From an uncultured Chitinophaga sp. (GTDB taxonomy: Bacteria > Bacteroidota > Bacteroidia > Chitinophagales > Chitinophagaceae), in assembly GCF_902168175.1 (NCBI RefSeq), contig NZ_CABHOU010000032.1, positions 43,754 through 107,753 of the forward strand: DNA of 64,000 nt, in the 5' to 3' direction. The position numbers and the translations under genes are program-made. Of the stretch, positions 1 to 64,000 are shown one piece after another. Each line of letters starts with the position of its first letter. Position 1 is the first letter of the stretch. The notes below the pieces were generated by a model. That model was not told where the DNA came from and ran no database searches. It saw only the letters and a list, made by a program, of their open reading frames with translations.

Positions 1-327
1 TACAGCCGCTTCTGCCACATACACACTTCTGGGCGGAAAGCCCTGGAACAGGCGGAGAATATCTTCTGCCATCAACACCGGCGTAGTGAATAACTTGGGT
101 ACGAACAGCAGCAGGATGGCTGTCATGAGTCCTGCCACATAAGGTTGTACGTTTTTGCCAGCCCTGAGCAACATAACAATGCCTGTCATTCCCGCGATCA
201 GCAGCACATCTATCAGCCAGTAAGCCAGGTGAAGTGCCGGGTTCTGGGTAAGCGTAGTAAAAGCCTGGTAAAAATAAATATCGCCCACCAGGAAGAGCAT
301 CAATATCAATAATAATCTTTTCGCCAT
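1..327 (-). CDS. Membrane metallophosphoesterase, N-terminal part (cut by window edge)
   Basis: An open frame reads leftward from ATG 327 to the window edge without a stop, giving about 109 residues. It begins MAKRLLLILMLFLVGD and holds three hydrophobic segments (about residues 4-22, 34-53 and 63-81), followed by a short amphipathic stretch with DILRLFQGFPP. This layout resembles the membrane part that precedes the calcineurin-like domain of Bacteroidota YkuE-type metallophosphoesterases, but no catalytic motif lies within the window. The name is therefore an inference from the membrane part; any small multi-pass protein is possible. The gene is divergent from the antiporter at 493. Confidence 0.45.
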   Translation of the reverse strand, partial: MAKRLLLILMLFLVGDIYFYQAFTTLTQNPALHLAYWLIDVLLIAGMTGIVMLLRAGKNVQPYVAGLMTAILLLFVPKLFTTPVLMAEDILRLFQGFPPRSVYVAEAAV

Positions 328-492
328 AAAATGTTTATCTTCTATATAGGTAGACGAACGCCATGCCGGAATATTTTAAGCAGGGAGATTAATCCTGTCA
401 AGTGTCTGAAAATTTTCCGAGTTTTAACATTGTTTAAACAAGGCAAAGCCGGCAGTGAATGGCCGGATTTTCTAAAACACTGTGTTCGTCTT

Positions 493-1767
493 ATGGAGAA
501 TTACACTATTATCCTGGTGTTGCTGGGGCTGATGATCGTGATCAGTACCGTAGCCGAGAATATGAAGATATCTGTCCCTATCGTGCTTATTTTGGCGGGA
601 ATAGCGATTGGCTTTACGCCCCGGATGCCCGCCATGGAAATAAACTCCGAAATCATCTTCCTGCTGTTTCTGCCACCCCTGCTGTACGATGCATCTTTTA
701 ACATTCCTTTGGGAGAATTTAAGGCCAACCTGGGCACTATCTCGTCGCTCGCTATCACATTGGTATTTGTGACTACGGCAGGGCTGGCCGCCATCGCCTA
801 TTACCTGGTGCCGGGTATGACTTGGCCACTGGCTTTTGTACTCGGAGCTATCCTTGCCCCGACCGATGCAGTAGCCGCATTAAGTATTACAAAGGGACTA
901 AAAATGTCATCCCTCAGTACCACGGTACTCGAAGGCGAGAGTCTTATCAACGATGCATCGGCACTGGTAGCCTACCGCTTTGCGATTGCGGCCGTTACAG
1001 GCACTGCTTTTATATGGTGGAATGCCGCGCTAACGTTCGTCATACTGCTGGCAGGTGGTTTTGTTGTCGGTTTCCTGATCGGTAAATTATTAGGGGGACT
1101 GTTGCGCATGTTCCGGAACAATACGGTAACTATCCTGAGTTTGCTGGTGCTGGCCCCGTTTGTTACCTACCTGGTAGCAGAACGTTTCCATACCTCCGGC
1201 GTTATTGCGGTAGTAACACTGGGTTTTAGCATGTCGCGCTTAAGTGCCTTTAAGTTTCCCGAAGCGGTAAAGCACCAATCGGCTACCATTTGGGAGATGA
1301 TCACGTTTATGCTTAATGGTCTGATTTTTATCCTGATAGGGCTGGAACTACCGGTAATCGTAGATGAACTGTCGGGCAAACAGCTGTTGTTATATGCTGG
1401 TTACGCTTTCCTGCTCACACTGGCCGCCCTCATTATCCGCACCTGGAACGTGTTGCTTAACCGCAAGCGCCTCGAGCGGGCCTTCCATCATCCTAAACTA
1501 AAAGGCACGCCAAGGGCCATTCCTGAAAGTATACTGCTTAGTATTCAGGATAGTGTGATCATCAGTTGGTCGGGTATGCGCGGTATCATATCCCTCGCCA
1601 TCGCCATGGGACTGCCCCATGTAACCGGTAAAGGCGGTGCGCCCATGAAAAATGTGATCATTTACATTACAACGGTGGTAGTGTTGATTACGATCGTAGG
1701 ACAGGGATTGATATTGCCGGTGTTGGCAAGGAAGAGTGAGCGGGCGGCATCAGGCATAAATGAATAG
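493..1767 (+). CDS. Na+/H+ antiporter, CPA1 family
   Basis: Inner-membrane monovalent cation/proton antiporter of the CPA1 (NhaP/SLC9-like) family, expected to export Na+ or another cation in exchange for H+. The 424-residue protein is almost entirely hydrophobic, enough for about 12 membrane segments. Two family signatures are visible: GAILAPTDAVA with the Thr-Asp pair, and EGESLINDASALV with the Asn-Asp ion-binding pair. The frame is open from ATG 331, but residues encoded before 493 are polar and unlike the family; ATG 493 (MENYTIILVLLGLM) puts the first membrane segment at the N terminus, so I prefer it. It stands alone, with a gap of about 300 bp before the next gene. Confidence 0.88.
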   Translation: MENYTIILVLLGLMIVISTVAENMKISVPIVLILAGIAIGFTPRMPAMEINSEIIFLLFLPPLLYDASFNIPLGEFKANLGTISSLAITLVFVTTAGLAAIAYYLVPGMTWPLAFVLGAILAPTDAVAALSITKGLKMSSLSTTVLEGESLINDASALVAYRFAIAAVTGTAFIWWNAALTFVILLAGGFVVGFLIGKLLGGLLRMFRNNTVTILSLLVLAPFVTYLVAERFHTSGVIAVVTLGFSMSRLSAFKFPEAVKHQSATIWEMITFMLNGLIFILIGLELPVIVDELSGKQLLLYAGYAFLLTLAALIIRTWNVLLNRKRLERAFHHPKLKGTPRAIPESILLSIQDSVIISWSGMRGIISLAIAMGLPHVTGKGGAPMKNVIIYITTVVVLITIVGQGLILPVLARKSERAASGINE

Positions 1768-2075
1768 TGATGGAAGATGACAATTCATGCCGCAACAGGA
1801 GTTCGATTGAAAGAGTTGCCCGGAGAAGTTGAGTGTTGTCTGCCCCTGCTGTAACAGACTGCAGCACATACAGAAGGGGTAATACTTTTTTATCAAAATC
1901 TGGTCCTGCGTCAACAAGCTTTTCCTTACATATTGCATTAGTCAACCCCAGGTACTATTTTTATAAGTTCGCATTATTAAAAAAAACGCCGGATGGCGCC
2001 AACTGCCTTTCACTTGTCTGTTTGATAATACGGAACATTGTATAAGCTGGAACGAAGCGTAAATATTTATTTTAC
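1768..2075. other. Intergenic region with no recognised gene
   Basis: About 308 bp between the antiporter and the sugar dehydrogenase. Short open frames on both strands have no recognisable content. The last 100 bp are AT-rich and probably carry the promoter of the dehydrogenase gene, but no clear TAnnTTTG box with a spaced -33 element was found. No strong terminator hairpin follows the antiporter. Confidence 0.4.
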
Positions 2076-4751
2076 ATGAGAAATTTTAAGTACCTGGCGC
2101 CGGTATTGCTGATGGCGTCTATCCACGTTGTTAAAGGGCAAGAGGCGGCAAAGCCAGATGAAAATCGTTTTACAAAAGTAGTATTACAGCAAAAGCTGGA
2201 AGAACCTATGCAGTTCCAGGTACTGGAAGGCGGCAGGGTGTTGTACGCTGAGCGTAAAGGTAAAATGAAGGTCTATAATCCGGCTACGGGCAAAATGCAG
2301 GTGATCGCCACGTTTAATGTAAGCCGCGAATACGTGAGTAAAAAAGGGGAACATTCAGAAGGGGAAGACGGGCTGCAGGGCGTAATCCTCGATCCCAACT
2401 ATGCTAAAAATCACTGGATATATGTGTATTACTCTCCCAAATCAAAGCCTGTAAACCGGCTTTCGAGGTTTACCTGGCTGGGTGGTGCGCTCAATATGGC
2501 TACAGAAAAAACGGTGCTGGAGGTACCCGTACAGCGCGAAGAGTGCTGCCATGTGGGTGGAGGAATGGTGTTCGACAAAGATGCCAACCTGTACCTGAGC
2601 ACGGGCGATAATACCTTCTCCCGTTCGTCAGACGGATTTACACCGATCGATGAACGCCCAGGCGAAAGTCCAAGGGATGCACAGAAGTCGTCTGGTAACA
2701 CCAACGACCTGCGCGGCAAAATCCTTCGTATCCATCCGGAAGCAAATGGACGTTATACCATTCCGATGGGTAACCTGTTCCCTGAAGGCACGGAAAAAAC
2801 ACGTCCCGAGATATACACCATGGGTAACAGGAATCCCTGGAGGCTCACGATCGATAGTAAAACGGGATGGTTGTTCTGGGGTGAAGTGGGGCCCGATGGC
2901 TCTAATCCCTCTGAATTAAGAGGCCCGCGCTCATATGACGAGTTCAATATGGCGAAGAAGGCAGGTAACTTCGGCTGGCCTTATTTCAACGGCAGGGAAG
3001 CGTACCGTTATTACAACTTTGCTACCAAAGAGTCGGGCCCTTTGTGGGATGCGCAGCAGCCCGTAAATAATTCTCCAAACAATACCGGCCTCACGGTATT
3101 ACCTCCTGTAGAACATCCGCTGATCTGGTACCCGTACGCAGCCAGTGAAGAATTCCCGGAAACAGGCAGCGGCGGGCGAAGCGCAGTAGGCGGCCCTATC
3201 TTTTATCGCTCGGACTTTGGCAAAGCAGCGAAAAGCCTGTTCCCTGCATACTACGAAGGCAAATGGCTGATCACCGACTGGGTGCGCGGCTGGATTAATG
3301 CCGTAACACTTGACCAGGACGGCAGGTTTGTATCCATGGAACGTTTCATGCCTAACCTGACGCTGCGCGGCCCGATCGACATGAAGTTCGGCCCCGATGG
3401 CGCATTGTATATCCTGGAATATGGTAACGGTTACTTCAAAGACAACCCGGAAGCGGAACTCATTAAAATAGAATACAACGGCGGCAACCGTAAACCGGCC
3501 GTACAGGTATCGGCCGATATTACAGCAGGTGCGTTACCGCTGAAAGTGCAGTTAAGCTCGGCAGGTACTACAGATGCGGATGGCGACGAACTGAAATATG
3601 ACTGGAAAATAACCCGTAACGGCGCATTGGTACAGTCTTATAAAACGGCCGGTCCGCAAATCGTACTCACCACGCCGGGTGTATACAGGGCCACCTTAAC
3701 GGTAACCGATACCGCCGGTGCAAAAAACAGTAAGTCGGTAGACATTGCAGCTGGTAACGCCATTCCTGAAGTAAAATTCGGTTTCACCCAGGGTAACTCC
3801 AGCTTCTTTTTTCCCGGTAACATTATTAAGTACGCGGTAACCGTATCTGACAAAGAAGATGGTAGCCTGGCCACTAAGCGCATACTACCGGCACAGGTAT
3901 CTGTCTCTATCAATTACCTGTCGGAAGGTTACGATATGACGGTCATCGCACAAAATCAAAACCGTTTCGATGCTTCGGCAGAGCATGCCGGTGCGAAGGC
4001 GCTCATCAAAAAGAGCGATTGCGCCGCCTGCCACGCACTCAATACCACATCACTCGGGCCTTCTCTTACAAAGATCGCAGAGAAATATAAAGCCGATAAA
4101 ACAGCACAGGCCCGACTCACGAAGAAGGTGATCACCGGCGGTTCCGGCGTGTGGGGCGATGCCATGATGCCCGCACACTCCGCCATGAGCAACGAGCAGG
4201 TAGGGTCTATCGTAAAATATATCCTGAGCCTGAGTGATAAGAAGCCAGTGCAGAAAAACCTGCCGGTTACCGGTAGTTATACCACTACGGAAAAACCGGG
4301 TCAGACTAATAAAGGCTCTTATATTTTCCGTGCAGCGTATAAAGACAGAGGTGCGAAACTGGCACCCGCGCAGTTCGGGGAAAGTATCGTGGTACTCCGT
4401 CACCCGCACGTGCCGGTAGCCAGCGCCGATAGTACGCATGGTATCCAATTCAACAAAGACAAATCAATAGCTTCTGTTAAAGAAGGTAAGGCCTGGATAT
4501 TATTGAAACAGGCAGATCTGAAGGACATCAAAAGTGTAACGGTAACTGGCAGCAATAGTGTAGGGCCGGGCGCGTTCGAAGTGAGAGTGGGAGCTGTGGA
4601 CGGTAAAGTGATAGGCCACTCCGAAGCACAGGTAACACCTTCAACCCCGTTAACGGCACCGCTGGACGAAACAGCCGGGAAACAGGATGTTTACCTGGTA
4701 TTCGATGCCGTAGGTGCACGCATCAGCGGTATTACAGTGAATAATAAATAG
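2076..4751 (+). CDS. Secreted PQQ-dependent sugar dehydrogenase with PKD, cytochrome c and CBM6-like domains
   Basis: An 891-residue exported protein. A signal peptide ends near residue 22 (VVKGQ). Residues about 30-470 form a glucose/sorbosone dehydrogenase-type beta-propeller (blocks such as DGLQGVILDPNY, GNRNPWRL, GPDGALYILEYGNG), the fold that oxidises sugars with PQQ. Residues about 473-560 form a PKD domain (DADGDELKYDW). A class I cytochrome c domain follows, with haem motif CAACH at residues 649-653 and a Met-rich stretch (GDAMMPAH) as likely axial ligand. The last 150 residues resemble a CBM6-type sugar-binding module. The fused haem domain suggests electrons pass from PQQ to the respiratory chain in the periplasm or at the surface. 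Monocistronic, followed by a terminator. Confidence 0.88.
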   Translation: MRNFKYLAPVLLMASIHVVKGQEAAKPDENRFTKVVLQQKLEEPMQFQVLEGGRVLYAERKGKMKVYNPATGKMQVIATFNVSREYVSKKGEHSEGEDGLQGVILDPNYAKNHWIYVYYSPKSKPVNRLSRFTWLGGALNMATEKTVLEVPVQREECCHVGGGMVFDKDANLYLSTGDNTFSRSSDGFTPIDERPGESPRDAQKSSGNTNDLRGKILRIHPEANGRYTIPMGNLFPEGTEKTRPEIYTMGNRNPWRLTIDSKTGWLFWGEVGPDGSNPSELRGPRSYDEFNMAKKAGNFGWPYFNGREAYRYYNFATKESGPLWDAQQPVNNSPNNTGLTVLPPVEHPLIWYPYAASEEFPETGSGGRSAVGGPIFYRSDFGKAAKSLFPAYYEGKWLITDWVRGWINAVTLDQDGRFVSMERFMPNLTLRGPIDMKFGPDGALYILEYGNGYFKDNPEAELIKIEYNGGNRKPAVQVSADITAGALPLKVQLSSAGTTDADGDELKYDWKITRNGALVQSYKTAGPQIVLTTPGVYRATLTVTDTAGAKNSKSVDIAAGNAIPEVKFGFTQGNSSFFFPGNIIKYAVTVSDKEDGSLATKRILPAQVSVSINYLSEGYDMTVIAQNQNRFDASAEHAGAKALIKKSDCAACHALNTTSLGPSLTKIAEKYKADKTAQARLTKKVITGGSGVWGDAMMPAHSAMSNEQVGSIVKYILSLSDKKPVQKNLPVTGSYTTTEKPGQTNKGSYIFRAAYKDRGAKLAPAQFGESIVVLRHPHVPVASADSTHGIQFNKDKSIASVKEGKAWILLKQADLKDIKSVTVTGSNSVGPGAFEVRVGAVDGKVIGHSEAQVTPSTPLTAPLDETAGKQDVYLVFDAVGARISGITVNNK

Positions 4752-4771
4752 TCAGGTTTTTTATAAATATC

Positions 4772-4807
4772 GACCGGCGGGAGTGTACTTTCCGCCGGTC
4801 TTTTTTT
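4772..4807 (+). terminator. Rho-independent terminator of the sugar dehydrogenase gene
   Basis: A 9-bp GC-rich stem, gaccggcgg (4772-4780) with ccgccggtc (4792-4800), encloses an 11-nt loop and is followed by seven T residues. It lies 20 bp after the stop codon at 4751. The convergent HD gene ends at 4830, but the opposite side of the hairpin lacks a T-run, so it acts mainly on the plus strand. Confidence 0.9.
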
Positions 4808-4829
4808 GTCAAAATTAGCGGCAAAACAA

Positions 4830-5387
4830 TCACCTTCTGTCTTTCAACTTTTCCAGTTCTGTATTAACGATGTGCATGGCCTTATCCCTCAATACCGTAT
4901 CGCCCTTATCCATTAATGTCAGCAGGCCTTTACACTCTCTTAAAAATACAGGCGCAAAGTCCGGCTCCTCCGTGGCCATATTCCGGCAGTTGTCGATAAT
5001 GTCAGCATATTTCACCGTCTGCGCATCTGCATGAATATTTGTCATACGCTCTTTTTCATTCGACTTCCGCGTACGCCGGTTCATTTTCGGAAAGGCCTGT
5101 TTCACATATACATCAGTGAGGTCTGTTACGAGTTCAAACGTGTGCAGGGCTTCCGGCCCGGGCATATTGTTTTTCAGGAAGCTTTCCAGTTCGGCCGGGG
5201 TAACGGCAGTGTCTTCCAATACATCGTGCAGCAACGCGGCGCAAAGTACCGGCAGCTTACCGTTGCGCGACCGGCATTCTTCCATTACACGGATCGGATG
5301 CTGAATGTATGGCTCGTCCGCAAATTTCCGCATCTGACCGGCATGTGCCTGGCGGGCGAAAGCAAGGACGGTGTCTAGTGTGGTCAT
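4830..5387 (-). CDS. HD-domain phosphohydrolase, SpoT/Mesh1-like
   Basis: A 185-residue single-domain protein with the metal-binding HD signature of RelA/SpoT hydrolases: His30, the His54-Asp55 pair in LLHDVLEDT, Glu58-Asp59 and Asp129 in KYADIIDN. This arrangement is typical of small alarmone hydrolases (Mesh1-like), which remove the 3'-pyrophosphate of (p)ppGpp using Mn2+. There is no synthetase, TGS or ACT domain. It is probably cytoplasmic, since no signal peptide or membrane segment is seen. It could act on another nucleotide; the residues support hydrolase chemistry but not the substrate. It ends against the dehydrogenase gene and starts about 85 bp from the stop of the diflavin reductase gene, on the same strand. 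Confidence 0.8.
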   Translation of the reverse strand: MTTLDTVLAFARQAHAGQMRKFADEPYIQHPIRVMEECRSRNGKLPVLCAALLHDVLEDTAVTPAELESFLKNNMPGPEALHTFELVTDLTDVYVKQAFPKMNRRTRKSNEKERMTNIHADAQTVKYADIIDNCRNMATEEPDFAPVFLRECKGLLTLMDKGDTVLRDKAMHIVNTELEKLKDRR

Positions 5388-5472
5388 AGTATAGTAGCCG
5401 AAAAGTTTGTGCCAAAAGTACCCCGCATCTACTCAAAAAAAAGCTTCACCCGAAAGTGAAGCTCTTCAAATA

Positions 5473-6768
5473 TTAGTAGCAATCCAGCAATACCTGCCCG
5501 TGCGACTCGTAATGGCTGATACTTTTGCCATGTTTTTCTTTACACAGCGCATCCAGGAATTCCATAACGTCCTTTTGCATTGCCAGCGATCCGCAGAGCA
5601 TCAGCACGGCCTCGTTGGCCAGGCTGTCGGCAATAAATGCAGCATCGCGCTCCAGTAAGTCTTTAACGTACTGTTTATTGCCTTCTCTTGAATAGGCAAC
5701 ATGCAGGCCGCTCAGGATGCCGTTTTCCTTAAATTGGTTCACCTGGCTTTCGTATAGGGAAAAGGAATCGGCCCCGCGGAAACCGCAGTAAAGGTGTGTT
5801 TCTATTTTTCCTTTGTTCTGGGCAATCATGCCCAGGAAGGGCGAAATGCCGGTGCCATTGGCGATCATGATCACTTTCGGTACAAAGGTGGGGAAATAGA
5901 AGTCGTAGTTGCCTACGATCCTGGCCTGTATTACATCGCCTGGCTGCAGGCGGTGCATGTAACCGGAGCCAAAGCCGTCCGGATGCAGCTTTATGCTCAG
6001 TTGTATCTCATTATCAATTTTACCGATGGAGTACTGCCGTTCGCGGTAGTCGTTCGCAGGGTAAATGGCTAACAGGTCGCCTGAAGTGAAACTGGCCTTT
6101 GTTTTCAAACGTACGCTGAATGCACCGTCTGTTCCGGTAGCCTCACTCCGCGCAATTACGGTCATGGGTTTCAGCCCAAGCGGCGCTCTTGTCAGGTATT
6201 CGGGTAAGGCCATTTTGGGCAAACCGGTCTGTTGGAACCAGGTAGATATAAAGAGGTCTGATTGTTCGGGCGACTTGTCATCGATGGTATGTATCTCCAC
6301 AAAAGGTACGGCCCATTCCTGTTTACTCAGGGCCAGGTGTACATCGAAGCCATAACGGCAGAAGTCGGGGTAGTTGTGAGAACCGAAGGCCATCACCGAA
6401 AACTTGATTTTCTGCGTTTGCGGGATAGTAGGCAGCAATTCCAGGAACCGTTTGGCCGACATAGGCGCTTCACCGGAACCATAAGTAGAAGTAAGCACCA
6501 GCAGATGCTCCGCCTCCGGAAATGCCTGGTAATTATTAAGCGAGGTAAGGAACGCGCTTTGTCCGCCAGCCAGCAGGTGTTCGTATACGGAAGTGGCCAG
6601 TCGCATGGTAGTGCCGTTTTCCGAGCCCGCCAGGATAATGAAGCGGCTGTTACTGGCGTTGAATTTGTTTTTCTGCTTATTGCCGTTACCCTTTTTCCGG
6701 GCGATAAGGTAAATGCCAAGCGCGGCAACCACTGCAGCCAGGGCGTACATCCATAAAGAAATTGTCAT
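5473..6768 (-). CDS. Membrane-anchored diflavin (FMN/FAD) NADPH reductase, sulfite reductase flavoprotein-like
   Basis: A 431-residue protein in the cytochrome P450 reductase / CysJ superfamily. One N-terminal membrane segment (about residues 5-24) is followed by a flavodoxin domain (about 42-180) with FMN-phosphate loop GSENGTT and STYGSGEAP. A ferredoxin-reductase FAD domain (about 195-295) contains the RQYSIG motif, and the NADPH domain has ANGTGISPFLGM. The C-terminal residue is Tyr431, in the place where this family stacks an aromatic residue on FAD. It should pass electrons from NADPH through FAD and FMN to an unidentified partner; no sulfite reductase haem subunit or P450 lies nearby. 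In Bacteroidota such proteins sometimes act with PepSY-type membrane reductases. The start at 6768 fits the membrane anchor. Confidence 0.85.
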   Translation of the reverse strand: MTISLWMYALAAVVAALGIYLIARKKGNGNKQKNKFNASNSRFIILAGSENGTTMRLATSVYEHLLAGGQSAFLTSLNNYQAFPEAEHLLVLTSTYGSGEAPMSAKRFLELLPTIPQTQKIKFSVMAFGSHNYPDFCRYGFDVHLALSKQEWAVPFVEIHTIDDKSPEQSDLFISTWFQQTGLPKMALPEYLTRAPLGLKPMTVIARSEATGTDGAFSVRLKTKASFTSGDLLAIYPANDYRERQYSIGKIDNEIQLSIKLHPDGFGSGYMHRLQPGDVIQARIVGNYDFYFPTFVPKVIMIANGTGISPFLGMIAQNKGKIETHLYCGFRGADSFSLYESQVNQFKENGILSGLHVAYSREGNKQYVKDLLERDAAFIADSLANEAVLMLCGSLAMQKDVMEFLDALCKEKHGKSISHYESHGQVLLDCY

Positions 6769-6856
6769 TGGTTTTTCTTATTCTTCGATTTAGGCCGCAA
6801 GGTAACTTTCTGTAAAAAGATTGCCAAGTCGTATCGGGAAAATTTCTGTAAAGTGA

Positions 6857-9800
6857 TTAGCTGCTCAGCAGTTCGTAATAAACGGTTTCCGACCGGTCAA
6901 AGGCCTCCGTTAGTGCGTCCAGGTATCCCACCGTTTGGGTTTTCGGTGATGCAATGGGAGAGAGGCGAGGCACTAATTTCTTAAAAATGCTGTAATTCCG
7001 GTTTCGCTTCTCTATGGCGGGGTTTTGGCAGATGACGATGAATTTGTTCAATGGGTACTTGTCCAGTAAGGTGTTTGTTTGTACAGACAGGCGCTCGGTC
7101 TCTTCTTTAGAGATACTGGGAAACAGGTAAGCAAAATTCAGTATCACGGTACCGGAGAGGGTGGACGTACTATTCCAGTAATCATCCGTTACTTCGTTTA
7201 ATGAATTGATAAACAGGAATTTGGTATCCCTGCTAAACAGGCCTGACTTCGAAAACGTTCGGGCTTTATTTAACATCGCATTGGAAATATCAACGCCTAT
7301 ATAGTCGAATGGCAGTTTTGCAAAGCTTTCCTGGAAAGCGAGTCCGGACGTGAGCGGGCCACAACCAATATCGATAAAGGTGACGCGCCGGCCGGTATGA
7401 CTGAATGCCGTGCTGAAATAATCATTAAAACTGGAAAAGACGGCCAGCGCACTACAGTAATGCCTGCGCATTTCGTAGTGGCAATACAGGTCCACCTTAT
7501 CCTCAGCACTAATTTCCAGTGTACCCTGGTCAAAATTGGCCCTGCCGTACGACAGCACGTTTAGCCTGATGTAGTCAGCATCGCGGTGCAATGTACCTCC
7601 GGCAACAGCTTCTTTAAACACCCGCACAAAATCTGCCGGCAGTTCGTAAACCTTATTCCCTGTTTCTATATCCATCCCCGCCGCTGGAACGTTAAAGCGC
7701 CCTGCCAGGAAATCATCCGGCTGTGCGGGTATGTACCCATACTTGGAACGGATAAACTCAATAAACCGGTAGTAGGTAAGGTTATTGGAAAGGATCGTAG
7801 GATTCCCGATTACGAAGAGTTGCTTCTTCGCCCGCGTAATGGCTACGTTCAGTTTCCTGTCAATAATCTGCCCCTCATCTTCAATATTATTGGCTAAAAA
7901 ATCCAGCTGGTGAAACTGGTTAATGCAAAAGGAATAGATGATGATATCCCGCTGTGAACCCTGGAAACGTTCCACAGTATCAATGGAAATAGCATCCAGC
8001 GCAGGAATGCCCAGCTCATGGATCACGCGGCGGATCAGCGCTATCTGACTCCTGTAAGGGGTAATGATCCCGACCGTTTTTTCTGCTGAAAAGCTTTGCT
8101 GGTAAAGGTCGTAGATCTGTTTTACCAGCGCGGTCACTATTTGCGCTTCGTAAGTATTGGTCTTGGCCGATTTATCCCCGCTATGTTTCTCCGAAGGTAT
8201 AAAGGCCAGTCTTTTACGGGTGATGAGCTGATGAAACGGATTGTTTATATCTGAATAACTGTATTCCAGTGCCGCCGTTTGATGAGGGGTAGGCACTACA
8301 TCGAGCTGACTGTTATAAAAGGAATAGTTCGGGAACAGCGCAATGTCAGGGTGCATGCGGCCCTGCTTGTGCAACATGCCCCAAACCGGCGAGTTTTTAT
8401 CTGACTTATGAAGATGGTAAAGCCGCTCGAAAATGGATTTGTTCCTGTTGATCAGGCCCGCCTGTTGTAACAGCGGATCGTTTACCCTTGACTGTTCTTC
8501 CCTTTGCAGCACCACCGCCGGCAACTGCTTCTGATCGCCTACCAGTATGAACTTCTCGATCGCATTTCCCCCGTTTACGTTTTTCGCAGATAGGATGCCG
8601 AGCAGCCCCGGCTCCAGTATCTGCGAAGCCTCGTCGATAATGGCTACCTGGAAATGCTTCAGTTTAAATAACTCGTTTTTGCCCGAGAGGGAGGCCACCG
8701 TTCCCACATAAATCCGGTATCGCTCAATAGCCGCCTTCACCTTTTCCCTCGTATCGCAATCCCTGATCAGCTTGTCGAGCAACCGTGTTTTGTGTTTGGG
8801 GTCGCAGGATAATTCACTGCCAATACGTACGTAAGGCGGTTGGCCCTGCACCGTATCCAGCGCTTCGCAAATTTCATCAACGGCGCGGTTAGTGTAGGAG
8901 AGTAGCAGTATGTTGCAACCCGGCTCGCTGTAAAACTCTTCCACCATCGACTTCAGCGCAATGGAAGTTTTGCCTGTTCCCGGTGGTCCCACCAGCAGGA
9001 ACAGGTCATTTGCCTGTTTGGCTTTTAAGATGATCTCATTTACTTCCGGTGAAATATAGTGGTTGTTCAACCGCCGGCTGGTGTCCTGAACGGGGAGCCG
9101 TTGGTGTAACAACAGGTCCTTCCTGTCCTGGTTCGCATGTAAAAATGCGTACAGGCCACGGTACATCGCATTGTACGATGAATCCAGGAAGTCATGCTCC
9201 ACGGCATATTTGCTGGCAACAGGCAGTACGTGCTGGTTGCGTTGTTTGTACCGTACGCGGATAGTAATTTCTGTTGGGGTGATGCACTGGACCGCCCCTT
9301 TGAATACCTGCTTGTTGGTCACGTTATCCTTCTCTGTATTTCGTTCGTACAAAATCACAATATCGCCCTGCCGGAAATTGGGTAGAAAGTTATGCTCATA
9401 ACCCGGTATACTAAGCGTAATAGCCGGCGAGTCGGTTTCCGTAAGATTATCTTTAATGGTTAAATCGGTGAGTATTTCGCCTGCCTCTATCTTATCTGCC
9501 AGGGCCGACAACCACAGCGAAGAAATGCCTTTGGAACTGGTATATTCGGTATCGCCCGCTTTGGAGATGTAGTGTTCTTTCGCTACGAAGGCATAAAAGC
9601 TGTGGAAATACGCCAGCTCAATGGCCTTACCCGTTTTGAAAGCAGCGCTGAACTGTTCGATCTGCGGAATGATGTAATTTTCGAGGAAGCTCTGTTTAAC
9701 ATGCCCGTTCGTAATCAGCGTTTCGGGCGTAAAGGTGCCGACAATACGGCGGGTCTGCGTTTCGGTGGCATCCCTGGCAATGCAGCTTTCATTTGCCACG

Positions 9801-11128
9801 ATCAGGTTACGGATGTTCATGATCTCTTTAATGGCGGCCATGAACGGGGCCGTTAAACGAAGGTTGGCAGTGGGATCGGTGTACCTCGAGTACAGGATGA
9901 AAGTGCTGAGGTCTTTGAACTGAACGCCCAGTACTTTCTGGATCATGATCTGGTAAATGAATGCCTGGCTCCGGTGGTTCAGCCCTATCAGTTCTATGTT
10001 AGTGTCAGGAAAAGGTGCTTTCCCCGATTTTAATTCAATCACAAACTTCTTACTGCCACTGGACTGGAGTTGCAGGTAATCGAGCCGCCCCTGTACGCCC
10101 AGGTGTTCGCAGATAAAGCTCGGCTCCAGTATAGCGTTCTCCCGGTCAATATGTTTTTCGGGGAAAGTATTGTTGACGATATTTTTAATGTTCTGGAACT
10201 GCACCTGCGTGTCCTGGAAAAAGGTATGATCAATACCCTCGCAGGTCGCAAATTCAAACGGGGCCGATTTAAATGCCTTCCTGATGGTGTTTGCGTATAC
10301 CACAGGCGACTGCTGCTTTTCGTTCACAAATTCGTCGAGAAACATATTGGCTATGTTTCCGAGCAACATGTGTTTGGTGTTTTTAGCAGGTTCAAACCTG
10401 CTTTGGATAAAGTTTAAAGGGTGTTTGCCATATTCTTTCATACACTCCGCCAGTGAACTGATGTCCAGCAGGTAATCGGGTTCCAGTATGATCAGGTCGG
10501 GGATGTAAATGCCCTCTTCGTCGATAATAACATCCACCAGGTTCAGCTGGCATCCTTTCCAGAGTTGCGCCACGGTGTCATTAAATTCCTCGTTGATGCC
10601 GGGTACATGATGTTTTATCCTGATGGGCTCCTCTGTGGGATGTTCTTCGTCGAAAGCATAAATGAAATGTTCATCGGCAGATGATACTTCCACCCGTATC
10701 CGCTCTGTTTTCTCACTTTTCCGGCTACGGGGCACCTGTGTTCTGCAGTCCTTGTACCGGCTTGCCGCTGCCAGCAGTTCTGCCGGTATATCAAGTTCAA
10801 AACATATCCTGCCAAAATCACATAAGGCGCGCAGGTCCGACGCATAGGGACAATCGCCCACAGGCCGTAATCCTCCCTGTAAAACCTGGTTGGCATTAAT
10901 ACGGAAAGCGTTGATCCAGTATTTTTGATACCCGTTCAGGTTATACTTATCGCAAATGTAATTGAGCCGGGAAAACAGGTTGGAGAACTGGATGCTTTCA
11001 TGCGCTGTCAGGTCCTTACAGGCCCGCTCAAGTAGTGACCGGAACTTGACGTATTTCTCTGCTAAGTGGTTTTGTTCCTGGTGGATTTCCAACAGATCTC
11101 CGAAGAACTCTACGCCGTTTACATTCAT
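6857..11128 (-). CDS. Giant fusion: PD-(D/E)XK nuclease, SF1 Upf1/Dna2-like helicase and methyltransferase-fold domain
   Basis: A 1423-residue protein with three recognisable modules. Residues about 1-300 are not recognised. Residues about 335-415 hold a RecB/Cas4-type nuclease core: Asp350 in GRLDYL, Glu365 and Lys367 in ELKSGK, and the QxxxY motif at Gln388-Tyr392. No iron-sulfur cysteine cluster is seen. Residues about 700-1110 form an SF1 helicase of the COG1112/Upf1 type: Walker A GPPGTGKT (714-721), DEAS Walker B (832-835), GDQKQLP (864-870), TPYRSQ (1023-1028), ERFQGSQRD (1053-1061) and the AITRAKKQ block (1096-1103). Residues about 1248-1420 look like a class I methyltransferase: motif I FIDIGCGP (1251-1258) and GVDIS (1278-1282), with no DNA-methylase (N/D)PP(Y/F) motif. 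It could process nucleic acid ends or defend against phage; the function is unknown. It is transcribed alone. Confidence 0.85.
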   Translation of the reverse strand: MNVNGVEFFGDLLEIHQEQNHLAEKYVKFRSLLERACKDLTAHESIQFSNLFSRLNYICDKYNLNGYQKYWINAFRINANQVLQGGLRPVGDCPYASDLRALCDFGRICFELDIPAELLAAASRYKDCRTQVPRSRKSEKTERIRVEVSSADEHFIYAFDEEHPTEEPIRIKHHVPGINEEFNDTVAQLWKGCQLNLVDVIIDEEGIYIPDLIILEPDYLLDISSLAECMKEYGKHPLNFIQSRFEPAKNTKHMLLGNIANMFLDEFVNEKQQSPVVYANTIRKAFKSAPFEFATCEGIDHTFFQDTQVQFQNIKNIVNNTFPEKHIDRENAILEPSFICEHLGVQGRLDYLQLQSSGSKKFVIELKSGKAPFPDTNIELIGLNHRSQAFIYQIMIQKVLGVQFKDLSTFILYSRYTDPTANLRLTAPFMAAIKEIMNIRNLIVANESCIARDATETQTRRIVGTFTPETLITNGHVKQSFLENYIIPQIEQFSAAFKTGKAIELAYFHSFYAFVAKEHYISKAGDTEYTSSKGISSLWLSALADKIEAGEILTDLTIKDNLTETDSPAITLSIPGYEHNFLPNFRQGDIVILYERNTEKDNVTNKQVFKGAVQCITPTEITIRVRYKQRNQHVLPVASKYAVEHDFLDSSYNAMYRGLYAFLHANQDRKDLLLHQRLPVQDTSRRLNNHYISPEVNEIILKAKQANDLFLLVGPPGTGKTSIALKSMVEEFYSEPGCNILLLSYTNRAVDEICEALDTVQGQPPYVRIGSELSCDPKHKTRLLDKLIRDCDTREKVKAAIERYRIYVGTVASLSGKNELFKLKHFQVAIIDEASQILEPGLLGILSAKNVNGGNAIEKFILVGDQKQLPAVVLQREEQSRVNDPLLQQAGLINRNKSIFERLYHLHKSDKNSPVWGMLHKQGRMHPDIALFPNYSFYNSQLDVVPTPHQTAALEYSYSDINNPFHQLITRKRLAFIPSEKHSGDKSAKTNTYEAQIVTALVKQIYDLYQQSFSAEKTVGIITPYRSQIALIRRVIHELGIPALDAISIDTVERFQGSQRDIIIYSFCINQFHQLDFLANNIEDEGQIIDRKLNVAITRAKKQLFVIGNPTILSNNLTYYRFIEFIRSKYGYIPAQPDDFLAGRFNVPAAGMDIETGNKVYELPADFVRVFKEAVAGGTLHRDADYIRLNVLSYGRANFDQGTLEISAEDKVDLYCHYEMRRHYCSALAVFSSFNDYFSTAFSHTGRRVTFIDIGCGPLTSGLAFQESFAKLPFDYIGVDISNAMLNKARTFSKSGLFSRDTKFLFINSLNEVTDDYWNSTSTLSGTVILNFAYLFPSISKEETERLSVQTNTLLDKYPLNKFIVICQNPAIEKRNRNYSIFKKLVPRLSPIASPKTQTVGYLDALTEAFDRSETVYYELLSS

Positions 11129-11223
11129 TTTTATTGGTTAGGTGGCCCGTGAACCGCCAAATATAGCGAAATTCAAAAACTCCGGCTGCCACAGTTCTCC
11201 GGTATTTTCCTAATATTGTACCG

Positions 11224-11634
11224 ATGAAAGTGCATACCACCAATTACCAGTCTGTGTTTATCCTGGTTGCCGACGACTGCAAGGCAACGCAGGGTGAGGT
11301 GCCCCCGGTAAAAAATGATAAAACGATCGCGAACATACAGTTTGATATGATCTGCGAAAACCCGTACAAATACACCTCCGACGATATTGTGTTTCATAGT
11401 TATGCGATGAAAAACAATATTGCTAAAAGCGATCTGAAAGAGGCCCGGGAACAATTCTTCTCAAAAGGTCAGCCCTGCCTGCGCACGTCGCCCTTAAGCA
11501 AAAGGTACGGCTGGGGTACCCATCACGACGGGAACGGGAAAGTGGCCATGTACGCCTGCGAAACAAAGGAATATGATCAGTTCGCGAACGACAAACAGCT
11601 GAAAGTGATAAAGGCGATACGGTCGTCGAAGTAA
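11224..11634 (+). CDS. DUF6157 family protein
   Basis: A 136-residue cytoplasmic protein recognised as the DUF6157 type by its opening KVHTTNYQSVFILVADDC, the block NPYKYTSDDI and the later SPLSKRYGWGTHHD. Members are widespread in bacteria and have no assigned reaction. The start at 11224 is supported by the family N terminus. A -7-like box, taatattg at 11211-11218, sits only 5 bp before the start codon, so the transcript may have almost no leader. It is divergent from the nuclease-helicase gene, with 95 bp between starts, and converges on the NUDIX gene with only 3 bp between the two genes. Confidence 0.75.
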   Translation: MKVHTTNYQSVFILVADDCKATQGEVPPVKNDKTIANIQFDMICENPYKYTSDDIVFHSYAMKNNIAKSDLKEAREQFFSKGQPCLRTSPLSKRYGWGTHHDGNGKVAMYACETKEYDQFANDKQLKVIKAIRSSK

Positions 11635-11637
11635 AAA

Positions 11638-12222
11638 CTATTTGTTCATCAGTCCCTTTAAGGCCAGGTGTTGCAGCAACATAATGGTTTTCCCGTCTTT
11701 TATCCGCCCGTCGTCCATCATGGCTAAGCTTTCCTGAAAGTCCAGTTCCAGCCGCTCTATATTTTCCTCTTCTTCGGCTATTCCACCACCCTCGTGTATT
11801 TCCATTTCAGGGCTGTACTCCGCGATAAAGAAATAGAGTATTTCCGTAACAGAGCCCGGCGACATATACGCCTCAAACACTTTCTTTATATTGGTGATCC
11901 GATACCCCGTTTCTTCTTCTGTTTCCCGCCTGATACAATCCTCCGCATTGTCCTGGTCCAGCAGGCCGGCACAGGCTTCTATCAACATACCATCAGCGTT
12001 ACCGTTAACAAACGTAGGAAGCCTGAACTGGCGGGTAAGCACCACGGTTTGCGCATCTTTGTTGTATAGCAGTATCACAGCGCCATTACCCCGGTCGTAC
12101 GCCTCGCGCGTATGAACGATCTTACTGCCATCTTTTTGGGTGCCTTCGTAAGTGAACTTTCTTAACTTAAACCAATTGTCGGAGAGCAGGGTTACATCTA
12201 ATATTTTTACGTCTGATATCAT
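11638..12222 (-). CDS. nudK: NUDIX hydrolase, NudK-like GDP-mannose pyrophosphatase
   Basis: A 194-residue NUDIX protein. The Nudix box is visible as GLLDQDNAED followed by RRETEEETGY, giving the REUxEExGU metal-binding core. The N-terminal strand with TREAYDRGNGAVIL and the later EAYMSPGSVTEILYFF match the NudK/ADP-ribose pyrophosphatase branch, which hydrolyses nucleotide sugars such as GDP-mannose with Mg2+. E. coli NudK is 191 residues, close to this length. The frame extends upstream to 12399, but the added residues do not fit the family and ATG 12222 starts correctly with MISDVKILD. Divergent from the gene at 12406. The substrate is inferred from the subfamily resemblance. Confidence 0.83.
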   Translation of the reverse strand: MISDVKILDVTLLSDNWFKLRKFTYEGTQKDGSKIVHTREAYDRGNGAVILLYNKDAQTVVLTRQFRLPTFVNGNADGMLIEACAGLLDQDNAEDCIRRETEEETGYRITNIKKVFEAYMSPGSVTEILYFFIAEYSPEMEIHEGGGIAEEEENIERLELDFQESLAMMDDGRIKDGKTIMLLQHLALKGLMNK

Positions 12223-12405
12223 GAGAGAGTGTATGAACCAGCAAAGGTAGCGGGTATTACCAACAAAAAAAGTACGATGGCTGGATCTTTTCGTGGCGGA
12301 AAAACTATTCATTATGTAAGTGTTACCCAGGCAACGCCGCCCCACAAAGCGAATAACCAACAACCTCCTACATTCCCTATCTTTGCCCCCACAAAGCAAC
12401 TACGT

Positions 12406-13098
12406 ATGCACCCAGACCAATACCTCCTGCAAGTCCTCGCCAAACGCCTGATGGCACAGGGATATATGATCAACATTTCTGCTACCGCCAACGAGCTCAC
12501 AGTGTCCGGCGCGCTGGATATCGCGACCTCCATTATCGAATCGCCCGATTATCATCCCAACCTCATTCACCTGCTGGTCATCACGAAAAATAAGGACTAC
12601 TTCCCGGAAGGCATCTTCGAAAACATCGTAGGCGTGGGCACTACGCTGGACGAAAAAGTGGAAACAGTATTGGATAACTATCTCGCCACAACGTTCCCTG
12701 CTATTGCCGACAGTTTCCTCGACGGGCACGATCCGGAGATCGATTTTAACGATTTCGAGGGCGTACTATGGCATCCCCGCCCCGGTGCACTTTCGTTACA
12801 GGGGCAATGGGAGGTGGAGCCTGCCGGTGAACCCATATTCGAACTGCTTAAAGAACAACTGGCCAACAATATCCCCGAAAGGAAAATAAACTGGCTGAAA
12901 GTATACGTGGCCAGGTACCAGGATAATGCGATCATTGCCGAATGCCTGCTCAACAACGAGGTTTGGGCAGAAGGAACACACTTAGTACGCCAGTATGCAG
13001 CGTCATGGCCGCAGCAGGGCACTTTCCTCGGCCAAAAACAGTTCATGGCCTTCCGCCGTTGCGATCAGTTTGATAACAAACAGGGGCCGCAGAATTGA
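12406..13098 (+). CDS. Conserved hypothetical protein, DUF6348-like
   Basis: A 230-residue protein with no signal peptide or membrane segment. It starts MHPDQYLLQVLAKRLMAQGY and has a long acidic/aromatic middle (DPEIDFNDFEGVLWHPRP). A C-terminal region contains AIIAECLLNNEVW and an aromatic-basic tail. The overall pattern reminds me of the DUF6348 family, whose function is unknown; I hold this name loosely. The frame is open from 12229, but that start would leave 6 bp to the divergent NUDIX start and adds polar sequence, so ATG 12406 is chosen. Confidence 0.6.
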   Translation: MHPDQYLLQVLAKRLMAQGYMINISATANELTVSGALDIATSIIESPDYHPNLIHLLVITKNKDYFPEGIFENIVGVGTTLDEKVETVLDNYLATTFPAIADSFLDGHDPEIDFNDFEGVLWHPRPGALSLQGQWEVEPAGEPIFELLKEQLANNIPERKINWLKVYVARYQDNAIIAECLLNNEVWAEGTHLVRQYAASWPQQGTFLGQKQFMAFRRCDQFDNKQGPQN

Positions 13099-13204
13099 TA
13101 ATTTCGTAACTGCCCGGTGGTAATGTCGCGTATCTTTCTATGTAATATTGTACCCTGCCGATGGTTAAACACCGTCCGGAATTTGTCTTAATAAAAAAAC
13201 ATGC

Positions 13205-14275
13205 ATGAAACAGGTCGTTTTTATTCTATTCGTTACGCTTTTCCTCCACCAGCAGTCGCAAGCCCAGGGCAGGTATACCGCCCCCGCGCTCAGCGATTCT
13301 ACCTCCTGGACCATGATCATGCTGCCCGATCCGCAGACATACGTGAAGTACGCGCGCAATCAGCCGTTGTTCGAACTCATGACCGCCTGGATCAGCGAGA
13401 ACATAGAGAAACTAAATATCAAACTGGTGGTTTGCACCGGCGACCTCGTAGAACAAAACGAACTGATAAATCCTGACGGCGCGGCCAGTAATCAGCCCAG
13501 CAAAGCCCAGTGGGCTGCCGTGTCAGGCGCTTTTAACAGACTCAATAACAGGGTGCCCTACGTTACGGCTGCGGGCAACCACGATTATGGCTATGTGAAG
13601 GCTGAAAACAGGATGTCTAACTTCAACACCTGGTTCCCGGTCGATAAAAATCCCCTGAACCAGCAGGCGCTTCGCGAAGTAACCACCAACGAAGGCGGCA
13701 TTCCTACCCTGGAAAACGCTGCGTTCGAGATCAAATCTGCCAAAGGCCGCAAATTTCTGGTGTTGAACCTGGAGTTCGCCCCCAGGGACACAGTACTGGC
13801 CTGGGCAAAAAGAGTAGTAGACATGGAAAAGTATAAACAGCATACGGTGATCATGCTTACTCATTCTTACCTGAGCGCCGCCAATGAGCATATTGTTAAA
13901 GAAGGTTACGGCGTAAAAGATGCCAACTATGGTAAAGCAATTTTCGATAAACTGGTAAAGCCTTCCCGTAATATACAAATGGTGCTGTCGGGGCACATCG
14001 GCGCGCCGGACGATGAAAAAGCACACATGGGTTTCCGTACGGATGTGAATGCGGGCGGCAATAAAGTGCAGCAGATGGCGTTTAACGCACAGGCACTCGG
14101 CGGCGGCTGGTATGGTAATGGGGGAGATGGCTGGCTGAGAATACTGGAATTTATGCCGGACGATAAAACCGTGAAGGTGCGTACCTTTTCACCGTTGTTC
14201 GCTATCTCGCCTAAAACACAACACCTGGCATGGCGTACGCAGCCGCAAGACCAGTTCTCGTTCATACTTGAGTAA
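13205..14275 (+). CDS. Secreted calcineurin-like metallophosphoesterase
   Basis: A 356-residue exported enzyme. Residues 1-21 form a signal peptide ending SQAQG. The metal-binding motifs of the calcineurin-like phosphoesterase fold appear in order: LPDPQTY near residue 39, CTGDLVEQN near residue 79, AAGNHDYG near residue 123, MLTHSYLS near residue 218 and LSGHIG near residue 261. Together they build a di-metal site that hydrolyses phosphoesters in the periplasm or outside the cell. The substrate cannot be told from the sequence. A -7-like box (taatattg, 13143-13150) lies about 55 bp upstream. A terminator follows the stop codon. Confidence 0.85.
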   Translation: MKQVVFILFVTLFLHQQSQAQGRYTAPALSDSTSWTMIMLPDPQTYVKYARNQPLFELMTAWISENIEKLNIKLVVCTGDLVEQNELINPDGAASNQPSKAQWAAVSGAFNRLNNRVPYVTAAGNHDYGYVKAENRMSNFNTWFPVDKNPLNQQALREVTTNEGGIPTLENAAFEIKSAKGRKFLVLNLEFAPRDTVLAWAKRVVDMEKYKQHTVIMLTHSYLSAANEHIVKEGYGVKDANYGKAIFDKLVKPSRNIQMVLSGHIGAPDDEKAHMGFRTDVNAGGNKVQQMAFNAQALGGGWYGNGGDGWLRILEFMPDDKTVKVRTFSPLFAISPKTQHLAWRTQPQDQFSFILE

Positions 14276-14296
14276 CAAACATCATTTAATATACGG

Positions 14297-14327
14297 GCCG
14301 CAAACGCAGTTTGCGGCCTTTCTTTTG
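14297..14327 (+). terminator. Rho-independent terminator after the phosphoesterase gene
   Basis: A 9-bp stem, ggccgcaaa (14297-14305) with tttgcggcc (14311-14319), encloses a 5-nt loop and is followed by tttctttt. It lies 21 bp after the stop codon. The sigma-factor frame is open through this hairpin, which is a reason to place the sigma start further downstream. Confidence 0.88.
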
Positions 14328-14375
14328 TGCCGGCTCCCCGCCAAAACACGCACCAATTCAGTATATTGCACCAAA

Positions 14376-14987
14376 TTGGCCAATCAGCAATCTACATACC
14401 ACCGCGTACCAACTGAAAACGAGCACCTCCTGGTACGGTCAGCCGCCGACGGCGATCAGCAAGCCTATGCGCAGCTGTACACGCATTATTACCCCAACCT
14501 CCAGGCCGCTGTTACCTTTATTACCAAAGACCGCGACGAAACCGACGAAATTCTGCAGGAAACTTTTTTACGCATCTGGAACGTAAGGGAAAAACTGTTG
14601 CTGGTAAAGTCGTTCGAGCACTACGCCTTTAAAATAGCGCGTAACCTGCTGTTCGATGTACTGCGCCGCAAAAAAGTACACCTGAAGGCCCTCGATGCGC
14701 TTGCGCAGGGTGCTGGTAATACGGAATCGGCCGATCATATGGAGTATAAGGAACTGCACGAAATGGTGGCCGGGGCCATTAACAGCCTCGATGCTCAGAA
14801 GCGTGATATCTTCCTGGCCCGCACAGAAGATGGGCTCAGTTTCGAGGAAATCAGCGAACGGCAGGGACTGGCGGTAGTGACGGTCAAGAAACATTATTAC
14901 GCCGCCTATCATACCCTCAAATCGCTGCTGGAGCAGCATGGTGGCCCCCTCGCCCTTATCTTCCTCCTCTGGGCCGGAAAAAAATAA
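14376..14987 (+). CDS. ECF sigma-70 family RNA polymerase sigma factor
   Basis: ECF sigma factor with region 2 (DEILQETFLRIWNVREK, then FEHYAFKIARNLLFDVLRR) and region 4 (LDAQKRDIFLARTEDGLSFEEIS followed by a helix-turn-helix). It should direct transcription of the downstream SusC/SusD genes when released by the FecR protein encoded just after it. The start is uncertain. No ATG exists in frame before region 2. The frame runs back to a TTG at 14268 inside the preceding terminator, so I chose the TTG at 14376, which leaves about 16 residues before region 2. The protein ends with a hydrophobic tail (LALIFLLWAG), common in Bacteroidota SusC-linked sigma factors. Confidence 0.82.
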   Translation: MANQQSTYHRVPTENEHLLVRSAADGDQQAYAQLYTHYYPNLQAAVTFITKDRDETDEILQETFLRIWNVREKLLLVKSFEHYAFKIARNLLFDVLRRKKVHLKALDALAQGAGNTESADHMEYKELHEMVAGAINSLDAQKRDIFLARTEDGLSFEEISERQGLAVVTVKKHYYAAYHTLKSLLEQHGGPLALIFLLWAGKK

Positions 14988-15050
14988 CTTTTTTTTAAAA
15001 TTGAGTATACAAATCTCTCCTCACTTCGTCTGGAGTATATAAACCCATAT

Positions 15051-16178
15051 ATGAACGACGAGCAGAAACTTACATTAATCAATAAATACCGGTCGGGCCA
15101 GTTATTGGAGCACGAAGCTCCGGCATTTTTTGCGTGGTACCGCCAGGTAGATATTGAAGAACTGCATCGTTTATTACAGCTGGGCGAATTACCACCTGCG
15201 TACGAAGAAGCCAGCCAACAGTTCCTGCAACGGTTGTCGGAACGTTTGAAGGATGAGCCCAAAGTACGCCGTATGCAGCCGCGCATTTGGTGGGCCGCCG
15301 CAGCAGCAGTGTTGCTGCTGGCGGGTAGCGTGTACTTATTACGTTCCACCCATAAGCAGGATGTAGTAGTAACGGCCCCGGCGGTAGATGTGGCGCCGGG
15401 TAAAAATGGCGCGGTACTTACGCTGGCGGGTGGAGAACAAATTGTACTCGATAGCCTGGGTAATGGCGTGGTAGCCAGCCAGAACGGCACCAGCATCAGC
15501 ATCAACAATGGAGCACTCGCCTACGATGCGGCTAACGCGTCGGGCAGTACTTTAAATACGATTAGCACACCGCCGGCCCGTCAGTTCCGGCTTACCCTGC
15601 CCGATGGCTCTAAGGTTTGGCTGAACGCATCCAGCGCTATTAAGTATCCAACGGCGTTTGCAGGAAAAAACAGAACGGTGGAGGTAGATGGAGAGGCTTA
15701 TTTCGAAGTGGCCAAAGATGCAGCGAAACCATTCAGGGTTAAAATGAAAGATGCAGAAGTGGAAGTGTTAGGCACCCACTTTAATATAAATGCTTATAAA
15801 GATGAGCCGGGCATTAAGGCCACGCTGCTCGAAGGCCGTATCCGTGCCGGCAAAGGAACGGATAATGTATTGCTGCAACCCGGGCAGCAGGCCGAAATTA
15901 CCAACGGGGTAACAGTGAATGGAACCGTAAATGTAACCCAGGTAGTAGCCTGGAAAGAGGGGACCTTCAATTTTGATCAGCTGGGGGTGGAAGAGGTGAT
16001 GCGACAGCTCGCAAGATGGTACGATGTCGAAGTAGTTTATGAGAAAGGCATCCCGGACAACAAATTCTACGGTGAAATAGGCCGTAACCTTAATCTTTCG
16101 CAGGTATTGGAAGGACTAAAAGCATCTGGATTGCATTTCAGACTGGAAAACGAGAAACGGCTGGTGGTATTGCCGTAA
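15051..16178 (+). CDS. FecR-family anti-sigma factor
   Basis: A 375-residue inner-membrane anti-sigma factor. A cytoplasmic N-terminal helix bundle (about residues 1-80) is followed by one membrane segment (about 82-100, WWAAAAAVLLLAGSVYLL). The periplasmic FecR domain follows (LPDGSKVWLNASSAIKYP, EVDGEAYFEVAKD, VEVLGTHFNINAY), and a C-terminal DUF4974-type domain (VEEVMRQLARWYDVEV). In the known FecIRA scheme it holds the sigma factor and receives a signal from the STN domain of the partner SusC, here the next gene at 16305. The sigma gene ends 63 bp upstream. Start at ATG 15051. Confidence 0.9.
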   Translation: MNDEQKLTLINKYRSGQLLEHEAPAFFAWYRQVDIEELHRLLQLGELPPAYEEASQQFLQRLSERLKDEPKVRRMQPRIWWAAAAAVLLLAGSVYLLRSTHKQDVVVTAPAVDVAPGKNGAVLTLAGGEQIVLDSLGNGVVASQNGTSISINNGALAYDAANASGSTLNTISTPPARQFRLTLPDGSKVWLNASSAIKYPTAFAGKNRTVEVDGEAYFEVAKDAAKPFRVKMKDAEVEVLGTHFNINAYKDEPGIKATLLEGRIRAGKGTDNVLLQPGQQAEITNGVTVNGTVNVTQVVAWKEGTFNFDQLGVEEVMRQLARWYDVEVVYEKGIPDNKFYGEIGRNLNLSQVLEGLKASGLHFRLENEKRLVVLP

Positions 16179-16207
16179 CAAACGAGTTTTATCCCTATAA
16201 ACGAAAA

Positions 16208-16233
16208 CCGCTCTGAGGTGAGATTCAGAGCGG
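16208..16233 (+). other. Intercistronic hairpin between fecR and susC
   Basis: A perfect 9-bp stem, ccgctctga (16208-16216) with tcagagcgg (16225-16233), encloses an 8-nt loop. There is no T-run after it, so it is not a standard terminator. It may stabilise or process the mRNA between the lowly needed anti-sigma message and the strongly expressed SusC message. Confidence 0.55.
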
Positions 16234-16304
16234 CCAAAGTCAGGGTGAACGATAGACAATAATTGAGGGAACTGTTTTTCAATCAACCTAACCAATTGCA
16301 AGTT

Positions 16305-19300
16305 ATGCAAAAAATTGCTTCTTGTAACCGGAACGGGCGTGTTATGTCCATATGCAACATGCACAGCCACCGGTTTTCAACCAAATCTGTAAGTAAGGCC
16401 GGTAGCGGCCTTGGGACCAAAATTCTGTTAGTGATGAAACTAACCATCGTACTCTTAACAGTGGCCATCATGGGGGTAAGCGCCAAAGGCGTATCCCAGT
16501 CTGTAACGCTCTCGGGAAAAAGCATCAGCCTCGAAAAGGCTTTTGAAACCATCCGTAAGCAAACGGGTTACCACATTTTTTGTGATCTTGAATTACTCAA
16601 AAAAGCGCCAGCCGTAGATGTAACAGCGACAAACATGCCGCTGGACGAATTTCTCGATGTTATTTTTAAAGGACAACCACTGGAGTACATCTTACGTGAA
16701 CAAACCATTTTCGTCAGCAAAAAGGTGAGTTTGCCATACGTGGCGCCAGCCCCGGCAACCGTTCCGGTGCAGGGTATTGTAACGGACGGACGCGGCGTGC
16801 TTTCGGGTGCTACCATCAAGGTAAAGGGTACTGCCAGGTCCATTATCAATAAGGAAGACGGGCGTTTCGAGATCGACGTAAACATCGGTGATGTACTGGT
16901 GATCACCTACGTTGGCTTCAAATCACAGGAAATAAAAATCGCGAACAGTACCGACCTTACGATCGTACTGCAGCGTGAAACGGTAGAAATGGAAGCGGTA
17001 GATATTAAAGTGTCTACCGGTTACCAGACCATCTCTAAAGAACGCGCTACGGGCTCCTATAGCGTAATTACCGCAAAAGAACTGGCGGAAGTGCCTACCC
17101 GCGATATCCTCGAAAGGCTGGAAGGAAAAGTGCCCGGCGTAAGGTTTGATGTGAAGAGCAGCCAGGTACAGATCCGTACTACGAATACCTACGCCACTTC
17201 CGGTAATGCACCGCTCATCGTCATTGACGGCTTCCCGCAAATACCCTCCGGCGACAAACAAAACATTACTACACGCAGTACCTCTACGATGTCTAATAAT
17301 GCCATCTTAAGCTCTTTTAACCCAAACGATATAGAACAGATCACTTTCCTGAAAGATGCAGTTGCGACTTCTATCTGGGGTGCCCGCGGTGCTAATGGGG
17401 TGATCGTGATCGAAACTAAAAAGGGTAAAAGAGGCGCTGCACCCACTATTAACTTTTCCGCCACATTGGGTGTTTCCAAACCGGCCGACATGAAGGACCT
17501 TAACTGGATGACGAGTGCCGAATATGTAGACCTCGAACTGGAAATGTTGCAGAAAGGATTTTTGGTAGATGCCAAATCACAGCCGGGCTACCAGTTCTCG
17601 ATGTTGCAAACGCCTAATCCAAGTGATGTGCAGGAATGGTACTATAAAGTAAAGAGGGGACAGGCTACGCAGGCAGAAGCAGATGCCGCGATTGCTGCCA
17701 TTGCACAACGCAGCAACTTCGGCCAGATCGAAAAGTACCTGATGCGTAATGCCGTAAACCAGCAGTATAACCTGTCGATTTCCGGTGGCGGCGAAAACAA
17801 TTCTTACTACATTTCCGGCGGTTATACCAACGATCAGCCTATTTATCGTGCCAACAGCGCCAGCAACACCTTTGTGTCGGGCAACTTTACAAACGACCTG
17901 TTTAATAAATTCGTGAAATTGAGAACGGGCTTTGCTTACCAGACTTCTGTTTCTAAAACGAACCAGTCGGCCAGCAACGCCCTCAGCCAGTTTGGTACAG
18001 GTCTTCGTCCTTACGACATGCTGGTGGATGAAAACGGCAACCGTATCCGCCGCTCGCTCACCATGAGACAGGAAGTAAGCGACAGCCTGGTGACGAGAGG
18101 TTATTTGCCTTTTACTTATAATGCGATCGATGAACTGGACTACTCTAACTCGAAAGCGACCACCCAGCAGCTTCGCCTTACGGCAGGTCTTACCTTCAAA
18201 CTCACTAACTGGGCTAACTTCGACGTGTCGGGCATGTACCAGCGAACGAACAATAACTCTTTGTTTATTGATGAAGTGAACAGCTACAATGGCCGGGTGC
18301 TGGTCAATACTTACACCACATTGAATACCGCTACGGGCAAACCTGTTTATAACCTTCCGTATGGCGGGCGCTATTCACTTAACGACGGGTCTGCGTACGA
18401 CTATAACCTGCGTGGTGTACTCAACATCAACCACAGCTTTAACGCGGAGAATCAGCTGAGTGTTATTGCCGGCGGTGAGATCAGGGAGAGTTACAACAAA
18501 AGTTATGGCACCACCCGTTACGGTTATGATGCGGATGCGAACAGTTTTGCTACGATCAATCCTAACGTAGCGCTGCCAACGATGTACGGCTGGTCGCAGC
18601 AGATAGGCGATAATACCGGTGGCGTGCAGGAACAGAAAAACCGTTACCTGAGCTGGTTCGGTAATGCAGGTTATACTTACAAAAACCGCTATAACCTTTC
18701 TGCCAGTCTGCGTTTTGATGATTATACCCTGCTGGGCTTAGAGCGCAGCAAACGGGCAAAACCTTTCTGGTCGGCAGGTGGTAAATGGAGCCTGGGGCAG
18801 GAAGCCTTTATGCAGGGCGCCACCTGGATGGACGCACTGGACCTGAGAGTAACGTACGGTACAGGCGGTTCTGTTCCGCTGGCGGGTAACAACGTTACTA
18901 TCCTGCAGCTAAACGCTACTGATCCAAGTACGCAACTGCCGATAGGTACCATCTCTTTCCCTGCCAACCAGGGATTAGGATGGGAGCTTACCAAAACCTG
19001 GAACTTTGGTGCCGATCTCCGTTTGCTGAACAACAGGTTATCAATAAGCGCCGATGCCTACACTAAAAACAGTGAAGGTATTATCGTAAGCCTGCCGTAC
19101 AATCCGACTTACGGATGGAGTAACCTTAGTTTTAATACCGCAACGCTGAAGAGCCATGGTTTCGAGTTCGGTATTTCGGGCAAACCGCTGGATGAAAAGA
19201 ACTGGAGCATCAGCTCTGTATTCAACTTCTCGTACGGTAAAACGAAGGTGACCGACAGTCGTTACAAAACGAACATACTCAATAATCTCCTGAACGGAAA

Positions 19301-19979
19301 CCCGATGGAAGGTTACCAGTTGGGCGCCAGCTTCGTGTACCGCTCTGCCGGTCTTGACGATAAAGGACAAACGCAGATCTACGACCGCGATAATAAGATC
19401 ATCACTAATACCACTACTTTGCCTTCCACTTTTGGCATAGCAGATATGAAATATGCAGGTATTAAGGTGGCGCCTTACCATGGCGGCTTCTTTAATACTT
19501 TCCGCTACAAACAGTTGGAACTGGGTGTACAAATGACGTATTACATGGGGCACATTTTCATGAAACCTGCGGTTACCAACTATCCTAACTTCGTAGGCGC
19601 CTACTCCGGTTCTCTGGGCCGCCAGGCCGACCTGGCCGACCGCTGGCGCCAGCCGGGCGATGAAGCTGATACATATGTACCGGGCCTGAGCAATGTAAAC
19701 TTTAACAGTACCAACCGTTACGCGAACTCCGATAAACTGGTCAGAAATGCGAACAACGTACGCCTGCAGCAAATATCACTGGGGTACAATTTCCCGCAGC
19801 AGCTGTTACCTAAACGGGTGTTCAAAGCCCTGGGTGTAAGCGCCAACGCCCGTAACCTGGGTATTCTCTGGCGAGCCAATAAAGACGGTATCGATCCTGA
19901 GTACGTGAACGCGAATGCGAACTACTATTCGCTGCCGCCGGTTACCAGCTTTATGTTCAACATTAACGCCACCTTCTAA
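16305..19979 (+). CDS. SusC/RagA-family TonB-linked outer-membrane protein with STN signalling domain
   Basis: A 1224-residue outer-membrane transporter. An extended N-terminal leader precedes the hydrophobic core MKLTIVLLTVAIMGVSA. An STN (secretin/TonB short N-terminal) domain follows (SLEKAFETIRKQTGYHIF), then a carboxypeptidase-regulatory-like domain (VQGIVTDGRGVLSGATIKVKG) and a TonB plug with the SusC hallmarks PLIVIDGFP and SIWGARGANGVIVIETKKG. The rest is a beta-barrel ending in aromatic residue F (NINATF). The STN domain marks it as a signal transducer to the FecR at 15051. Translation may start at ATG 16305 or 16344; the open frame runs back to a TTG at 16263. SusD follows after 11 bp. 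Confidence 0.93.
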   Translation: MQKIASCNRNGRVMSICNMHSHRFSTKSVSKAGSGLGTKILLVMKLTIVLLTVAIMGVSAKGVSQSVTLSGKSISLEKAFETIRKQTGYHIFCDLELLKKAPAVDVTATNMPLDEFLDVIFKGQPLEYILREQTIFVSKKVSLPYVAPAPATVPVQGIVTDGRGVLSGATIKVKGTARSIINKEDGRFEIDVNIGDVLVITYVGFKSQEIKIANSTDLTIVLQRETVEMEAVDIKVSTGYQTISKERATGSYSVITAKELAEVPTRDILERLEGKVPGVRFDVKSSQVQIRTTNTYATSGNAPLIVIDGFPQIPSGDKQNITTRSTSTMSNNAILSSFNPNDIEQITFLKDAVATSIWGARGANGVIVIETKKGKRGAAPTINFSATLGVSKPADMKDLNWMTSAEYVDLELEMLQKGFLVDAKSQPGYQFSMLQTPNPSDVQEWYYKVKRGQATQAEADAAIAAIAQRSNFGQIEKYLMRNAVNQQYNLSISGGGENNSYYISGGYTNDQPIYRANSASNTFVSGNFTNDLFNKFVKLRTGFAYQTSVSKTNQSASNALSQFGTGLRPYDMLVDENGNRIRRSLTMRQEVSDSLVTRGYLPFTYNAIDELDYSNSKATTQQLRLTAGLTFKLTNWANFDVSGMYQRTNNNSLFIDEVNSYNGRVLVNTYTTLNTATGKPVYNLPYGGRYSLNDGSAYDYNLRGVLNINHSFNAENQLSVIAGGEIRESYNKSYGTTRYGYDADANSFATINPNVALPTMYGWSQQIGDNTGGVQEQKNRYLSWFGNAGYTYKNRYNLSASLRFDDYTLLGLERSKRAKPFWSAGGKWSLGQEAFMQGATWMDALDLRVTYGTGGSVPLAGNNVTILQLNATDPSTQLPIGTISFPANQGLGWELTKTWNFGADLRLLNNRLSISADAYTKNSEGIIVSLPYNPTYGWSNLSFNTATLKSHGFEFGISGKPLDEKNWSISSVFNFSYGKTKVTDSRYKTNILNNLLNGNPMEGYQLGASFVYRSAGLDDKGQTQIYDRDNKIITNTTTLPSTFGIADMKYAGIKVAPYHGGFFNTFRYKQLELGVQMTYYMGHIFMKPAVTNYPNFVGAYSGSLGRQADLADRWRQPGDEADTYVPGLSNVNFNSTNRYANSDKLVRNANNVRLQQISLGYNFPQQLLPKRVFKALGVSANARNLGILWRANKDGIDPEYVNANANYYSLPPVTSFMFNINATF

Positions 19980-19990
19980 AGACGATCAAC

Positions 19991-21349
19991 ATGAGAATTG
20001 CCATATATATCATAGCCGCCGTTGCGTTATTGACCACTGCCTGCCGCAAGTATGTGGAAATAGACCAGATCGGCAAAAGAACACTGATTTACACCAAAGA
20101 TTACCGCGCTGTACTGGATAATAACTCGCAGCTGGAAGCCGGGTTTTTCATGCCCATTTATTCGGGTGATGATACCAGGTTGCTCGACTCCAACAAACAA
20201 GTGTCACTGGCCGATATTCAATCTAACGCTTACACCTGGGCAACCCAGTACTGGGGCGATACACAAGGTGATACTGATTGGGAGAAATTATATAAAGCTA
20301 TTTACACCTGTAATGAAGTACTGGCGGGTGTAATGGACAGCAAAAACGGTACGGATACGGACAAGCAGCAGTTGTATGCAGAAGCCCTCACTCACCGCGC
20401 TTATGCCTACTGGTGCCTGGTGAATATCTACGCCCCGCAGTACGATAGTGCTACGGCTGCCAACGACCTCGCCGTACCACTGCTGTTAACGCCCGACCTG
20501 TACGCCCCACTTAACCGCGCTACGGTATCCGTGGTGTACGACCGCATCATCAGTGATTTGAAACAGGCCGTAGATGCGCTGCCGGCTTTGCCCGACTACA
20601 ATACCCGTCCGTCGAAAGCCGCCGCCTATGCCATGTTGGCCCGTACCTACCTGATGACGCGCGACTTTGCAAGCGCACGCAGTTACGCCGAACAGGTACT
20701 CACGCTGAAAAGCGGCCTGCTCGACCTGCAAACATATACATCCAACGTACCTTACCGCCTGGTAGATCCTGAAGTGATCTTCTCAAAAATTAACGCGGGC
20801 GCTTATCCATTTGCCGGTGTGCAGATTGATACCGCCGTGTTATCGCTGCTGGGTACCAAAGATCTTCGTTATACCCTGTTCGTAAGGCCAGGCGCCAGTT
20901 TTGCCCCGGCATTTAACGGGTTTGGCTACTGGCGGCAGAAGTCGAGCCGCGAAACCAATACGGTTACGCAAGGTCCCGGTGTTCCTGAAATGATGCTCAT
21001 TAAAGCCGAAGTGGCCGCTCGTTCCAATGATGCCGGTACCGCCACGGACATCCTGAACACACTGCGTCAGAAACGTTTTAAAACCGCCGATTATGTAGCG
21101 CTTACCCCGGGTACGCCGCAGCAGGCGCTGGAGAACGTGGTGAATGAAAGGAAACGCGAGTTCTTCGGTACAGGTTTAAGGTGGTTCGATCAGAAGCGAC
21201 TGAACAAAGATGCCGCCTTCGCGAAAACAGTGACCCGCCGTTTCAGGGGGGTGGATTATACACTGGAACCTAACAGCAACCGGTACATCTACCCGATTGG
21301 CCCGAAATACATCCTGTTGAACCCCGAAATAGAACAGAGTCCCCGTTAA
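19991..21349 (+). CDS. SusD/RagB-family nutrient-binding lipoprotein
   Basis: A 452-residue surface lipoprotein. The signal peptide ends in lipobox-like LLTTAC with the Cys at about residue 17. The N-terminal SusD-like part has the usual helical TPR content (LTHRAYAYWCLVNIY, AAAYAMLARTYLMTRDFASA), and the C-terminal RagB/SusD domain carries the family ending ERKREFFGTGLRWFDQKR and YPIGPKYI. It forms the lid of the SusC transporter encoded directly upstream. Given the peptidase and thioredoxin downstream, the ligand may be peptide rather than glycan; that is an inference. Confidence 0.92.
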   Translation: MRIAIYIIAAVALLTTACRKYVEIDQIGKRTLIYTKDYRAVLDNNSQLEAGFFMPIYSGDDTRLLDSNKQVSLADIQSNAYTWATQYWGDTQGDTDWEKLYKAIYTCNEVLAGVMDSKNGTDTDKQQLYAEALTHRAYAYWCLVNIYAPQYDSATAANDLAVPLLLTPDLYAPLNRATVSVVYDRIISDLKQAVDALPALPDYNTRPSKAAAYAMLARTYLMTRDFASARSYAEQVLTLKSGLLDLQTYTSNVPYRLVDPEVIFSKINAGAYPFAGVQIDTAVLSLLGTKDLRYTLFVRPGASFAPAFNGFGYWRQKSSRETNTVTQGPGVPEMMLIKAEVAARSNDAGTATDILNTLRQKRFKTADYVALTPGTPQQALENVVNERKREFFGTGLRWFDQKRLNKDAAFAKTVTRRFRGVDYTLEPNSNRYIYPIGPKYILLNPEIEQSPR

Positions 21350-21380
21350 AATCGATAATCAATCATAATTCATGGTATTA

Positions 21381-21406
21381 CCCGGGAGCGTTCATACGCT
21401 CCTGGG
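21381..21406 (+). other. Intercistronic hairpin after susD
   Basis: Ten-base arms, cccgggagcg (21381-21390) and cgctcctggg (21397-21406), pair with one G-T wobble around the 6-nt loop ttcata. No T-run follows, so read-through into the thioredoxin gene is expected. Such hairpins after susCD often protect the message or set a lower level for later genes. Confidence 0.55.
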
Positions 21407-21412
21407 CGTATC

Positions 21413-23407
21413 ATGCCAAAACAGATCTTTAAGATGAGAAAATGGTTAAGCGTGGTAGCCGCATTGCTGGCTGCCGGAGGATCGGTATCAGGCCAGGACA
21501 GCAGTCGCCTGAAAGGACTGGAAACGCCTGTGGCGGGTAGTACCCTGCAGCTGCGTTACAATCCCGCAGGAGGACCACTGGAAGGTAAACAGGAAGTGAA
21601 CGGACTGATTTACCTGTTCTCCAACTACAGGTGGAAAACAGATGACCTGGTGTTTAAACAGCAGAACGGCCAGTGGACTGGCACTTACACGCTGCCGGAG
21701 AACTGCGCATTTGTAGCTGTTAAACTGGTAGATGAAGCCGGTGTGGCCGATAATAACAACGATCGCGGTTACGTGGTGACCACCGTTGGTAAAAACGGCG
21801 GCCGTGTGCCGGGCAGCGCACTGGCCTGGGGTACTTTCAGGAAACCTTCGTTTAATAAAGCACCCGGTGGTTACTTCAATAAATTTGAGATAGGCGATGA
21901 AGCGCTGGAAATGTGGGTGCGCAAAGAGATGGAGTATTTCCCCGACAGCATGCCCCGTTTCTTCGACAGCTACATCGCTATGCTGAAAATATCGCTGGGC
22001 GACGAGTTTGCCGAAAAAGCACCCCGTAACCTGGAGAGGTTCGGTAAGTTTCACGGTCTTACCGAAATGAACTACAACACCATTCACGATACCTACAGGT
22101 TCCAGCTGAAGAATACCGTAAAGGCTGACTCCATTCGTAAAGTAATGCTGGCCAGGTTCCCGAACGGCAGAACTGCCCGCTTCCAGCGTTTCAATGAACT
22201 GAACGCAATGCCAATGGACGAAAAGAAACTGGCTGCGCTGGAACAGTTCCTCAAAGACTTTCCGGTAGCTGAATTCAGGAGGGATACCCCCGTTACACAA
22301 CACTTTGTTTATTACAATACTTACCGTACTGTGGCCGCAGCTTACGTGGCAAAGGGCATGAAAGATAAACTGGTGCAACTGCTGCCGGAACTGGACTTCA
22401 GAACACTCACCGAAGTATACCATCATAACTTTGAAGGTTCATTTATTACCGGCAAAGGCCCGGTTGAAAAGCTGATTCCTTTCTCCGTATTGGTGATCGA
22501 TGAAATGGTGAAAAAGCAGCACGACCTTTCCTTCATGGAAAATGATCGCTACACCCCGTTAAAAGCCGAAGCACTGGCACAGGAGCAGCTGGACAGCAAA
22601 CTGGGGGTACATGTCGGTATGCTGGTGAAGAAGAAAAGTTATAAAGAGGCAGCAGGTTACCTGTCGCAGATCTCGGCGAAAAACAAATACAAAAACGCGA
22701 GCCTTAATGAAGCGCGCATCACCATATTGGAAAATACCGGTGGTAAAAAACAGCTGACCGCAGAGATGGAAGCAAGTGTACACGCCAATGCCGCAACACC
22801 GCTGATTATCGAAAAACTGAAAAAGGCTTACAAAGGTAAACCTGAAACATTCGATGCCTACCTCGAATCACTTAAACCAGCGGCTGATGTGGCGACGATT
22901 AAAGCGGATATCAAATCAAAACTGATAAATGCACCGATTACCCAGTTCCGCTTGCAGGACCTCAATGGTAATACCATAAACAGCGCCGACTGGAAAGATA
23001 AGATCGTAGTGATTGACTACTGGGCTACCTGGTGTTTTCCCTGCAAAATGGCCTTCCCTGGCATGCAGCTGGCGGTAAACAAATACAAAAACGATGCTTC
23101 GGTAGCCTTTTATTTTATTGCTACAATGGAGCGTTCCGACAATTATAAAGCAGATATCAAAAAGTACATCGGCTCTTCCGGTTTTACTTTTAATGTTTTA
23201 TATGATGATGAAAACCCGGAAACAAAAGGTCTCGACCGTGTATTCAAAAGTATGGTGCCTGTATTTCATTCATCTGCCATTCCACGTAAAGTAGTGGTGA
23301 AGAACGGCATGATCCGTTACACCTCTGAAGGTTATCTGGGCAGCCCCAGCGGACTGGCCGATGAACTGTCTTATGTAATCGAAATATTAAAAGCGGAGCA
23401 ATCATGA
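21413..23407 (+). CDS. Exported TlpA-like thioredoxin-domain protein
   Basis: A 664-residue exported protein with a signal peptide ending GGSVSGQ (about residue 28). The first 500 residues have no catalytic signature that I recognise and contain helical, TPR-like stretches. The C-terminal about 150 residues form a redoxin/TlpA domain with the active site WATWCFPCK (Cys541 and Cys544). It should act as a periplasmic thiol-disulfide oxidoreductase. The gene overlaps the next gene by 4 bp (ATGA), which implies translational coupling to the peptidase. An internal ATG at 21434 (MRKWLSVVAALL) is an equally good start. Similar TlpA genes often follow SusCD pairs in Chitinophagaceae. Confidence 0.82.
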   Translation: MPKQIFKMRKWLSVVAALLAAGGSVSGQDSSRLKGLETPVAGSTLQLRYNPAGGPLEGKQEVNGLIYLFSNYRWKTDDLVFKQQNGQWTGTYTLPENCAFVAVKLVDEAGVADNNNDRGYVVTTVGKNGGRVPGSALAWGTFRKPSFNKAPGGYFNKFEIGDEALEMWVRKEMEYFPDSMPRFFDSYIAMLKISLGDEFAEKAPRNLERFGKFHGLTEMNYNTIHDTYRFQLKNTVKADSIRKVMLARFPNGRTARFQRFNELNAMPMDEKKLAALEQFLKDFPVAEFRRDTPVTQHFVYYNTYRTVAAAYVAKGMKDKLVQLLPELDFRTLTEVYHHNFEGSFITGKGPVEKLIPFSVLVIDEMVKKQHDLSFMENDRYTPLKAEALAQEQLDSKLGVHVGMLVKKKSYKEAAGYLSQISAKNKYKNASLNEARITILENTGGKKQLTAEMEASVHANAATPLIIEKLKKAYKGKPETFDAYLESLKPAADVATIKADIKSKLINAPITQFRLQDLNGNTINSADWKDKIVVIDYWATWCFPCKMAFPGMQLAVNKYKNDASVAFYFIATMERSDNYKADIKKYIGSSGFTFNVLYDDENPETKGLDRVFKSMVPVFHSSAIPRKVVVKNGMIRYTSEGYLGSPSGLADELSYVIEILKAEQS

Positions 23408-25962
23408 GGAAACTAATGCTGATACTGGCCGCAGGCATTATAACACTGCCGGCCATGGCGCAAAAGAAAGTGCTGGATACGGCAGATTATAAGCAATGGA
23501 GGCGCACCAGCAATCCCGCCATGTCGTACGACGGTGCGTGGGTGGTATATGGCATTACCGATGGCGAAACGTCCGAAACCCATATCAGGAACATCGCAAC
23601 CGGTAAGGATGTAGTGATGGACAATGTATCGGATATCACCTTCTTCAATAGTGGAAAATGGATGCGGTACAAGAAGCAGGACTCCCTGCTGCTTACCCGC
23701 CTGAAAGACGGTAAGCAGGTACAATGGAACAAAAGCAGTTTTGTGCTGACCACCGAAACCTCCCCGCTGTTAACCTACTCCGACCGTACACATGCCGTGA
23801 TATGGAATGTAGATACCAATGACAGCACCGTATTGCCCGGTGTAAGCCGTGTAACGTTGTTTGGAAACCAGGTGATTTATCAGAAGGGAAAAGAACTATT
23901 TGCCGGTCCGTTAAAAGGCTTGCAGGCAGTTGTTTCCAGGGGAGAAGTGACTGATTATTCGTTTAATAAGGAACAACAGGAAGGCACTTATACCAACGGT
24001 ACCGAACTTTATTACTTCTCCCTGAAGGGCGGCCAGCCGCAGTTGCTGATGGACTTTAACGACATTAAAGTGCCGGCAGGCTACCAGCTGAGGCCCAGAG
24101 CGTATGAAATAACGCCTGCCACCAAACAACTGGTGCTGGACCTCAGTTATCAATCTAAGCCCCAACCGCCTGCTAAGACGGACCCCAGGGCAGTAGATCT
24201 GGAGTTGTGGACCTGGAACGAAGCTGTTTCCCAACGCCGGCAGCGCAGGGGGGTATACAGCCGTACAATGATGGACGACGCCAAATTTGTATATCATCTC
24301 GACACCAGGCAGCTGGTGGAAGTCGCCCCCGAGTTTTCAGGTATATTGCTCGCCCCATCTGCACCGGCATTTCATTATGCGGTATACATAGATGAAAAAC
24401 CTTACAGGCTGGCTACCGACTGGACCTACGATACGCATCTGGACGTTTACCAGGTGAATGTGAGGACGGGCGAACGTAAGTTGATTGCGAAGGATGTAAC
24501 CGACAAACCGCAATGGAGCCCTAACGGCCGGTTCGCGCTTATGTACAGCGATAAAGAACGCGCCTGGTTATTGCTGGACCCGCAGTCCGGCACATTTTCC
24601 AACATCTCGGCCGCTATCGGTTACCCGGTACACGACGAGCTGGCCGATATGGAGCGAATGCAAAGCGCTTACGGTATTGCAGGTTGGCTTAACGAAGGCA
24701 ATACAGTGGTACTCTATGACCGCTACGACCTGTGGGCGGTAGATCTTACCGGCGCCACCAAACCCCGTAGCCTTACGAACGGTTTCGGCCGGGAACATAA
24801 GGTGGCGCTGCGTTTCCAGGGTACGCCCTATCGCGCACAGATTGATCCTACGGCCTCGTTGTTGCTTAGCGGTTTTAACGAACACACGAAGTCAGATGGT
24901 GTTTATCGTTTTACGCCCTTTAAAAAGGTGGAAACGCTGGTAGACGAAGCCGGTTATTCCGTTAAAGTAGCTGCATCAACAAATAATGCCTTCTTATTCA
25001 GTCGCCAAAGCTTTTCGCAGTTCCCCGATTTATGGTGGGCGAACGGGCAAATGAAGGCCGCCAAACGACTGACCAATATCAATCCACAGCAACAACAATA
25101 TAACTGGGGCACCGCTAAAGTTATAGAATGGAAGAATTTTAACGGTGTTGCTAACCAGGGCCTTCTGTACTTACCGGAAAACTACAATGCTTCTCAACAA
25201 TACCCCGTTATCGTAGACTTCTACGAAACGCATTCCAATGACCTGCATAACTATCTTGCGCCGGGTTACAGTTCCAGTACGATTGATATTGCTACTTTCG
25301 TAAGCAAAGGTTATATAGTATTCCGCCCCGACGTACATTTCGGTGTAGGTAAACCCGGGGAAGATGCGTATAACGCGGTAGTCAGCGGTACGCAGGAGCT
25401 GATTGCAAGGGGCATTGCAGACAAGGAACACATAGGACTGCAGGGGCATAGTTTTGCTGGTTTCGAAGTGGCCTATATTGCTACCCGTACGTCCATGTTC
25501 AGGTGTATTAATGTCGGTGCAGGTATCGTGAACATAGTTTACAACTACACCGCTCTCAGGGCGAACGGCGCGCCGGGCATGTTTAAAACGGAAGTCGATC
25601 AGTATCGCATCGGCAAAACACTATGGGAAGACCGCGAAGCTTATCTCGCTAATTCGCCCATCTTAAACGCCGACAAAATCAGCAGCCCGCTGCTCATTTT
25701 CCACAACGATAAAGACGGCGCCGTGCCATTCAGCCAGGGCCTGGACTTGTTCCTCGCCATGCGCCGCCTGCAAAAGCCAGCGTGGTTACTGAACTACAAA
25801 GGCCAGAACCACACCGTAGAGGACCTGGCCTGCCAGCAGGACTGGACCGCCCGTATGGCACAATACTTTGATCACTACCTGATGGGCAAACCGATGCCGA
25901 GGTGGATGAAAGAGGGGATAAGTGCAGATGAACGGAAGGTGGACAGGAAGTTTGATTATTAA
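23404..25962 (+). CDS. S9-family prolyl oligopeptidase-like serine peptidase
   Basis: An 852-residue exported peptidase of the S9 family. The signal peptide ends LPAMAQ (about residue 20). Residues about 40-560 form a beta-propeller that restricts entry to small peptides. The alpha/beta-hydrolase domain carries the triad: Ser683 in GHSFAG, an Asp at 769 or 771 in HNDKDGAVP, and His803 in GQNHTVED. It should cleave oligopeptides in the periplasm. Coupled by ATGA overlap to the TlpA-like gene, it makes the locus look like a peptide acquisition system: surface capture by SusCD, then periplasmic hydrolysis. The operon ends with a terminator at 26028. Confidence 0.9.
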   Translation: MRKLMLILAAGIITLPAMAQKKVLDTADYKQWRRTSNPAMSYDGAWVVYGITDGETSETHIRNIATGKDVVMDNVSDITFFNSGKWMRYKKQDSLLLTRLKDGKQVQWNKSSFVLTTETSPLLTYSDRTHAVIWNVDTNDSTVLPGVSRVTLFGNQVIYQKGKELFAGPLKGLQAVVSRGEVTDYSFNKEQQEGTYTNGTELYYFSLKGGQPQLLMDFNDIKVPAGYQLRPRAYEITPATKQLVLDLSYQSKPQPPAKTDPRAVDLELWTWNEAVSQRRQRRGVYSRTMMDDAKFVYHLDTRQLVEVAPEFSGILLAPSAPAFHYAVYIDEKPYRLATDWTYDTHLDVYQVNVRTGERKLIAKDVTDKPQWSPNGRFALMYSDKERAWLLLDPQSGTFSNISAAIGYPVHDELADMERMQSAYGIAGWLNEGNTVVLYDRYDLWAVDLTGATKPRSLTNGFGREHKVALRFQGTPYRAQIDPTASLLLSGFNEHTKSDGVYRFTPFKKVETLVDEAGYSVKVAASTNNAFLFSRQSFSQFPDLWWANGQMKAAKRLTNINPQQQQYNWGTAKVIEWKNFNGVANQGLLYLPENYNASQQYPVIVDFYETHSNDLHNYLAPGYSSSTIDIATFVSKGYIVFRPDVHFGVGKPGEDAYNAVVSGTQELIARGIADKEHIGLQGHSFAGFEVAYIATRTSMFRCINVGAGIVNIVYNYTALRANGAPGMFKTEVDQYRIGKTLWEDREAYLANSPILNADKISSPLLIFHNDKDGAVPFSQGLDLFLAMRRLQKPAWLLNYKGQNHTVEDLACQQDWTARMAQYFDHYLMGKPMPRWMKEGISADERKVDRKFDY

Positions 25963-26027
25963 TTATTTCTCATAAACAAAGTAGGGTGCGGCTAAGGGTT
26001 GTTTAATCCAGTAGTCTTTTATCGAAT

Positions 26028-26060
26028 GGGGTTGTTTCAAAAAGAGGCAGCCCCGTTTTA
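26028..26060 (+). terminator. Terminator of the SusCD-TlpA-S9 peptidase operon
   Basis: Arms ggggttgtttc (26028-26038) and gaggcagcccc (26044-26054) pair over 11 positions, with three G-T wobbles, around a 5-nt A-loop. A gtttta tail follows. It sits 65 bp after the peptidase stop codon and just before the convergent gene ending at 26084. Confidence 0.7.
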
Positions 26061-26083
26061 CGTTATGATTGCCTGGCAGGGCT

Positions 26084-26851
26084 TTACAAAGTCCGCCGCG
26101 GCACGTGTGTCAGTGTAATAGTCGTGGTTACTACATGTGTACTGATCAGATCATCCTCCAGGTCCTTCCACACCAGCGTACCCTCTATTGTTTGTTTGTC
26201 TTTCACTACCCCTTTGAATGTGAAAATTCTTTCAGAAAGGTTGTTCAACGGGTTTACACTGGACAGCGGCGGAATATTCTTCAGGACTTCCCGGAAAACA
26301 CAGATGAATTCCGTTTTGCCGCCACCAAACCTTACGCGTTCGGTCTTAATGTTATGAAGTACCGGTCCACCCTCCTTTAACTCTGTCAGCTTAAGAGAGG
26401 CGTAAGATAATGTTATATGCTTCTGCCGGGCCTCTTTGTAGTCGAGTACGATATCCATACTTAGGTTGTCGATCTTTTGGTGCCTGTTGATCCGGATGGC
26501 GGCATTGTTTATTTCACCTCGGAATTGAAAGCGGCCGGTATCCGTGGTTTTTTTGCTCTCCGCTGCAAGTGTGTCTTTTACCGACGGTGGAGGAGGTGGT
26601 AAAGGCGGTTCTTTGACCGCGGTAATCTTCATGGGTGCTTTAACGGGCATATACTCAACCGTTTCAGTCTTCATCGTGTCGGTAGCAGGTAGATTTTCGA
26701 CATGGGCCGTTAGTTTGTTCCTGAGTTGAATGCGTTGCCGTACCGCCTGCTGATACCGATGTTCAAGCAGATTAATTTGCACAAAGATGCAGAGCATCGC
26801 AGTGCAAAAGAGTATGGATAGGTAGTTCAGGGCCGTGGTAAGATGTTTCAA
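26084..26851 (-). CDS. Single-pass membrane protein with proline-rich linker, function unknown
   Basis: A 255-residue protein. One N-terminal membrane segment (about residues 8-26) is followed by a coiled-coil-like charged stretch, then a proline-rich linker (PPLPPPPPS near residue 82) and a C-terminal beta-rich domain of about 150 residues (RFQFRGEINNAAIRI, ERIFTFKGVVKDKQTIEGTLVWKD). The layout (inner-membrane anchor, periplasm-spanning linker, folded domain) resembles TonB- or energy-coupling-type proteins in shape only; no TonB C-terminal motif is seen. I do not recognise the family. It lies 5 bp after the gene at 26857 and is surely co-transcribed with it. Confidence 0.7.
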   Translation of the reverse strand: MKHLTTALNYLSILFCTAMLCIFVQINLLEHRYQQAVRQRIQLRNKLTAHVENLPATDTMKTETVEYMPVKAPMKITAVKEPPLPPPPPSVKDTLAAESKKTTDTGRFQFRGEINNAAIRINRHQKIDNLSMDIVLDYKEARQKHITLSYASLKLTELKEGGPVLHNIKTERVRFGGGKTEFICVFREVLKNIPPLSSVNPLNNLSERIFTFKGVVKDKQTIEGTLVWKDLEDDLISTHVVTTTITLTHVPRRTL

Positions 26852-26856
26852 GTTGA

Positions 26857-27093
26857 TTATTTTCGGTTGGCCTTGATGTTTTCGACCCGTTCCGTCAGCA
26901 CACTGATATCTTTATCCAGCTTGTTTACATCTTTATTCAGTGCTTCCAGTTTGGGGATAGCGTTAAAAAAGGTGTACACAGAAGCGCCGAACGTAATCAC
27001 GAATAGCGTATAGCTGAACAGCTGCTGGTAGGTGAGGCTCACTTTTTTTTCCGCCGTGGAATCGGACGGCTTAGTTCGTACAGATTTAGGCAT
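26857..27093 (-). CDS. Small membrane protein with C-terminal coiled coil
   Basis: A 78-residue protein. The N terminus is basic and polar (about 25 residues), a membrane segment follows (about 26-46, FSYTLFVITFGASVYTFF), and the C-terminal 30 residues form a heptad-like coiled coil (LNKDVNKLDKDISVLTERV). The next gene, 5 bp downstream, also has a membrane anchor and a helical stretch, so the two may form a complex through their coiled coils. Function unknown. Confidence 0.65.
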   Translation of the reverse strand: MPKSVRTKPSDSTAEKKVSLTYQQLFSYTLFVITFGASVYTFFNAIPKLEALNKDVNKLDKDISVLTERVENIKANRK

Positions 27094-27186
27094 AATGGGG
27101 TGGTTTGTGGGGAGAAATTAGGGAAAAGGAGGGGTATGGCCAAATAATGTTAGGAAATGGAGTGATGTGCTGAATGTGATGCATTG

Positions 27187-27636
27187 TTAACGTTCACGCG
27201 ATAAACTCGTCCATCCTCTTGACGCCGGTTCGCGCTTCCTCCATGTACCCCAGGCACCTGTACACCATAAGGCCCAGACCACCAATACGGGTTGGAAGAA
27301 CAGCCGTATTAACCTGGCAGTATCCGTATTAAGCCCGAAAGCCTCGCGCTGATTTGCCCATTGTGCGATGTTGCCGGGAAATACGGCCACAAAAAACGCA
27401 GCAATTATCCATCCTATCATCACGCGGTAGCGTATCATTACCAGGAGCGACACGCCAAGGATCAGCTCTGCTACGCCAGACAGCAAAACTACAAGGTCGG
27501 CATCGAACGGTACCCATGGCGGTACCTGTGCGTGAAATTCGGTGCTTGCAAAGGTCAGATGGCCGATACCGGCGAATGCCAGTATTAATCCAAGTAATAG
27601 GCGGGCTATGTTTCGAGGTACAGAGGGTTTGTCCAT
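27187..27636 (-). CDS. DoxX-family membrane protein
   Basis: A 149-residue four-helix membrane protein of the DoxX/SURF4-like group: GLILAFAGIGHLTFAS, a second helix ending GVAELILGVSLL, a third with WIIAAFFVAVFPGNIAQW and a fourth with FFQPVLVVWALW. Members are small membrane proteins linked to redox or terminal oxidase functions, but most have no defined role. The C-terminal 20 residues are basic and Ser-rich. It is divergent from hipB, whose operator region lies 95 bp away. Confidence 0.78.
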   Translation of the reverse strand: MDKPSVPRNIARLLLGLILAFAGIGHLTFASTEFHAQVPPWVPFDADLVVLLSGVAELILGVSLLVMIRYRVMIGWIIAAFFVAVFPGNIAQWANQREAFGLNTDTARLIRLFFQPVLVVWALWCTGAWGTWRKREPASRGWTSLSRER

Positions 27637-27730
27637 TTTTAAGCAGATTTAACATGTTCCCGCAACTAATGAGCCAACGATTATGGGCGCAGTCACGCAC
27701 CATACGCTGCGGGCCGCGAATTCTATCAAA

Positions 27731-27748
27731 TGACTGATATTTCGGTCA
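27731..27748 (+). promoter_or_regulatory. HipB operator, distal palindrome
   Basis: The 18-bp imperfect palindrome tgactgatatttcggtca lies 32 bp before the antitoxin start codon. It shares its TGACtGA...GTCA half-sites with the proximal site at 27762. The two centres are 31 bp apart, about three helical turns, so bound dimers would lie on the same DNA face. Confidence 0.7.
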
Positions 27749-27755
27749 TTTAGTG

Positions 27756-27763
27756 TATATTTG
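27756..27763 (+). promoter_or_regulatory. -7 box of the hipBA promoter
   Basis: The sequence tatatttg matches the Bacteroidota -7 consensus TAnnTTTG. It lies between the two palindromes and overlaps the first two bases of the proximal one, so HipB binding should block RNA polymerase. A clear -33 TTTG at normal spacing is missing, which is common in weak or repressed promoters. The mRNA would begin about 10 nt before the start codon. Confidence 0.55.
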
Positions 27764-27779
27764 ACTGAAATAACAGTCA
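27762..27779 (+). promoter_or_regulatory. HipB operator, proximal palindrome
   Basis: The 18-bp palindrome tgactgaaataacagtca has 6-bp perfect arms (TGACTG/CAGTCA). It ends directly at the hipB start codon (27780), covering the likely transcription start and the place of a ribosome binding site. Such overlap fits autorepression of the toxin-antitoxin operon. Confidence 0.72.
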
Positions 27780-28085
27780 ATGAGAACTAAAAGGCTAAGT
27801 TTGCTCCCTTCGGCAGAACACACTTTGAGGGAGTTGGGGACTAACATAAAGCTTGCCCGCAAACGCCGACGGCTATCCGAAGAACAGGTGGCCGAAAGAG
27901 GTGGTATTGCTCGTTCAACATTACAACTTATAGAAAAGGGTGAACCAGGTGTGGCTATGTCATCGTATCTACAGGTGCTATTTGTACTCGGACTCAGTAA
28001 CGACCTGTTGAAAGTAGCAGCCGACGATCCGTTAGGGCGGAAGCTTCAGGATGCGGAGTTATTGAATAAAAAGAAAAAGGAATAG
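27780..28085 (+). CDS. hipB: HipB-like antitoxin, XRE-family DNA-binding protein
   Basis: A 101-residue helix-turn-helix protein: TNIKLARKRRRLSEEQVAERGGIARSTLQLIEKGEPGV is a typical Cro/C1 (XRE) domain, with recognition helix around IARSTLQLIE. HipB antitoxins bind DNA and HipA and repress their own operon. The C terminus is lysine-rich (LLNKKKKE). The gene ends 2 bp before the hipA start, and two palindromes lie directly upstream. With the operator touching the ATG there is no room for a normal ribosome binding site. Confidence 0.85.
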   Translation: MRTKRLSLLPSAEHTLRELGTNIKLARKRRRLSEEQVAERGGIARSTLQLIEKGEPGVAMSSYLQVLFVLGLSNDLLKVAADDPLGRKLQDAELLNKKKKE

Positions 28086-28087
28086 GA

Positions 28088-29341
28088 ATGGCAAAAAATG
28101 TCGCACAGAACAAACTTATATACGTGTACGCGGATTGGTTGGAGCTTAAAGGTGAAAGATTAATGGGGATATTAAAAATTGAATCTGGCCGTGGGCGGGA
28201 GACTTTCTCCTTTACATATGATTCTAACTGGCTGTTAAGCCCTCCTGCACTTTTGTTAGATCCAGATTTACATCTTTTCACTGGTCCTCAATACCTCAAT
28301 TACGAAAAGCTAAATTTCGGACTGTTCACCGACTCTTCTCCTGATCGATGGGGAAGGGTGTTAATGCAGAGGCGGGAAGCGCATTTGGCAAGAGGAGAAG
28401 AAAGACGGCCGAAAACATTGCTTGAAAGCGACTATCTCATGGGGGTACATGATCTGTACAGGATGGGTGCGCTCCGTTTTAAGTTGGATATTAATGGGCC
28501 TTTTCTGGATAATAGGGACGCGATGGCTGCGCCGCCCTTAACATCTCTGCGAACACTTGAAGAGGCTAGTTTGGCGCTCGAACGGGAAGACGCGACGGAA
28601 GATCCGGCTTTTACGCAATGGCTTAATTTATTGATGTCTCCAGGTTCTTCGCTTGGTGGTGCCCGGCCTAAAGCTAGTATTGTGGATACTGACGGACATT
28701 TATGGATAGCGAAATTTCCTAGCAGAAATGATACTCATGATGTGGGCGGTTGGGAGCAAGTAGTTAATATTTTGGGTACACGTGTAGGATTAGATATAGC
28801 GGTAAGCGAGGCGCGCAGGTATTCGCATCAACACCACACTTTCTTGTCAAAGCGCTTCGACCGAACATCGCAAGGTCGTTTTCACTTTGCATCCGCAATG
28901 ACACTTTTAGGTAAAACAGATGGTGCCACGGCTTCCTATTTGGACCTGGCGGAATTTATCGTACAATACGGAGCTACGCCAACAAGAGATATGGAGGAAC
29001 TGTGGCGGCGAATCGTATTTTATGTAAATGTATCTAATACAGACGATCACCTCCGGAACCATGGCTTTCTCCTTACTGATCGTGGCTGGAAACTTTCGCC
29101 GGCCTATGATATAAACCCTGTGCCAAATACTTACGGTTCAAGTTTAAATATCTCGGAACATAGTAACGATCATGATATCGATCTGGTACGGGAAGTAGCA
29201 GATCGGTTTCGGATAAAAGCAATTACGCGTGAACAAATTATTAGCCACACTGTAGAAGTGGTCAGCCATTGGGCTGATGTAGCAAGGGAAATCGGGATGC
29301 CCCGACGGGATATGGAATTGATGAGAAATTGCTTTAGTTGA
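28088..29341 (+). CDS. hipA: HipA-like serine/threonine kinase toxin
   Basis: A 417-residue HipA-family kinase. The N-terminal about 100 residues match the HipA N-terminal subdomain (LNFGLFTDSSPDRWGRVLMQRR). The P-loop-like motif is SSLGGARPKA and the catalytic loop NTDDHLRNHGF. The metal-binding block is LSPAYDINP. All key residues look intact, so it is probably active. Known HipA proteins phosphorylate an aminoacyl-tRNA synthetase (GltX in E. coli) and cause growth arrest; HipT/HipBST variants hit other synthetases. The target here is unknown. It is co-transcribed with hipB (2-bp gap). Confidence 0.9.
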   Translation: MAKNVAQNKLIYVYADWLELKGERLMGILKIESGRGRETFSFTYDSNWLLSPPALLLDPDLHLFTGPQYLNYEKLNFGLFTDSSPDRWGRVLMQRREAHLARGEERRPKTLLESDYLMGVHDLYRMGALRFKLDINGPFLDNRDAMAAPPLTSLRTLEEASLALEREDATEDPAFTQWLNLLMSPGSSLGGARPKASIVDTDGHLWIAKFPSRNDTHDVGGWEQVVNILGTRVGLDIAVSEARRYSHQHHTFLSKRFDRTSQGRFHFASAMTLLGKTDGATASYLDLAEFIVQYGATPTRDMEELWRRIVFYVNVSNTDDHLRNHGFLLTDRGWKLSPAYDINPVPNTYGSSLNISEHSNDHDIDLVREVADRFRIKAITREQIISHTVEVVSHWADVAREIGMPRRDMELMRNCFS

Positions 29342-29422
29342 ACAGGAAAAAAGCGTACGATGCTGTTTATTATGGAACTCATCGCTTACTGCCGAACGGC
29401 AGATGTTACTCCGAACTTTCCC

Positions 29423-29758
29423 TCACAATTTCTTCCCTTCCCCCAACACACAAATCCTCTCCCTGATCCCCTTATAATACCCCCGCGACAACACCAACTG
29501 CTGCCCCCCAACCGTCACATGTTGCCTGTCCATCTGCTCTATATGACGCAACGCCACCGCGCAAGCCCTGTTTACCCGTACAAAGCTTCCATCGGGCAGG
29601 CTATTGAGGGCATTTTCCAATGTCGACTTGGAGCAGTACTCTTTCGAATGTGTAATATAGCGCACATAGTTATCCTCTACTTCGAGAACAAGCAGGTCCT
29701 CCAGGTTGATTTTTCTGAGTATACCGCCATCGTTGATAAATACCGGTGTATTTAACAT
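29423..29758 (-). CDS. Stand-alone LytTR DNA-binding protein
   Basis: A 111-residue protein made of little more than a LytTR domain (LEDLLVLEVEDNYVRYITHSKEY, FVRVNRACAVALRHIEQMD, LVLSRGYYKGIRERI). LytTR domains bind pairs of short direct repeats about two turns apart. There is no receiver or sensor domain, so its input is unknown. The upstream intergenic region holds an array with an 11-bp period and a 22-bp spaced direct repeat, both possible targets. It converges on hipA. Confidence 0.85.
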   Translation of the reverse strand: MLNTPVFINDGGILRKINLEDLLVLEVEDNYVRYITHSKEYCSKSTLENALNSLPDGSFVRVNRACAVALRHIEQMDRQHVTVGGQQLVLSRGYYKGIRERICVLGEGKKL

Positions 29759-29822
29759 GTTGTTTATTTTTTGCAGGTTAGTTCATTCTCTTCGACGGTA
29801 TTTCAAATATAAGGATTTAGCA

Positions 29823-30010
29823 GGATCGTTCGAGGATCGTTCGACGATCGTTGCTGAAAAGGAGCAGTTTGTTGCTGTGAGATTGCTGAAGTGTTGCTGT
29901 AGCCTTGCTGAAAACTGCTGATTTGTTGCTGTGACCTTGCTGAAACTATGCTGAAACCCGCTGTGGAATTAAAAAATTAGCAACGATCAGCAAGGATACT
30001 CGAACGATCC
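29823..30010. repeat. Inverted-repeat element enclosing an 11-bp phased GCTG array
   Basis: Arms at 29823-29855 and 29979-30010 are imperfect inverted copies, both reading ggatcgttcgag at the outer end and gatcgttgct at the inner end. Within the left arm, gatcgtt recurs at 29824, 29835 and 29846, exactly 11 bp apart. The 123 bp between the arms holds degenerate units of the type ttgctgnnnnn. GCTG begins at 29853, 29874, 29885, 29896, 29907, 29917, 29928, 29939, 29950 and 29960, so the spacing is 10 or 11 bp with one unit missing near 29864. The period is not a multiple of three, so this is not coding. It could be a protein-binding array or a structured RNA. Confidence 0.75.
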
Positions 30011-30060
30011 ACGAAGGATGGTCGATGGAAATAACGTCTCACTTACTCAAAAGACCGTGG

Positions 30061-30091
30061 CCACCCACCAGAATAACCGTTACCACCCACC
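30061..30091. promoter_or_regulatory. Paired direct repeat, candidate LytTR binding site
   Basis: The 9-mer ccacccacc occurs at 30061-30069 and again at 30083-30091, 22 bp from start to start. LytTR-type regulators (AgrA, ComE and relatives) bind two 9-bp direct repeats with 21-22 bp spacing. The site lies between the stand-alone LytTR gene and the divergent gene at 30269. The geometry is seen; the binding is inference. Confidence 0.4.
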
Positions 30092-30268
30092 GCCGGATTT
30101 TTACGCATGCCCGCTGATTTACTTTTGTTATGTCGGCCGGCGGAATGGAAGCATCGCTCAGGCTAAGGATGAGGAGCGACATCCTGAATCTCCTTCCAGA
30201 TGCGGGCTGACAACTTTTATTCACAATTATTCAAAACGGTTTTTTTAATCATTTAAAACAAATTTTTT

Positions 30269-30838
30269 ATGGCACATATTGATAATAACATTTTCATAGA
30301 AGGTCTGCGCGGGAACGTCGCCAAACAGATCGTATACCGCAAACAGGGCAATCGAACGGTGGCGAGCCGTATGCCGAAACTGGATCCCAACAGGGAGCCT
30401 ACGGAAGGACAAATGGAGCAGCGCGACAAGTTTGCAGAAGCTTCGGACTATGCACAGGAAATACTGGGAGATGCCGAATTGAAGGCCATTTACCAGCAGG
30501 AACTGGAGTCGGGTAAAACACTTCGTGGTACGATCGTTCGTGACTACTTCATCGCACCAACGGTGTATAAGATTGACGCAACGGCCTACAAAGGTGTAGT
30601 TGGTGACCTTATCACGATAAAGGCGAAAGATGATTTTCGCGTGGTGGCTGTCGATGTTCGTATCCTCGATTCGGCTGGCGAACTCCTGGAAGAAGGAGCT
30701 GCGTTACTGGATCCGAGAGGAAGGAGAAAGTGGCTGTACACGGTTACGGCAGCAAATCAGGGTCGTGCAGGTAGCATCATACAGGTAACGGCAACGGATA
30801 TGCCGGGCAATATGGGCTCACTTGAAATCACTTTGTAA
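30269..30838 (+). CDS. Hypothetical protein, paralogue of the protein at 32014
   Basis: A 189-residue protein with no signal peptide or membrane segment. The N-terminal half is polar and basic (AKQIVYRKQGNRTVASRMPK, then NREPTEGQMEQRDKFAEASDYAQEI). The C-terminal half looks like a beta-sandwich (YKGVVGDLITIKAKDDFRV, VRILDSAGELLEEGAA, ATDMPGNMGSLEI). That half aligns with the protein encoded at 32014 through YF.AP, YKG.VGD.., and D.PGN blocks. I do not know the family; the N-terminal half weakly recalls Bacteroidota DUF6266-type proteins. Transcription ends at the hairpin at 30848. Confidence 0.72.
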   Translation: MAHIDNNIFIEGLRGNVAKQIVYRKQGNRTVASRMPKLDPNREPTEGQMEQRDKFAEASDYAQEILGDAELKAIYQQELESGKTLRGTIVRDYFIAPTVYKIDATAYKGVVGDLITIKAKDDFRVVAVDVRILDSAGELLEEGAALLDPRGRRKWLYTVTAANQGRAGSIIQVTATDMPGNMGSLEITL

Positions 30839-30847
30839 TACAAACCA

Positions 30848-30878
30848 GGGCGCACCCACCGGTGCGCCCTTCTTTTCT
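30848..30878 (+). terminator. Rho-independent terminator after the gene at 30269
   Basis: A perfect 9-bp stem, gggcgcacc (30848-30856) with ggtgcgccc (30861-30869), encloses a 4-nt loop and is followed by ttcttttct. It begins 10 bp after the stop codon and separates this gene from the nuclease gene at 30897. Confidence 0.85.
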
Positions 30879-30896
30879 ATCATAAACTATAAAAAA

Positions 30897-31904
30897 ATGA
30901 AAAAACGAGCTATAAGTAATGAAAAATCGATTGCATTAATAGCTGCTGATATTCATCAACTATTATCAGAGGCAAGGAAACAGGTATGCCAGAGCATCAA
31001 TACCTCCATGGTTACGGCTTACTGGCGGATAGGCCGGCGAATAGTAGAGGAGGAGCAGCAGGGTAAGGCACGAGCCGGATATGGGCAATACCTGTTAGAG
31101 CAGTTGTCTACCTGCCTGGCATCCGAAGGTAATGGTACATTTTCGGTAGCAAATCTGAAGAACTTCCGGCAGTTTTACCTGGTATTCCCCGATCTCGACA
31201 TTGGCAACGCAGTGCGTTACCAATTGAGCTGGACGCATTACCGGTTAATCATGCGGATCAGCAATCCCGAAGCCAGGATGTATTATCTGTCTGAAGCATC
31301 TTCGCAATTCTGGAGCACACGTTTGCTGGAACGAAATATTAACAGCCTTTACTATGAACGGTTGCTCTCTACCCGTACAGGGGCGGCAGCTGTTAAGGGC
31401 GAGGTAGACACCTCCCGGTTCATCAAAGATCCGTATGTACTGGAATTCCTGGGGGCCGACCTGCCACCGGAAGCTTCGGAGAGTGAGCTGGAAACGGCGA
31501 TCATCGGCAAGCTGCAGCTGTTCCTGCTGGAAATGGGTAAGGGATTTGCTTTCGTGTCGCGACAGTACCGGATCAGTACGGAAACACGGCACTTTTACAT
31601 CGACCTGGTATTTTACAATTACATCCTCAAATGTTTTATCCTGATCGATCTTAAAATAACAGCACTTTCACACCAGGATATTGGCCAGATGGATATGTAT
31701 GTGAGGATGTTTGAAGACCTGGTGAAGGGAACTGGTGACAGCCCCACGTTAGGAATGATCCTCTGCGCCGATAAAGACAATACCATGGTGAAATATAGCA
31801 TACTGGAGGAAAGTAAGCAGCTGTTCGCGTCCAAATACAGCCTGGTATTGCCGACGGAGGATGAACTACGGGCAAGGTTACAGCGGGAGGGATTGTTTAA
31901 TTGA
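30897..31904 (+). CDS. YhcG/DUF1016-family PDDEXK nuclease
   Basis: A 335-residue protein of the YhcG (DUF1016) family. The N-terminal helical domain (about residues 10-160) contains the typical VTAYWRIGRRIVEEEQQG and YRLIMRI blocks. The C-terminal PD-(D/E)XK-like nuclease fold (about 175-325) contains GKGFAFVSRQYRI, FYIDLVFYN and ILIDLKI, where Asp and Asp-x-Lys are the likely catalytic residues. Family members are widespread, often near restriction systems or in accessory regions, and their substrate is unclear. The frame extends back to a TTG at 30822, which overlaps the previous gene and the terminator; ATG 30897 (MKKRAISNEK) is preferred. It lies between two paralogous hypothetical genes. 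Confidence 0.85.
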   Translation: MKKRAISNEKSIALIAADIHQLLSEARKQVCQSINTSMVTAYWRIGRRIVEEEQQGKARAGYGQYLLEQLSTCLASEGNGTFSVANLKNFRQFYLVFPDLDIGNAVRYQLSWTHYRLIMRISNPEARMYYLSEASSQFWSTRLLERNINSLYYERLLSTRTGAAAVKGEVDTSRFIKDPYVLEFLGADLPPEASESELETAIIGKLQLFLLEMGKGFAFVSRQYRISTETRHFYIDLVFYNYILKCFILIDLKITALSHQDIGQMDMYVRMFEDLVKGTGDSPTLGMILCADKDNTMVKYSILEESKQLFASKYSLVLPTEDELRARLQREGLFN

Positions 31905-31920
31905 TGCCGGAACAAAAATT

Positions 31921-31987
31921 ACAAACCTGCACAATCATTTTACCAACATGGTAATTATAAATATGATGGATGCCGGACATTTGTGAT
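31921..31987 (+). promoter_or_regulatory. Upstream box and promoter shared with the gene at 33856 (copy 1)
   Basis: The 15-mer acaaacctgcacaat (31921-31935) is followed after 44 bp by tttgtgat (31980-31987), 34 bp before the start codon at 32014. The same arrangement, with one mismatch in the box and exactly the same spacing, occurs at 33772. A tggtaa also sits at the same place within both spacers. The TTTG probably belongs to the -7 box; the upstream box is where an AraC-type activator would bind. Confidence 0.55.
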
Positions 31988-32013
31988 CATCATTTATTAA
32001 TTAAACCATAGTT

Positions 32014-32574
32014 ATGAAAAAACGACAATTTACTCCTCCCGGAAGGCTGTCAGCCAACCATCCAATGATGGTAGAGCCGTCTAAATCGTTTACCGGACAT
32101 CTGAAGCCTCCGAAGGTAACCAGCCTTCTACAGCAGCAGGCCGTGGCAAACATGACCCGGGCCAACACCTGGGCGAAAAAGGTAACAGCAGATAACCGGC
32201 TAACGATGATGTATACGATGCTGGCCGGCGATCAGCGTTCCATCTATCATCTTGCACTTTCTGATTACTTTAAGGCGCCCTGTATCGGCGGTGTTCAAAC
32301 TGGTGGATACAAAGGCAGGGTAGGAGATACGCTTATCATCTCCGCCACAGATAATGTATTTGTAGATCGTGTATGTGTGCAGATATTTACCGCCGACAGC
32401 GTGTTTGTAGAGGAAGGCTGTGCATACCAGGAAATACCGGACAGCCATGCCTGGATATATACTGCAACGGAAGATGTAATCAATGCCTCAGCCTTCCATT
32501 TACAAGTATGTGCTTTCGATTTGCCGGGAAACCGTAGTAACATCTGGATGGATGTAGTGAATTTGAGTACATAA
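32014..32574 (+). CDS. Hypothetical protein, paralogue of the protein at 30269
   Basis: A 186-residue protein without signal peptide or membrane segment. The N-terminal half differs from its paralogue (basic, PPGRLSANHPMMVEPSKSF). The C-terminal half shares YFKAP, YKGRVGDTLIISATDNVFVDR, FVEEG and DLPGNRSN at matching positions, so the two are homologous there. The domain looks like a beta-sandwich of Ig-like type, by pattern only. Its promoter resembles that of the gene at 33856, with the AraC regulator gene between them. Function unknown. Confidence 0.72.
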   Translation: MKKRQFTPPGRLSANHPMMVEPSKSFTGHLKPPKVTSLLQQQAVANMTRANTWAKKVTADNRLTMMYTMLAGDQRSIYHLALSDYFKAPCIGGVQTGGYKGRVGDTLIISATDNVFVDRVCVQIFTADSVFVEEGCAYQEIPDSHAWIYTATEDVINASAFHLQVCAFDLPGNRSNIWMDVVNLST

Positions 32575-32637
32575 ACATACCTTGCTACTGCTCAAGGACG
32601 GGTATTGTGGCCGGCCTTAATTTTTTGCGGACTTGAA

Positions 32638-33654
32638 TCACGTGTCTGCATCATGTTTGATCCGGTTGGACTCTCGATGATGCCTGCGGTAGGCGCTCGG
32701 AGTACATCCCATTGTCTTACTAAATGCCCTGGTAAAAGCTGAATGGTTTTCATATCCAACTTCATCTGCTATCAGGTTGATAGAGTTGTCTGTTTTTACC
32801 AATAACTCGCAGGCCGACTGTATTTTCTTAAGCCTTATTTCATCAGCAACGGTAATATGCAACACTTTTTTACAGTAGCGGCTAAACTTCCGGTAAGGCA
32901 TGCCGAATTGTAGGGCGAGTGCGGGAATGGGGATGTTGTGGTATTTCCTGTGCAAAATTTCATCTCTGGCATTCAGGATTGCTTCAATATCTTCCTCATT
33001 GTACTGATAGGTATCATTGCCAGATGTTTTAGTCTTGTCGAGATCCTGGATGAACTGTAATAATAGTTCGTCCAGCAATGCGTCGAGCGATATCTGCCTG
33101 GTAGGGCCTATCTGTGTAAGATTGTTTAGCCTGCGCAGTAAAGTACGCGTTTTTTGACCGATTGCAAGGTAAGGAAGCCTCCATCCTTCAGGGTTTAATG
33201 TGGTAGCGCGTTCATAAAATTCATGCAATTCCGGGTGGTTTTTTGCAAGCTCTTTTATTGACTGGAGGCTCACTTTTACTTTTACCGAAATGCAATTTCC
33301 ACTCCCAATCTCGAAAATATGCTGTCCGGCAGGAAGATACCAAAGACTGCAGGTACGGAAACTCTGCCATAACTCACCAAGATGTTCATGTCTTGCGTCC
33401 AGTCTGCCTTCGTTGATGTAACTGAGGTAGATGGCTGGTTCATCAAGGTTAAGATAGGCATTGGCCGACGATCCGAATTTAAAATGGTGAAGCGTCGCCT
33501 CATTGCGGATGCCGGTGTCAGTTTGCTGATAAATTTCTCCAAATGCGCCTCTGTGTTCTATTACGTCACAATACTTAAAAAGGCCATCGAAGAGATGTGG
33601 TGCAGGGTGAGGAATAACCTTCACCTCTGGATTTTCAGGGAAATGGAAATTCAT
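32638..33654 (-). CDS. AraC-family transcriptional regulator
   Basis: A 338-residue regulator. The N-terminal about 220 residues are a sensing region with no known ligand motif. The C-terminal AraC domain has two helix-turn-helix units: IPALALQFGMPYRKFSRYCKK and INLIADEVGYENHSAFTRAF, followed by the family ending GCTPSAYRR. The frame is open back to 33783, but ATG 33654 (MNFHFPENPEVK) begins the family-like part and leaves a promoter region. It sits between two genes, at 32014 and 33856, whose promoters share a conserved box; one copy lies in its own divergent upstream region, so it may also control itself. Confidence 0.85.
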   Translation of the reverse strand: MNFHFPENPEVKVIPHPAPHLFDGLFKYCDVIEHRGAFGEIYQQTDTGIRNEATLHHFKFGSSANAYLNLDEPAIYLSYINEGRLDARHEHLGELWQSFRTCSLWYLPAGQHIFEIGSGNCISVKVKVSLQSIKELAKNHPELHEFYERATTLNPEGWRLPYLAIGQKTRTLLRRLNNLTQIGPTRQISLDALLDELLLQFIQDLDKTKTSGNDTYQYNEEDIEAILNARDEILHRKYHNIPIPALALQFGMPYRKFSRYCKKVLHITVADEIRLKKIQSACELLVKTDNSINLIADEVGYENHSAFTRAFSKTMGCTPSAYRRHHRESNRIKHDADT

Positions 33655-33771
33655 AACGATTTGGTTTGGGGGGCTATCTGCCCATATTTGTTTTGGTGGG
33701 AATCCTAATGAAGTTACTGACTGTATATTAAATGACCAAAAAAATACGGACGTTATTTCGGCAAAGGAATG

Positions 33772-33838
33772 ACAAAGCTGCACAATTTTTTGACGAGGGT
33801 GGTAAGGGGAATAAATGGGAATGGTACACCTTTGTGAT
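33772..33838 (+). promoter_or_regulatory. Upstream box and promoter shared with the gene at 32014 (copy 2)
   Basis: The 15-mer acaaagctgcacaat (33772-33786) is followed after 44 bp by tttgtgat (33831-33838), 25 bp before the start codon at 33856. Box sequence and spacing match the copy at 31921. It lies in the divergent region between the AraC gene and the gene at 33856, about 118 bp upstream of the AraC start codon. Confidence 0.55.
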
Positions 33839-33855
33839 ACATTAAATCATATGTT

Positions 33856-34821
33856 ATGAAAAAGACTTTGTTACCAAAAGAAATTATTACAGCTATCCGC
33901 GACGCACAAAAAACAGAAGGAATTAAACCGATGCAATTGCTGGAGATGAAAGAGCACCTGCTGTCGTCCCGGATGAGCCTTTTTAGTGATGGCCATAAGA
34001 ATTGGGCGATGGTGCTGGAAAAGCTTATTTGTTTAAATGACGAGAGTGTTGAATTGCAGATCATCTTTTATGGCAATTGTTACGAAGTTCCCATTCACCA
34101 GCGGCATAGCGATTACAGCAACGTGATGTTAGATTATCCAATGGATACCGAGCAGTTTTTTAGCACCATGGAGGAAGAGGGAGGATTGCTGGATACTGCT
34201 TCGTACTGGGTAGTGAGAGAGAAGGAGGTGCCCTTGCAAAGAAATATAGAAGAAATCAAGGCCGGTAATCCATTTGCGGACGACGAGGTTTTATGGCCGT
34301 TGGACCAGTTGCACTATCAGACGGTCGGATCAAAGTCCCTGTTTCATGCCAGCGTAAGTGATCTCCAAAGTTGTCTACCCAACGACCTTCCGCTGGTGTT
34401 GGTAGTAGAGGATTGGTTGCATCATGACCCCTACCATCATTTGGTATTGGACGATAGTGACAATGAACTACTGGGTGTGTTTTCGGACGACAAATGCAGT
34501 AACATGATTTTGACAAATAATTTGGTAGACCAATATTATGATGGCGGTATATCCATCATGCGTTTTAATGCACCAGGTTGGGATGCCGGAAGAGATGCAA
34601 CATTACAGATGTTTGCAAAAGTACTTGCAACAGGCCGGCCGGAGTTTTACAAAGCAGGTAATTACAGTAATTCTGATGGACTTAGCCGGCAGGGCGGGAT
34701 CGTCGGATGCCTGGTTGAAGACCTGCCGCCTATTACATCATTGCGCCATGCCAGGCAGGGAGGGATTACTACGATATCTTTGGGGTCGATTATGACACAA
34801 TTTAATTTGGGATTTGGTTGA
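33856..34821 (+). CDS. Hypothetical cytoplasmic protein, unrecognised family
   Basis: A 321-residue acidic protein with no signal peptide or membrane segment. It begins MKKTLLPKEIITAIRDAQ, then has mixed alpha/beta sequence with VELQIIFYGNCYEVP, a tract of WLHHDPYHHLVLDD and a glycine-rich end (LRHARQGGITTISLGS). I cannot assign a family. Base composition is more AT-rich than the flanking housekeeping genes. Its promoter matches that of the paralogue at 32014, and the AraC gene lies between them. It ends before a hairpin at 34848. Confidence 0.68.
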   Translation: MKKTLLPKEIITAIRDAQKTEGIKPMQLLEMKEHLLSSRMSLFSDGHKNWAMVLEKLICLNDESVELQIIFYGNCYEVPIHQRHSDYSNVMLDYPMDTEQFFSTMEEEGGLLDTASYWVVREKEVPLQRNIEEIKAGNPFADDEVLWPLDQLHYQTVGSKSLFHASVSDLQSCLPNDLPLVLVVEDWLHHDPYHHLVLDDSDNELLGVFSDDKCSNMILTNNLVDQYYDGGISIMRFNAPGWDAGRDATLQMFAKVLATGRPEFYKAGNYSNSDGLSRQGGIVGCLVEDLPPITSLRHARQGGITTISLGSIMTQFNLGFG

Positions 34822-34847
34822 TGTTTTGTTTCTTTTTTTTTTCATAG

Positions 34848-34878
34848 CGCCGACGTATGTCTATACGTTGGCGTTTGT
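34848..34878 (+). terminator. Terminator-like hairpin after the gene at 33856
   Basis: Arms cgccgacgtat (34848-34858) and atacgttggcg (34863-34873) pair over 11 bp with one G-T wobble around a 4-nt loop. The tail tttgttg is moderately T-rich. It starts 26 bp after the stop codon. Confidence 0.6.
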
Positions 34879-34970
34879 TGTGAATAGGAACGAAGCATCT
34901 GGAAAATTGCAATGCCTGGGCTTGTAAGCCATCTTTCCTCCAAAACTTTTACCTTTGCCCAAATCGTTCC

Positions 34971-35549
34971 ATGACCACCAACACCCTCCTCACCCACATC
35001 CACCAAAAAGTCCCGCTCACCGAAGCGGACAACTCTCTCATCCTCCCATACTTCACCCCCAAACTCCTCCGCCGCCGGCAGTACCTTCTCCAGGAAGGCG
35101 CCATTTGCACCCATTTATCCTTCGTGGCAAAAGGCCTTGTCAAAGCATTTAACATCGATGAAAAAGGCATTGAACATATCAGCCTTTTCGGATCGGAAGG
35201 CTGGTGGATATCGGATTTCGGAAGCTTTGTGAACGCGGTGCCGGGTATGCTGAATATCGACGCGATTGAGGATACGGAGCTGCTGATGATCTCAAGAGAA
35301 AATTACGAGGAGCTGCTACAAAAAATCCCGAAGATGGAACGCTACTTCCGCATACTTTACCAGAACAGTCTTGTTACGAAAGACAAACGCCTCATCAGTT
35401 CTATCACCGACTCTGCCGAAGAAAAGTACCTCGGCTTTGCCAATAACTTCCCGCAGATCGTACAACGTTTACCGCAAAACCTGATCGCCTCTTACCTCGG
35501 ACTGGCACCGGAAACGATCTCCCGTATCCGGAAGAGGCAGGCGAAATGA
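34971..35549 (+). CDS. Crp/Fnr-family transcriptional regulator
   Basis: A 192-residue regulator. The N-terminal cyclic-nucleotide-binding-like domain (about residues 20-120) lacks the full cAMP phosphate-binding signature, as is usual in Bacteroidota. The C-terminal helix-turn-helix is QNLIASYLGLAPETISRIRKR. Its recognition helix carries the E-x-x-S-R arrangement (ETISR) that in E. coli FNR reads TTGAT half-sites. There is no cysteine cluster for an oxygen-sensing Fe-S centre. An exact TTGAT-N4-ATCAA palindrome lies directly after the stop codon, upstream of the reductase gene at 35634, which is the likely target. Confidence 0.85.
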   Translation: MTTNTLLTHIHQKVPLTEADNSLILPYFTPKLLRRRQYLLQEGAICTHLSFVAKGLVKAFNIDEKGIEHISLFGSEGWWISDFGSFVNAVPGMLNIDAIEDTELLMISRENYEELLQKIPKMERYFRILYQNSLVTKDKRLISSITDSAEEKYLGFANNFPQIVQRLPQNLIASYLGLAPETISRIRKRQAK

Positions 35550-35563
35550 TTGATCCAGATCAA
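35550..35563 (+). promoter_or_regulatory. FNR-type operator palindrome
   Basis: The sequence ttgatccagatcaa is an exact match to the FNR consensus TTGAT-N4-ATCAA. It lies between the Crp/Fnr gene, whose stop codon it touches, and the reductase gene at 35634. It is centred about 66 bp before the likely transcription start, a usual activator distance. It is followed by a T-run (35565-35571), so a weak terminator role is an alternative. Confidence 0.55.
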
Positions 35564-35608
35564 GTTTTTTTATTGCTACAGGTCAAGTGTGGCCAGGCAT
35601 AGCCAGGG

Positions 35609-35616
35609 TAATTTTG
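35609..35616 (+). promoter_or_regulatory. -7 box of the reductase gene
   Basis: taattttg matches the Bacteroidota TAnnTTTG consensus and lies 17 bp before ATG 35634. No -33 TTTG at standard spacing is seen, which fits a promoter that needs an activator such as the neighbouring Crp/Fnr protein. Confidence 0.5.
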
Positions 35617-35633
35617 TGTAAAATTATTACAGC

Positions 35634-36701
35634 ATGGAAAAAATTGCCCTGGTGGTTGGCGTAACCGGTATTGCCGGGAACAACCTCGCCAAACAACTCC
35701 TGAACGATGGCTGGACTACGTACGGTATTGCCCGTAATCCTGAAATAAATATAACAGGCATGAAGCCGCTGGCAGTGGACCTGTTGGATGTAGCCGCATT
35801 GCAAACAGTTTTACACGATATTAATCCCACACATGTGTTCTTCACCACCTGGATGCGCAGGGAATCGGAGGAAGAAAATATCAAAGTAAATGCTACACTC
35901 GTACGCAACCTGCTGGAGGTGCTGTCGCCTAAGAAGTCGGTGCAGCATGTGGCGCTGGTTACCGGGTTAAAACATTATCTCGGGCCTTTTGAGGCGTATG
36001 CCAATACTGGTACATTGCCAGCTACGCCGATCAGGGAAGAGCAGCCGAGGCTGAGTTACCCTAATTTCTATTACGCGCAGGAAGATGAAGTGTATGCTGC
36101 CGCTGCGCGGGATGGGTTTACCTGGAGTATACACCGCCCACATACGATCATTGGTTCGGCGGTGGGTAACCTGATGAATATGGGTACTACGCTGGCCGTA
36201 TATGCGAGCATCTGTAAACAGACAGGGGAGCCGTTCACCTGGCCGGGATCGGAAGCACAGTGGAATGGCGTGTCTGACCTAACGGACGCGCGCATACTGG
36301 CGAAGCAGCTGGTGTGGGCGGCCAGTACGCCTGCTGCTGCCAATACGGCCTTTAATATTGCTAATGGGGATGTATTCCGCTGGAGCTGGTTATGGCCGAA
36401 GATCGCTGAGTGGTTCGGGGTAAGCTGGGAAGGGTTTGCGGGCAAAGCGAAACCTTTGCAACAGCAGATGCAGGGCGATGCGGGCTTATGGCGTACCATC
36501 ACTATCAAACACGGACTGGTGGAGGATAACCTGGTACGGCTGGTGTCGCCCTGGCACACTGACCTTGATTTAGGCCGGCCGATTGAAGTAATGACAGATA
36601 TGGCGAACAGCCGCAACCTGGGTTTTAGCGCCTATCAGGATACAAGGCATTCCTTTTTTGATCTTTTTGAAGAATTGAGGAGAGAACGGATCATTCCGTA
36701 A
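35634..36701 (+). CDS. NAD(P)-dependent oxidoreductase, PRISE-like short-chain dehydrogenase
   Basis: A 355-residue extended SDR enzyme. The N-terminal Rossmann motif is GVTGIAGNNLA (residues 9-19). The central FFTTWMRRESEEENIKVNA, ALVTGLKHYLGPFEAY and NFYYAQEDEVY blocks match the PRISE group (progesterone 5-beta-reductase / iridoid synthase-like), where the Tyr and Lys of the catalytic site differ from classical SDRs (here GLKHYLGP holds the Lys). Members reduce activated C=C bonds of enones with NADPH. The natural substrate is unknown. Probably controlled by the Crp/Fnr protein encoded upstream. A terminator follows. Confidence 0.83.
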   Translation: MEKIALVVGVTGIAGNNLAKQLLNDGWTTYGIARNPEINITGMKPLAVDLLDVAALQTVLHDINPTHVFFTTWMRRESEEENIKVNATLVRNLLEVLSPKKSVQHVALVTGLKHYLGPFEAYANTGTLPATPIREEQPRLSYPNFYYAQEDEVYAAAARDGFTWSIHRPHTIIGSAVGNLMNMGTTLAVYASICKQTGEPFTWPGSEAQWNGVSDLTDARILAKQLVWAASTPAAANTAFNIANGDVFRWSWLWPKIAEWFGVSWEGFAGKAKPLQQQMQGDAGLWRTITIKHGLVEDNLVRLVSPWHTDLDLGRPIEVMTDMANSRNLGFSAYQDTRHSFFDLFEELRRERIIP

Positions 36702-36723
36702 GTGAAGATTGATTAAATCGAAG

Positions 36724-36755
36724 CCGTATGGGTCGCAGTGCCTGTACGGTTTTTT
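36724..36755 (+). terminator. Terminator after the reductase gene
   Basis: Arms from 36724 (ccgta, then gg after a bulge) pair with 36741-36749 (cc, then tacgg) around a loop of about 9 nt, followed by six T residues (36750-36755). It sits 23 bp after the stop codon. Confidence 0.65.
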
Positions 36756-36766
36756 GCGTTGCCGGG

Positions 36767-36774
36767 TAATTTTG
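36767..36774 (+). promoter_or_regulatory. -7 box before the gene at 36803
   Basis: taattttg matches TAnnTTTG. The transcription start would lie near 36781, so the ATG at 36803, rather than the one at 36782, would leave a normal short leader. Confidence 0.45.
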
Positions 36775-36802
36775 CTACTTTATGCCCGCAAAACGCTATA
36801 CC

Positions 36803-37522
36803 ATGGGATACAAATCATCCATCATTACTATTCTTGCCCCTTCTTCCCCTGTGGATGAACGTACCTTGCTGGACCAGCTTGGCCTAACGGCTTACGAGTA
36901 TACAGGCGATACTACGTTGGAAGACGCCATGTACCCGAACGATAAGTCGGTGAATATCGGCTACTTCAATAATTGTGTGATCATTTGTGATGATTACCAG
37001 CTCACCAATAGCCTGGAAAGGGCCGGGGTAGAACAGCCCGCAGCATACGAAGCGAAATTGTCTGCCCTTTTCCCAGGTTCGGAAATATTGACCACAGCCT
37101 GCCACAGTGTTGTTAACTACCACCTGTATGCCCTGGCAAAAGACGGGGTACGTATCCGTTATAAAATGATATCGTCCGACACGCCGGTTGTGGAGTTTGG
37201 CGAACAGCTGGAAGAAGAAGTGCCGATATATGCAAATTCTATCCTGAAAGATGGTGTCCGTTTATTCAGCAGTGAGTTTGATGATGAAATAGTATATGAG
37301 TACGCAGAAGACCAGATGATGGAGGATTTTACGTTCGGTGTGGCCGCCCGGCACCTGGGTGTTAGATTAGATACGGGCGATGCGGATGAACTGAGTTTTG
37401 ATGTTCCGTTTAAAAAATATAAAAAGGCAGGAGTAGCAACGGGGCTAATGCCAAAGCAGGATACTACGGCATCGGGCACACCGTCGTTCTTCAGGCGTCT
37501 GCTTAGGAAACTGGGCCTGTAG
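36803..37522 (+). CDS. Conserved hypothetical protein, DUF6928-like
   Basis: A 239-residue cytoplasmic protein. It opens MGYKSSIITILAPSS and contains TLEDAMYPNDKSVNIGYFNNCVIICDD, the layout I associate with DUF6928 proteins (short N-terminal strand, then a Y-P block and a second hydrophobic strand); this assignment is weak. The C terminus is basic (SFFRRLLRKLGL), perhaps membrane-touching. An ATG at 36782 in the same frame would add MPAKRYT, but the -7 box at 36767 leaves no leader for it. No partner genes are evident. Confidence 0.6.
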   Translation: MGYKSSIITILAPSSPVDERTLLDQLGLTAYEYTGDTTLEDAMYPNDKSVNIGYFNNCVIICDDYQLTNSLERAGVEQPAAYEAKLSALFPGSEILTTACHSVVNYHLYALAKDGVRIRYKMISSDTPVVEFGEQLEEEVPIYANSILKDGVRLFSSEFDDEIVYEYAEDQMMEDFTFGVAARHLGVRLDTGDADELSFDVPFKKYKKAGVATGLMPKQDTTASGTPSFFRRLLRKLGL

Positions 37523-37562
37523 TTGCACGGTCCTTTAGAACATCGAAACTGAAGTACGTCCA

Positions 37563-37610
37563 ATGAAATCTGCGGTTTATGTCCTTTTGTTGACCATGCT
37601 GCTGGCGTGA
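37563..37610 (+). pseudogene. Remnant of a small lipoprotein gene (signal peptide only)
   Basis: A 15-codon frame encodes MKSAVYVLLLTMLLA and then TGA. This is a complete lipoprotein-type signal peptide, and the stop stands where the lipobox cysteine (TGC or TGT) is expected after LLA. After the stop only five more codons (LVEIR) are open before the next stop. I read it as a decayed lipoprotein gene; a chance frame is possible. Confidence 0.3.
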
Positions 37611-37798
37611 CTGGTGGAAATTAGATGATGGATGTTTGAGGATTACATCCGGGAGGCATTTTAATCGCCTTAACCCGCTGGAATAATTCCTCTAAAAGCC
37701 TTTAGCAGCCTCGTTTTTACAATGAGTGTTTTTCTGGCAGATATCCCGCATTTTACACCTGTTTACCACATCTCCCAAAATTAAATTCCGCTTTGGTC

Positions 37799-37830
37799 TT
37801 GGTATTCCCGATTTGATTAGTATATATTTG
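37799..37830 (+). promoter_or_regulatory. Promoter of the lipoprotein gene at 37927
   Basis: A -7 box tatatttg (37823-37830) matches TAnnTTTG, and ttg at 37799-37801 lies 21 bp before it as a candidate -33 element. The transcript would have a leader of about 90 nt. Confidence 0.55.
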
Positions 37831-37926
37831 CACCATAGTTGCAAAATATTAAAGCTCCGTTTTGCCTGGCTGGCGCCTACCGGTTAGGGGAGGGCAACGT
37901 ATTTTCTTAACATAACAAATGCCTGC

Positions 37927-38724
37927 ATGCGAATTTTACCTGTACTACTCATCTCCCTTACCATGGCGGCCTGCGCTACCACCCGCCAGTTATCCAATAC
38001 CTCGCTCAATAAAGAAGAAACGGCCCTGGCCGATAGTATGCTCACCTGGGCATTGGACCATGAAGCTATATACACACTGCTCGATACGCTTAAACCTATC
38101 AGCAGTGTAAAGTACCTGCAGTACCCGGTCGCCAAATCGGCCACAGCAAAGGACGGCGATCCGGTAGTAACACATCCGGACAGTCTGCCGGCACTGGCGG
38201 CTAAGTATGCCCGCATTTGCGAGAAGCTGAGTAAAGGGGACCACCGGTTTATCATGGTGCCTTTTGCACAGGCGTATGGTCATAAACGGATGATGGAAAT
38301 TTATGCGGTACGGAAAAGTAAATTTGCCGCGGTACTGGAGCAACACGCTGCTTTCTTTAACCAGTGGGGTTTTACAGCCGCCAGCGATCCTGCGGTGGTG
38401 TTGTCGGTTATAGAATTTGAAAAGCCGTACGACCGTAACCGGGCCTATGGTTACTTTTTCGGTTATCCCGATTATGCGGTGGATTTCTTTATAAAAGCGG
38501 AACAGGATACCACGGTACGCCTGGTGCCCCGTGACTTTTTCGCGATACCAGTGTATGCAGGTCAGAAGGGATATTTTACCTACGCTATGCCCAAGGGGCA
38601 CAATCCCTCCCAGATCGACTCTGTTATTTTCCGCAATGCGCAAGTTACGCTTGAGCGATATAAAGCGGCCAGGAGTAAGGATAAGAGCGCTGTTTCATTA
38701 TGGAGAAAATGGAATAACTACTAA
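37927..38724 (+). CDS. Exported lipoprotein, unknown function
   Basis: A 265-residue lipoprotein. The signal peptide MRILPVLLISLTMAAC ends in a lipobox with Cys16. The mature part is mixed alpha/beta without a recognised domain; notable blocks are YLQYPVAKSATAKDG, AQAYGHKRMMEIYAVRK and NRAYGYFFGYPDYAVDFF. It precedes the protease operon in the same direction with a 127-bp gap that contains a separate promoter. It may belong to the same envelope process, but nothing in the sequence proves it. Confidence 0.75.
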   Translation: MRILPVLLISLTMAACATTRQLSNTSLNKEETALADSMLTWALDHEAIYTLLDTLKPISSVKYLQYPVAKSATAKDGDPVVTHPDSLPALAAKYARICEKLSKGDHRFIMVPFAQAYGHKRMMEIYAVRKSKFAAVLEQHAAFFNQWGFTAASDPAVVLSVIEFEKPYDRNRAYGYFFGYPDYAVDFFIKAEQDTTVRLVPRDFFAIPVYAGQKGYFTYAMPKGHNPSQIDSVIFRNAQVTLERYKAARSKDKSAVSLWRKWNNY

Positions 38725-38768
38725 CGATAATTTTCCGCATTGCGTAAATGGATAAACGAAGTGCGTTG

Positions 38769-38776
38769 TACTTTTG
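38769..38776 (+). promoter_or_regulatory. -7 box of the protease/TonB-receptor operon
   Basis: tacttttg matches TAnnTTTG and lies 76 bp before ATG 38852. A ttg at 38740-38742 is slightly too far upstream for an ideal -33 element. Confidence 0.45.
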
Positions 38777-38851
38777 CGCTTTGCCAACTTTTTCATTCCC
38801 GTTAACCCACATGTGATTTGCTCAGGAGATAAAAAAACGGAGAACAATAAG

Positions 38852-41053
38852 ATGAATTGGAGCACATTTAAACGGGTATGCCTTATATCTTTCGGGATGG
38901 CATTTACTATTGCCACTAAGGCGCAACAGGTACAACCACCGTCTGTAAAATCAAAAACCAGCTTTGCTATTGTGGTAGATGAGGAAACCTACCGCCAGGC
39001 TAAACAGGAAATCGATGCCTACCGCATGTCGGTAGAACAGTCGGGCCTGGGTACTTACATCGTATCGGGTAACTGGGCAAGCCCCGCGGAACTCCGTAAG
39101 TTGCTGAAGGAGCTGTATAGCCGTTCGCAGCCGATTGAAGGGGCGGTACTGGTGGGTGATATTCCCATTGCAATGGTACGCGACGCGCAGTACCTCACGT
39201 CTACCTTTAAAATGAACCAGAAGATTAACTGGCAGCGATCTTCTGTGCCGTCAGACCGTTTCTACGACGACTTCCACCTGGAGTTCGATTTTATTAAACA
39301 GGACTCGGCCCGTAAGGACTATTTCTACTATTCGATTAGTCCGGATGGCGCGCAGCAGATCCGCATGAATATCTATACCGCCCGTATTAAACCACCGGTG
39401 GTGGCGAGTAAAACCAAATACGAGCTGATTCGCGAGTACCTGGTCAAAGTGGTGAAGGAGAAGAAGGAAAAGAACAGGATCGATGACGTGTTTATCTCCA
39501 CCGCACACGGTTACAACTCCGAATCGTTTAACTCACAGTCGGGCGAGCTGCTGGCCTTCCGCAACCAGTTCCCGGACTTGTTCCTGCCTGGCCGCCAGGT
39601 AAAAATATTCTCTTTCCAGAACGATCCTTTTCTGAAATTCAGCCTGCTGTCGGCGCTTAAACAGCCGCAAACAGACATTGCTATTATGCACGGGCATGGC
39701 GATACGGACATCCAGCTGATCAACGGTTACCCGTACGTGTCGGCCGTGGCGCCTTCTATCGAAAACGTTACCCGTTACCTGCGTTCTAAAATACAGGCCG
39801 CGAAAGAAGACGGCAAGGATATACAGGCCGCCAAAGAAAGTTACGTAAAGTGGCTGGGCGTACCGATGGCCTGGATGGACAATGCCCTGGACCGCGAACA
39901 GATCATCAAAGACTCGATCTTTAACCGCAACCTCGATATTCATATTGACGATATACAGGCGACGAAGCCCAATGCAAGGTTCGTGATGATGGACAACTGC
40001 CTTACCGGCTCTTTCCACCTCGATGAATATATTGCAGGTTATTATCCATTTTCAGGCGGCCGCAACATCGTGGCTATTGCTAACAGCATCGGCGTATTGC
40101 AGGACCTCTGGCCCGACCAGCTGTTGGGTATCCTGCAGCATGGCGCGCGTGTAGGTAACTGGTTTAAACACGTAGCTTACCTGGAAACCCACATCATGGG
40201 CGATCCTACGTTCGCTTTCCAGGGTGGTAACGGTCCGGATGTAAATGCGGCCATTACCGTAAAACAATCCGTTGCCTACTGGAAAAATATGCTGAACAGG
40301 CCCGATGCCGATTTGCGCGCACTGGCGCTGATTTACCTCGGCGAACAGTTAAAGGTGGCAGCGTATTCAGCGATACTGAAAAACGCTTACTTCACTTCTC
40401 CTTATGAAACCACGCGTATGCAGGCTTTTGTACTGCTCGAACGCCTGGATAATGAAGATTACCGCAGCGTGGTAAAAGCAGCTACCGCCGATCCTTACGA
40501 GTTCATCCGCCGCAGGGCGCTGTATGAGATCGTAGAAAATGGCAGCACTGAGTTCGTGGCGCCAACCATCAGTATGATCGTGAATGATTATCACTCAGAA
40601 CGTATTGCGTTTAAAATACGTGGCGCACTCACTTTCCTGGATGCCAACGAATCACTTAAAGAAATTCACAAACAGGTGAACGATAGCACCATGGTACATT
40701 TCGAAACCACCCGCACAGATCTGGAGAAGTCGATCAGGGCGTCGGAGAAGAAAGTGAACGCGATGATCGATACCATCCTCGATAAATCGCGCTCCGATAG
40801 AAGCCGCCTGTTCGAGATCACGACCATGCGCGCTTATCGTTATCACCAGACGATTCCGGCATTGGTAACGGTGGTGAAAGATGATAAGAACACCGCTGCT
40901 GTAAGGATCGCAGCCCTGGAAGCGTTAAGCTGGTTCCCGAAATCATGGCGCAAACAGGAGATCATCGCACTGTGCCGCGAAATAGACAACAGCAATGCTT
41001 ACTCAACAGAGTTGAAAAAACAGGCGCATAAGAACCTGCGCATATTCATGTAA
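38852..41053 (+). CDS. Gingipain-like (C25-type) cysteine peptidase with C-terminal HEAT-like repeats
   Basis: A 733-residue exported protein (signal peptide to about TKAQQ, residue 24). Residues about 38-430 resemble the caspase-like fold of C25 peptidases: an N-terminal part with IEGAVLVGDIPIAMVRDAQY and SDRFYDDFHLEF, a His block IMHGHGD (His280 and His282) and a Cys block DNCLTGSF (Cys383), which would be the catalytic pair. About 100 residues separate them, more than in classical gingipains, owing to a helical insert. The last about 280 residues consist of helical HEAT-like repeats (LRALALIYLGEQLK, TRMQAFVLLERL). There is no T9SS sorting domain. The open frame runs back to TTG 38774; ATG 38852 fits the signal peptide. 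First gene of a five-gene operon. Confidence 0.75.
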   Translation: MNWSTFKRVCLISFGMAFTIATKAQQVQPPSVKSKTSFAIVVDEETYRQAKQEIDAYRMSVEQSGLGTYIVSGNWASPAELRKLLKELYSRSQPIEGAVLVGDIPIAMVRDAQYLTSTFKMNQKINWQRSSVPSDRFYDDFHLEFDFIKQDSARKDYFYYSISPDGAQQIRMNIYTARIKPPVVASKTKYELIREYLVKVVKEKKEKNRIDDVFISTAHGYNSESFNSQSGELLAFRNQFPDLFLPGRQVKIFSFQNDPFLKFSLLSALKQPQTDIAIMHGHGDTDIQLINGYPYVSAVAPSIENVTRYLRSKIQAAKEDGKDIQAAKESYVKWLGVPMAWMDNALDREQIIKDSIFNRNLDIHIDDIQATKPNARFVMMDNCLTGSFHLDEYIAGYYPFSGGRNIVAIANSIGVLQDLWPDQLLGILQHGARVGNWFKHVAYLETHIMGDPTFAFQGGNGPDVNAAITVKQSVAYWKNMLNRPDADLRALALIYLGEQLKVAAYSAILKNAYFTSPYETTRMQAFVLLERLDNEDYRSVVKAATADPYEFIRRRALYEIVENGSTEFVAPTISMIVNDYHSERIAFKIRGALTFLDANESLKEIHKQVNDSTMVHFETTRTDLEKSIRASEKKVNAMIDTILDKSRSDRSRLFEITTMRAYRYHQTIPALVTVVKDDKNTAAVRIAALEALSWFPKSWRKQEIIALCREIDNSNAYSTELKKQAHKNLRIFM

Positions 41054-41071
41054 TTGAATTAATAAGAGAAG

Positions 41072-41683
41072 ATGAACAAAGTAACGATATTATCGATCCT
41101 CTTTTTACTGCCACAGCTGCTTTTCGGCCAGGCGAAGAAGAAAACAATATTACCTGCGGACGTACAGATACGCGCGGCTTTAATGGCCGCGCCCGAAGAG
41201 TTTCGCGAAGGTGCTACCGTAGTAGGCTGTACACCCGAAGGTAAATGGGTCACCCTGCGGGAGGGTACCAACGATATGGTTTGCCTGGCACCTAATCCAA
41301 AGCAGATCGGTGTATACGTGTATGCTTATCCCAAACGCCTGGAGCCCTTTATGGCCCGTGGCAGGGAACTGGCTGCACAGGGTAAACGCATCAACGAAAA
41401 AGATACCATCCGCGATGCGGAAATTAAAGCAGGTACATTGCCTTTCCCTAAAGATCCTACTATCCTGTATGGGTATTATGGGAAAGATGAGGACCTGGTG
41501 CCGGCAACGGGCGAGATCAAAAATGGTACGCGCCGTTACGTGGTGTACGTTCCCTATGCAACAGCCGCCAGTACGGGAATGCCAACGGAGCCAAACATCC
41601 CCGGTATGCCCTGGCTGATGAGCGCCGGTACTTTCAAAGCACACATCATGATCAATCCTGAAAATATGGGCCATCAACATTAG
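41072..41683 (+). CDS. Small exported protein of unknown function in the protease operon
   Basis: A 203-residue exported protein with signal peptide MNKVTILSILFLLPQLLFGQ. The mature part holds REGATVVGCTPEGKWVTLREGTNDMVCLAP, with two Cys that could form a disulfide, and AYPKRLEPFMARGRELAAQGK. The C-terminal end is rich in Pro, Gly and Met and finishes GHQH, a possible metal-binding tail. It lies 18 bp after the protease gene and 19 bp before the TonB-receptor gene, so it belongs to the operon. I do not recognise the family. Confidence 0.72.
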   Translation: MNKVTILSILFLLPQLLFGQAKKKTILPADVQIRAALMAAPEEFREGATVVGCTPEGKWVTLREGTNDMVCLAPNPKQIGVYVYAYPKRLEPFMARGRELAAQGKRINEKDTIRDAEIKAGTLPFPKDPTILYGYYGKDEDLVPATGEIKNGTRRYVVYVPYATAASTGMPTEPNIPGMPWLMSAGTFKAHIMINPENMGHQH

Positions 41684-41702
41684 GCCACTGTAAACTTCTA
41701 TT

Positions 41703-44528
41703 ATGGAACTATATCTATCTTTTACACGCCGTGTAATTGCAGGGATACTCTTGCTCTTACTGTCGGCAGGGGCGCTCTTTGCCCAGCAACGCCATACGGG
41801 TTATAAGCTCACGGGCGCTGTGTACGAAAATACGCCGAAGGGCCGGTTACCATTGCCTCATGCAACGGTACTGCTAAACGTTTACGGCATTACGGTGCAG
41901 GCAGATGCGAAAGGGAATTTCGAACTTCCCAACGTGCCGGCCGGTACTACTACCTTAAGTGTGCGGCACCTGGGCAAAGTAAACATCGACAGTATCATTA
42001 CCGTAAATGCGGATAAAGCGCTGGAGTTTACGATGCAGAACGCGGACTTTCGTCTTGCAGACATTGTTATCATAGCAAAACCTGGCTCGGGTACCGCGGG
42101 TACCTCTTCCGTTATTTCGCGCACCGCTATTGATCATCTGCAGGCGAACAGTCTGGCGGACGTAATGGCCCTGTTGCCTGGCGGTATTACGGTGAACCCC
42201 AACCTGACCAATGCCAAACAGTTGAATATCCGCAGCGTGGGTACCGCATCTTCGAACCTGAATGCCTTTGGTACTACGGTGATGATGAACGGCGCACCGA
42301 TGTCGAATAATGCCAATATGCAAACCATGTCGCCCGCAGTGGCCGGTGCTACTGGTGCAATGGCAGGCGGTGCTTCACCAGGCGGTGGTTTTGATGTGCG
42401 TAGTATTTCCATGAACAACGTAGAATCGGTAGAGGTGATCCGCGGTGTACCGGGAGTGGAATATGGGGATGTAACTTCGGGCGTGGTGATCGTGAATACG
42501 AAAGCAGGGGAACAACCGCTTACGGTGCAGGCACGTACGAACCCGAATGTATACCAGGTATCGGCCAATAAAGGGATGAGCCTCGGTAAAAACAATGGTG
42601 CCATAAACCTGGGTTTGGACTATGCCTACAATACGAACGATCCGGTACAGCAGTACCTCCGCTACCAGCGTTTTACCGGCAAGGCCCTGTATTCTAATAC
42701 CTTTTTCAGGCGCTGGTCAACTACCACTGCATTGGACCTCATCTACGGAAAAGACACCCGTAAACGTAACCCCGACGATGAGATCACCAAAACCGCTTCT
42801 GATGGCCGCGACCTCGGCTTTATCTTCAATACCCGTGGTAACGTTACGTTCAGCGATAAATGGTTACGTAACCTGAACTATGTGGCCAGGGTAGGGCTTA
42901 CGGATAAATCGAGCTACTACGAAACGCAATACACGGCGGCTAATGCACCGTACTCCATGACCACTACGGACGGTACCATACTTACCAACCGTCCGGGTTT
43001 GGATGCTACCGATGCAGCAGGCAATAAACTGAACGGCGCTGATAATGGCAAATACGCTGTATACCTGCCCAGTACTTATGTGGGCCGTTACAACATTGAT
43101 GGTAAAGAGCTGAATACCTATTTCAAACTGGCTGCTACCTTCTTCAACAAAATTGGAAATACCCGCCACCGCTGGGTGCTGGGTGCCGATTTCAAGACCG
43201 ATAAAAACCTCGGCGCCGGTAAAACCTTTGCTGACAGCACACCGCCTTATCGTAATTTATCCGCCCTCAATGCTTCTTTCAGAACAAGGGCTTATGATGA
43301 TATTCCGGCATTGACGCAGTTGGGCCTCTTCGCAGAAGAACGTTTCTTCGCTACCATAGCCGGCAATCGCCTCGAAATTACCGCCGGTTTGCGCTACGAT
43401 CGTTTTACCGGCGACCGGAACGCGCTTTCGCCCCGTATTAATGCCAACCTGGAACTGATACCCGGCTGGCTAAGCCTGAACGGTGCCTGGGGGCAGCTGG
43501 CCAAAGCGCCTGCCATGCTTTACCTCAGTCCGGAAAACGCCTTCTTCGAGTACGTGAACATCAATGAACTGGCCAACGAAAGTATACCGGCCGATCAGCG
43601 GGTACTGATGACGACTACACGAGTATTCAATACCGAAAACAAAGACCTGGAGATCGCGAAGAATGAGAAATCAGAATTAGGGTTACAGTTAAACGTGAAA
43701 CAAGCTACCCTGCGCGTGACCGCTTTCCGTGAAAGCATGAAAAATGGTTACACCATGGGCAACGCTATCGCCGGCCATCATTCTTTATTGTTTAACGAAT
43801 ACACCCGTGTGGCAGGCGCTACACAACCCGTTTATAACCTCACGGCGAGCAACAGGGTACTGGCCTCTTATTACATGCCTACCAATAACCAGGTAGCGGT
43901 TACCAAAGGCCTGGAAGCCGATCTGGACCTCGGCCGCTTTAAATCTATCCGTACTGCCTTTGCCGCCAACGGCGCCTGGATGCGGACACAGAGTTACAAT
44001 AAAGACTACCTGTACTTCGACGACTTCAGCGGTACCGCTGGTGCCGCCAGAACGCATGTGGGCCTGTATGAAAAAGGTATGAACAAACGTTACGACGAAT
44101 CGCTGATCACCAGCCTTCGTGCTACGCATAACATTCCCGGCATCGGTTTCGTGATCACGTTTACCACGCAGGTAATATGGGACCAGCGCAACTGGGAGAG
44201 CTTCGGCAACGATTCTATCCCCGTAAAATATATTTCTAAAAACGACGGACAGGTATATGATTTCGATGCATCCAAAAAAGAAGAGCCCGAGTTCAAAAGC
44301 CTGCTGCGCAACGTGAACAGGATTACGGAAGTGAAAGAAACCTATCCGCCGCTGGTAACCTTTAACATCAACGTTACCAAAGAGGTGGCCGACTTCATGC
44401 GCGTATCGTTCTTTGCCAATAACATGTTCCGCACCTACCAGGTGTCGGAATCGAAACGGACGCCGGGCAGCTTTAACCGCCGGGGTAACCAGTTTTTCTT
44501 TGGACTGGAATTATCGTTAACACTTTAA
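41703..44528 (+). CDS. TonB-dependent receptor with carboxypeptidase-regulatory-like domain
   Basis: A 941-residue outer-membrane receptor. The signal peptide ends ALFAQ (about residue 28). A carboxypeptidase-regulatory-like domain follows (YKLTGAVYENTPKGRLPLPHA), then a TonB plug (IDHLQANSLADVMALLPGG, SVEVIRGVPGVEYGDVTSGVVIVNTK) and a barrel ending in LELSLTL. Unlike the SusC proteins in this window it lacks the SusC plug signature and has no SusD partner. Instead it is followed by DUF4876 and DUF6850-like genes and preceded by a cysteine protease. It should import a ligand that needs prior proteolysis, or a metal or haem; the ligand is unknown. Confidence 0.88.
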   Translation: MELYLSFTRRVIAGILLLLLSAGALFAQQRHTGYKLTGAVYENTPKGRLPLPHATVLLNVYGITVQADAKGNFELPNVPAGTTTLSVRHLGKVNIDSIITVNADKALEFTMQNADFRLADIVIIAKPGSGTAGTSSVISRTAIDHLQANSLADVMALLPGGITVNPNLTNAKQLNIRSVGTASSNLNAFGTTVMMNGAPMSNNANMQTMSPAVAGATGAMAGGASPGGGFDVRSISMNNVESVEVIRGVPGVEYGDVTSGVVIVNTKAGEQPLTVQARTNPNVYQVSANKGMSLGKNNGAINLGLDYAYNTNDPVQQYLRYQRFTGKALYSNTFFRRWSTTTALDLIYGKDTRKRNPDDEITKTASDGRDLGFIFNTRGNVTFSDKWLRNLNYVARVGLTDKSSYYETQYTAANAPYSMTTTDGTILTNRPGLDATDAAGNKLNGADNGKYAVYLPSTYVGRYNIDGKELNTYFKLAATFFNKIGNTRHRWVLGADFKTDKNLGAGKTFADSTPPYRNLSALNASFRTRAYDDIPALTQLGLFAEERFFATIAGNRLEITAGLRYDRFTGDRNALSPRINANLELIPGWLSLNGAWGQLAKAPAMLYLSPENAFFEYVNINELANESIPADQRVLMTTTRVFNTENKDLEIAKNEKSELGLQLNVKQATLRVTAFRESMKNGYTMGNAIAGHHSLLFNEYTRVAGATQPVYNLTASNRVLASYYMPTNNQVAVTKGLEADLDLGRFKSIRTAFAANGAWMRTQSYNKDYLYFDDFSGTAGAARTHVGLYEKGMNKRYDESLITSLRATHNIPGIGFVITFTTQVIWDQRNWESFGNDSIPVKYISKNDGQVYDFDASKKEEPEFKSLLRNVNRITEVKETYPPLVTFNINVTKEVADFMRVSFFANNMFRTYQVSESKRTPGSFNRRGNQFFFGLELSLTL

Positions 44529-44538
44529 CAGCCGACAC

Positions 44539-45774
44539 ATGAAATACATAAAACAAATAGTAGCAGCATTGGCAGTACCTTTATTACTGGCGGGCTGTAA
44601 AAAGATAGAGGAGGCGCGCGACGCGGAAACGATCGGGGCCTACGGGGTGAACATCACGGCCCCGGTAGACATTCCCGGTGTTACTTCTACCGCAGGTTTA
44701 AAGATCGTATTCGAAAACTTCGCGGAAGGGTTTAAACTGGAAAAGGAACTGACAGCCGGCACTACAAAAATCGAAGGACTGATACCGGGTATGTACAGTA
44801 TCAATATTTCCGGCAGGGTAGAAGCGGCTAACGGAGAGGTGTATTACCTGAACGGGGCAAAAATCAACTATCCCATTATCAAAAATAATTCGGCGATAGA
44901 GATACCGGTAAGCGGTTTGAAGGTAAGTCCGCTGGTGTTTTCGGAGATATTTTTCGCAGGTACCAACCCTTTTTATTTCCGTAACCAATTCTACGAGATC
45001 TACAACAACTCCGACGAAACCATTTACCTCGATGGGTTGTATTTTGCCAACCTGACACCAGCTACGGCTACTACCACATTGCCTACATGGCCTGCGGAAG
45101 ACGGCAGCAATTATGCCTATGCAGAACGCATCTGGAAAATACCCGGCAACGGCACCACGTACCCGTTGCAACCCGGCGAATCTTTTTCCATTGCGCAGTG
45201 GGCGGCTAATCACCAGTTACCACAATACAGTCCAACCTCGCCTATCAACTGTTTCCCGGCAGAGTTTGAGTTTAATATGGATAACCCGAACTTCCCCGGC
45301 CAGCCGGCGGTAGATATGACGCATGTGTTTTATAATGCCAGTGCTTCCAAAGGAACGCTGCCGCAATACCTTGTTTCTGTATTCGGCGGAGCTTATGTTA
45401 TTTTCCGCGTACCCGAAGGAGAGGTGTACGACCCGGTTAATAATGCCAGCCTAAGAACACGTAACCTTGGCAGCACGTCTACGATGCAGTACGCCAAAAT
45501 ACCGATCCCTTATATTCTGGATGCAGTAGAAGCAGGGAATAACCAGAACTCTATTAACGCGAAACGTGTGCCTTCTGTACTGGATGCCGGTATGACGTAT
45601 GTGGGCGCTACCTATAACTCACTGGGCGTAGCCCGCAAAGTGGGTGCAACTAATGCCGACGGTTCTCCGATTTATACAGATAGTAATAACAGTACCGACG
45701 ATTTTGAGCGTGGTGTAGTACCGCAGTTCAGGCGCCATGGCGCTAAAATGCCGGCCTGGAACCATACTAAGTAA
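44539..45774 (+). CDS. DUF4876-family lipoprotein
   Basis: A 411-residue lipoprotein. The signal peptide MKYIKQIVAALAVPLLLAGC gives Cys20. An N-terminal beta domain (KLEKELTAGTTKIEGLIPGMYSI) is followed by LVFSEIFFAGT..., YNNSDETIYLDGLYF and later GAYVIFRVPEG blocks, which are typical of DUF4876 proteins. These are encoded next to TonB-dependent receptors in Bacteroidota and have no established function; a surface ligand-binding role, like SusD, is a reasonable inference. The stop codon overlaps an ATG of the next frame at 45774. Confidence 0.85.
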   Translation: MKYIKQIVAALAVPLLLAGCKKIEEARDAETIGAYGVNITAPVDIPGVTSTAGLKIVFENFAEGFKLEKELTAGTTKIEGLIPGMYSINISGRVEAANGEVYYLNGAKINYPIIKNNSAIEIPVSGLKVSPLVFSEIFFAGTNPFYFRNQFYEIYNNSDETIYLDGLYFANLTPATATTTLPTWPAEDGSNYAYAERIWKIPGNGTTYPLQPGESFSIAQWAANHQLPQYSPTSPINCFPAEFEFNMDNPNFPGQPAVDMTHVFYNASASKGTLPQYLVSVFGGAYVIFRVPEGEVYDPVNNASLRTRNLGSTSTMQYAKIPIPYILDAVEAGNNQNSINAKRVPSVLDAGMTYVGATYNSLGVARKVGATNADGSPIYTDSNNSTDDFERGVVPQFRRHGAKMPAWNHTK

Positions 45775-45794
45775 TGCATCTAAACAGCAAATTC

Positions 45795-47324
45795 ATGAAG
45801 AAGTTATATATCACAATGGCACTGGCTGCCGCTTCCCAGGTAGCCTCAGCACAGGAAGCCGCTAATACCCCGGCTTCCCTGGAATGGCGCCGCCAGCAAA
45901 ACCTTTGGGAACAATCGGGCAACCCGGCAGGACTTAAACTGGATAAACCTACCCGTTATGCGTCGGTATTGGGCGGATACGAAGCTTATGGTGGCGATTT
46001 TCGCCGGCCGCAGCAGGGGGCTTCCGGTAACAGGCAACTGGTGCAAACCGAAGGCGGACTGGATGCCGGTATTTTCTACCTCAGCGGCAAATTCAACTAT
46101 ACACGCGATGCCGTAAAGGAAACAAAGTTCAACGCGTCCATCATCGATCCCTATCGCGGTATGCCGTTCATAGTGGCCGACCTGAATGCCAGCGACTGGA
46201 CATTACAACACTACGACCTGCAGTTCAACGCTGCTACCCGTGCTTTTGGCCGGTGGTCGTGGGGATTGGGTGCGCAGTACAAAGCGTCCAGCGGTGCCAA
46301 ACAGCGCGATATCCGTACAGAGAACTATTATTATTCGATAGCCGTGAAACCCGGTGTAGTGTACAGTCTTAATGACCGGCAGCATATTGGTTTCAACCTG
46401 GAGTATAGCAATATGAAGGAAGAAGGAAGTATGTCGAATGTAAATACCTACGTAGACCAAACCTACTATGAACTGTACGGCCTGGGTACAGCAGTTAGCC
46501 AGGTGGGCAGTGGCCGTACCAATAACTACGAAGGTGATGCCTGGGGCGGTGCTTTGCAGTATGCCTACAAGGGTGATATCAGCCTGTTAGTAGATGCCAC
46601 TTATAAAGTGGAGGCTGAAGATTTACAGATATCTTTCACGGTGCCAAGAGACGGTGCTTCCGTACTGCGTAAATCCTGGAAAGCAAATGTTACGCTGCAA
46701 AAGCAAACACCCCGTTTCCTGCACAGCCTGGGTTTACAATACTACCAGCGTGATATGGACGGTATCCAGTACATCACCGAACGTGATCCGTTAAGCGGTT
46801 GGAAATCACTGGCCAGGTACGTACGCTCTACCTACGGAACACAGGAGGCTGGCGGTATATATCGCATCACCGCCAAACGTGGAGAAGAATACAGCTGGAT
46901 GGCCGACCTTTCTGCCATGTATACAAAACTCGACGACAAGTACCTGATGCCCGCATCTTTTAAAAAGATAGAGCAGGTGTATACACAGGCTGGTGGTAAA
47001 GTAAACATTGTATTGCCCGGCAACAAAGAATCGCGGCTGCTGGTGGGCCTCAACGTAGGTTACAACCGCAACTTCACAGCAGGTTACGGGTACAACGGTG
47101 CCCATCCCGATTATCCCACTGTTACCGAACTGGAAACAAACGATTACCGTTACCTGGCGTCCGACTACGTGAAACTGGAATTGCCGGTTACCTGGTCATC
47201 TAAAATAAAAGAAGGCGGCAGGCAGGCCATATTTGTTAAAGCCTGCGGCCGGTATTGGAAAACAAGCAGCTACGAATTCAACGACCGGTATACGGTTGGC
47301 GGAAGTGTGGGTGTAAATTTTTAG
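45795..47324 (+). CDS. Outer-membrane beta-barrel protein, DUF6850-like
   Basis: A 509-residue exported barrel-type protein. Signal peptide MKKLYITMALAAASQVASAQ. The mature chain is a series of amphipathic beta strands separated by aromatic-rich loops, with a terminal strand ending VGGSVGVNF (aromatic C terminus, used for barrel insertion). Order and context after a DUF4876 gene match the DUF6850 family. The frame also has ATG 45774, overlapping the DUF4876 stop codon, which adds MHLNSKF; ATG 45795 gives a standard signal peptide, but the upstream ATG could be used for translational coupling. Last gene of the operon; a terminator follows. Confidence 0.78.
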   Translation: MKKLYITMALAAASQVASAQEAANTPASLEWRRQQNLWEQSGNPAGLKLDKPTRYASVLGGYEAYGGDFRRPQQGASGNRQLVQTEGGLDAGIFYLSGKFNYTRDAVKETKFNASIIDPYRGMPFIVADLNASDWTLQHYDLQFNAATRAFGRWSWGLGAQYKASSGAKQRDIRTENYYYSIAVKPGVVYSLNDRQHIGFNLEYSNMKEEGSMSNVNTYVDQTYYELYGLGTAVSQVGSGRTNNYEGDAWGGALQYAYKGDISLLVDATYKVEAEDLQISFTVPRDGASVLRKSWKANVTLQKQTPRFLHSLGLQYYQRDMDGIQYITERDPLSGWKSLARYVRSTYGTQEAGGIYRITAKRGEEYSWMADLSAMYTKLDDKYLMPASFKKIEQVYTQAGGKVNIVLPGNKESRLLVGLNVGYNRNFTAGYGYNGAHPDYPTVTELETNDYRYLASDYVKLELPVTWSSKIKEGGRQAIFVKACGRYWKTSSYEFNDRYTVGGSVGVNF

Positions 47325-47350
47325 GGGATGATAAATGCAATGCATGAAAA

Positions 47351-47386
47351 ATGGGCGTCTCAAAGAAAAGAGACGCCCATTTCATT
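47351..47386. terminator. Bidirectional terminator between convergent operons
   Basis: A perfect 11-bp stem, atgggcgtctc (47351-47361) with gagacgcccat (47370-47380), encloses an A-rich 8-nt loop. It is flanked by A residues on the left and T residues on the right, so it can serve the plus-strand barrel gene and the minus-strand fecR gene. Confidence 0.8.
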
Positions 47387-47427
47387 ATAATTATACGGAT
47401 TGACCAGATCTAAACTTAAATACTGCA

Positions 47428-48534
47428 TTATTTCAAGTAGATCACACTATCGGCGCTAAAGTTATAGCCATTGATGATCTCCGCCTCTTTCAGCTTTTCA
47501 AGAAACACGCTTACCGGTTTCTTTCTTTCCACCGTACCGGTAAAAGACTGGAATTTATCGGCTTCGCCTGTGATCTTTACCTGGAGGGCAAAGTTACGAA
47601 CGATACTGGCCTGTATCTCGGCGATATCTGCATTGTCGAGCAACTGCAAACCATCGCGCCAGGCGAGTAGTTCCATGGCATCAAATTTATTAACCAGTAT
47701 TTTATTACGCCCATTGCCAGTTGCCTGGGAGCCAGGCCGCAGCACCAGGCTGTCGGCACCACTTTTTACCCGCACGCTGCCGGAGAGCAGGGCAATAGCA
47801 TCGTGGCGGCTATCGTAGCTGTTTACATTAAATTCTGTACCCAGCACCTGCACCTGCGAGTGAGGGAGCTGCACAATAAATGGTTGGCCGGCGTTTGGGG
47901 CTATCTTTAAATACGCTTCGCCCTCAATATATACGCTTCGCTTGCCCGCATGGAACGGTACGCGGAAGCTGACCGCACTGGCCGCATTTAGCCAAATGAT
48001 AGAGCCATCCTGAAGTTCTACTTTGTAGTCTCTCCCATTTGGAACACGCAGCGTAACCGTTTCGGGATGTGTGGTGTCGGTAGTATGGAGTTGAATGGTA
48101 CCGCCGGTAATGGATAATGACACGTTGTTTACCTTCAGCCGGCCTTGCTGGTTACCCAGCTGCATATGAGTGCCGGAAGCGAAAGAAAGTTGCACCTGAC
48201 CGGCATTCAGTTTATTGACGGCCAGTTGTGCTGGCTTGCCTGGCCGGTTCAGCAAAGCGAAAGTGCCGGCTCCGGCAATGAGCAGCAACAATGCTGCTGC
48301 TGCCAGTTTCGGAAACTTTTTGCGGGCGGCAGGCACCAGCGGTGTAATGGGAGCGGAAGGAGTGACAGCATTGCCGGGAAGTTGTCGAAGGCCCTGATGC
48401 AGGTGTTCGTAAAACCGCCGTGCGTTAATGTCCTCGGTTATACCCTGCTCCAGAACGACCCGTTCTTCGGCGGTGATCGTACCGGCGATCTCTTTCAGAG
48501 AAAGTTCATTGATATATTCAAGGTCGAGCGGCAT
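47428..48534 (-). CDS. FecR-family anti-sigma factor
   Basis: A 368-residue membrane anti-sigma factor. The N-terminal cytoplasmic part (residues 1-75) is followed by a membrane segment (LAAAALLLLIAGAGTFALL, about 76-94). The periplasmic FecR domain contains LQDGSIIWLNAASAVSF, IEGEAYLKIAPN and VQVLGTEFNVNSY. The C-terminal DUF4974-like domain ends LKEAEIINGYNFSADSVIYL. It pairs with the sigma factor gene just upstream (76-bp gap) and likely receives its signal from the divergent SusC at 49974, which has an STN domain. Confidence 0.9.
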   Translation of the reverse strand: MPLDLEYINELSLKEIAGTITAEERVVLEQGITEDINARRFYEHLHQGLRQLPGNAVTPSAPITPLVPAARKKFPKLAAAALLLLIAGAGTFALLNRPGKPAQLAVNKLNAGQVQLSFASGTHMQLGNQQGRLKVNNVSLSITGGTIQLHTTDTTHPETVTLRVPNGRDYKVELQDGSIIWLNAASAVSFRVPFHAGKRSVYIEGEAYLKIAPNAGQPFIVQLPHSQVQVLGTEFNVNSYDSRHDAIALLSGSVRVKSGADSLVLRPGSQATGNGRNKILVNKFDAMELLAWRDGLQLLDNADIAEIQASIVRNFALQVKITGEADKFQSFTGTVERKKPVSVFLEKLKEAEIINGYNFSADSVIYLK

Positions 48535-48610
48535 AAAACAAAAAGCGGATTTTCTTTAATAATGTAACATTCACAATACGAAACAGGCTGTCTTTAAGCA
48601 GAAAGGAAAT

Positions 48611-49168
48611 CTAGAAAATCCGGAGATGAGAGAGCGACGTGCGTAAAATTTTCAAAGCTCTGCTGATACGGTTGCGTACATCCTGGTGAGAAATACCCAG
48701 TTCTTCGGCAATATGGCTGGTTTTCTGTTGATCGATATAAGCCTTCTCGAAGGCTTTCCTGGTAGCGGGGTTGATTTCCCCAATCGCTTTCTTCAGTAGT
48801 TGCCCCAGCTGGTCGTCCTCCATATTGCTCCGCGGTTCGTAATGAGCATCCAGCACATAAGCATACAGTTTCTTACGGGCGGCTAGTGTCTTTTCTTTTC
48901 TTTTATCGTCGATGCAGGTATTAATGGTCGCGCGGATGAGGTAGGTTTCCAGGCGAATAGACGTATTCATCTGTTCCCGGTTTTTCCACACCCAGGCAAA
49001 CACTTCCTGCACGATATCTTCAGCGAGAAAGCTATCTTGCGTGAAATAAAAGGCCTGCGCTCTGAGGATACGCCAGAAACGATTATATATTTCTACAAAA
49101 GCCTGGTCGCTTCCTGCTCTGAGCCTTTCCAGCAGATGTTCGTCAGTATGGGTAGAGGTGTCGTTCAT
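48611..49168 (-). CDS. ECF sigma-70 family RNA polymerase sigma factor
   Basis: A 185-residue ECF sigma factor of the SusC-associated Bacteroidota type. Region 2 is visible as DSFLAEDIVQEVFAWVWKNREQ and region 4 as INPATRKAFEKAYIDQQKTSHIAEELGISHQDVRNRISRAL. It should recruit RNA polymerase to the divergent SusCD-TlpA operon beginning at 49974, about 800 bp away. Translation starts at ATG 49168. The neighbouring FecR at 47428 would hold it inactive. Confidence 0.9.
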   Translation of the reverse strand: MNDTSTHTDEHLLERLRAGSDQAFVEIYNRFWRILRAQAFYFTQDSFLAEDIVQEVFAWVWKNREQMNTSIRLETYLIRATINTCIDDKRKEKTLAARKKLYAYVLDAHYEPRSNMEDDQLGQLLKKAIGEINPATRKAFEKAYIDQQKTSHIAEELGISHQDVRNRISRALKILRTSLSHLRIF

Positions 49169-49973
49169 TACATCCCGATATCAGCGTGAAAGTCTGGTTT
49201 TTTAATGTTTTTGTCGGGCTAAGCGAAAATGGAGGGAGGAGGTAGATTGGCGTAACCCAAATAAAGGTGAGTTATCGTATATACGGTAGCAAAGATAGAA
49301 ATTGTTAATCGTTTTATATACAATTATCGTGTTACGTCCGCTTTTTGACATGGTATTAGCGGCTATTTTTTGTTAACCGCCCGTTAATGCTTTCTCTGAA
49401 AAGATAACATTTTCTTAAAAAAAGATGGAAAATCGATGTTACAGTTTGAAATGTTTCCCGCTTTTACATTATCAGGGCGGACTGTAGGTATTGTAACAGT
49501 CGTCGTGAATGTTCGAAGGACAGTTTTATTATCATGTGAATACTGCCGGCTAATGGTTGCGCCGGGGTCACCTATACCAGGAAACGAGAATACCTTCTCC
49601 GGTTTAGTAAAAGAGACAAAGAATATTGTCTGGCTATTTAGAAATGGAATCAATATGCGTCAATTAAAAGAGAAGGGAGCTTTATCTTTATTAGTATTAC
49701 GTGCCGTGTGCCTGGATTTTTCCACGCTGCGGTCGGGGGCATTTGTCACCACTCCATTTCTTTTCCTATCACTGACGGAACATTATTCATTAACAGGTAA
49801 GCCGAAAACCAACTGTTATAAAACACCGGGCGTATAGTAACACGTCCGGCATCCGGCGTTCCGTAATATTACGGTAGCCGGCTCTAATTTGGCTTATGCA
49901 TATTTAAACCGTCAGTAATGCCACTGTAGTACGGGTGTGCTGATTATATTGTTCAACCAAAAAAAGCTGTTGC
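49169..49973. other. Long divergent intergenic region before susC
   Basis: About 805 bp between the sigma gene and susC. Open frames exist on both strands (49436-49837 plus, 133 residues; 49384-49653 minus, 89 residues) but neither has a start context or recognisable content, and they overlap each other. A palindromic hairpin at 49853 lies close to the likely susC promoter. The region may be the 5' leader and promoter of the operon, or hold a decayed gene. Confidence 0.5.
49853..49881. promoter_or_regulatory. Nested palindrome upstream of susC
   Basis: A perfect 14-bp palindrome, ccgtaatattacgg (49861-49874), is enclosed by a second arm pair, ccggc (49853-49857) with gccgg (49877-49881). It lies about 95 bp before the susC start codon, so it may be an operator or the base of a leader hairpin. 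Confidence 0.4.
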
Positions 49974-52900
49974 ATGTTCCGACATCTACTCAATCGGTTT
50001 TGCCTGCCGATTATTTGTTTCTTCCTTTTGCCTGTCAAGGCATTACAGGCCCAGGTGGCAGATGCAGGCCAACGGGTTATCAGAATAAATATTACCAACC
50101 AACCAATTTCCACAGCCCTTAAGACGTTGGAGCGCGGGGCGAAAGTCCGGTTCAACTATGCATCAGGCCTGGTCCGTTCCGGCGACCTCGTATCCATTAG
50201 CCGCGAGAATGCCAAACTCGACGACGTACTCGGGGAGTTGTTAGCGCCGCGGGAGATTAGTTGGAGGTATGAGGGGAGTAATGTGATTTTGAGGAGGAGG
50301 GTGAAGGAGGGGAATAGGGCGACTGAAGAGAAAGGAAATGCACAGGTGGTGGAAATATACGGAACTGTTACAGATACATCAGGCAAGCCGCTTGAGGGGG
50401 TATCCATTGGCGTGAAAGGATCCAATGCAGGAACAATGACGAATGGTGAGGGTAAATATAATTTGAAGATCAATAGTCGTAGTATAATTTTTATTACTTC
50501 TGTTGGCTTTCTTCCTAAGCAGTCAAAAGTGGAAGGTAGCGGGGAATTGAATTTCGCGTTGCAAATTGCGCCACAAGATATCCAAACGGTGGAAGTGGTA
50601 TCAACCGGATATGAACGAATTCCGCAGGAACGTATTACTGGCTCGTTTTCCTTCGTTAACAATAGAATGGTAAACAGGAGAGTAGGAGCAAGTGCTTTGA
50701 GCAGGTTGGAGGGTATTGTACCAGGTCTTCTTTTTAACAGAAACACTACTTCCGCCTCAAATGGGGAGGTAGACATCACAGTGCGTGGCCAAAGTACGCT
50801 TTTCGCTAATGCTCAGCCATTGATTGTCGTAGATAACTTTCCTTATGACGGGAATATTAATAATATTAATCCAAACGATATTGAATCGATAAGTATACTG
50901 AAAGATGCTGCGGCCGCGTCGATATGGGGTGCGAGGTCTGGAAATGGAGTGATCGTTATTACGACAAAAAAAGGACGACGGAATCAAAAACTACAGATGG
51001 AATTCAACGCCAATATGACATTGGGAGAAAAAACGGATATATTCTATAATCCTAATTTTATAGCGGCGAGTGACTTTATAAATATAGAACAGGAGTTATT
51101 TAGGAGAGGAGTTTACAACACTGATCTGGCATCCAATGAAGGCATTACTACCTCACCTGTAATTGAACTCATGGATAAAGTAAAACGAGGTAAATTAGAT
51201 TCAGTTACGGCATATGGCATCATTGATTCCTGGCGTGGTAACGATGTTAGAAATGACATTTCAAAGTATTATTATAGACAATCGTTCGCCCAGCAGTATG
51301 CGATAAATCTTCGGGGAGGCGGAAATAATAGCGATTTTTTCTTTTCGCTCGGGTACGACGATAAAAAGGACGGACGCGTTCGAAATAACGATGACCGATT
51401 TACATTAAACTCCGAATACAATTTCTACCCAATAAAAAAGCTTACACTCTCGGTTGCTGTTAACTACATCCAATCCGAGGCTGAACAAAACAATACATTA
51501 AGTCAGCTGCAGGTTATATCGCGCGGCACGTCTAAAGGTAGCATGTACCCTTATGCGCGTCTTACAGATGATAATGGCAAAAATGCCACTGTGTTAAGGA
51601 ATTTATCAGATGCTTACACCGATACTGTTGGCGGGGGGGGGCTGAATTGGAAGTATAATCCGCTAAATGAATTGGCAATCGCGGATAATTCGACCAAAGC
51701 AACGGACACAAGGGTGAAGTTTGGTGTCAGATATCAGATTGTTAATTCGTTAAGCGCGGAAGTTATCTATCAAAATCAGCGAGCTTCTACTGTTAACAGA
51801 ATTTATTATAGCGATTCCAGTTATTATGCAAGAAATCTCATCAACTCGTTTACACAATTCAAACCGGGTAATGTTTTGTCTTATCCCGTGCCCCGTGGAG
51901 GTATTCTTCAGCAATTTCTAGGTGATCTTTCTTCCAACCGCCTGCGTGCGCAACTCAGTTTTAACAGGAATTTCGAACATCAGCATGTAGTGACGGCAAT
52001 TCTTGGTAGTGAACTGAGTGATATTGTAAGTAGCGGCAATAACAATATTGCTTATGGCTATAATAAGAAAACTGGCGCCTCAACGCCAGCAGTCGATTAT
52101 CTGACAACATTCCCTATTATCCCATCTGGTTCTTCCCAGATTCCTAATCCGGTCGGTTTTAGTAAAACCACAGATCATTTTGTTTCTTATTATGGCAACG
52201 CGTCTTACAGTTATCTTGGACGATATTTATTATCCGTTAGCGGAAGGATAGATAAATCGAACTTGTTTGGGGTTGAAACCAATCAAAAAGGGGTGCCACT
52301 GTTTTCTTCAGGACTGGGATGGATTTTTAGTGAGGAGGCATTTTATGGACTGGACTGGCTACCGATGGGAAAGTTACGCGTGACATACGGATATAATGGT
52401 AACATTAATAAAACCGTAGCCGCACAAACAACACTGTTGCAGATGCCATTGCCATCTGGATTTTATGCCCAGCCTTATTCTATGATAAATGCATTAGGAA
52501 ACCCTGAGCTGAGGTGGGAGAAAGTGAAGGTATTCAATATTGGGCTGGACTTTGCCTCTAAGAATCAACGTTTGTCAGGAAGTGTAGAGGTATATAATAA
52601 AAAGGGGGTTGATCTTTTCGGACAATCGCCGCTGGCGCCTTCCACAGGAAATGCTTCTTTTTTCGGTAACACATCCAGCACTTCGACAAAAGGTGTAGAT
52701 GTGATGCTCAATAGCATTAATGTGAATACCGCTGCATTTAAATGGTCTAGTAGTGTTTTATTTAGCTACGTAAAGGATAAAGTTACTGACTATGATGTGG
52801 TACAAAAGACAAATAGCTATATTTTGCAAAGTACGGCCAGTTCGGTAGTACCATTGAAAGGGCGGCCGCTATTTGCAATCTACAGCTATCGCTGGGCTGG

Positions 52901-53504
52901 GCTAGACCCTGCTAATGGAGATCCAATGGGGTATTTGGGAAAGAGTACCAGCAAGGATTATGCTGCAATCTTTGCAAGAACAACAACAGATAGTATGATG
53001 TTTCATGGGGCGGCCAGGCCTGTTGTTTTTGGCTCATTGCGAAATGATCTTTCTTACAAGGGTTTTTCTCTTTCGTTTAATTTGATCTATAAATTCCGCT
53101 ACTATTTTAGAAGATCATCCATGACATATGAGAATATGCCTTGGGTGGCCCATAAAGACTTTTATAGCAGATGGCAGAAGCCCGGCGACGAGGTGGTCAC
53201 AAATGTTCCCTCCCTGCAGTATCCTCCATATAATACTAATCGCGAATTGTTTTATAAGCTTTCTTCAGCCCTGGTAGAAAAAGGGGATCATATACGTTTT
53301 CAAGACATAAATCTCAGTTATGACTTTTCTAGTCTAATAGGAACGCGTGTACTCAGCTCCTTACAGGTTTATGCTTACGTTAATAACGTAGGTATACTTT
53401 GGCGGGCAAATGCTGTTGGACTGGATCCGGACCTGGACATGAATTCAACAGGTGTTTATCCTGTACCTCGTTCTTATTCCCTTGGTGTGAGGGCTAACTT
53501 CTAA
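49974..53504 (+). CDS. SusC/RagA-family TonB-linked outer-membrane protein with STN domain
   Basis: A 1176-residue outer-membrane transporter. The signal peptide ends KALQAQ (about residue 26). An STN domain (about 35-110, INITNQPISTALKTLERGAKV) is followed by a carboxypeptidase-regulatory-like domain (IYGTVTDTSGKPLEGVSIGVKG) and the SusC plug (PLIVVDNFPYDG, ASIWGARSGNGVIVITTKKG). The barrel ends LGVRANF. The STN domain suggests signalling to FecR at 47428. The first about 300 bp, covering the signal peptide and STN, use GC-rich codons like the surrounding genome, while the rest of the gene and the next two genes are visibly more AT-rich. That points to recombination or transfer with the join near 50280. 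Confidence 0.92.
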   Translation: MFRHLLNRFCLPIICFFLLPVKALQAQVADAGQRVIRINITNQPISTALKTLERGAKVRFNYASGLVRSGDLVSISRENAKLDDVLGELLAPREISWRYEGSNVILRRRVKEGNRATEEKGNAQVVEIYGTVTDTSGKPLEGVSIGVKGSNAGTMTNGEGKYNLKINSRSIIFITSVGFLPKQSKVEGSGELNFALQIAPQDIQTVEVVSTGYERIPQERITGSFSFVNNRMVNRRVGASALSRLEGIVPGLLFNRNTTSASNGEVDITVRGQSTLFANAQPLIVVDNFPYDGNINNINPNDIESISILKDAAAASIWGARSGNGVIVITTKKGRRNQKLQMEFNANMTLGEKTDIFYNPNFIAASDFINIEQELFRRGVYNTDLASNEGITTSPVIELMDKVKRGKLDSVTAYGIIDSWRGNDVRNDISKYYYRQSFAQQYAINLRGGGNNSDFFFSLGYDDKKDGRVRNNDDRFTLNSEYNFYPIKKLTLSVAVNYIQSEAEQNNTLSQLQVISRGTSKGSMYPYARLTDDNGKNATVLRNLSDAYTDTVGGGGLNWKYNPLNELAIADNSTKATDTRVKFGVRYQIVNSLSAEVIYQNQRASTVNRIYYSDSSYYARNLINSFTQFKPGNVLSYPVPRGGILQQFLGDLSSNRLRAQLSFNRNFEHQHVVTAILGSELSDIVSSGNNNIAYGYNKKTGASTPAVDYLTTFPIIPSGSSQIPNPVGFSKTTDHFVSYYGNASYSYLGRYLLSVSGRIDKSNLFGVETNQKGVPLFSSGLGWIFSEEAFYGLDWLPMGKLRVTYGYNGNINKTVAAQTTLLQMPLPSGFYAQPYSMINALGNPELRWEKVKVFNIGLDFASKNQRLSGSVEVYNKKGVDLFGQSPLAPSTGNASFFGNTSSTSTKGVDVMLNSINVNTAAFKWSSSVLFSYVKDKVTDYDVVQKTNSYILQSTASSVVPLKGRPLFAIYSYRWAGLDPANGDPMGYLGKSTSKDYAAIFARTTTDSMMFHGAARPVVFGSLRNDLSYKGFSLSFNLIYKFRYYFRRSSMTYENMPWVAHKDFYSRWQKPGDEVVTNVPSLQYPPYNTNRELFYKLSSALVEKGDHIRFQDINLSYDFSSLIGTRVLSSLQVYAYVNNVGILWRANAVGLDPDLDMNSTGVYPVPRSYSLGVRANF

Positions 53505-53515
53505 ATAGATGTAAT

Positions 53516-54901
53516 ATGAAAAGGATATCAGTATTGTTTATTAGTTTGGGGCTAATTGCTTTCGGACTTGGTTGCGGGCGAGAAAAGGATTTTCTGGATA
53601 CGAAGCCGAATGAAGTCTTATTTACAATATCTAGCCTTAACGATTGCCGTACTTTATTGAATAATGAGTCGGTCTTTAATAACAATGATGTCGCGTTTAC
53701 GACTGTGTCGGCGGACGAATTTTATGTTACGGACGATGAATGGGCCAATTGTCCCAGTGCCGAAAGAAATTCATATGTCTGGGCAAAGGACTTGTTTTCT
53801 ATCCAGGATATTGTATTCGACTGGGGAGATGGTTACAGACGGATATATTATTCCAATGCAATTCTCGACGCATTACCTGGTTTTAAAGACGATCCACTGG
53901 GAGATGCCGAATTTGATAGGATAAAAGGCAGCGCACTTTTTTTCAGAGCTTATTCTTATTATTCCCTTGCACAGATTTTTACACTGCCATACGATGCAGC
54001 GACAGCCGTATCATTACCAGGACTTCCCCTTCGTCTGAATGCTAATTTTAACGAAAAGGTAGACAGGTCGACAATTATGCAGACGTATATTCAAATTATT
54101 GCCGATCTGGAGGCCGCTGAGTCCATGTTGCCGGCAACAAGTGACTTTCCCACATTGCCCAATAAAGTGGCCGCGAAGGCAATGCTTGCTCGTGTATACT
54201 TAACGATGGGCGATTTTGCAAACGCATGGAAGTATGCTGACGAAACCCTTATGGCTAAGAACTCAATTTTTGATTATAATAAACTAGTGATTCCGACGAC
54301 TAATTTTTTGACGGTTAATAGTCAGTATCCTTTATCAGAAGACATTTTTCACATTGTTCAATCGGGTACTAATATTTCTCGTACCAGGGCGGCGATCGTT
54401 GACTCTACACTTTATAAGCAGTATGACGTGAACGACCTGAGGAAAACTGCCTTTTTTCAGACAACAGGTGGGCAAATTAGGTTCAAGGGGTCTTATGAGT
54501 TCAAATTGATAAACTTTCGATTTTCAGGCCTCGCGACAGATGAAATACTGTTAATAAGAGCGGAGTGTAATGCTCGATTGGCGCGTGTCGGTGATGCAAT
54601 GACTGATTTAAACAAGTTGTTGATAAATAGATTTAAGACAGGTTTTTTCGTGCCATTAACGGCCGGCGACGAGGAGACAGCCTTAAAGCTCATTCTCAAT
54701 GAGCGAAAGAAGGAGCTCATTTTTAGAGGTACTCGATGGGCAGATCTACGTCGGTTGGGGAAAGATCCGCGTTTCGCTACTTCGATTTCTCGCACGGTTA
54801 AAGGGACTGTATATACGTTGCCTGTGGGAGACAAAAGATATGCGCTGTCAATTCCGCTTATGGAAGTTCAGTTGACGGGTGTTGCGCAGAATGATAGATG
54901 A
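53516..54901 (+). CDS. SusD/RagB-family lipoprotein
   Basis: A 461-residue surface lipoprotein. The signal peptide MKRISVLFISLGLIAFGLGC gives Cys20. The N-terminal SusD-like region contains RIKGSALFFRAYSYYSLAQIF and the TPR-like KVAAKAMLARVYLTMGDFANA. The C-terminal part has the family block LILNERKKELIFRGTRWADLRRLG. It should cap the SusC barrel encoded 11 bp upstream and bind the substrate. Codon use is as AT-rich as in the SusC barrel. The ligand is unknown; the thioredoxin gene downstream is a common partner in loci thought to import peptides or complex organic ligands. Confidence 0.9.
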   Translation: MKRISVLFISLGLIAFGLGCGREKDFLDTKPNEVLFTISSLNDCRTLLNNESVFNNNDVAFTTVSADEFYVTDDEWANCPSAERNSYVWAKDLFSIQDIVFDWGDGYRRIYYSNAILDALPGFKDDPLGDAEFDRIKGSALFFRAYSYYSLAQIFTLPYDAATAVSLPGLPLRLNANFNEKVDRSTIMQTYIQIIADLEAAESMLPATSDFPTLPNKVAAKAMLARVYLTMGDFANAWKYADETLMAKNSIFDYNKLVIPTTNFLTVNSQYPLSEDIFHIVQSGTNISRTRAAIVDSTLYKQYDVNDLRKTAFFQTTGGQIRFKGSYEFKLINFRFSGLATDEILLIRAECNARLARVGDAMTDLNKLLINRFKTGFFVPLTAGDEETALKLILNERKKELIFRGTRWADLRRLGKDPRFATSISRTVKGTVYTLPVGDKRYALSIPLMEVQLTGVAQNDR

Positions 54902-54975
54902 CGACCATTTATGACAAAAGGTTGTTGTATTGCGTTTTTAACACTGATATTTACTAATTGAAAATGTGTTGTTTT

Positions 54976-56382
54976 ATGAAAGAGGTGGCAAAGTACTGTT
55001 TGTTTTTTTTAATTGCGCTCGTGCTGGTGCCAGGAGTATCCTATTCGATAAGCACGGCGCTGATTATTGGGAAAGGAGATTCACTTAAAGACGGAGATAC
55101 TGTTTTGATTAATGTATTTTCTTATAGTTCCCGTCTTTCCAGCTCATTTGCTCAAACGCACAAGGTGTTAGTGGTAGATGGGCAGTTTCGATTGCCGGCT
55201 TCATTCCGTACCAATATTTGTCATTTTACAATTATGGTTCCGGGGCCAAGATTGTGCTTCGGCCTGCTGGAGAATGGGGATAGTCTTGTAGTTGATTTTT
55301 CGAATAACAAGCTTGTTTTTTCAGGTAGAGGTGAGGTTAAAAACAGTTTTAGAGCTAAATGTACAGAAGTGAGCAACCAGTTATGGAAAGGCGTAAAACT
55401 TTTGGATGGAACGAAATTTAAGCTTTACTTAGAATTGTCTGATTCTGTCTTTTATCGCAGTTTTAAGCTATTAGATCAAATTAGACCACAGCTGAGCCAA
55501 TTGGCCTATAAGGTAATGGCTGCAGATTTATTTGGCATAATTAACCAACCATATTATTCTTTTAAAAGAATAGCAATAGAAGACCGTCCTATCGCTTTAA
55601 ATGATTTAAAGCGTTATAAATCAGGGTTAAATATCGATTCTATGCACGACGCGACGATGGATGATAACTTTAGCTATTCGGGAGAATACATAGATGGGCT
55701 AATTAGCCGGTTTAACTTTGATTCTTGTACTTTGAAGGGTAGAAGTTTTGATTTCCCGCAATGTTACACATACTTTAAAGAGAAGTATTCAGGTCTTTTG
55801 AGAGAAGCCATTTTAGCTAATTTAATAGTGTCTAATGCGCGCACACGTAACGATATGAGCCGGTTTGTTACAGACGCTTTGACCTTTTTTGAAATTAATC
55901 CAGATTTCAGGACCATCATTGCAGATCTTGATGAAAAGAGAAGAAAAGGGCGTAACGCGTTTGAGTTTTCCCTGCAGGATGTAACAGGACGGGTGTGGAC
56001 AATGAATGACTTTAAAGGAAAAGTGGTATTGATAGACTATTGGTACACCGGTTGTCCTGCATGCCCAAGAATTAAACCGTATATCGAGCGATACATGCGC
56101 TTGTATAAGGGGAAAGAAATTGCGTTTATAAGCGTAAGCTGTGATAAAACGAAAGAAAAATGGTTGTCGGGCCTTTCGGAAGGTATATATACTAGTAGTG
56201 AGGCTACCAATCTATATTCAAACGGGGAAGGGGCAAAGCATGCTATTTTTTCTTATTACGGTATAGATGCATTTCCCTCTATTATATTGATCGATAGTAA
56301 GAGTAAGCTCTCCCGGCAATTTAAAATGCCGGATATCGATGGTGGTATGGATCTCGAAGCTGCTCTAAATGAACTTTTGTAG
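54976..56382 (+). CDS. Exported TlpA-like thioredoxin-fold protein
   Basis: A 468-residue exported protein. The signal peptide MKEVAKYCLFFLIALVLVPGVSYS is followed by a beta-rich N-terminal domain of about 300 residues (like the DUF4369-type domain of TlpA proteins, by pattern) and a C-terminal redoxin domain with active site YTGCPACP (CxxC). It should shuffle or reduce disulfides in the periplasm. Starts at TTG 54958 or ATG 54964 are also possible. It lies 74 bp after susD, in the same direction, and shares the AT-rich style of the operon. Confidence 0.82.
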   Translation: MKEVAKYCLFFLIALVLVPGVSYSISTALIIGKGDSLKDGDTVLINVFSYSSRLSSSFAQTHKVLVVDGQFRLPASFRTNICHFTIMVPGPRLCFGLLENGDSLVVDFSNNKLVFSGRGEVKNSFRAKCTEVSNQLWKGVKLLDGTKFKLYLELSDSVFYRSFKLLDQIRPQLSQLAYKVMAADLFGIINQPYYSFKRIAIEDRPIALNDLKRYKSGLNIDSMHDATMDDNFSYSGEYIDGLISRFNFDSCTLKGRSFDFPQCYTYFKEKYSGLLREAILANLIVSNARTRNDMSRFVTDALTFFEINPDFRTIIADLDEKRRKGRNAFEFSLQDVTGRVWTMNDFKGKVVLIDYWYTGCPACPRIKPYIERYMRLYKGKEIAFISVSCDKTKEKWLSGLSEGIYTSSEATNLYSNGEGAKHAIFSYYGIDAFPSIILIDSKSKLSRQFKMPDIDGGMDLEAALNELL

Positions 56383-56467
56383 CGTTAATTTCGTTCTGGG
56401 TTTTGATTGCTCTGTAGCTATATTATATCTTGAGTACTGCAAAGGATGATGATTGTCTTATTTATTG

Positions 56468-56752
56468 CTACTTAAATATCTTGTTAGGTCCCACTAGATT
56501 TGTGAATTGTATGGGGAATTGGTTGATCAATGCTTCTAGCTCTGCAACAGGGCGATCAGATTGTATCGAGCAGGCAAGTGCCACGGCATCCGGAAGGCAT
56601 TCAGTGTCTTCGTTTGGAGCCAAAGTAGTCCATTTGACATCGACACCTACTTTGATGCCATAGAATGTAGTGCTAGTAGTTTTAAATGCCTGAGCACTAC
56701 TAATACAAGTTGATAATATCATTACTAGTATTGGGTATTTTATCTGTTTCAT
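56468..56752 (-). CDS. Small exported protein, copy 1 of a three-member family (DUF6520-like)
   Basis: A 94-residue exported protein. The signal peptide MKQIKYPILVMILSTCISSAQA is followed by a mature part of about 72 residues with FYGIKVGVDVKWTT, then a conserved CLPDAVALACSIQSDRP block that places two Cys nine residues apart. It is clearly homologous to the protein at 56929, with which it shares most of the mature sequence. The size, signal peptide and context suggest the Bacteroidota DUF6520 group; this name is tentative. The frame runs back to 56800, but ATG 56752 fits the paralogue. It has its own promoter region, since a terminator lies upstream at 56893-56921. Confidence 0.68.
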   Translation of the reverse strand: MKQIKYPILVMILSTCISSAQAFKTTSTTFYGIKVGVDVKWTTLAPNEDTECLPDAVALACSIQSDRPVAELEALINQFPIQFTNLVGPNKIFK

Positions 56753-56892
56753 AGCTTCTTTTTGAGTTGTAAACGCAGCTTTTGACAATATCAGTCTCAA
56801 ATGAGGGGAATGACTGATGGGAAATTCGTCTACAGAGTGAACGTTTTTATTTCTTTGGTATCAATACCGCTTTAACCCATACATAAAATGAA

Positions 56893-56921
56893 AATAAAAA
56901 GGGGGCTGGTTATCAGCCCCC
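56893..56921 (-). terminator. Terminator of the small-protein operon (minus strand)
   Basis: A perfect 8-bp stem, gggggctg (56901-56908) with cagccccc (56914-56921), encloses a 5-nt loop. On the minus strand it is followed by a T-rich tail (complement of 56893-56900). It sits 7 bp after the stop codon of the gene at 56929 and separates it from the copy at 56468. Confidence 0.85.
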
Positions 56922-56928
56922 TTTTATC

Positions 56929-57216
56929 TTATTTATAGATCTTGTTCAGATCAACTGGGCTAGCATATTGAGAAGGGAACTGATTAGTCAGTGCTTCTAC
57001 TTCTGCAACCGGACGATCAGACTGGATAGAGCAAGCTAAAGCAACTGCGTCAGACAGACACTCGTCACCATTTGGAATTGGGTTTACAGTAGTCCATTTA
57101 GCATCAGTACCAACTTTTACACCGTAGAAAGTAGTAGCTGTAGTGTTGAATGCCAGGGCACCGCCGATGCCAGTGATCAATGCTGCTCCGAGCATGAAGA
57201 ATTTAATCTGTTTCAT
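56929..57216 (-). CDS. Small exported protein, copy 2 of the family (DUF6520-like)
   Basis: A 95-residue exported protein. The signal peptide MKQIKFFMLGAALITGIGGALA is followed by FYGVKVGTDAKWTT and CLSDAVALACSIQSDRP, with two conserved Cys nine residues apart, and ends NKIYK. It has a more GC-rich sequence than copy 1 and a strong terminator directly after it, consistent with high expression. The two Cys could form a disulfide, and a MauE-like protein is encoded in the same direction two genes upstream. Function unknown. Confidence 0.78.
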   Translation of the reverse strand: MKQIKFFMLGAALITGIGGALAFNTTATTFYGVKVGTDAKWTTVNPIPNGDECLSDAVALACSIQSDRPVAEVEALTNQFPSQYASPVDLNKIYK

Positions 57217-57311
57217 CTTTTTGGTTTTTTATAATTAATAATGGATTTATGAGGTCCTTTTTTGCAGAAAGGATAACTGTTATTTATAGCGCATAAATAT
57301 CTTTGATACTT

Positions 57312-57605
57312 TTACTTTTGGCATGCTTCAAAGTAGTAGCCAATTCCTTCTATCTTCGTGTAGGTGTCTGGAAACCTGTTTCTCAGTGAACGCACAATTG
57401 AATCCGGTTCATAGGTTTCTATGTATACTGCCAGTGTCCTTGGATCGTAAATACTGTGCCCACAGCTGTCATTGATCGTTCCAGCCCATATAAAATCATT
57501 GCCAATCCGCACTCCGAAGTATCCAGTTGGGCCTTTCCTGAAAGATAATGTGAGTATACATATCACTAGCAGGAACCATGATGCTGGCAGATGTATTTTC
57601 ATCAC
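57312..57605 (-). CDS. Small exported protein, divergent third member of the family
   Basis: A 97-residue exported protein. An N-terminal hydrophobic segment (ASWFLLVICILTLSF) is followed by YFGVRIGNDFIWAG, which aligns with FYGVKVGTDAKWTT of the other two copies, then SCGHSIYDP, then a C-terminal end with one more Cys (YYFEACQK). The first conserved Cys is kept but the second is replaced, so any disulfide would be different. It overlaps the MauE-like gene upstream by 4 bp (ATGA), showing co-transcription and translational coupling with it. Confidence 0.68.
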   Translation of the reverse strand: MMKIHLPASWFLLVICILTLSFRKGPTGYFGVRIGNDFIWAGTINDSCGHSIYDPRTLAVYIETYEPDSIVRSLRNRFPDTYTKIEGIGYYFEACQK

Positions 57606-58069
57606 GCGTATACATTAGATGTTCTTGTCTCTCTGTGCGCATTTTTTCTTTTGTGGAAGAAAAGCGCTACAACGCCGATGGCAACAAAAAACAGATTGAA
57701 TAGGAGATGTTGCGTCCAGTTCATTGAACTGAGAAATCCACCGCAACTGCATGGCACTACGCCGTTATAGTACCCTGATAATACAAAGGTTACATATCCG
57801 CTAAAGATCAACATCAGTCCTGTAGCAGCATATAGTCCAATACGCCGTGTTTTTTCAGAAATAAGTAGCGAGGATATGATGATTTCGACTGCCGGAACGG
57901 CCCAGGTCATAAATGGTGCGTATTTATTATCGAAGGGCTGATTGAGCATTTTAAGGAACGAGTTATGATAATCTGTTAATTTTGTTATCGCAGCATATAA
58001 GAACATCGCAATAAACAGACAGCAGATAATCTCAATAATGATGGCACGAGTTTTCATGTTCTTATTCAT
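57602..58069 (-). CDS. MauE/DoxX-family redox-associated membrane protein
   Basis: A 155-residue membrane protein with four hydrophobic segments and the marked loop VPCSCGG followed by a W..HLLFN block, typical of Bacteroidota MauE-like proteins. MauE was described in methylamine dehydrogenase maturation, linked to disulfide formation; here it heads an operon of small exported proteins with conserved Cys pairs, which would be natural clients. This link is an inference. An internal ATG at residue 5 is an alternative start. The AraC regulator gene begins upstream, in the same direction. Confidence 0.83.
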   Translation of the reverse strand: MNKNMKTRAIIIEIICCLFIAMFLYAAITKLTDYHNSFLKMLNQPFDNKYAPFMTWAVPAVEIIISSLLISEKTRRIGLYAATGLMLIFSGYVTFVLSGYYNGVVPCSCGGFLSSMNWTQHLLFNLFFVAIGVVALFFHKRKNAHRETRTSNVYA

Positions 58070-58192
58070 TTCGGTTTAAACAAACATCTTTCGTCTTAGG
58101 CTTCTTCGTTTATTATCGTCTCTCATAACAACACCTCAAAGATCCGCCTTATATTCCCCACTTTCTTGTCCTAGGTGACACAATTAATTGTC

Positions 58193-59155
58193 CTAAATGA
58201 CATTCTTAATCATCGATTTCGTAGGTGCTACGCCGAAATACTTTTTAAACTCTTTAGAGAATGCGCTTGCGCTTTGATACGCTAAGGAATCTGCAATCTG
58301 CGAAATGGAGTTGAGGCCTTCCTGTAACATTTGTTTTGCGGCTTTCATCCGCTCGTTGGTAAAATATTCCATGAGGGTGAAGCCGAAATGTTTATGGAAT
58401 CCTTGCCGCAGCTTAGAGCTGCTCATGGCATAGCGTAGCGACAAATCCTGCAAAGTGATTTTTTTGTCCATATTGTTTTTTAGGTACAACGCAATAGTTT
58501 CATATATATCCTCGTCTATACATTGTGTGTCCGATAAATTATCTACCAGCTTCAGCAGAAGATGTTTCGTCCTGTATTCCATATCGCATTTCTGTAGCTG
58601 CGTATTGACAGGCGTATTTTTAATTTCTTTGATGATCTGGTAAAGCCCGTCCCAAATAAGTCCTGAATAATGACTTACTTTCGCACAGCGATGGTTCTCA
58701 GCCGCACTGGCCCATTCTTCCAGCACATCGGCCAGTTCCTGGTGATGCCGGAGCAAGGATATGTTGTAGTTGAAGTGCTGAATTTCGTAAACACCTGGAC
58801 GTAGGAATGCGCGCAATCGTTGATCGCCGAACTGGAATACACTGTACTGGCCTTGTAGTTGCCAGATGGGTTCCTGCTCGTCGAAACATATTTTAAGTGA
58901 GCCCTGCAACATGCAGTTGATCGAACTGTATTCTTCTGATATCACCGGTTGCATCACCACCGGTTTTTTTGCGATAACTACATGGTTACTGATGGAGCAG
59001 TCGCGCAGGTGGCGTTCGTGGTAAATGATGTCAGCAACGGGGGTACTTATAAACAAGGGTTTGGCATAGCTACATCGATATTGTTCGTATTCTTCCGGAA
59101 GTTCATTGAAAACACTGATACAACCGGAGGACATACCTGCAATTTGAAATCTCAT
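58193..59155 (-). CDS. AraC-family transcriptional regulator
   Basis: A 320-residue regulator. The N-terminal about 200 residues form a sensing domain with no known ligand motif. The C-terminal domain has two helix-turn-helix units, ITLQDLSLRYAMSSSKLRQGF and ISQIADSLAYQSASAFSKEFKKYFG. It is encoded 123 bp upstream of the MauE-like gene in the same direction, so the small-protein operon is its probable target. Bacteroidota AraC proteins of this layout usually respond to small ligands; nothing here shows which. Confidence 0.85.
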   Translation of the reverse strand: MRFQIAGMSSGCISVFNELPEEYEQYRCSYAKPLFISTPVADIIYHERHLRDCSISNHVVIAKKPVVMQPVISEEYSSINCMLQGSLKICFDEQEPIWQLQGQYSVFQFGDQRLRAFLRPGVYEIQHFNYNISLLRHHQELADVLEEWASAAENHRCAKVSHYSGLIWDGLYQIIKEIKNTPVNTQLQKCDMEYRTKHLLLKLVDNLSDTQCIDEDIYETIALYLKNNMDKKITLQDLSLRYAMSSSKLRQGFHKHFGFTLMEYFTNERMKAAKQMLQEGLNSISQIADSLAYQSASAFSKEFKKYFGVAPTKSMIKNVI

Positions 59156-59920
59156 AGTAATAAATTTTAGGTAAACATCTTGGCATCTACTTGCATCTTA
59201 AAATAAGTGTCAGAAACGCTTTTCATGTAGTAAATGAAAAGGGCATAAATAAGGTGTCGAAAATTCCATATCGGTATGGCGTTCACATGGCGCGTGAGTC
59301 GCCAGGAAAATAGGAGCAGATATTATTGGATGATCGCTACGTGGTTAAAGGTTGAAAATTGTTAAAATTTCGTTTCAGAATAAGCTCTTTGAAATATGTC
59401 TTAAGCATCGTGTGTCAATTTTATGGTTAACGGTTTTCATTACTATCGAGGTAACAACAAGCAATGTTAAGAATCCGGTGTGCAGCAGTTTTGCAGCCCG
59501 TTTTTTTTTTGGTTAAAGTGACTGGTAGTGACCGCGGCCTTGCAGCAGCCGATGGCTGGGAATGAGAGATAACTGCTATGTGTTAGCATTCAGGAATAAA
59601 GTGGTAATTGATATTCATCACGTTCGGGATATGTAGATAATTGACCTTTACCAGGTTGGAGTTTCGATGATGAATACGTGCAATACGCTCCGTTTGAGTT
59701 TCGAAGTTATGCCAATGCCAACGGCGAAGCTAATCTGTTTGTCTTTTATTCCGACATCCGGGGCCAGTTTATGAAATGACGGACGGAGTGGGGGATGAAC
59801 TTATTTGTACAGCCATGTTTAATTTTAGAGTGAACAGGAAGATTAAATCCCGTAGATTCCATAACATTAAGATAACACTACAATGCTACCTTCGCCGCAT
59901 CTACAAAGAACCAACAGGCT
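59156..59920. other. Intergenic region with a possible decayed coding fragment
   Basis: About 765 bp between the AraC gene and the third sigma factor. It has AT-rich sequence, a T-run near 59500 and a short frame with coding-like composition at 59645-59779, described separately. A frame at 59776-60033 overlaps the sigma gene start out of frame and looks like chance. No RNA gene was recognised. Confidence 0.5.
59645..59779 (+). pseudogene. Possible decayed gene fragment
   Basis: A 44-codon frame with no start codon, ending at TGA 59777-59779. It reads like a real protein end (DDEYVQYAPFEFRSYANA and then GEANLFVFYSDIRGQFM), with codons like those of the host genes. The family was not recognised. 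It may be the C-terminal remnant of a lost gene; chance is possible over 44 codons. Confidence 0.2.
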
Positions 59921-60490
59921 ATGCAGGAGATGTCGGATGCAGCAATTCTATTACAGATCGCACAGGGAGATATGAGCGCTTTCAGGGAACTGATGGTCCG
60001 TTACGAACCCCGTATCTATCACTTTTCCCTTAAACTCGTACGTTCAGAAGAACTGGCGGAAGAAATTACGCAGGATGCTTTTATCCGGCTTTGGGAAAGC
60101 CGGGAAACAATCGGTAGTATTGAATCGGTAGGTGCCTGGTTACATACTTTAACTAAAAACAGGGCGTTGAATATGATCAGGGAAAAAGCCGCCCGTTATG
60201 CCCGCGAGGAAAAATATGCGGGTATGGCCGAACTGCAGGTGGCGCCGGAAGAAGACATCAACCTGAAGGATTATATGCGGATCGTGAACGACCTTGTAGC
60301 GCAATTGCCGCCTAAACGTAAAGAGATTTTCCTGCTCAAAACCCGCGAGGGACTTACCATAGAAGAAATAGGCCGATTGTTGGACCTATCGCCCCATACA
60401 GTGAAAAACCAACTCGGTAAATCTTACCTCACCATGCGCCAGCTGATGTCCGACCTTATTTATATGCTGCTGGTGACGCTGCTTTTTTAG
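59921..60490 (+). CDS. ECF sigma-70 family RNA polymerase sigma factor
   Basis: A 189-residue ECF sigma factor. Region 2 is visible as LAEEITQDAFIRLWESRE and the neighbouring WLHTLTKNRALNMIREK. Region 4 contains LPPKRKEIFLLKTREGLTIEEIG with a helix-turn-helix reading SPHTVKNQLGKSYLTM. The hydrophobic tail (LIYMLLVTLLF) resembles other SusC-linked sigma factors. It precedes a fecR gene by 62 bp and a susC gene, forming a standard cell-surface signalling module. Confidence 0.9.
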   Translation: MQEMSDAAILLQIAQGDMSAFRELMVRYEPRIYHFSLKLVRSEELAEEITQDAFIRLWESRETIGSIESVGAWLHTLTKNRALNMIREKAARYAREEKYAGMAELQVAPEEDINLKDYMRIVNDLVAQLPPKRKEIFLLKTREGLTIEEIGRLLDLSPHTVKNQLGKSYLTMRQLMSDLIYMLLVTLLF

Positions 60491-60552
60491 GCTTAATATT
60501 TAGTTAACATAGGCGGATAGGCCGTTCAGCTTTTTAGCATTGTCTAATTAGT

Positions 60553-61536
60553 ATGAACAAGCAACGTTTGCAGGAACTCTTCTGGAAATATGTCGATAAC
60601 GACCTGACTACAGAAGAAGAACAAGAATTTTTTATGCTGATGGCCCAGCCATGGGCAGCGGAAGAAGCCGGCCGGCTCACCACTTCGTTATGGGAACAAC
60701 GTTACCAGCAGGAAGTGTTCGCGCCCGATGTACAAAGCCATCAACGTATTAAAAACATCCTTGGTAAAGTACAACCCAAAAGAACAAATATCCTTCGTTA
60801 CTGGCCCGCCGCCGCAGCCGCTGTGCTGCTATTATCCGGCGCGGCTTTATGGCTGAATCGCAGCAATACCCTTAACGAACCAACATTATACACCTTCTCC
60901 GCCGGGCCCGGCGAGCGGAAGGTGGTAACCATGCCCGACCAAACCATTGTACACCTCAATTCGGGCAGTACCATTTCTTATAATGACGCCTATAACCGAA
61001 AACACCGTGAAGTAACGCTGGACGGAGAGGCCTTTTTTGAAGTGGCCGAAAACGCGCAGCAGCCCTTTAAAGTGCATCATGCGCAGCTGACCACTGAAGT
61101 ACTCGGCACCTCCTTTAACATCAGCGCATTTCCGCAGGCGCCTGCCATGCGGGTAACCGTGGCCACCGGCGCGGTAAGGGTAAGCGGGGAAAGTACCCGC
61201 AACCCGGTACTCACGGCAGGGCAGGAGCTGATCTACAACAAACAATCCCACACCGCCACTGTACTCAAACCTGCACACGCCGGCGACGCCTATGCCTGGA
61301 AAGACGGGGTATTGTCCTTCGACGGCCAGCGCCTCGCCGATATCAGCATCGTGCTGGAAAGGTGGTATAACGTAAACATCCACCTGGAAAACAAAGGCCT
61401 GGAGAATTGCAGGTTTACCGGCAGCTTCGAACGTTTGCCTGTTGATAAAGTGCTGGAACTGTTAAGCAGGCACTCAGATTTCACTTACCGTATTTCCGGA
61501 AAAGACATCTATATCAGTGGCGTTGCCTGTGACTAA
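60553..61536 (+). CDS. FecR-family anti-sigma factor
   Basis: A 327-residue membrane anti-sigma factor. Cytoplasmic N-terminal helices (residues 1-80) are followed by a membrane segment (WPAAAAAVLLLSGAALWL, about 80-97). The periplasmic FecR domain contains MPDQTIVHLNSGSTISY, LDGEAFFEVAEN and TEVLGTSFNISAF. The C-terminal domain, including LADISIVLERWYNVNI, ends GKDIYISGVACD. It partners the sigma factor upstream and probably the SusC that begins at 61591, which carries an STN-like domain. Confidence 0.9.
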   Translation: MNKQRLQELFWKYVDNDLTTEEEQEFFMLMAQPWAAEEAGRLTTSLWEQRYQQEVFAPDVQSHQRIKNILGKVQPKRTNILRYWPAAAAAVLLLSGAALWLNRSNTLNEPTLYTFSAGPGERKVVTMPDQTIVHLNSGSTISYNDAYNRKHREVTLDGEAFFEVAENAQQPFKVHHAQLTTEVLGTSFNISAFPQAPAMRVTVATGAVRVSGESTRNPVLTAGQELIYNKQSHTATVLKPAHAGDAYAWKDGVLSFDGQRLADISIVLERWYNVNIHLENKGLENCRFTGSFERLPVDKVLELLSRHSDFTYRISGKDIYISGVACD

Positions 61537-61590
61537 TGTAATGCATACCAACCATCAATTTATTAGTAAATGCCAATAAAGAACGTAATA

Positions 61591-64000
61591 ATGAAACAGT
61601 ACAAAAGCCGGCGGACGAGTACCGCAGGAAAATTAAAACGATGCGGTTCCTTACTGCTGTTATTGTCACTTACCACGATGATAAGTGTACTCAGCTCGTT
61701 CACCACCGGCGCACAGCCGCTGAACGATACTCCTGTGCGCCTTAACCTGCGTCATAGCAGTCTTAAAGCCGCTTTCAGGGCAATAGAACAACAAACGCAA
61801 TACCGCTTCGTATACAAAGATCATCCGTACTTCGAAGTGGCCAATATCGACCTCCAGGTGAGCGGCACCCTCAGTTCCGTACTGGATGCCCTGGCCCGTG
61901 AGAGTCAGGCAAGCTTTGAAGAAGATGGGAAGAATATAGTAGTGTACCGCAAAGCACCACTGTCTAACGGTAAACTCTCCGGTCGTATAACGGATAAGCA
62001 GGGCAATCCTGTGCCGGGTGCTACCATTCGCATAAGTGGCCTTAACCAGGGCGCAGTGTCCGATGCGGAAGGCAACTTTAGCCTGCAGGTGCCAGAAGGC
62101 ACGTATACGCTCGAAATAAGCTGCATGTCTTTCAAAACACTGTCGGTGTCGCAGGTGGTGGTTACGGCCGCTCAAAACGCTCCTTTGCAGGTAATGCTGG
62201 CCGAGTCGGCGGGTGCATTGGGAGAAGTAGTAGTGGTTGGTTACGGCACGCAAAGCAGGAAGCTGGTAAGTACGTCGGTAAGTACTGTGAACGCAGCGTC
62301 TTTTAACAGGGGCGGGCTAAACAGTCCGTCGCAGCTGCTGCAAGGCAAAGTGGCGGGACTTACCGTGAGCCGTTCCGGCGATCCCAATGCCAGTCCTTCC
62401 ATTAGCCTGCGAGGCCCGTCTACTTTAAGAACAGGGGCAGCACAGGAACCGTTTTATGTAATAGATGGTATTCCGGGCGCAGATTTTAAACTGATAGCAC
62501 CGGATGATATCGAAAGCATTGATGTGCTGAAAGACGCTTCGGCTACCGCTATTTACGGTACACGCGCAGCCAATGGTGTGATCATCATCTCCACTAAACG
62601 CGGCGCACAGGGCAAGGCTACGGTTACTTACAGCGGTTATGCAGGCGTTGACCAGGCGACCGGTTTGCTTGAAATGATGGATGCTGCACAACGCGAAGCT
62701 TACCTGACCAAAATGGGTAAATCGGCCAAACCTGCCGACCAGCAGGGTGCTGATACCGACTGGCAGAAGGAAGTAACGAGGACAGGGCTGGTGCAGAACC
62801 ATAATGTAAACCTGAGCGGTGGTACAGAAAATACTACGTACTCCGCCAGTGTAAACTATTTCCAGAATCAGGGCATCCTGAAAGGTAGTGAACTGTCGCG
62901 CGTAATTGGCCGGGTAAACCTGAGCCAGAAAGCGCTGAACGATCACCTTACACTGGGCGTTACCCTTAGCAACTCATCGAGCGTGGCTACTAAAAGTCCC
63001 GACCAGGACCTGGTGTTATACAACGCCCAGCGCTACGTACCAACAGTGCCGGTATTGAATGCCAACGGTGCTTTTAACGAAGATCTTACCCGTCAGCAAT
63101 ATTACAACCCGGTAGCCTTACAGGAAAAGGCATCAGAAAAAACAAAAACCAACCTTACTTTATTAAGCGTGTCGGCGCAGGTAAAACTGCCTTTCGACCT
63201 GAAGTATAACGTGAGCTTCTCGAACCAGAAAGAAGTAAGCAACCGTGGCCAGTACTTCTACCGCGACTATGCGTTGAAACTGGGTCTTAATGGCGAGGCC
63301 TACCGCTCTTCGTACGAGAACGTGCGTAATATGCTGGAGTCTTACTTCACGTACGACAAACGTTTTGATGCGCACAATATCAGGTTGCTCGCAGGTTACA
63401 GCTGGCAGCAGGATGTGAACGGTGATGGCTTCCAGGCCAATAACCGCAACTTCCCTACAGACGATCTTGGCTATAGCAACATTGGTTTAGGCAGCCCCGC
63501 CGGTAACTTCCGGACCGACTGGGGTACGAACAGTTACGAAAAACTGAGACTGATCTCTTTCTATGGAAGGGCTAACTACGATTATCGTGGTAAATACATC
63601 ATGCAGGTATCGCTGCGTCGTGATGGTTCTTCGGCTTTTGGCAAGAACAACAGGTGGGGTACTTTCCCAGCAGGTTCTGCCGCCTGGCGAATTTCAGAAG
63701 AAGGTTTCATGAAAGGACAAAACCTGTTCAGCGACCTGAAATTGCGTGTAGGGTATGGTATTACGGGCAACTCGCTCGGCTTTAACCCGCTGATCTCCAA
63801 GATCCGTTACGGTGCCGCCGGAACCTTCTATTACCAGGGTAACTTCACCACGGCAGTATTTGCCACGCAAAATGCCAATCCTGATTTAAGATGGGAGAAA
63901 ACCGCGATGGTCAACTTTGCTGTGGATGCAAGTTTGCTGAAAGGAAGATTGAACGTGACCGCTGAATACTACGATAAGAAAACGACCGACCTGATATGGG
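61591..64000 (+). CDS. SusC/RagA-family TonB-linked outer-membrane protein (cut by window edge)
   Basis: The frame is open from 61591 to the window end (about 803 residues). An export signal (CGSLLLLLSLTTMISVLSS) follows a basic N terminus. An STN-like domain (LRHSSLKAAFRAIEQQTQYRF) is followed by a carboxypeptidase-regulatory-like domain (LSGRITDKQGNPVPGATIRI), then TonB-box-like GEVVVVGYGTQ and the SusC plug with PFYVIDGIPG and TAIYGTRAANGVIIISTKRG. The barrel continues past the edge. An ATG at 61570 in frame adds MPIKNVI; ATG 61591 is preferred by signal-peptide position. A SusD gene is expected just after the window. Confidence 0.92.
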   Translation, partial: MKQYKSRRTSTAGKLKRCGSLLLLLSLTTMISVLSSFTTGAQPLNDTPVRLNLRHSSLKAAFRAIEQQTQYRFVYKDHPYFEVANIDLQVSGTLSSVLDALARESQASFEEDGKNIVVYRKAPLSNGKLSGRITDKQGNPVPGATIRISGLNQGAVSDAEGNFSLQVPEGTYTLEISCMSFKTLSVSQVVVTAAQNAPLQVMLAESAGALGEVVVVGYGTQSRKLVSTSVSTVNAASFNRGGLNSPSQLLQGKVAGLTVSRSGDPNASPSISLRGPSTLRTGAAQEPFYVIDGIPGADFKLIAPDDIESIDVLKDASATAIYGTRAANGVIIISTKRGAQGKATVTYSGYAGVDQATGLLEMMDAAQREAYLTKMGKSAKPADQQGADTDWQKEVTRTGLVQNHNVNLSGGTENTTYSASVNYFQNQGILKGSELSRVIGRVNLSQKALNDHLTLGVTLSNSSSVATKSPDQDLVLYNAQRYVPTVPVLNANGAFNEDLTRQQYYNPVALQEKASEKTKTNLTLLSVSAQVKLPFDLKYNVSFSNQKEVSNRGQYFYRDYALKLGLNGEAYRSSYENVRNMLESYFTYDKRFDAHNIRLLAGYSWQQDVNGDGFQANNRNFPTDDLGYSNIGLGSPAGNFRTDWGTNSYEKLRLISFYGRANYDYRGKYIMQVSLRRDGSSAFGKNNRWGTFPAGSAAWRISEEGFMKGQNLFSDLKLRVGYGITGNSLGFNPLISKIRYGAAGTFYYQGNFTTAVFATQNANPDLRWEKTAMVNFAVDASLLKGRLNVTAEYYDKKTTDLIW

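Follow-up and report, generated by a model that had tools for sequence, protein, structure and literature searches.

The window, a 64,000-nucleotide stretch of a Chitinophaga contig, carries on its minus strand a gene for a 1423-residue protein in which a DNA2-like SF1 helicase-nuclease is followed by a tail whose predicted fold resembles that of METTL17/Rsm22. Our tentative leading reading, at a probability of roughly 0.4, is that this protein processes DNA flaps or ends on the chromosome and is not a dedicated phage-defence weapon. A sequence-only reading had placed a nuclease, an SF1 helicase and a methyltransferase fold in one uninterrupted frame, and this part of it stands: the ORF (6857-11128) runs unbroken from ATG to stop through 1423 codons for amino acids, with the following features.

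6857..11128, minus strand: whole gene, 1423 residues, DNA2-like nuclease-helicase with a predicted C-terminal METTL17/Rsm22-like methyltransferase domain
10739..11128, minus strand: residues 1-130, helical N-terminus modelled with six helices (AF2 secondary structure; Pfam)
10478..10726, minus strand: residues 135-217, beta domain, tentatively OB-like
9659..10477, minus strand: residues 218-490, PD-(D/E)XK nuclease domain of RecB/Cas4 type (AdnA, ACE1, Cas4, RecE, AddAB and MGME1 matches; invariant residues)
10079..10081, minus strand: Asp350, nuclease catalytic-site residue (186/186 rows)
10028..10036, minus strand: E365-L366-K367, nuclease ExK motif (E and K in 186/186 rows)
9953..9967, minus strand: Q388..Y392, nuclease QxxxY motif (Q and Y in 186/186 rows)
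9059..9640, minus strand: residues 497-690, stalk helices and beta-barrel, as in helicases of the Upf1/Dna2 class (Ighmbp2, Upf1 and SETX matches)
7784..9031, minus strand: residues 700-1115, SF1 helicase core (AAA_11, AAA_12; DNA2 1.5e-21)
8966..8989, minus strand: residues 714-721, Walker A (helicase motif I), GPPGTGKT (GPPGxGKT in 186/186 rows)
6860..7657, minus strand: residues 1158-1423, class I methyltransferase domain, predicted to be METTL17/Rsm22-like
7343..7378, minus strand: residues 1251-1262, methyltransferase motif I, FIDIGCGPLTSG, probably SAM-binding by analogy (D.GCG in 109/112 tailed rows)
7283..7303, minus strand: residues 1276-1282, methyltransferase motif II, YIGVDIS (D or E at 1280 in 110/112 tailed rows)

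Searches with the 1423-residue protein yielded 7,508 related proteins at E ≤ 1e-3 (7,997 candidates scored, the best 120 listed). In a family alignment of 186 rows (183 distinct sequences; 112 rows with a tail), D350, E365, K367, Q388, Y392 and the Walker A lysine are identical in every row. The number of relatives and the invariance of these residues together rule out chance as the source of the observation. The nuclease residues lie at the positions proposed for them, and so does the Walker A motif from residue 714, within a motor that Pfam recovers strongly (AAA_12, 2.5e-36; AAA_11, 1.2e-22). Pfam also gave weak matches to DUF4145 in the N-terminal helical region (E 0.083 only) and to the MOV-10 beta-barrel in the stalk and barrel region (E 0.17), and a match to the Dna2 profile PF08696 (1.7e-4) just under its cut-off. 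Dna2 was the top match when nuclease and barrel were taken together.

In eukaryotic DNA2 (mouse Dna2, 5ean/5eaw/5eax), as in the window protein, an SF1 helicase comes after a nuclease with RecB-type motifs; the window protein differs in its C-terminal methyltransferase and its patchy presence. The published account of bacterial DNA2-like enzymes describes them as rare and without a known role; one of them is the sporadically distributed helicase-nuclease Bad of Geobacillus stearothermophilus (PMC7430649). Compared by description, the two proteins are alike in type, in sporadic occurrence and in a methyltransferase link, but Bad has an Fe-S cluster, a central domain peculiar to it and a separate Type III-like DNA methyltransferase encoded by a neighbouring gene (PMC7430649), whereas the window protein has an in-frame METTL17-like domain. 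In DNA2 and Bad, the iron-staple helicase-nucleases, four conserved cysteines span the nuclease domain with its Fe-S cluster (PMC7430649). This pattern was not found in our family: no column in residues 340-754 of the 186 rows is more than half cysteine, no cysteine after QxxxY is conserved within the nuclease, and Cys229 (179/186) is the only one that fits the upstream site. The papers searched included a description of Bad but none of a nuclease-helicase-METTL17-like fusion.

In the tail, motif I from residue 1251 (DIGCGP) and D1280 of motif II are both present as placed by the sequence-only reading. Because methyltransferase profiles of Pfam matched the tail weakly, under their cut-offs, the fold was tested by structure prediction, where it held, and the predicted tail has the overall METTL17/Rsm22 fold, including the helical part ahead of the methyltransferase core. 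The outcome that would have refuted the sequence-only reading, a C-terminal region with some other fold, did not arise. The kinship with METTL17 rests on structure: among solved structures, the tail profile placed four other methyltransferases ahead of METTL17, which it reached only at E 1.5. The profile PF09243 matched 2 of 16 tails (best 6.1e-6), and this weakness by sequence (14 of 16 missed, the window's included) counts against the METTL17 part; the nine A-type tails scanned singly missed it. Among 20 relatives PF09243 matched once, under its cut-off; the frame concerned contains three stops, and the match was set aside. METTL17, a methyltransferase-like factor, takes part in assembling mitochondrial ribosomes. 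The conserved cysteine cluster of its family (8css_7, 8d8l_0, 8om2_c; PF09243), a Zn finger or 4Fe-4S site (PMC8171064 and PMC11046306), is absent from the window tail, in which the family alignment shows only Cys1216 and Cys1256 conserved and no four-cysteine set. The tail also differs in being joined to a nuclease-helicase and in keeping the SAM motif, which is partly lost in yeast Rsm22 (PMC11046306).

Among relatives the tail is repeatedly absent or altered. Sister proteins occur with the methyltransferase, with a decayed one, with a different one and with none, in two cases at shared sites, and the domain is often absent or decayed in relatives while the nuclease stays intact. In one clade it has been replaced by another methyltransferase; relatives of this second domain occur as fusions with TBP-TOTE conflict domains or adjoin BREX genes. 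Profiles of A-type and B-type tails aligned with a probability of 77% over 129 columns, which at the level of sequence is enough for a shared fold but not for close kinship; the B-type tail had no solved relative by sequence (best 0.073). One tail (L151) was not flagged by the family HMM at 1e-4; aligned alone with filters off, it covered HMM positions 17-287 of 289 (1.7e-9, one target; hhalign 93%), and we therefore regard it as decayed. A search for a partner methyltransferase beside short forms, made with HMMs for the two tail types (E ≤ 0.01), matched no separate ORF in the examined loci, only long-form proteins.

The analysis establishes the order of the domains, the invariance of the motor and nuclease sites, a SAM motif kept in most tails, tails that are repeatedly missing and a chromosomal setting of the gene. 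For a flap- or end-processing enzyme, we infer the following polarity, substrate, methyl transfer and physiological role. By analogy with DNA2 and Bad, a free 5' ssDNA end would be threaded past the nuclease, the SF1 motor would run 5' to 3', and the nuclease would cut the strand ahead of the motor, leaving a short flap. Beside the motor, the tail may bind SAM together with a structured nucleic acid, RNA being the likeliest, and may methylate or hold that nucleic acid, for example at R-loops or RNA-primed flaps. A more specific version, which we think rather unlikely, is a bacterial DNA2 with its own METTL17/Rsm22-type RNA-binding methyltransferase, coupling flap cutting to RNA capture or methylation at the same site, with the tail swapped or dropped as cells or their phages change. 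If true, it would physically link replication-fork or R-loop repair to ribosomal-type RNA modification. The four kinds of sister protein form a natural experiment within a large single-gene set of DNA2-like enzymes in Bacteroidota: knowing what the tail contributes would explain the presence of an RNA-type methyltransferase on a DNA flap nuclease, and bears on a possible role of METTL17-like domains outside ribosome assembly.

The gene was present in 7 of 195 genomes of the family and, in a phylum census at E ≤ 1e-60, in 50 of 395 sampled Bacteroidota genomes (own genome counted). Window-type copies in eight Chitinophaga genomes occupy five different sites, with flanking genes common only to G606/G640/G641 and to G623/G580. 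The core shares 75% identity with a Flavobacteriaceae copy but 64-67% with other Chitinophaga long forms; this and the patchy presence indicate that the gene moves between families. Patchiness, transfer and shifting sites, unlike those of a settled housekeeping gene, count against a maintenance role and favour a stand-alone anti-phage effector, a reading that we take seriously but hold tentatively, in which phage replication intermediates or free ends would be the target of the DNA2-like body, and the tail would recognise or alter nucleic acid specific to infection. Defence proteins that combine nuclease and helicase in a single gene are believed to act in a comparable way. The tail points in the same direction, both through the replacement methyltransferase with its TOTE-conflict and BREX associations and through its best named profile, C3a159, a 'methyl transferase' model of PADLOC-DB matched over positions 28-210 of 265 (2e-14; 3e-18 for P0039). 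Unlike the window protein, that model has no helicase or nuclease; its C3a series presumably comprises type III CRISPR accessory genes.

The helicase, too, resembles a defence protein, MkoA of Mokosh (7.8e-56). In type I Mokosh a partner gene adjoins, and no Mokosh model matched among the 4 window neighbours (E ≤ 0.1) or 139 neighbour ORFs (E ≤ 1e-10). The match is limited to the shared SF1 core (positions 616-1081 of 1112), with nuclease and methyltransferase outside it and no full-length likeness to MkoA/MkoC. The same holds for the PLuB system helicase-like protein (NCBIfam NF040671), matched in its helicase region (543-1125) at 4.5e-56 and scoring 190 bits where the cut-off is 999; the papers searched included none on a 'PLuB system'. 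Type ISP and single-chain restriction-modification enzymes combine an SF2 motor with an NPPY-type DNA-methylase motif; here the motor is SF1 and, as the sequence-only reading had stated, NPPY is absent, the motif IV region reading VILNFAYLF. Full membership of Mokosh, PLuB or type ISP was thus rejected, and no PADLOC model named Nhi was among the protein's matches.

Against the anti-phage effector, no more than 23 of the 139 neighbour ORFs matched a PADLOC model at 1e-10. Three groups have genus-fixed sites, genomes hold one match at 1e-60, no carrier was found among phages or viral contigs, and only 3 of 72,556 plasmid records had a match, all tail-less by coverage. Two further points weigh against flap or end processing as maintenance: an AlkB gene comes next at just 2 of 11 loci, the window's not being among them, and Bad's authors suggest a restriction role from its neighbouring DNA methyltransferase (PMC7430649).

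We consider it improbable that the protein works mainly on RNA, in the surveillance of tRNA, rRNA or R-loops, with an Upf1-class motor and METTL17-like tail acting on RNA and the nuclease secondary. The motor counts Upf1 and a SETX-type helicase among its relatives, and the METTL17/Rsm22 family binds the mitoribosomal small subunit (PMC11046306), but nuclease and barrel together best match a DNA enzyme, and RecB-type DNA nuclease residues are kept in all rows, whereas many lack the tail. Least probable is a restriction-modification-like enzyme whose tail methylates host DNA while the nuclease-helicase destroys unmodified DNA: nuclease, motor and methyltransferase share one chain and Bad adjoins a DNA methyltransferase (PMC7430649), but we set this reading low because NPPY is absent and the methyltransferase is often missing beside an intact nuclease, which would be self-harming if it protected the host; the motor is also SF1 instead of SF2, and the roughly 40 residues between helicase and methyltransferase leave little room for a target-recognition domain.

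Among 79 Chitinophaga genomes, 8 carry the window-type and 48 a distant short form, and none carries both at 1e-60 (hypergeometric 3.0e-4); we give this non-overlap no weight, since shared descent can explain it. The window's own genome holds a single full-length copy, its two other matches at E ≤ 1e-3 both lying inside one 638-residue frame (25-34% identity). In a comparison aimed at an empty counterpart of the window's insertion site, the downstream flavoprotein gene recurs in one other of the 79 genomes (G106), where it is the sole gene in common with the first 20 kb of the window.

The minus-strand frame at 6857-11128 is a single intact gene of 1423 codons, with no second full-length copy in the 6.65 Mb genome, and the residue positions claimed for it in the sequence-only reading were all borne out. 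The window features considered here are:

6857-11128, minus strand: DNA2-like nuclease-helicase core with a C-terminal METTL17/Rsm22-like methyltransferase tail (type A)
28088-29341: protein carrying a HipA_C domain (1.7e-44), preceded immediately upstream by an ORF of 101 residues, possibly a HipA-like toxin-antitoxin locus
49436-59155: region of lower G+C (0.39-0.46) with TonB plug/SusC-like, SusD-like, thioredoxin-like, MauE-like and AraC-type genes

A strictly conserved nuclease and motor, the occurrence of several relatives at fixed sites and the finding of single copies are compatible with a flap or end-processing enzyme, and we give such a chromosomal maintenance role a probability of about 0.4. 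Each matching genome in the family, phylum and genus scans yielded one match (best 2-7 candidates per genome scored). A distant tail-less (short) form, 29-34% identical, occurs in 48 of the 56 matching Chitinophaga genomes; its neighbours, recognised by eye as presumably dusB, proC and purF, were the same genes in all 11 fetched loci. Neighbours are also common to six Bacteroidales loci (L009, L010, L011, L013, L015 and L016). In the genus of genome G405, all five fetched loci place the member beside one large gene, by eye presumably gcvP; the member has a decayed tail in L151 and no tail in L152-L155. The copy of G405 itself is on a contig of 6.4 kb and has different neighbours. Phage records searched at 1e-20 held no relative, nor did viral contigs scanned with a few short patterns, and plasmid records gave three matches, all stopping short of the tail and one on a 1.77 Mb replicon. 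Flanking sequence was available for 11 tailed (long-form) loci. The gene directly downstream encodes an AlkB-type dioxygenase in two of them, L004 (after a 3 bp gap) and L025 (with a 1 bp overlap; assigned through similarity to the L004 gene, 6e-88), and a DUF1848 protein in L005 (likewise overlapping by 1 bp). These partners, at three loci only, also lean towards flap or end processing. Other genes follow in the remaining eight, including the window, where a CysJ-like flavoprotein reductase lies 88 bp off on the same strand.

A role in phage defence is possible and somewhat less probable than maintenance. Such conflict biology would fit the patchy distribution and transfer of the gene, the five different sites at which window-type copies lie, the exchange of tails, and the tails' relatives from PADLOC and TOTE. 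The family is patchy, being present (E <= 1e-60, own genome included) in 7/195 genomes at family level, 50/395 at phylum level and 56/79 in Chitinophaga, with 10/395 at class level (1e-180) and 6/199 in the genus of G405 (1e-150). The core of the window protein shares 75% identity with a Flavobacteriaceae copy (L004) but 64-67% with other Chitinophaga long forms, which argues for transfer between families. Window-type copies occupy five sites across eight Chitinophaga genomes: one in G606, G640 and G641, one in G623 and G580, and one each in the window, G607 and G598. The first of these sites is variable, since in G641 (L098:4729-7583) extra small genes, lacking in G606 and G640, separate the common left flank from the nuclease-helicase gene. 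In six of the eight genomes the presumed dusB-proC site is free of family members (the site itself was not located in the other two), and it is also empty in four memberless genomes examined. At this site, which the distant short form occupies in most related Chitinophaga genomes, G606, G640 and G641 (L128, L129, L130) have an ORF of 195-199 residues.

Among 181 rows classified by tail (best hits plus fetched loci, not a random sample), 106 have an A tail, partial in protein P0082, six have another methyltransferase (type B) and 69 have none. On a tree of 92 of these, thinned and built by a quick method with SH-aLRT support only, the three tail states require a minimum of 12 changes (31.6 on average after shuffling), and the three B rows form one fully supported clade nested in A. 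Core and tail identity covary (Mantel r = 0.70; 52 A rows, 1275 pairs; 0/2000 permutations as high), so a tail that was probably inherited with the body and later lost in places fits better than repeated gain. A Chitinophaga long form (L099) and short form (L101) have three flanking genes in common. Methyltransferase motif I is lost in L028 (FSFEAG) and L151 (FSSLAG) though the tail is kept, and the nuclease and helicase sites of both are intact. RNA-directed or restriction-like action, jointly left with the rest of the probability, is unlikely. The predicted fold and conserved SAM site of the tail suggest that its partner may be RNA.

From 39 loci we collected 156 neighbour ORFs and scanned 139 against the PADLOC defence profiles; the scanned set lacks five ORFs of great length and all four neighbours from each of L070, L104 and L111. 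At 1e-10, 23 models matched, one ORF each (raw count); 14 were DpdF models, for which a single helicase can account. The B type, the C-terminal 270 residues of L006, P0096, P0097, P0099, P0103 and P0114, replaces the A tail in one clade and has a Cys-rich stretch before motif I. It has 122 relatives at E <= 1e-3, three of which (P0134, P0137, P0140) end in a TBP-TOTE conflict-system domain. In genome G267 (L145:474-18901), a 1499-residue protein has a B-type methyltransferase N-terminal to a DpdF-like DEAD helicase, the sole such protein among 247 genomes; it lies directly behind an AlkB-type gene (PADLOC CARF_2OG, 8.6e-57) and adjoins a ZacA match, with BrxA, BrxB and BrxC downstream.
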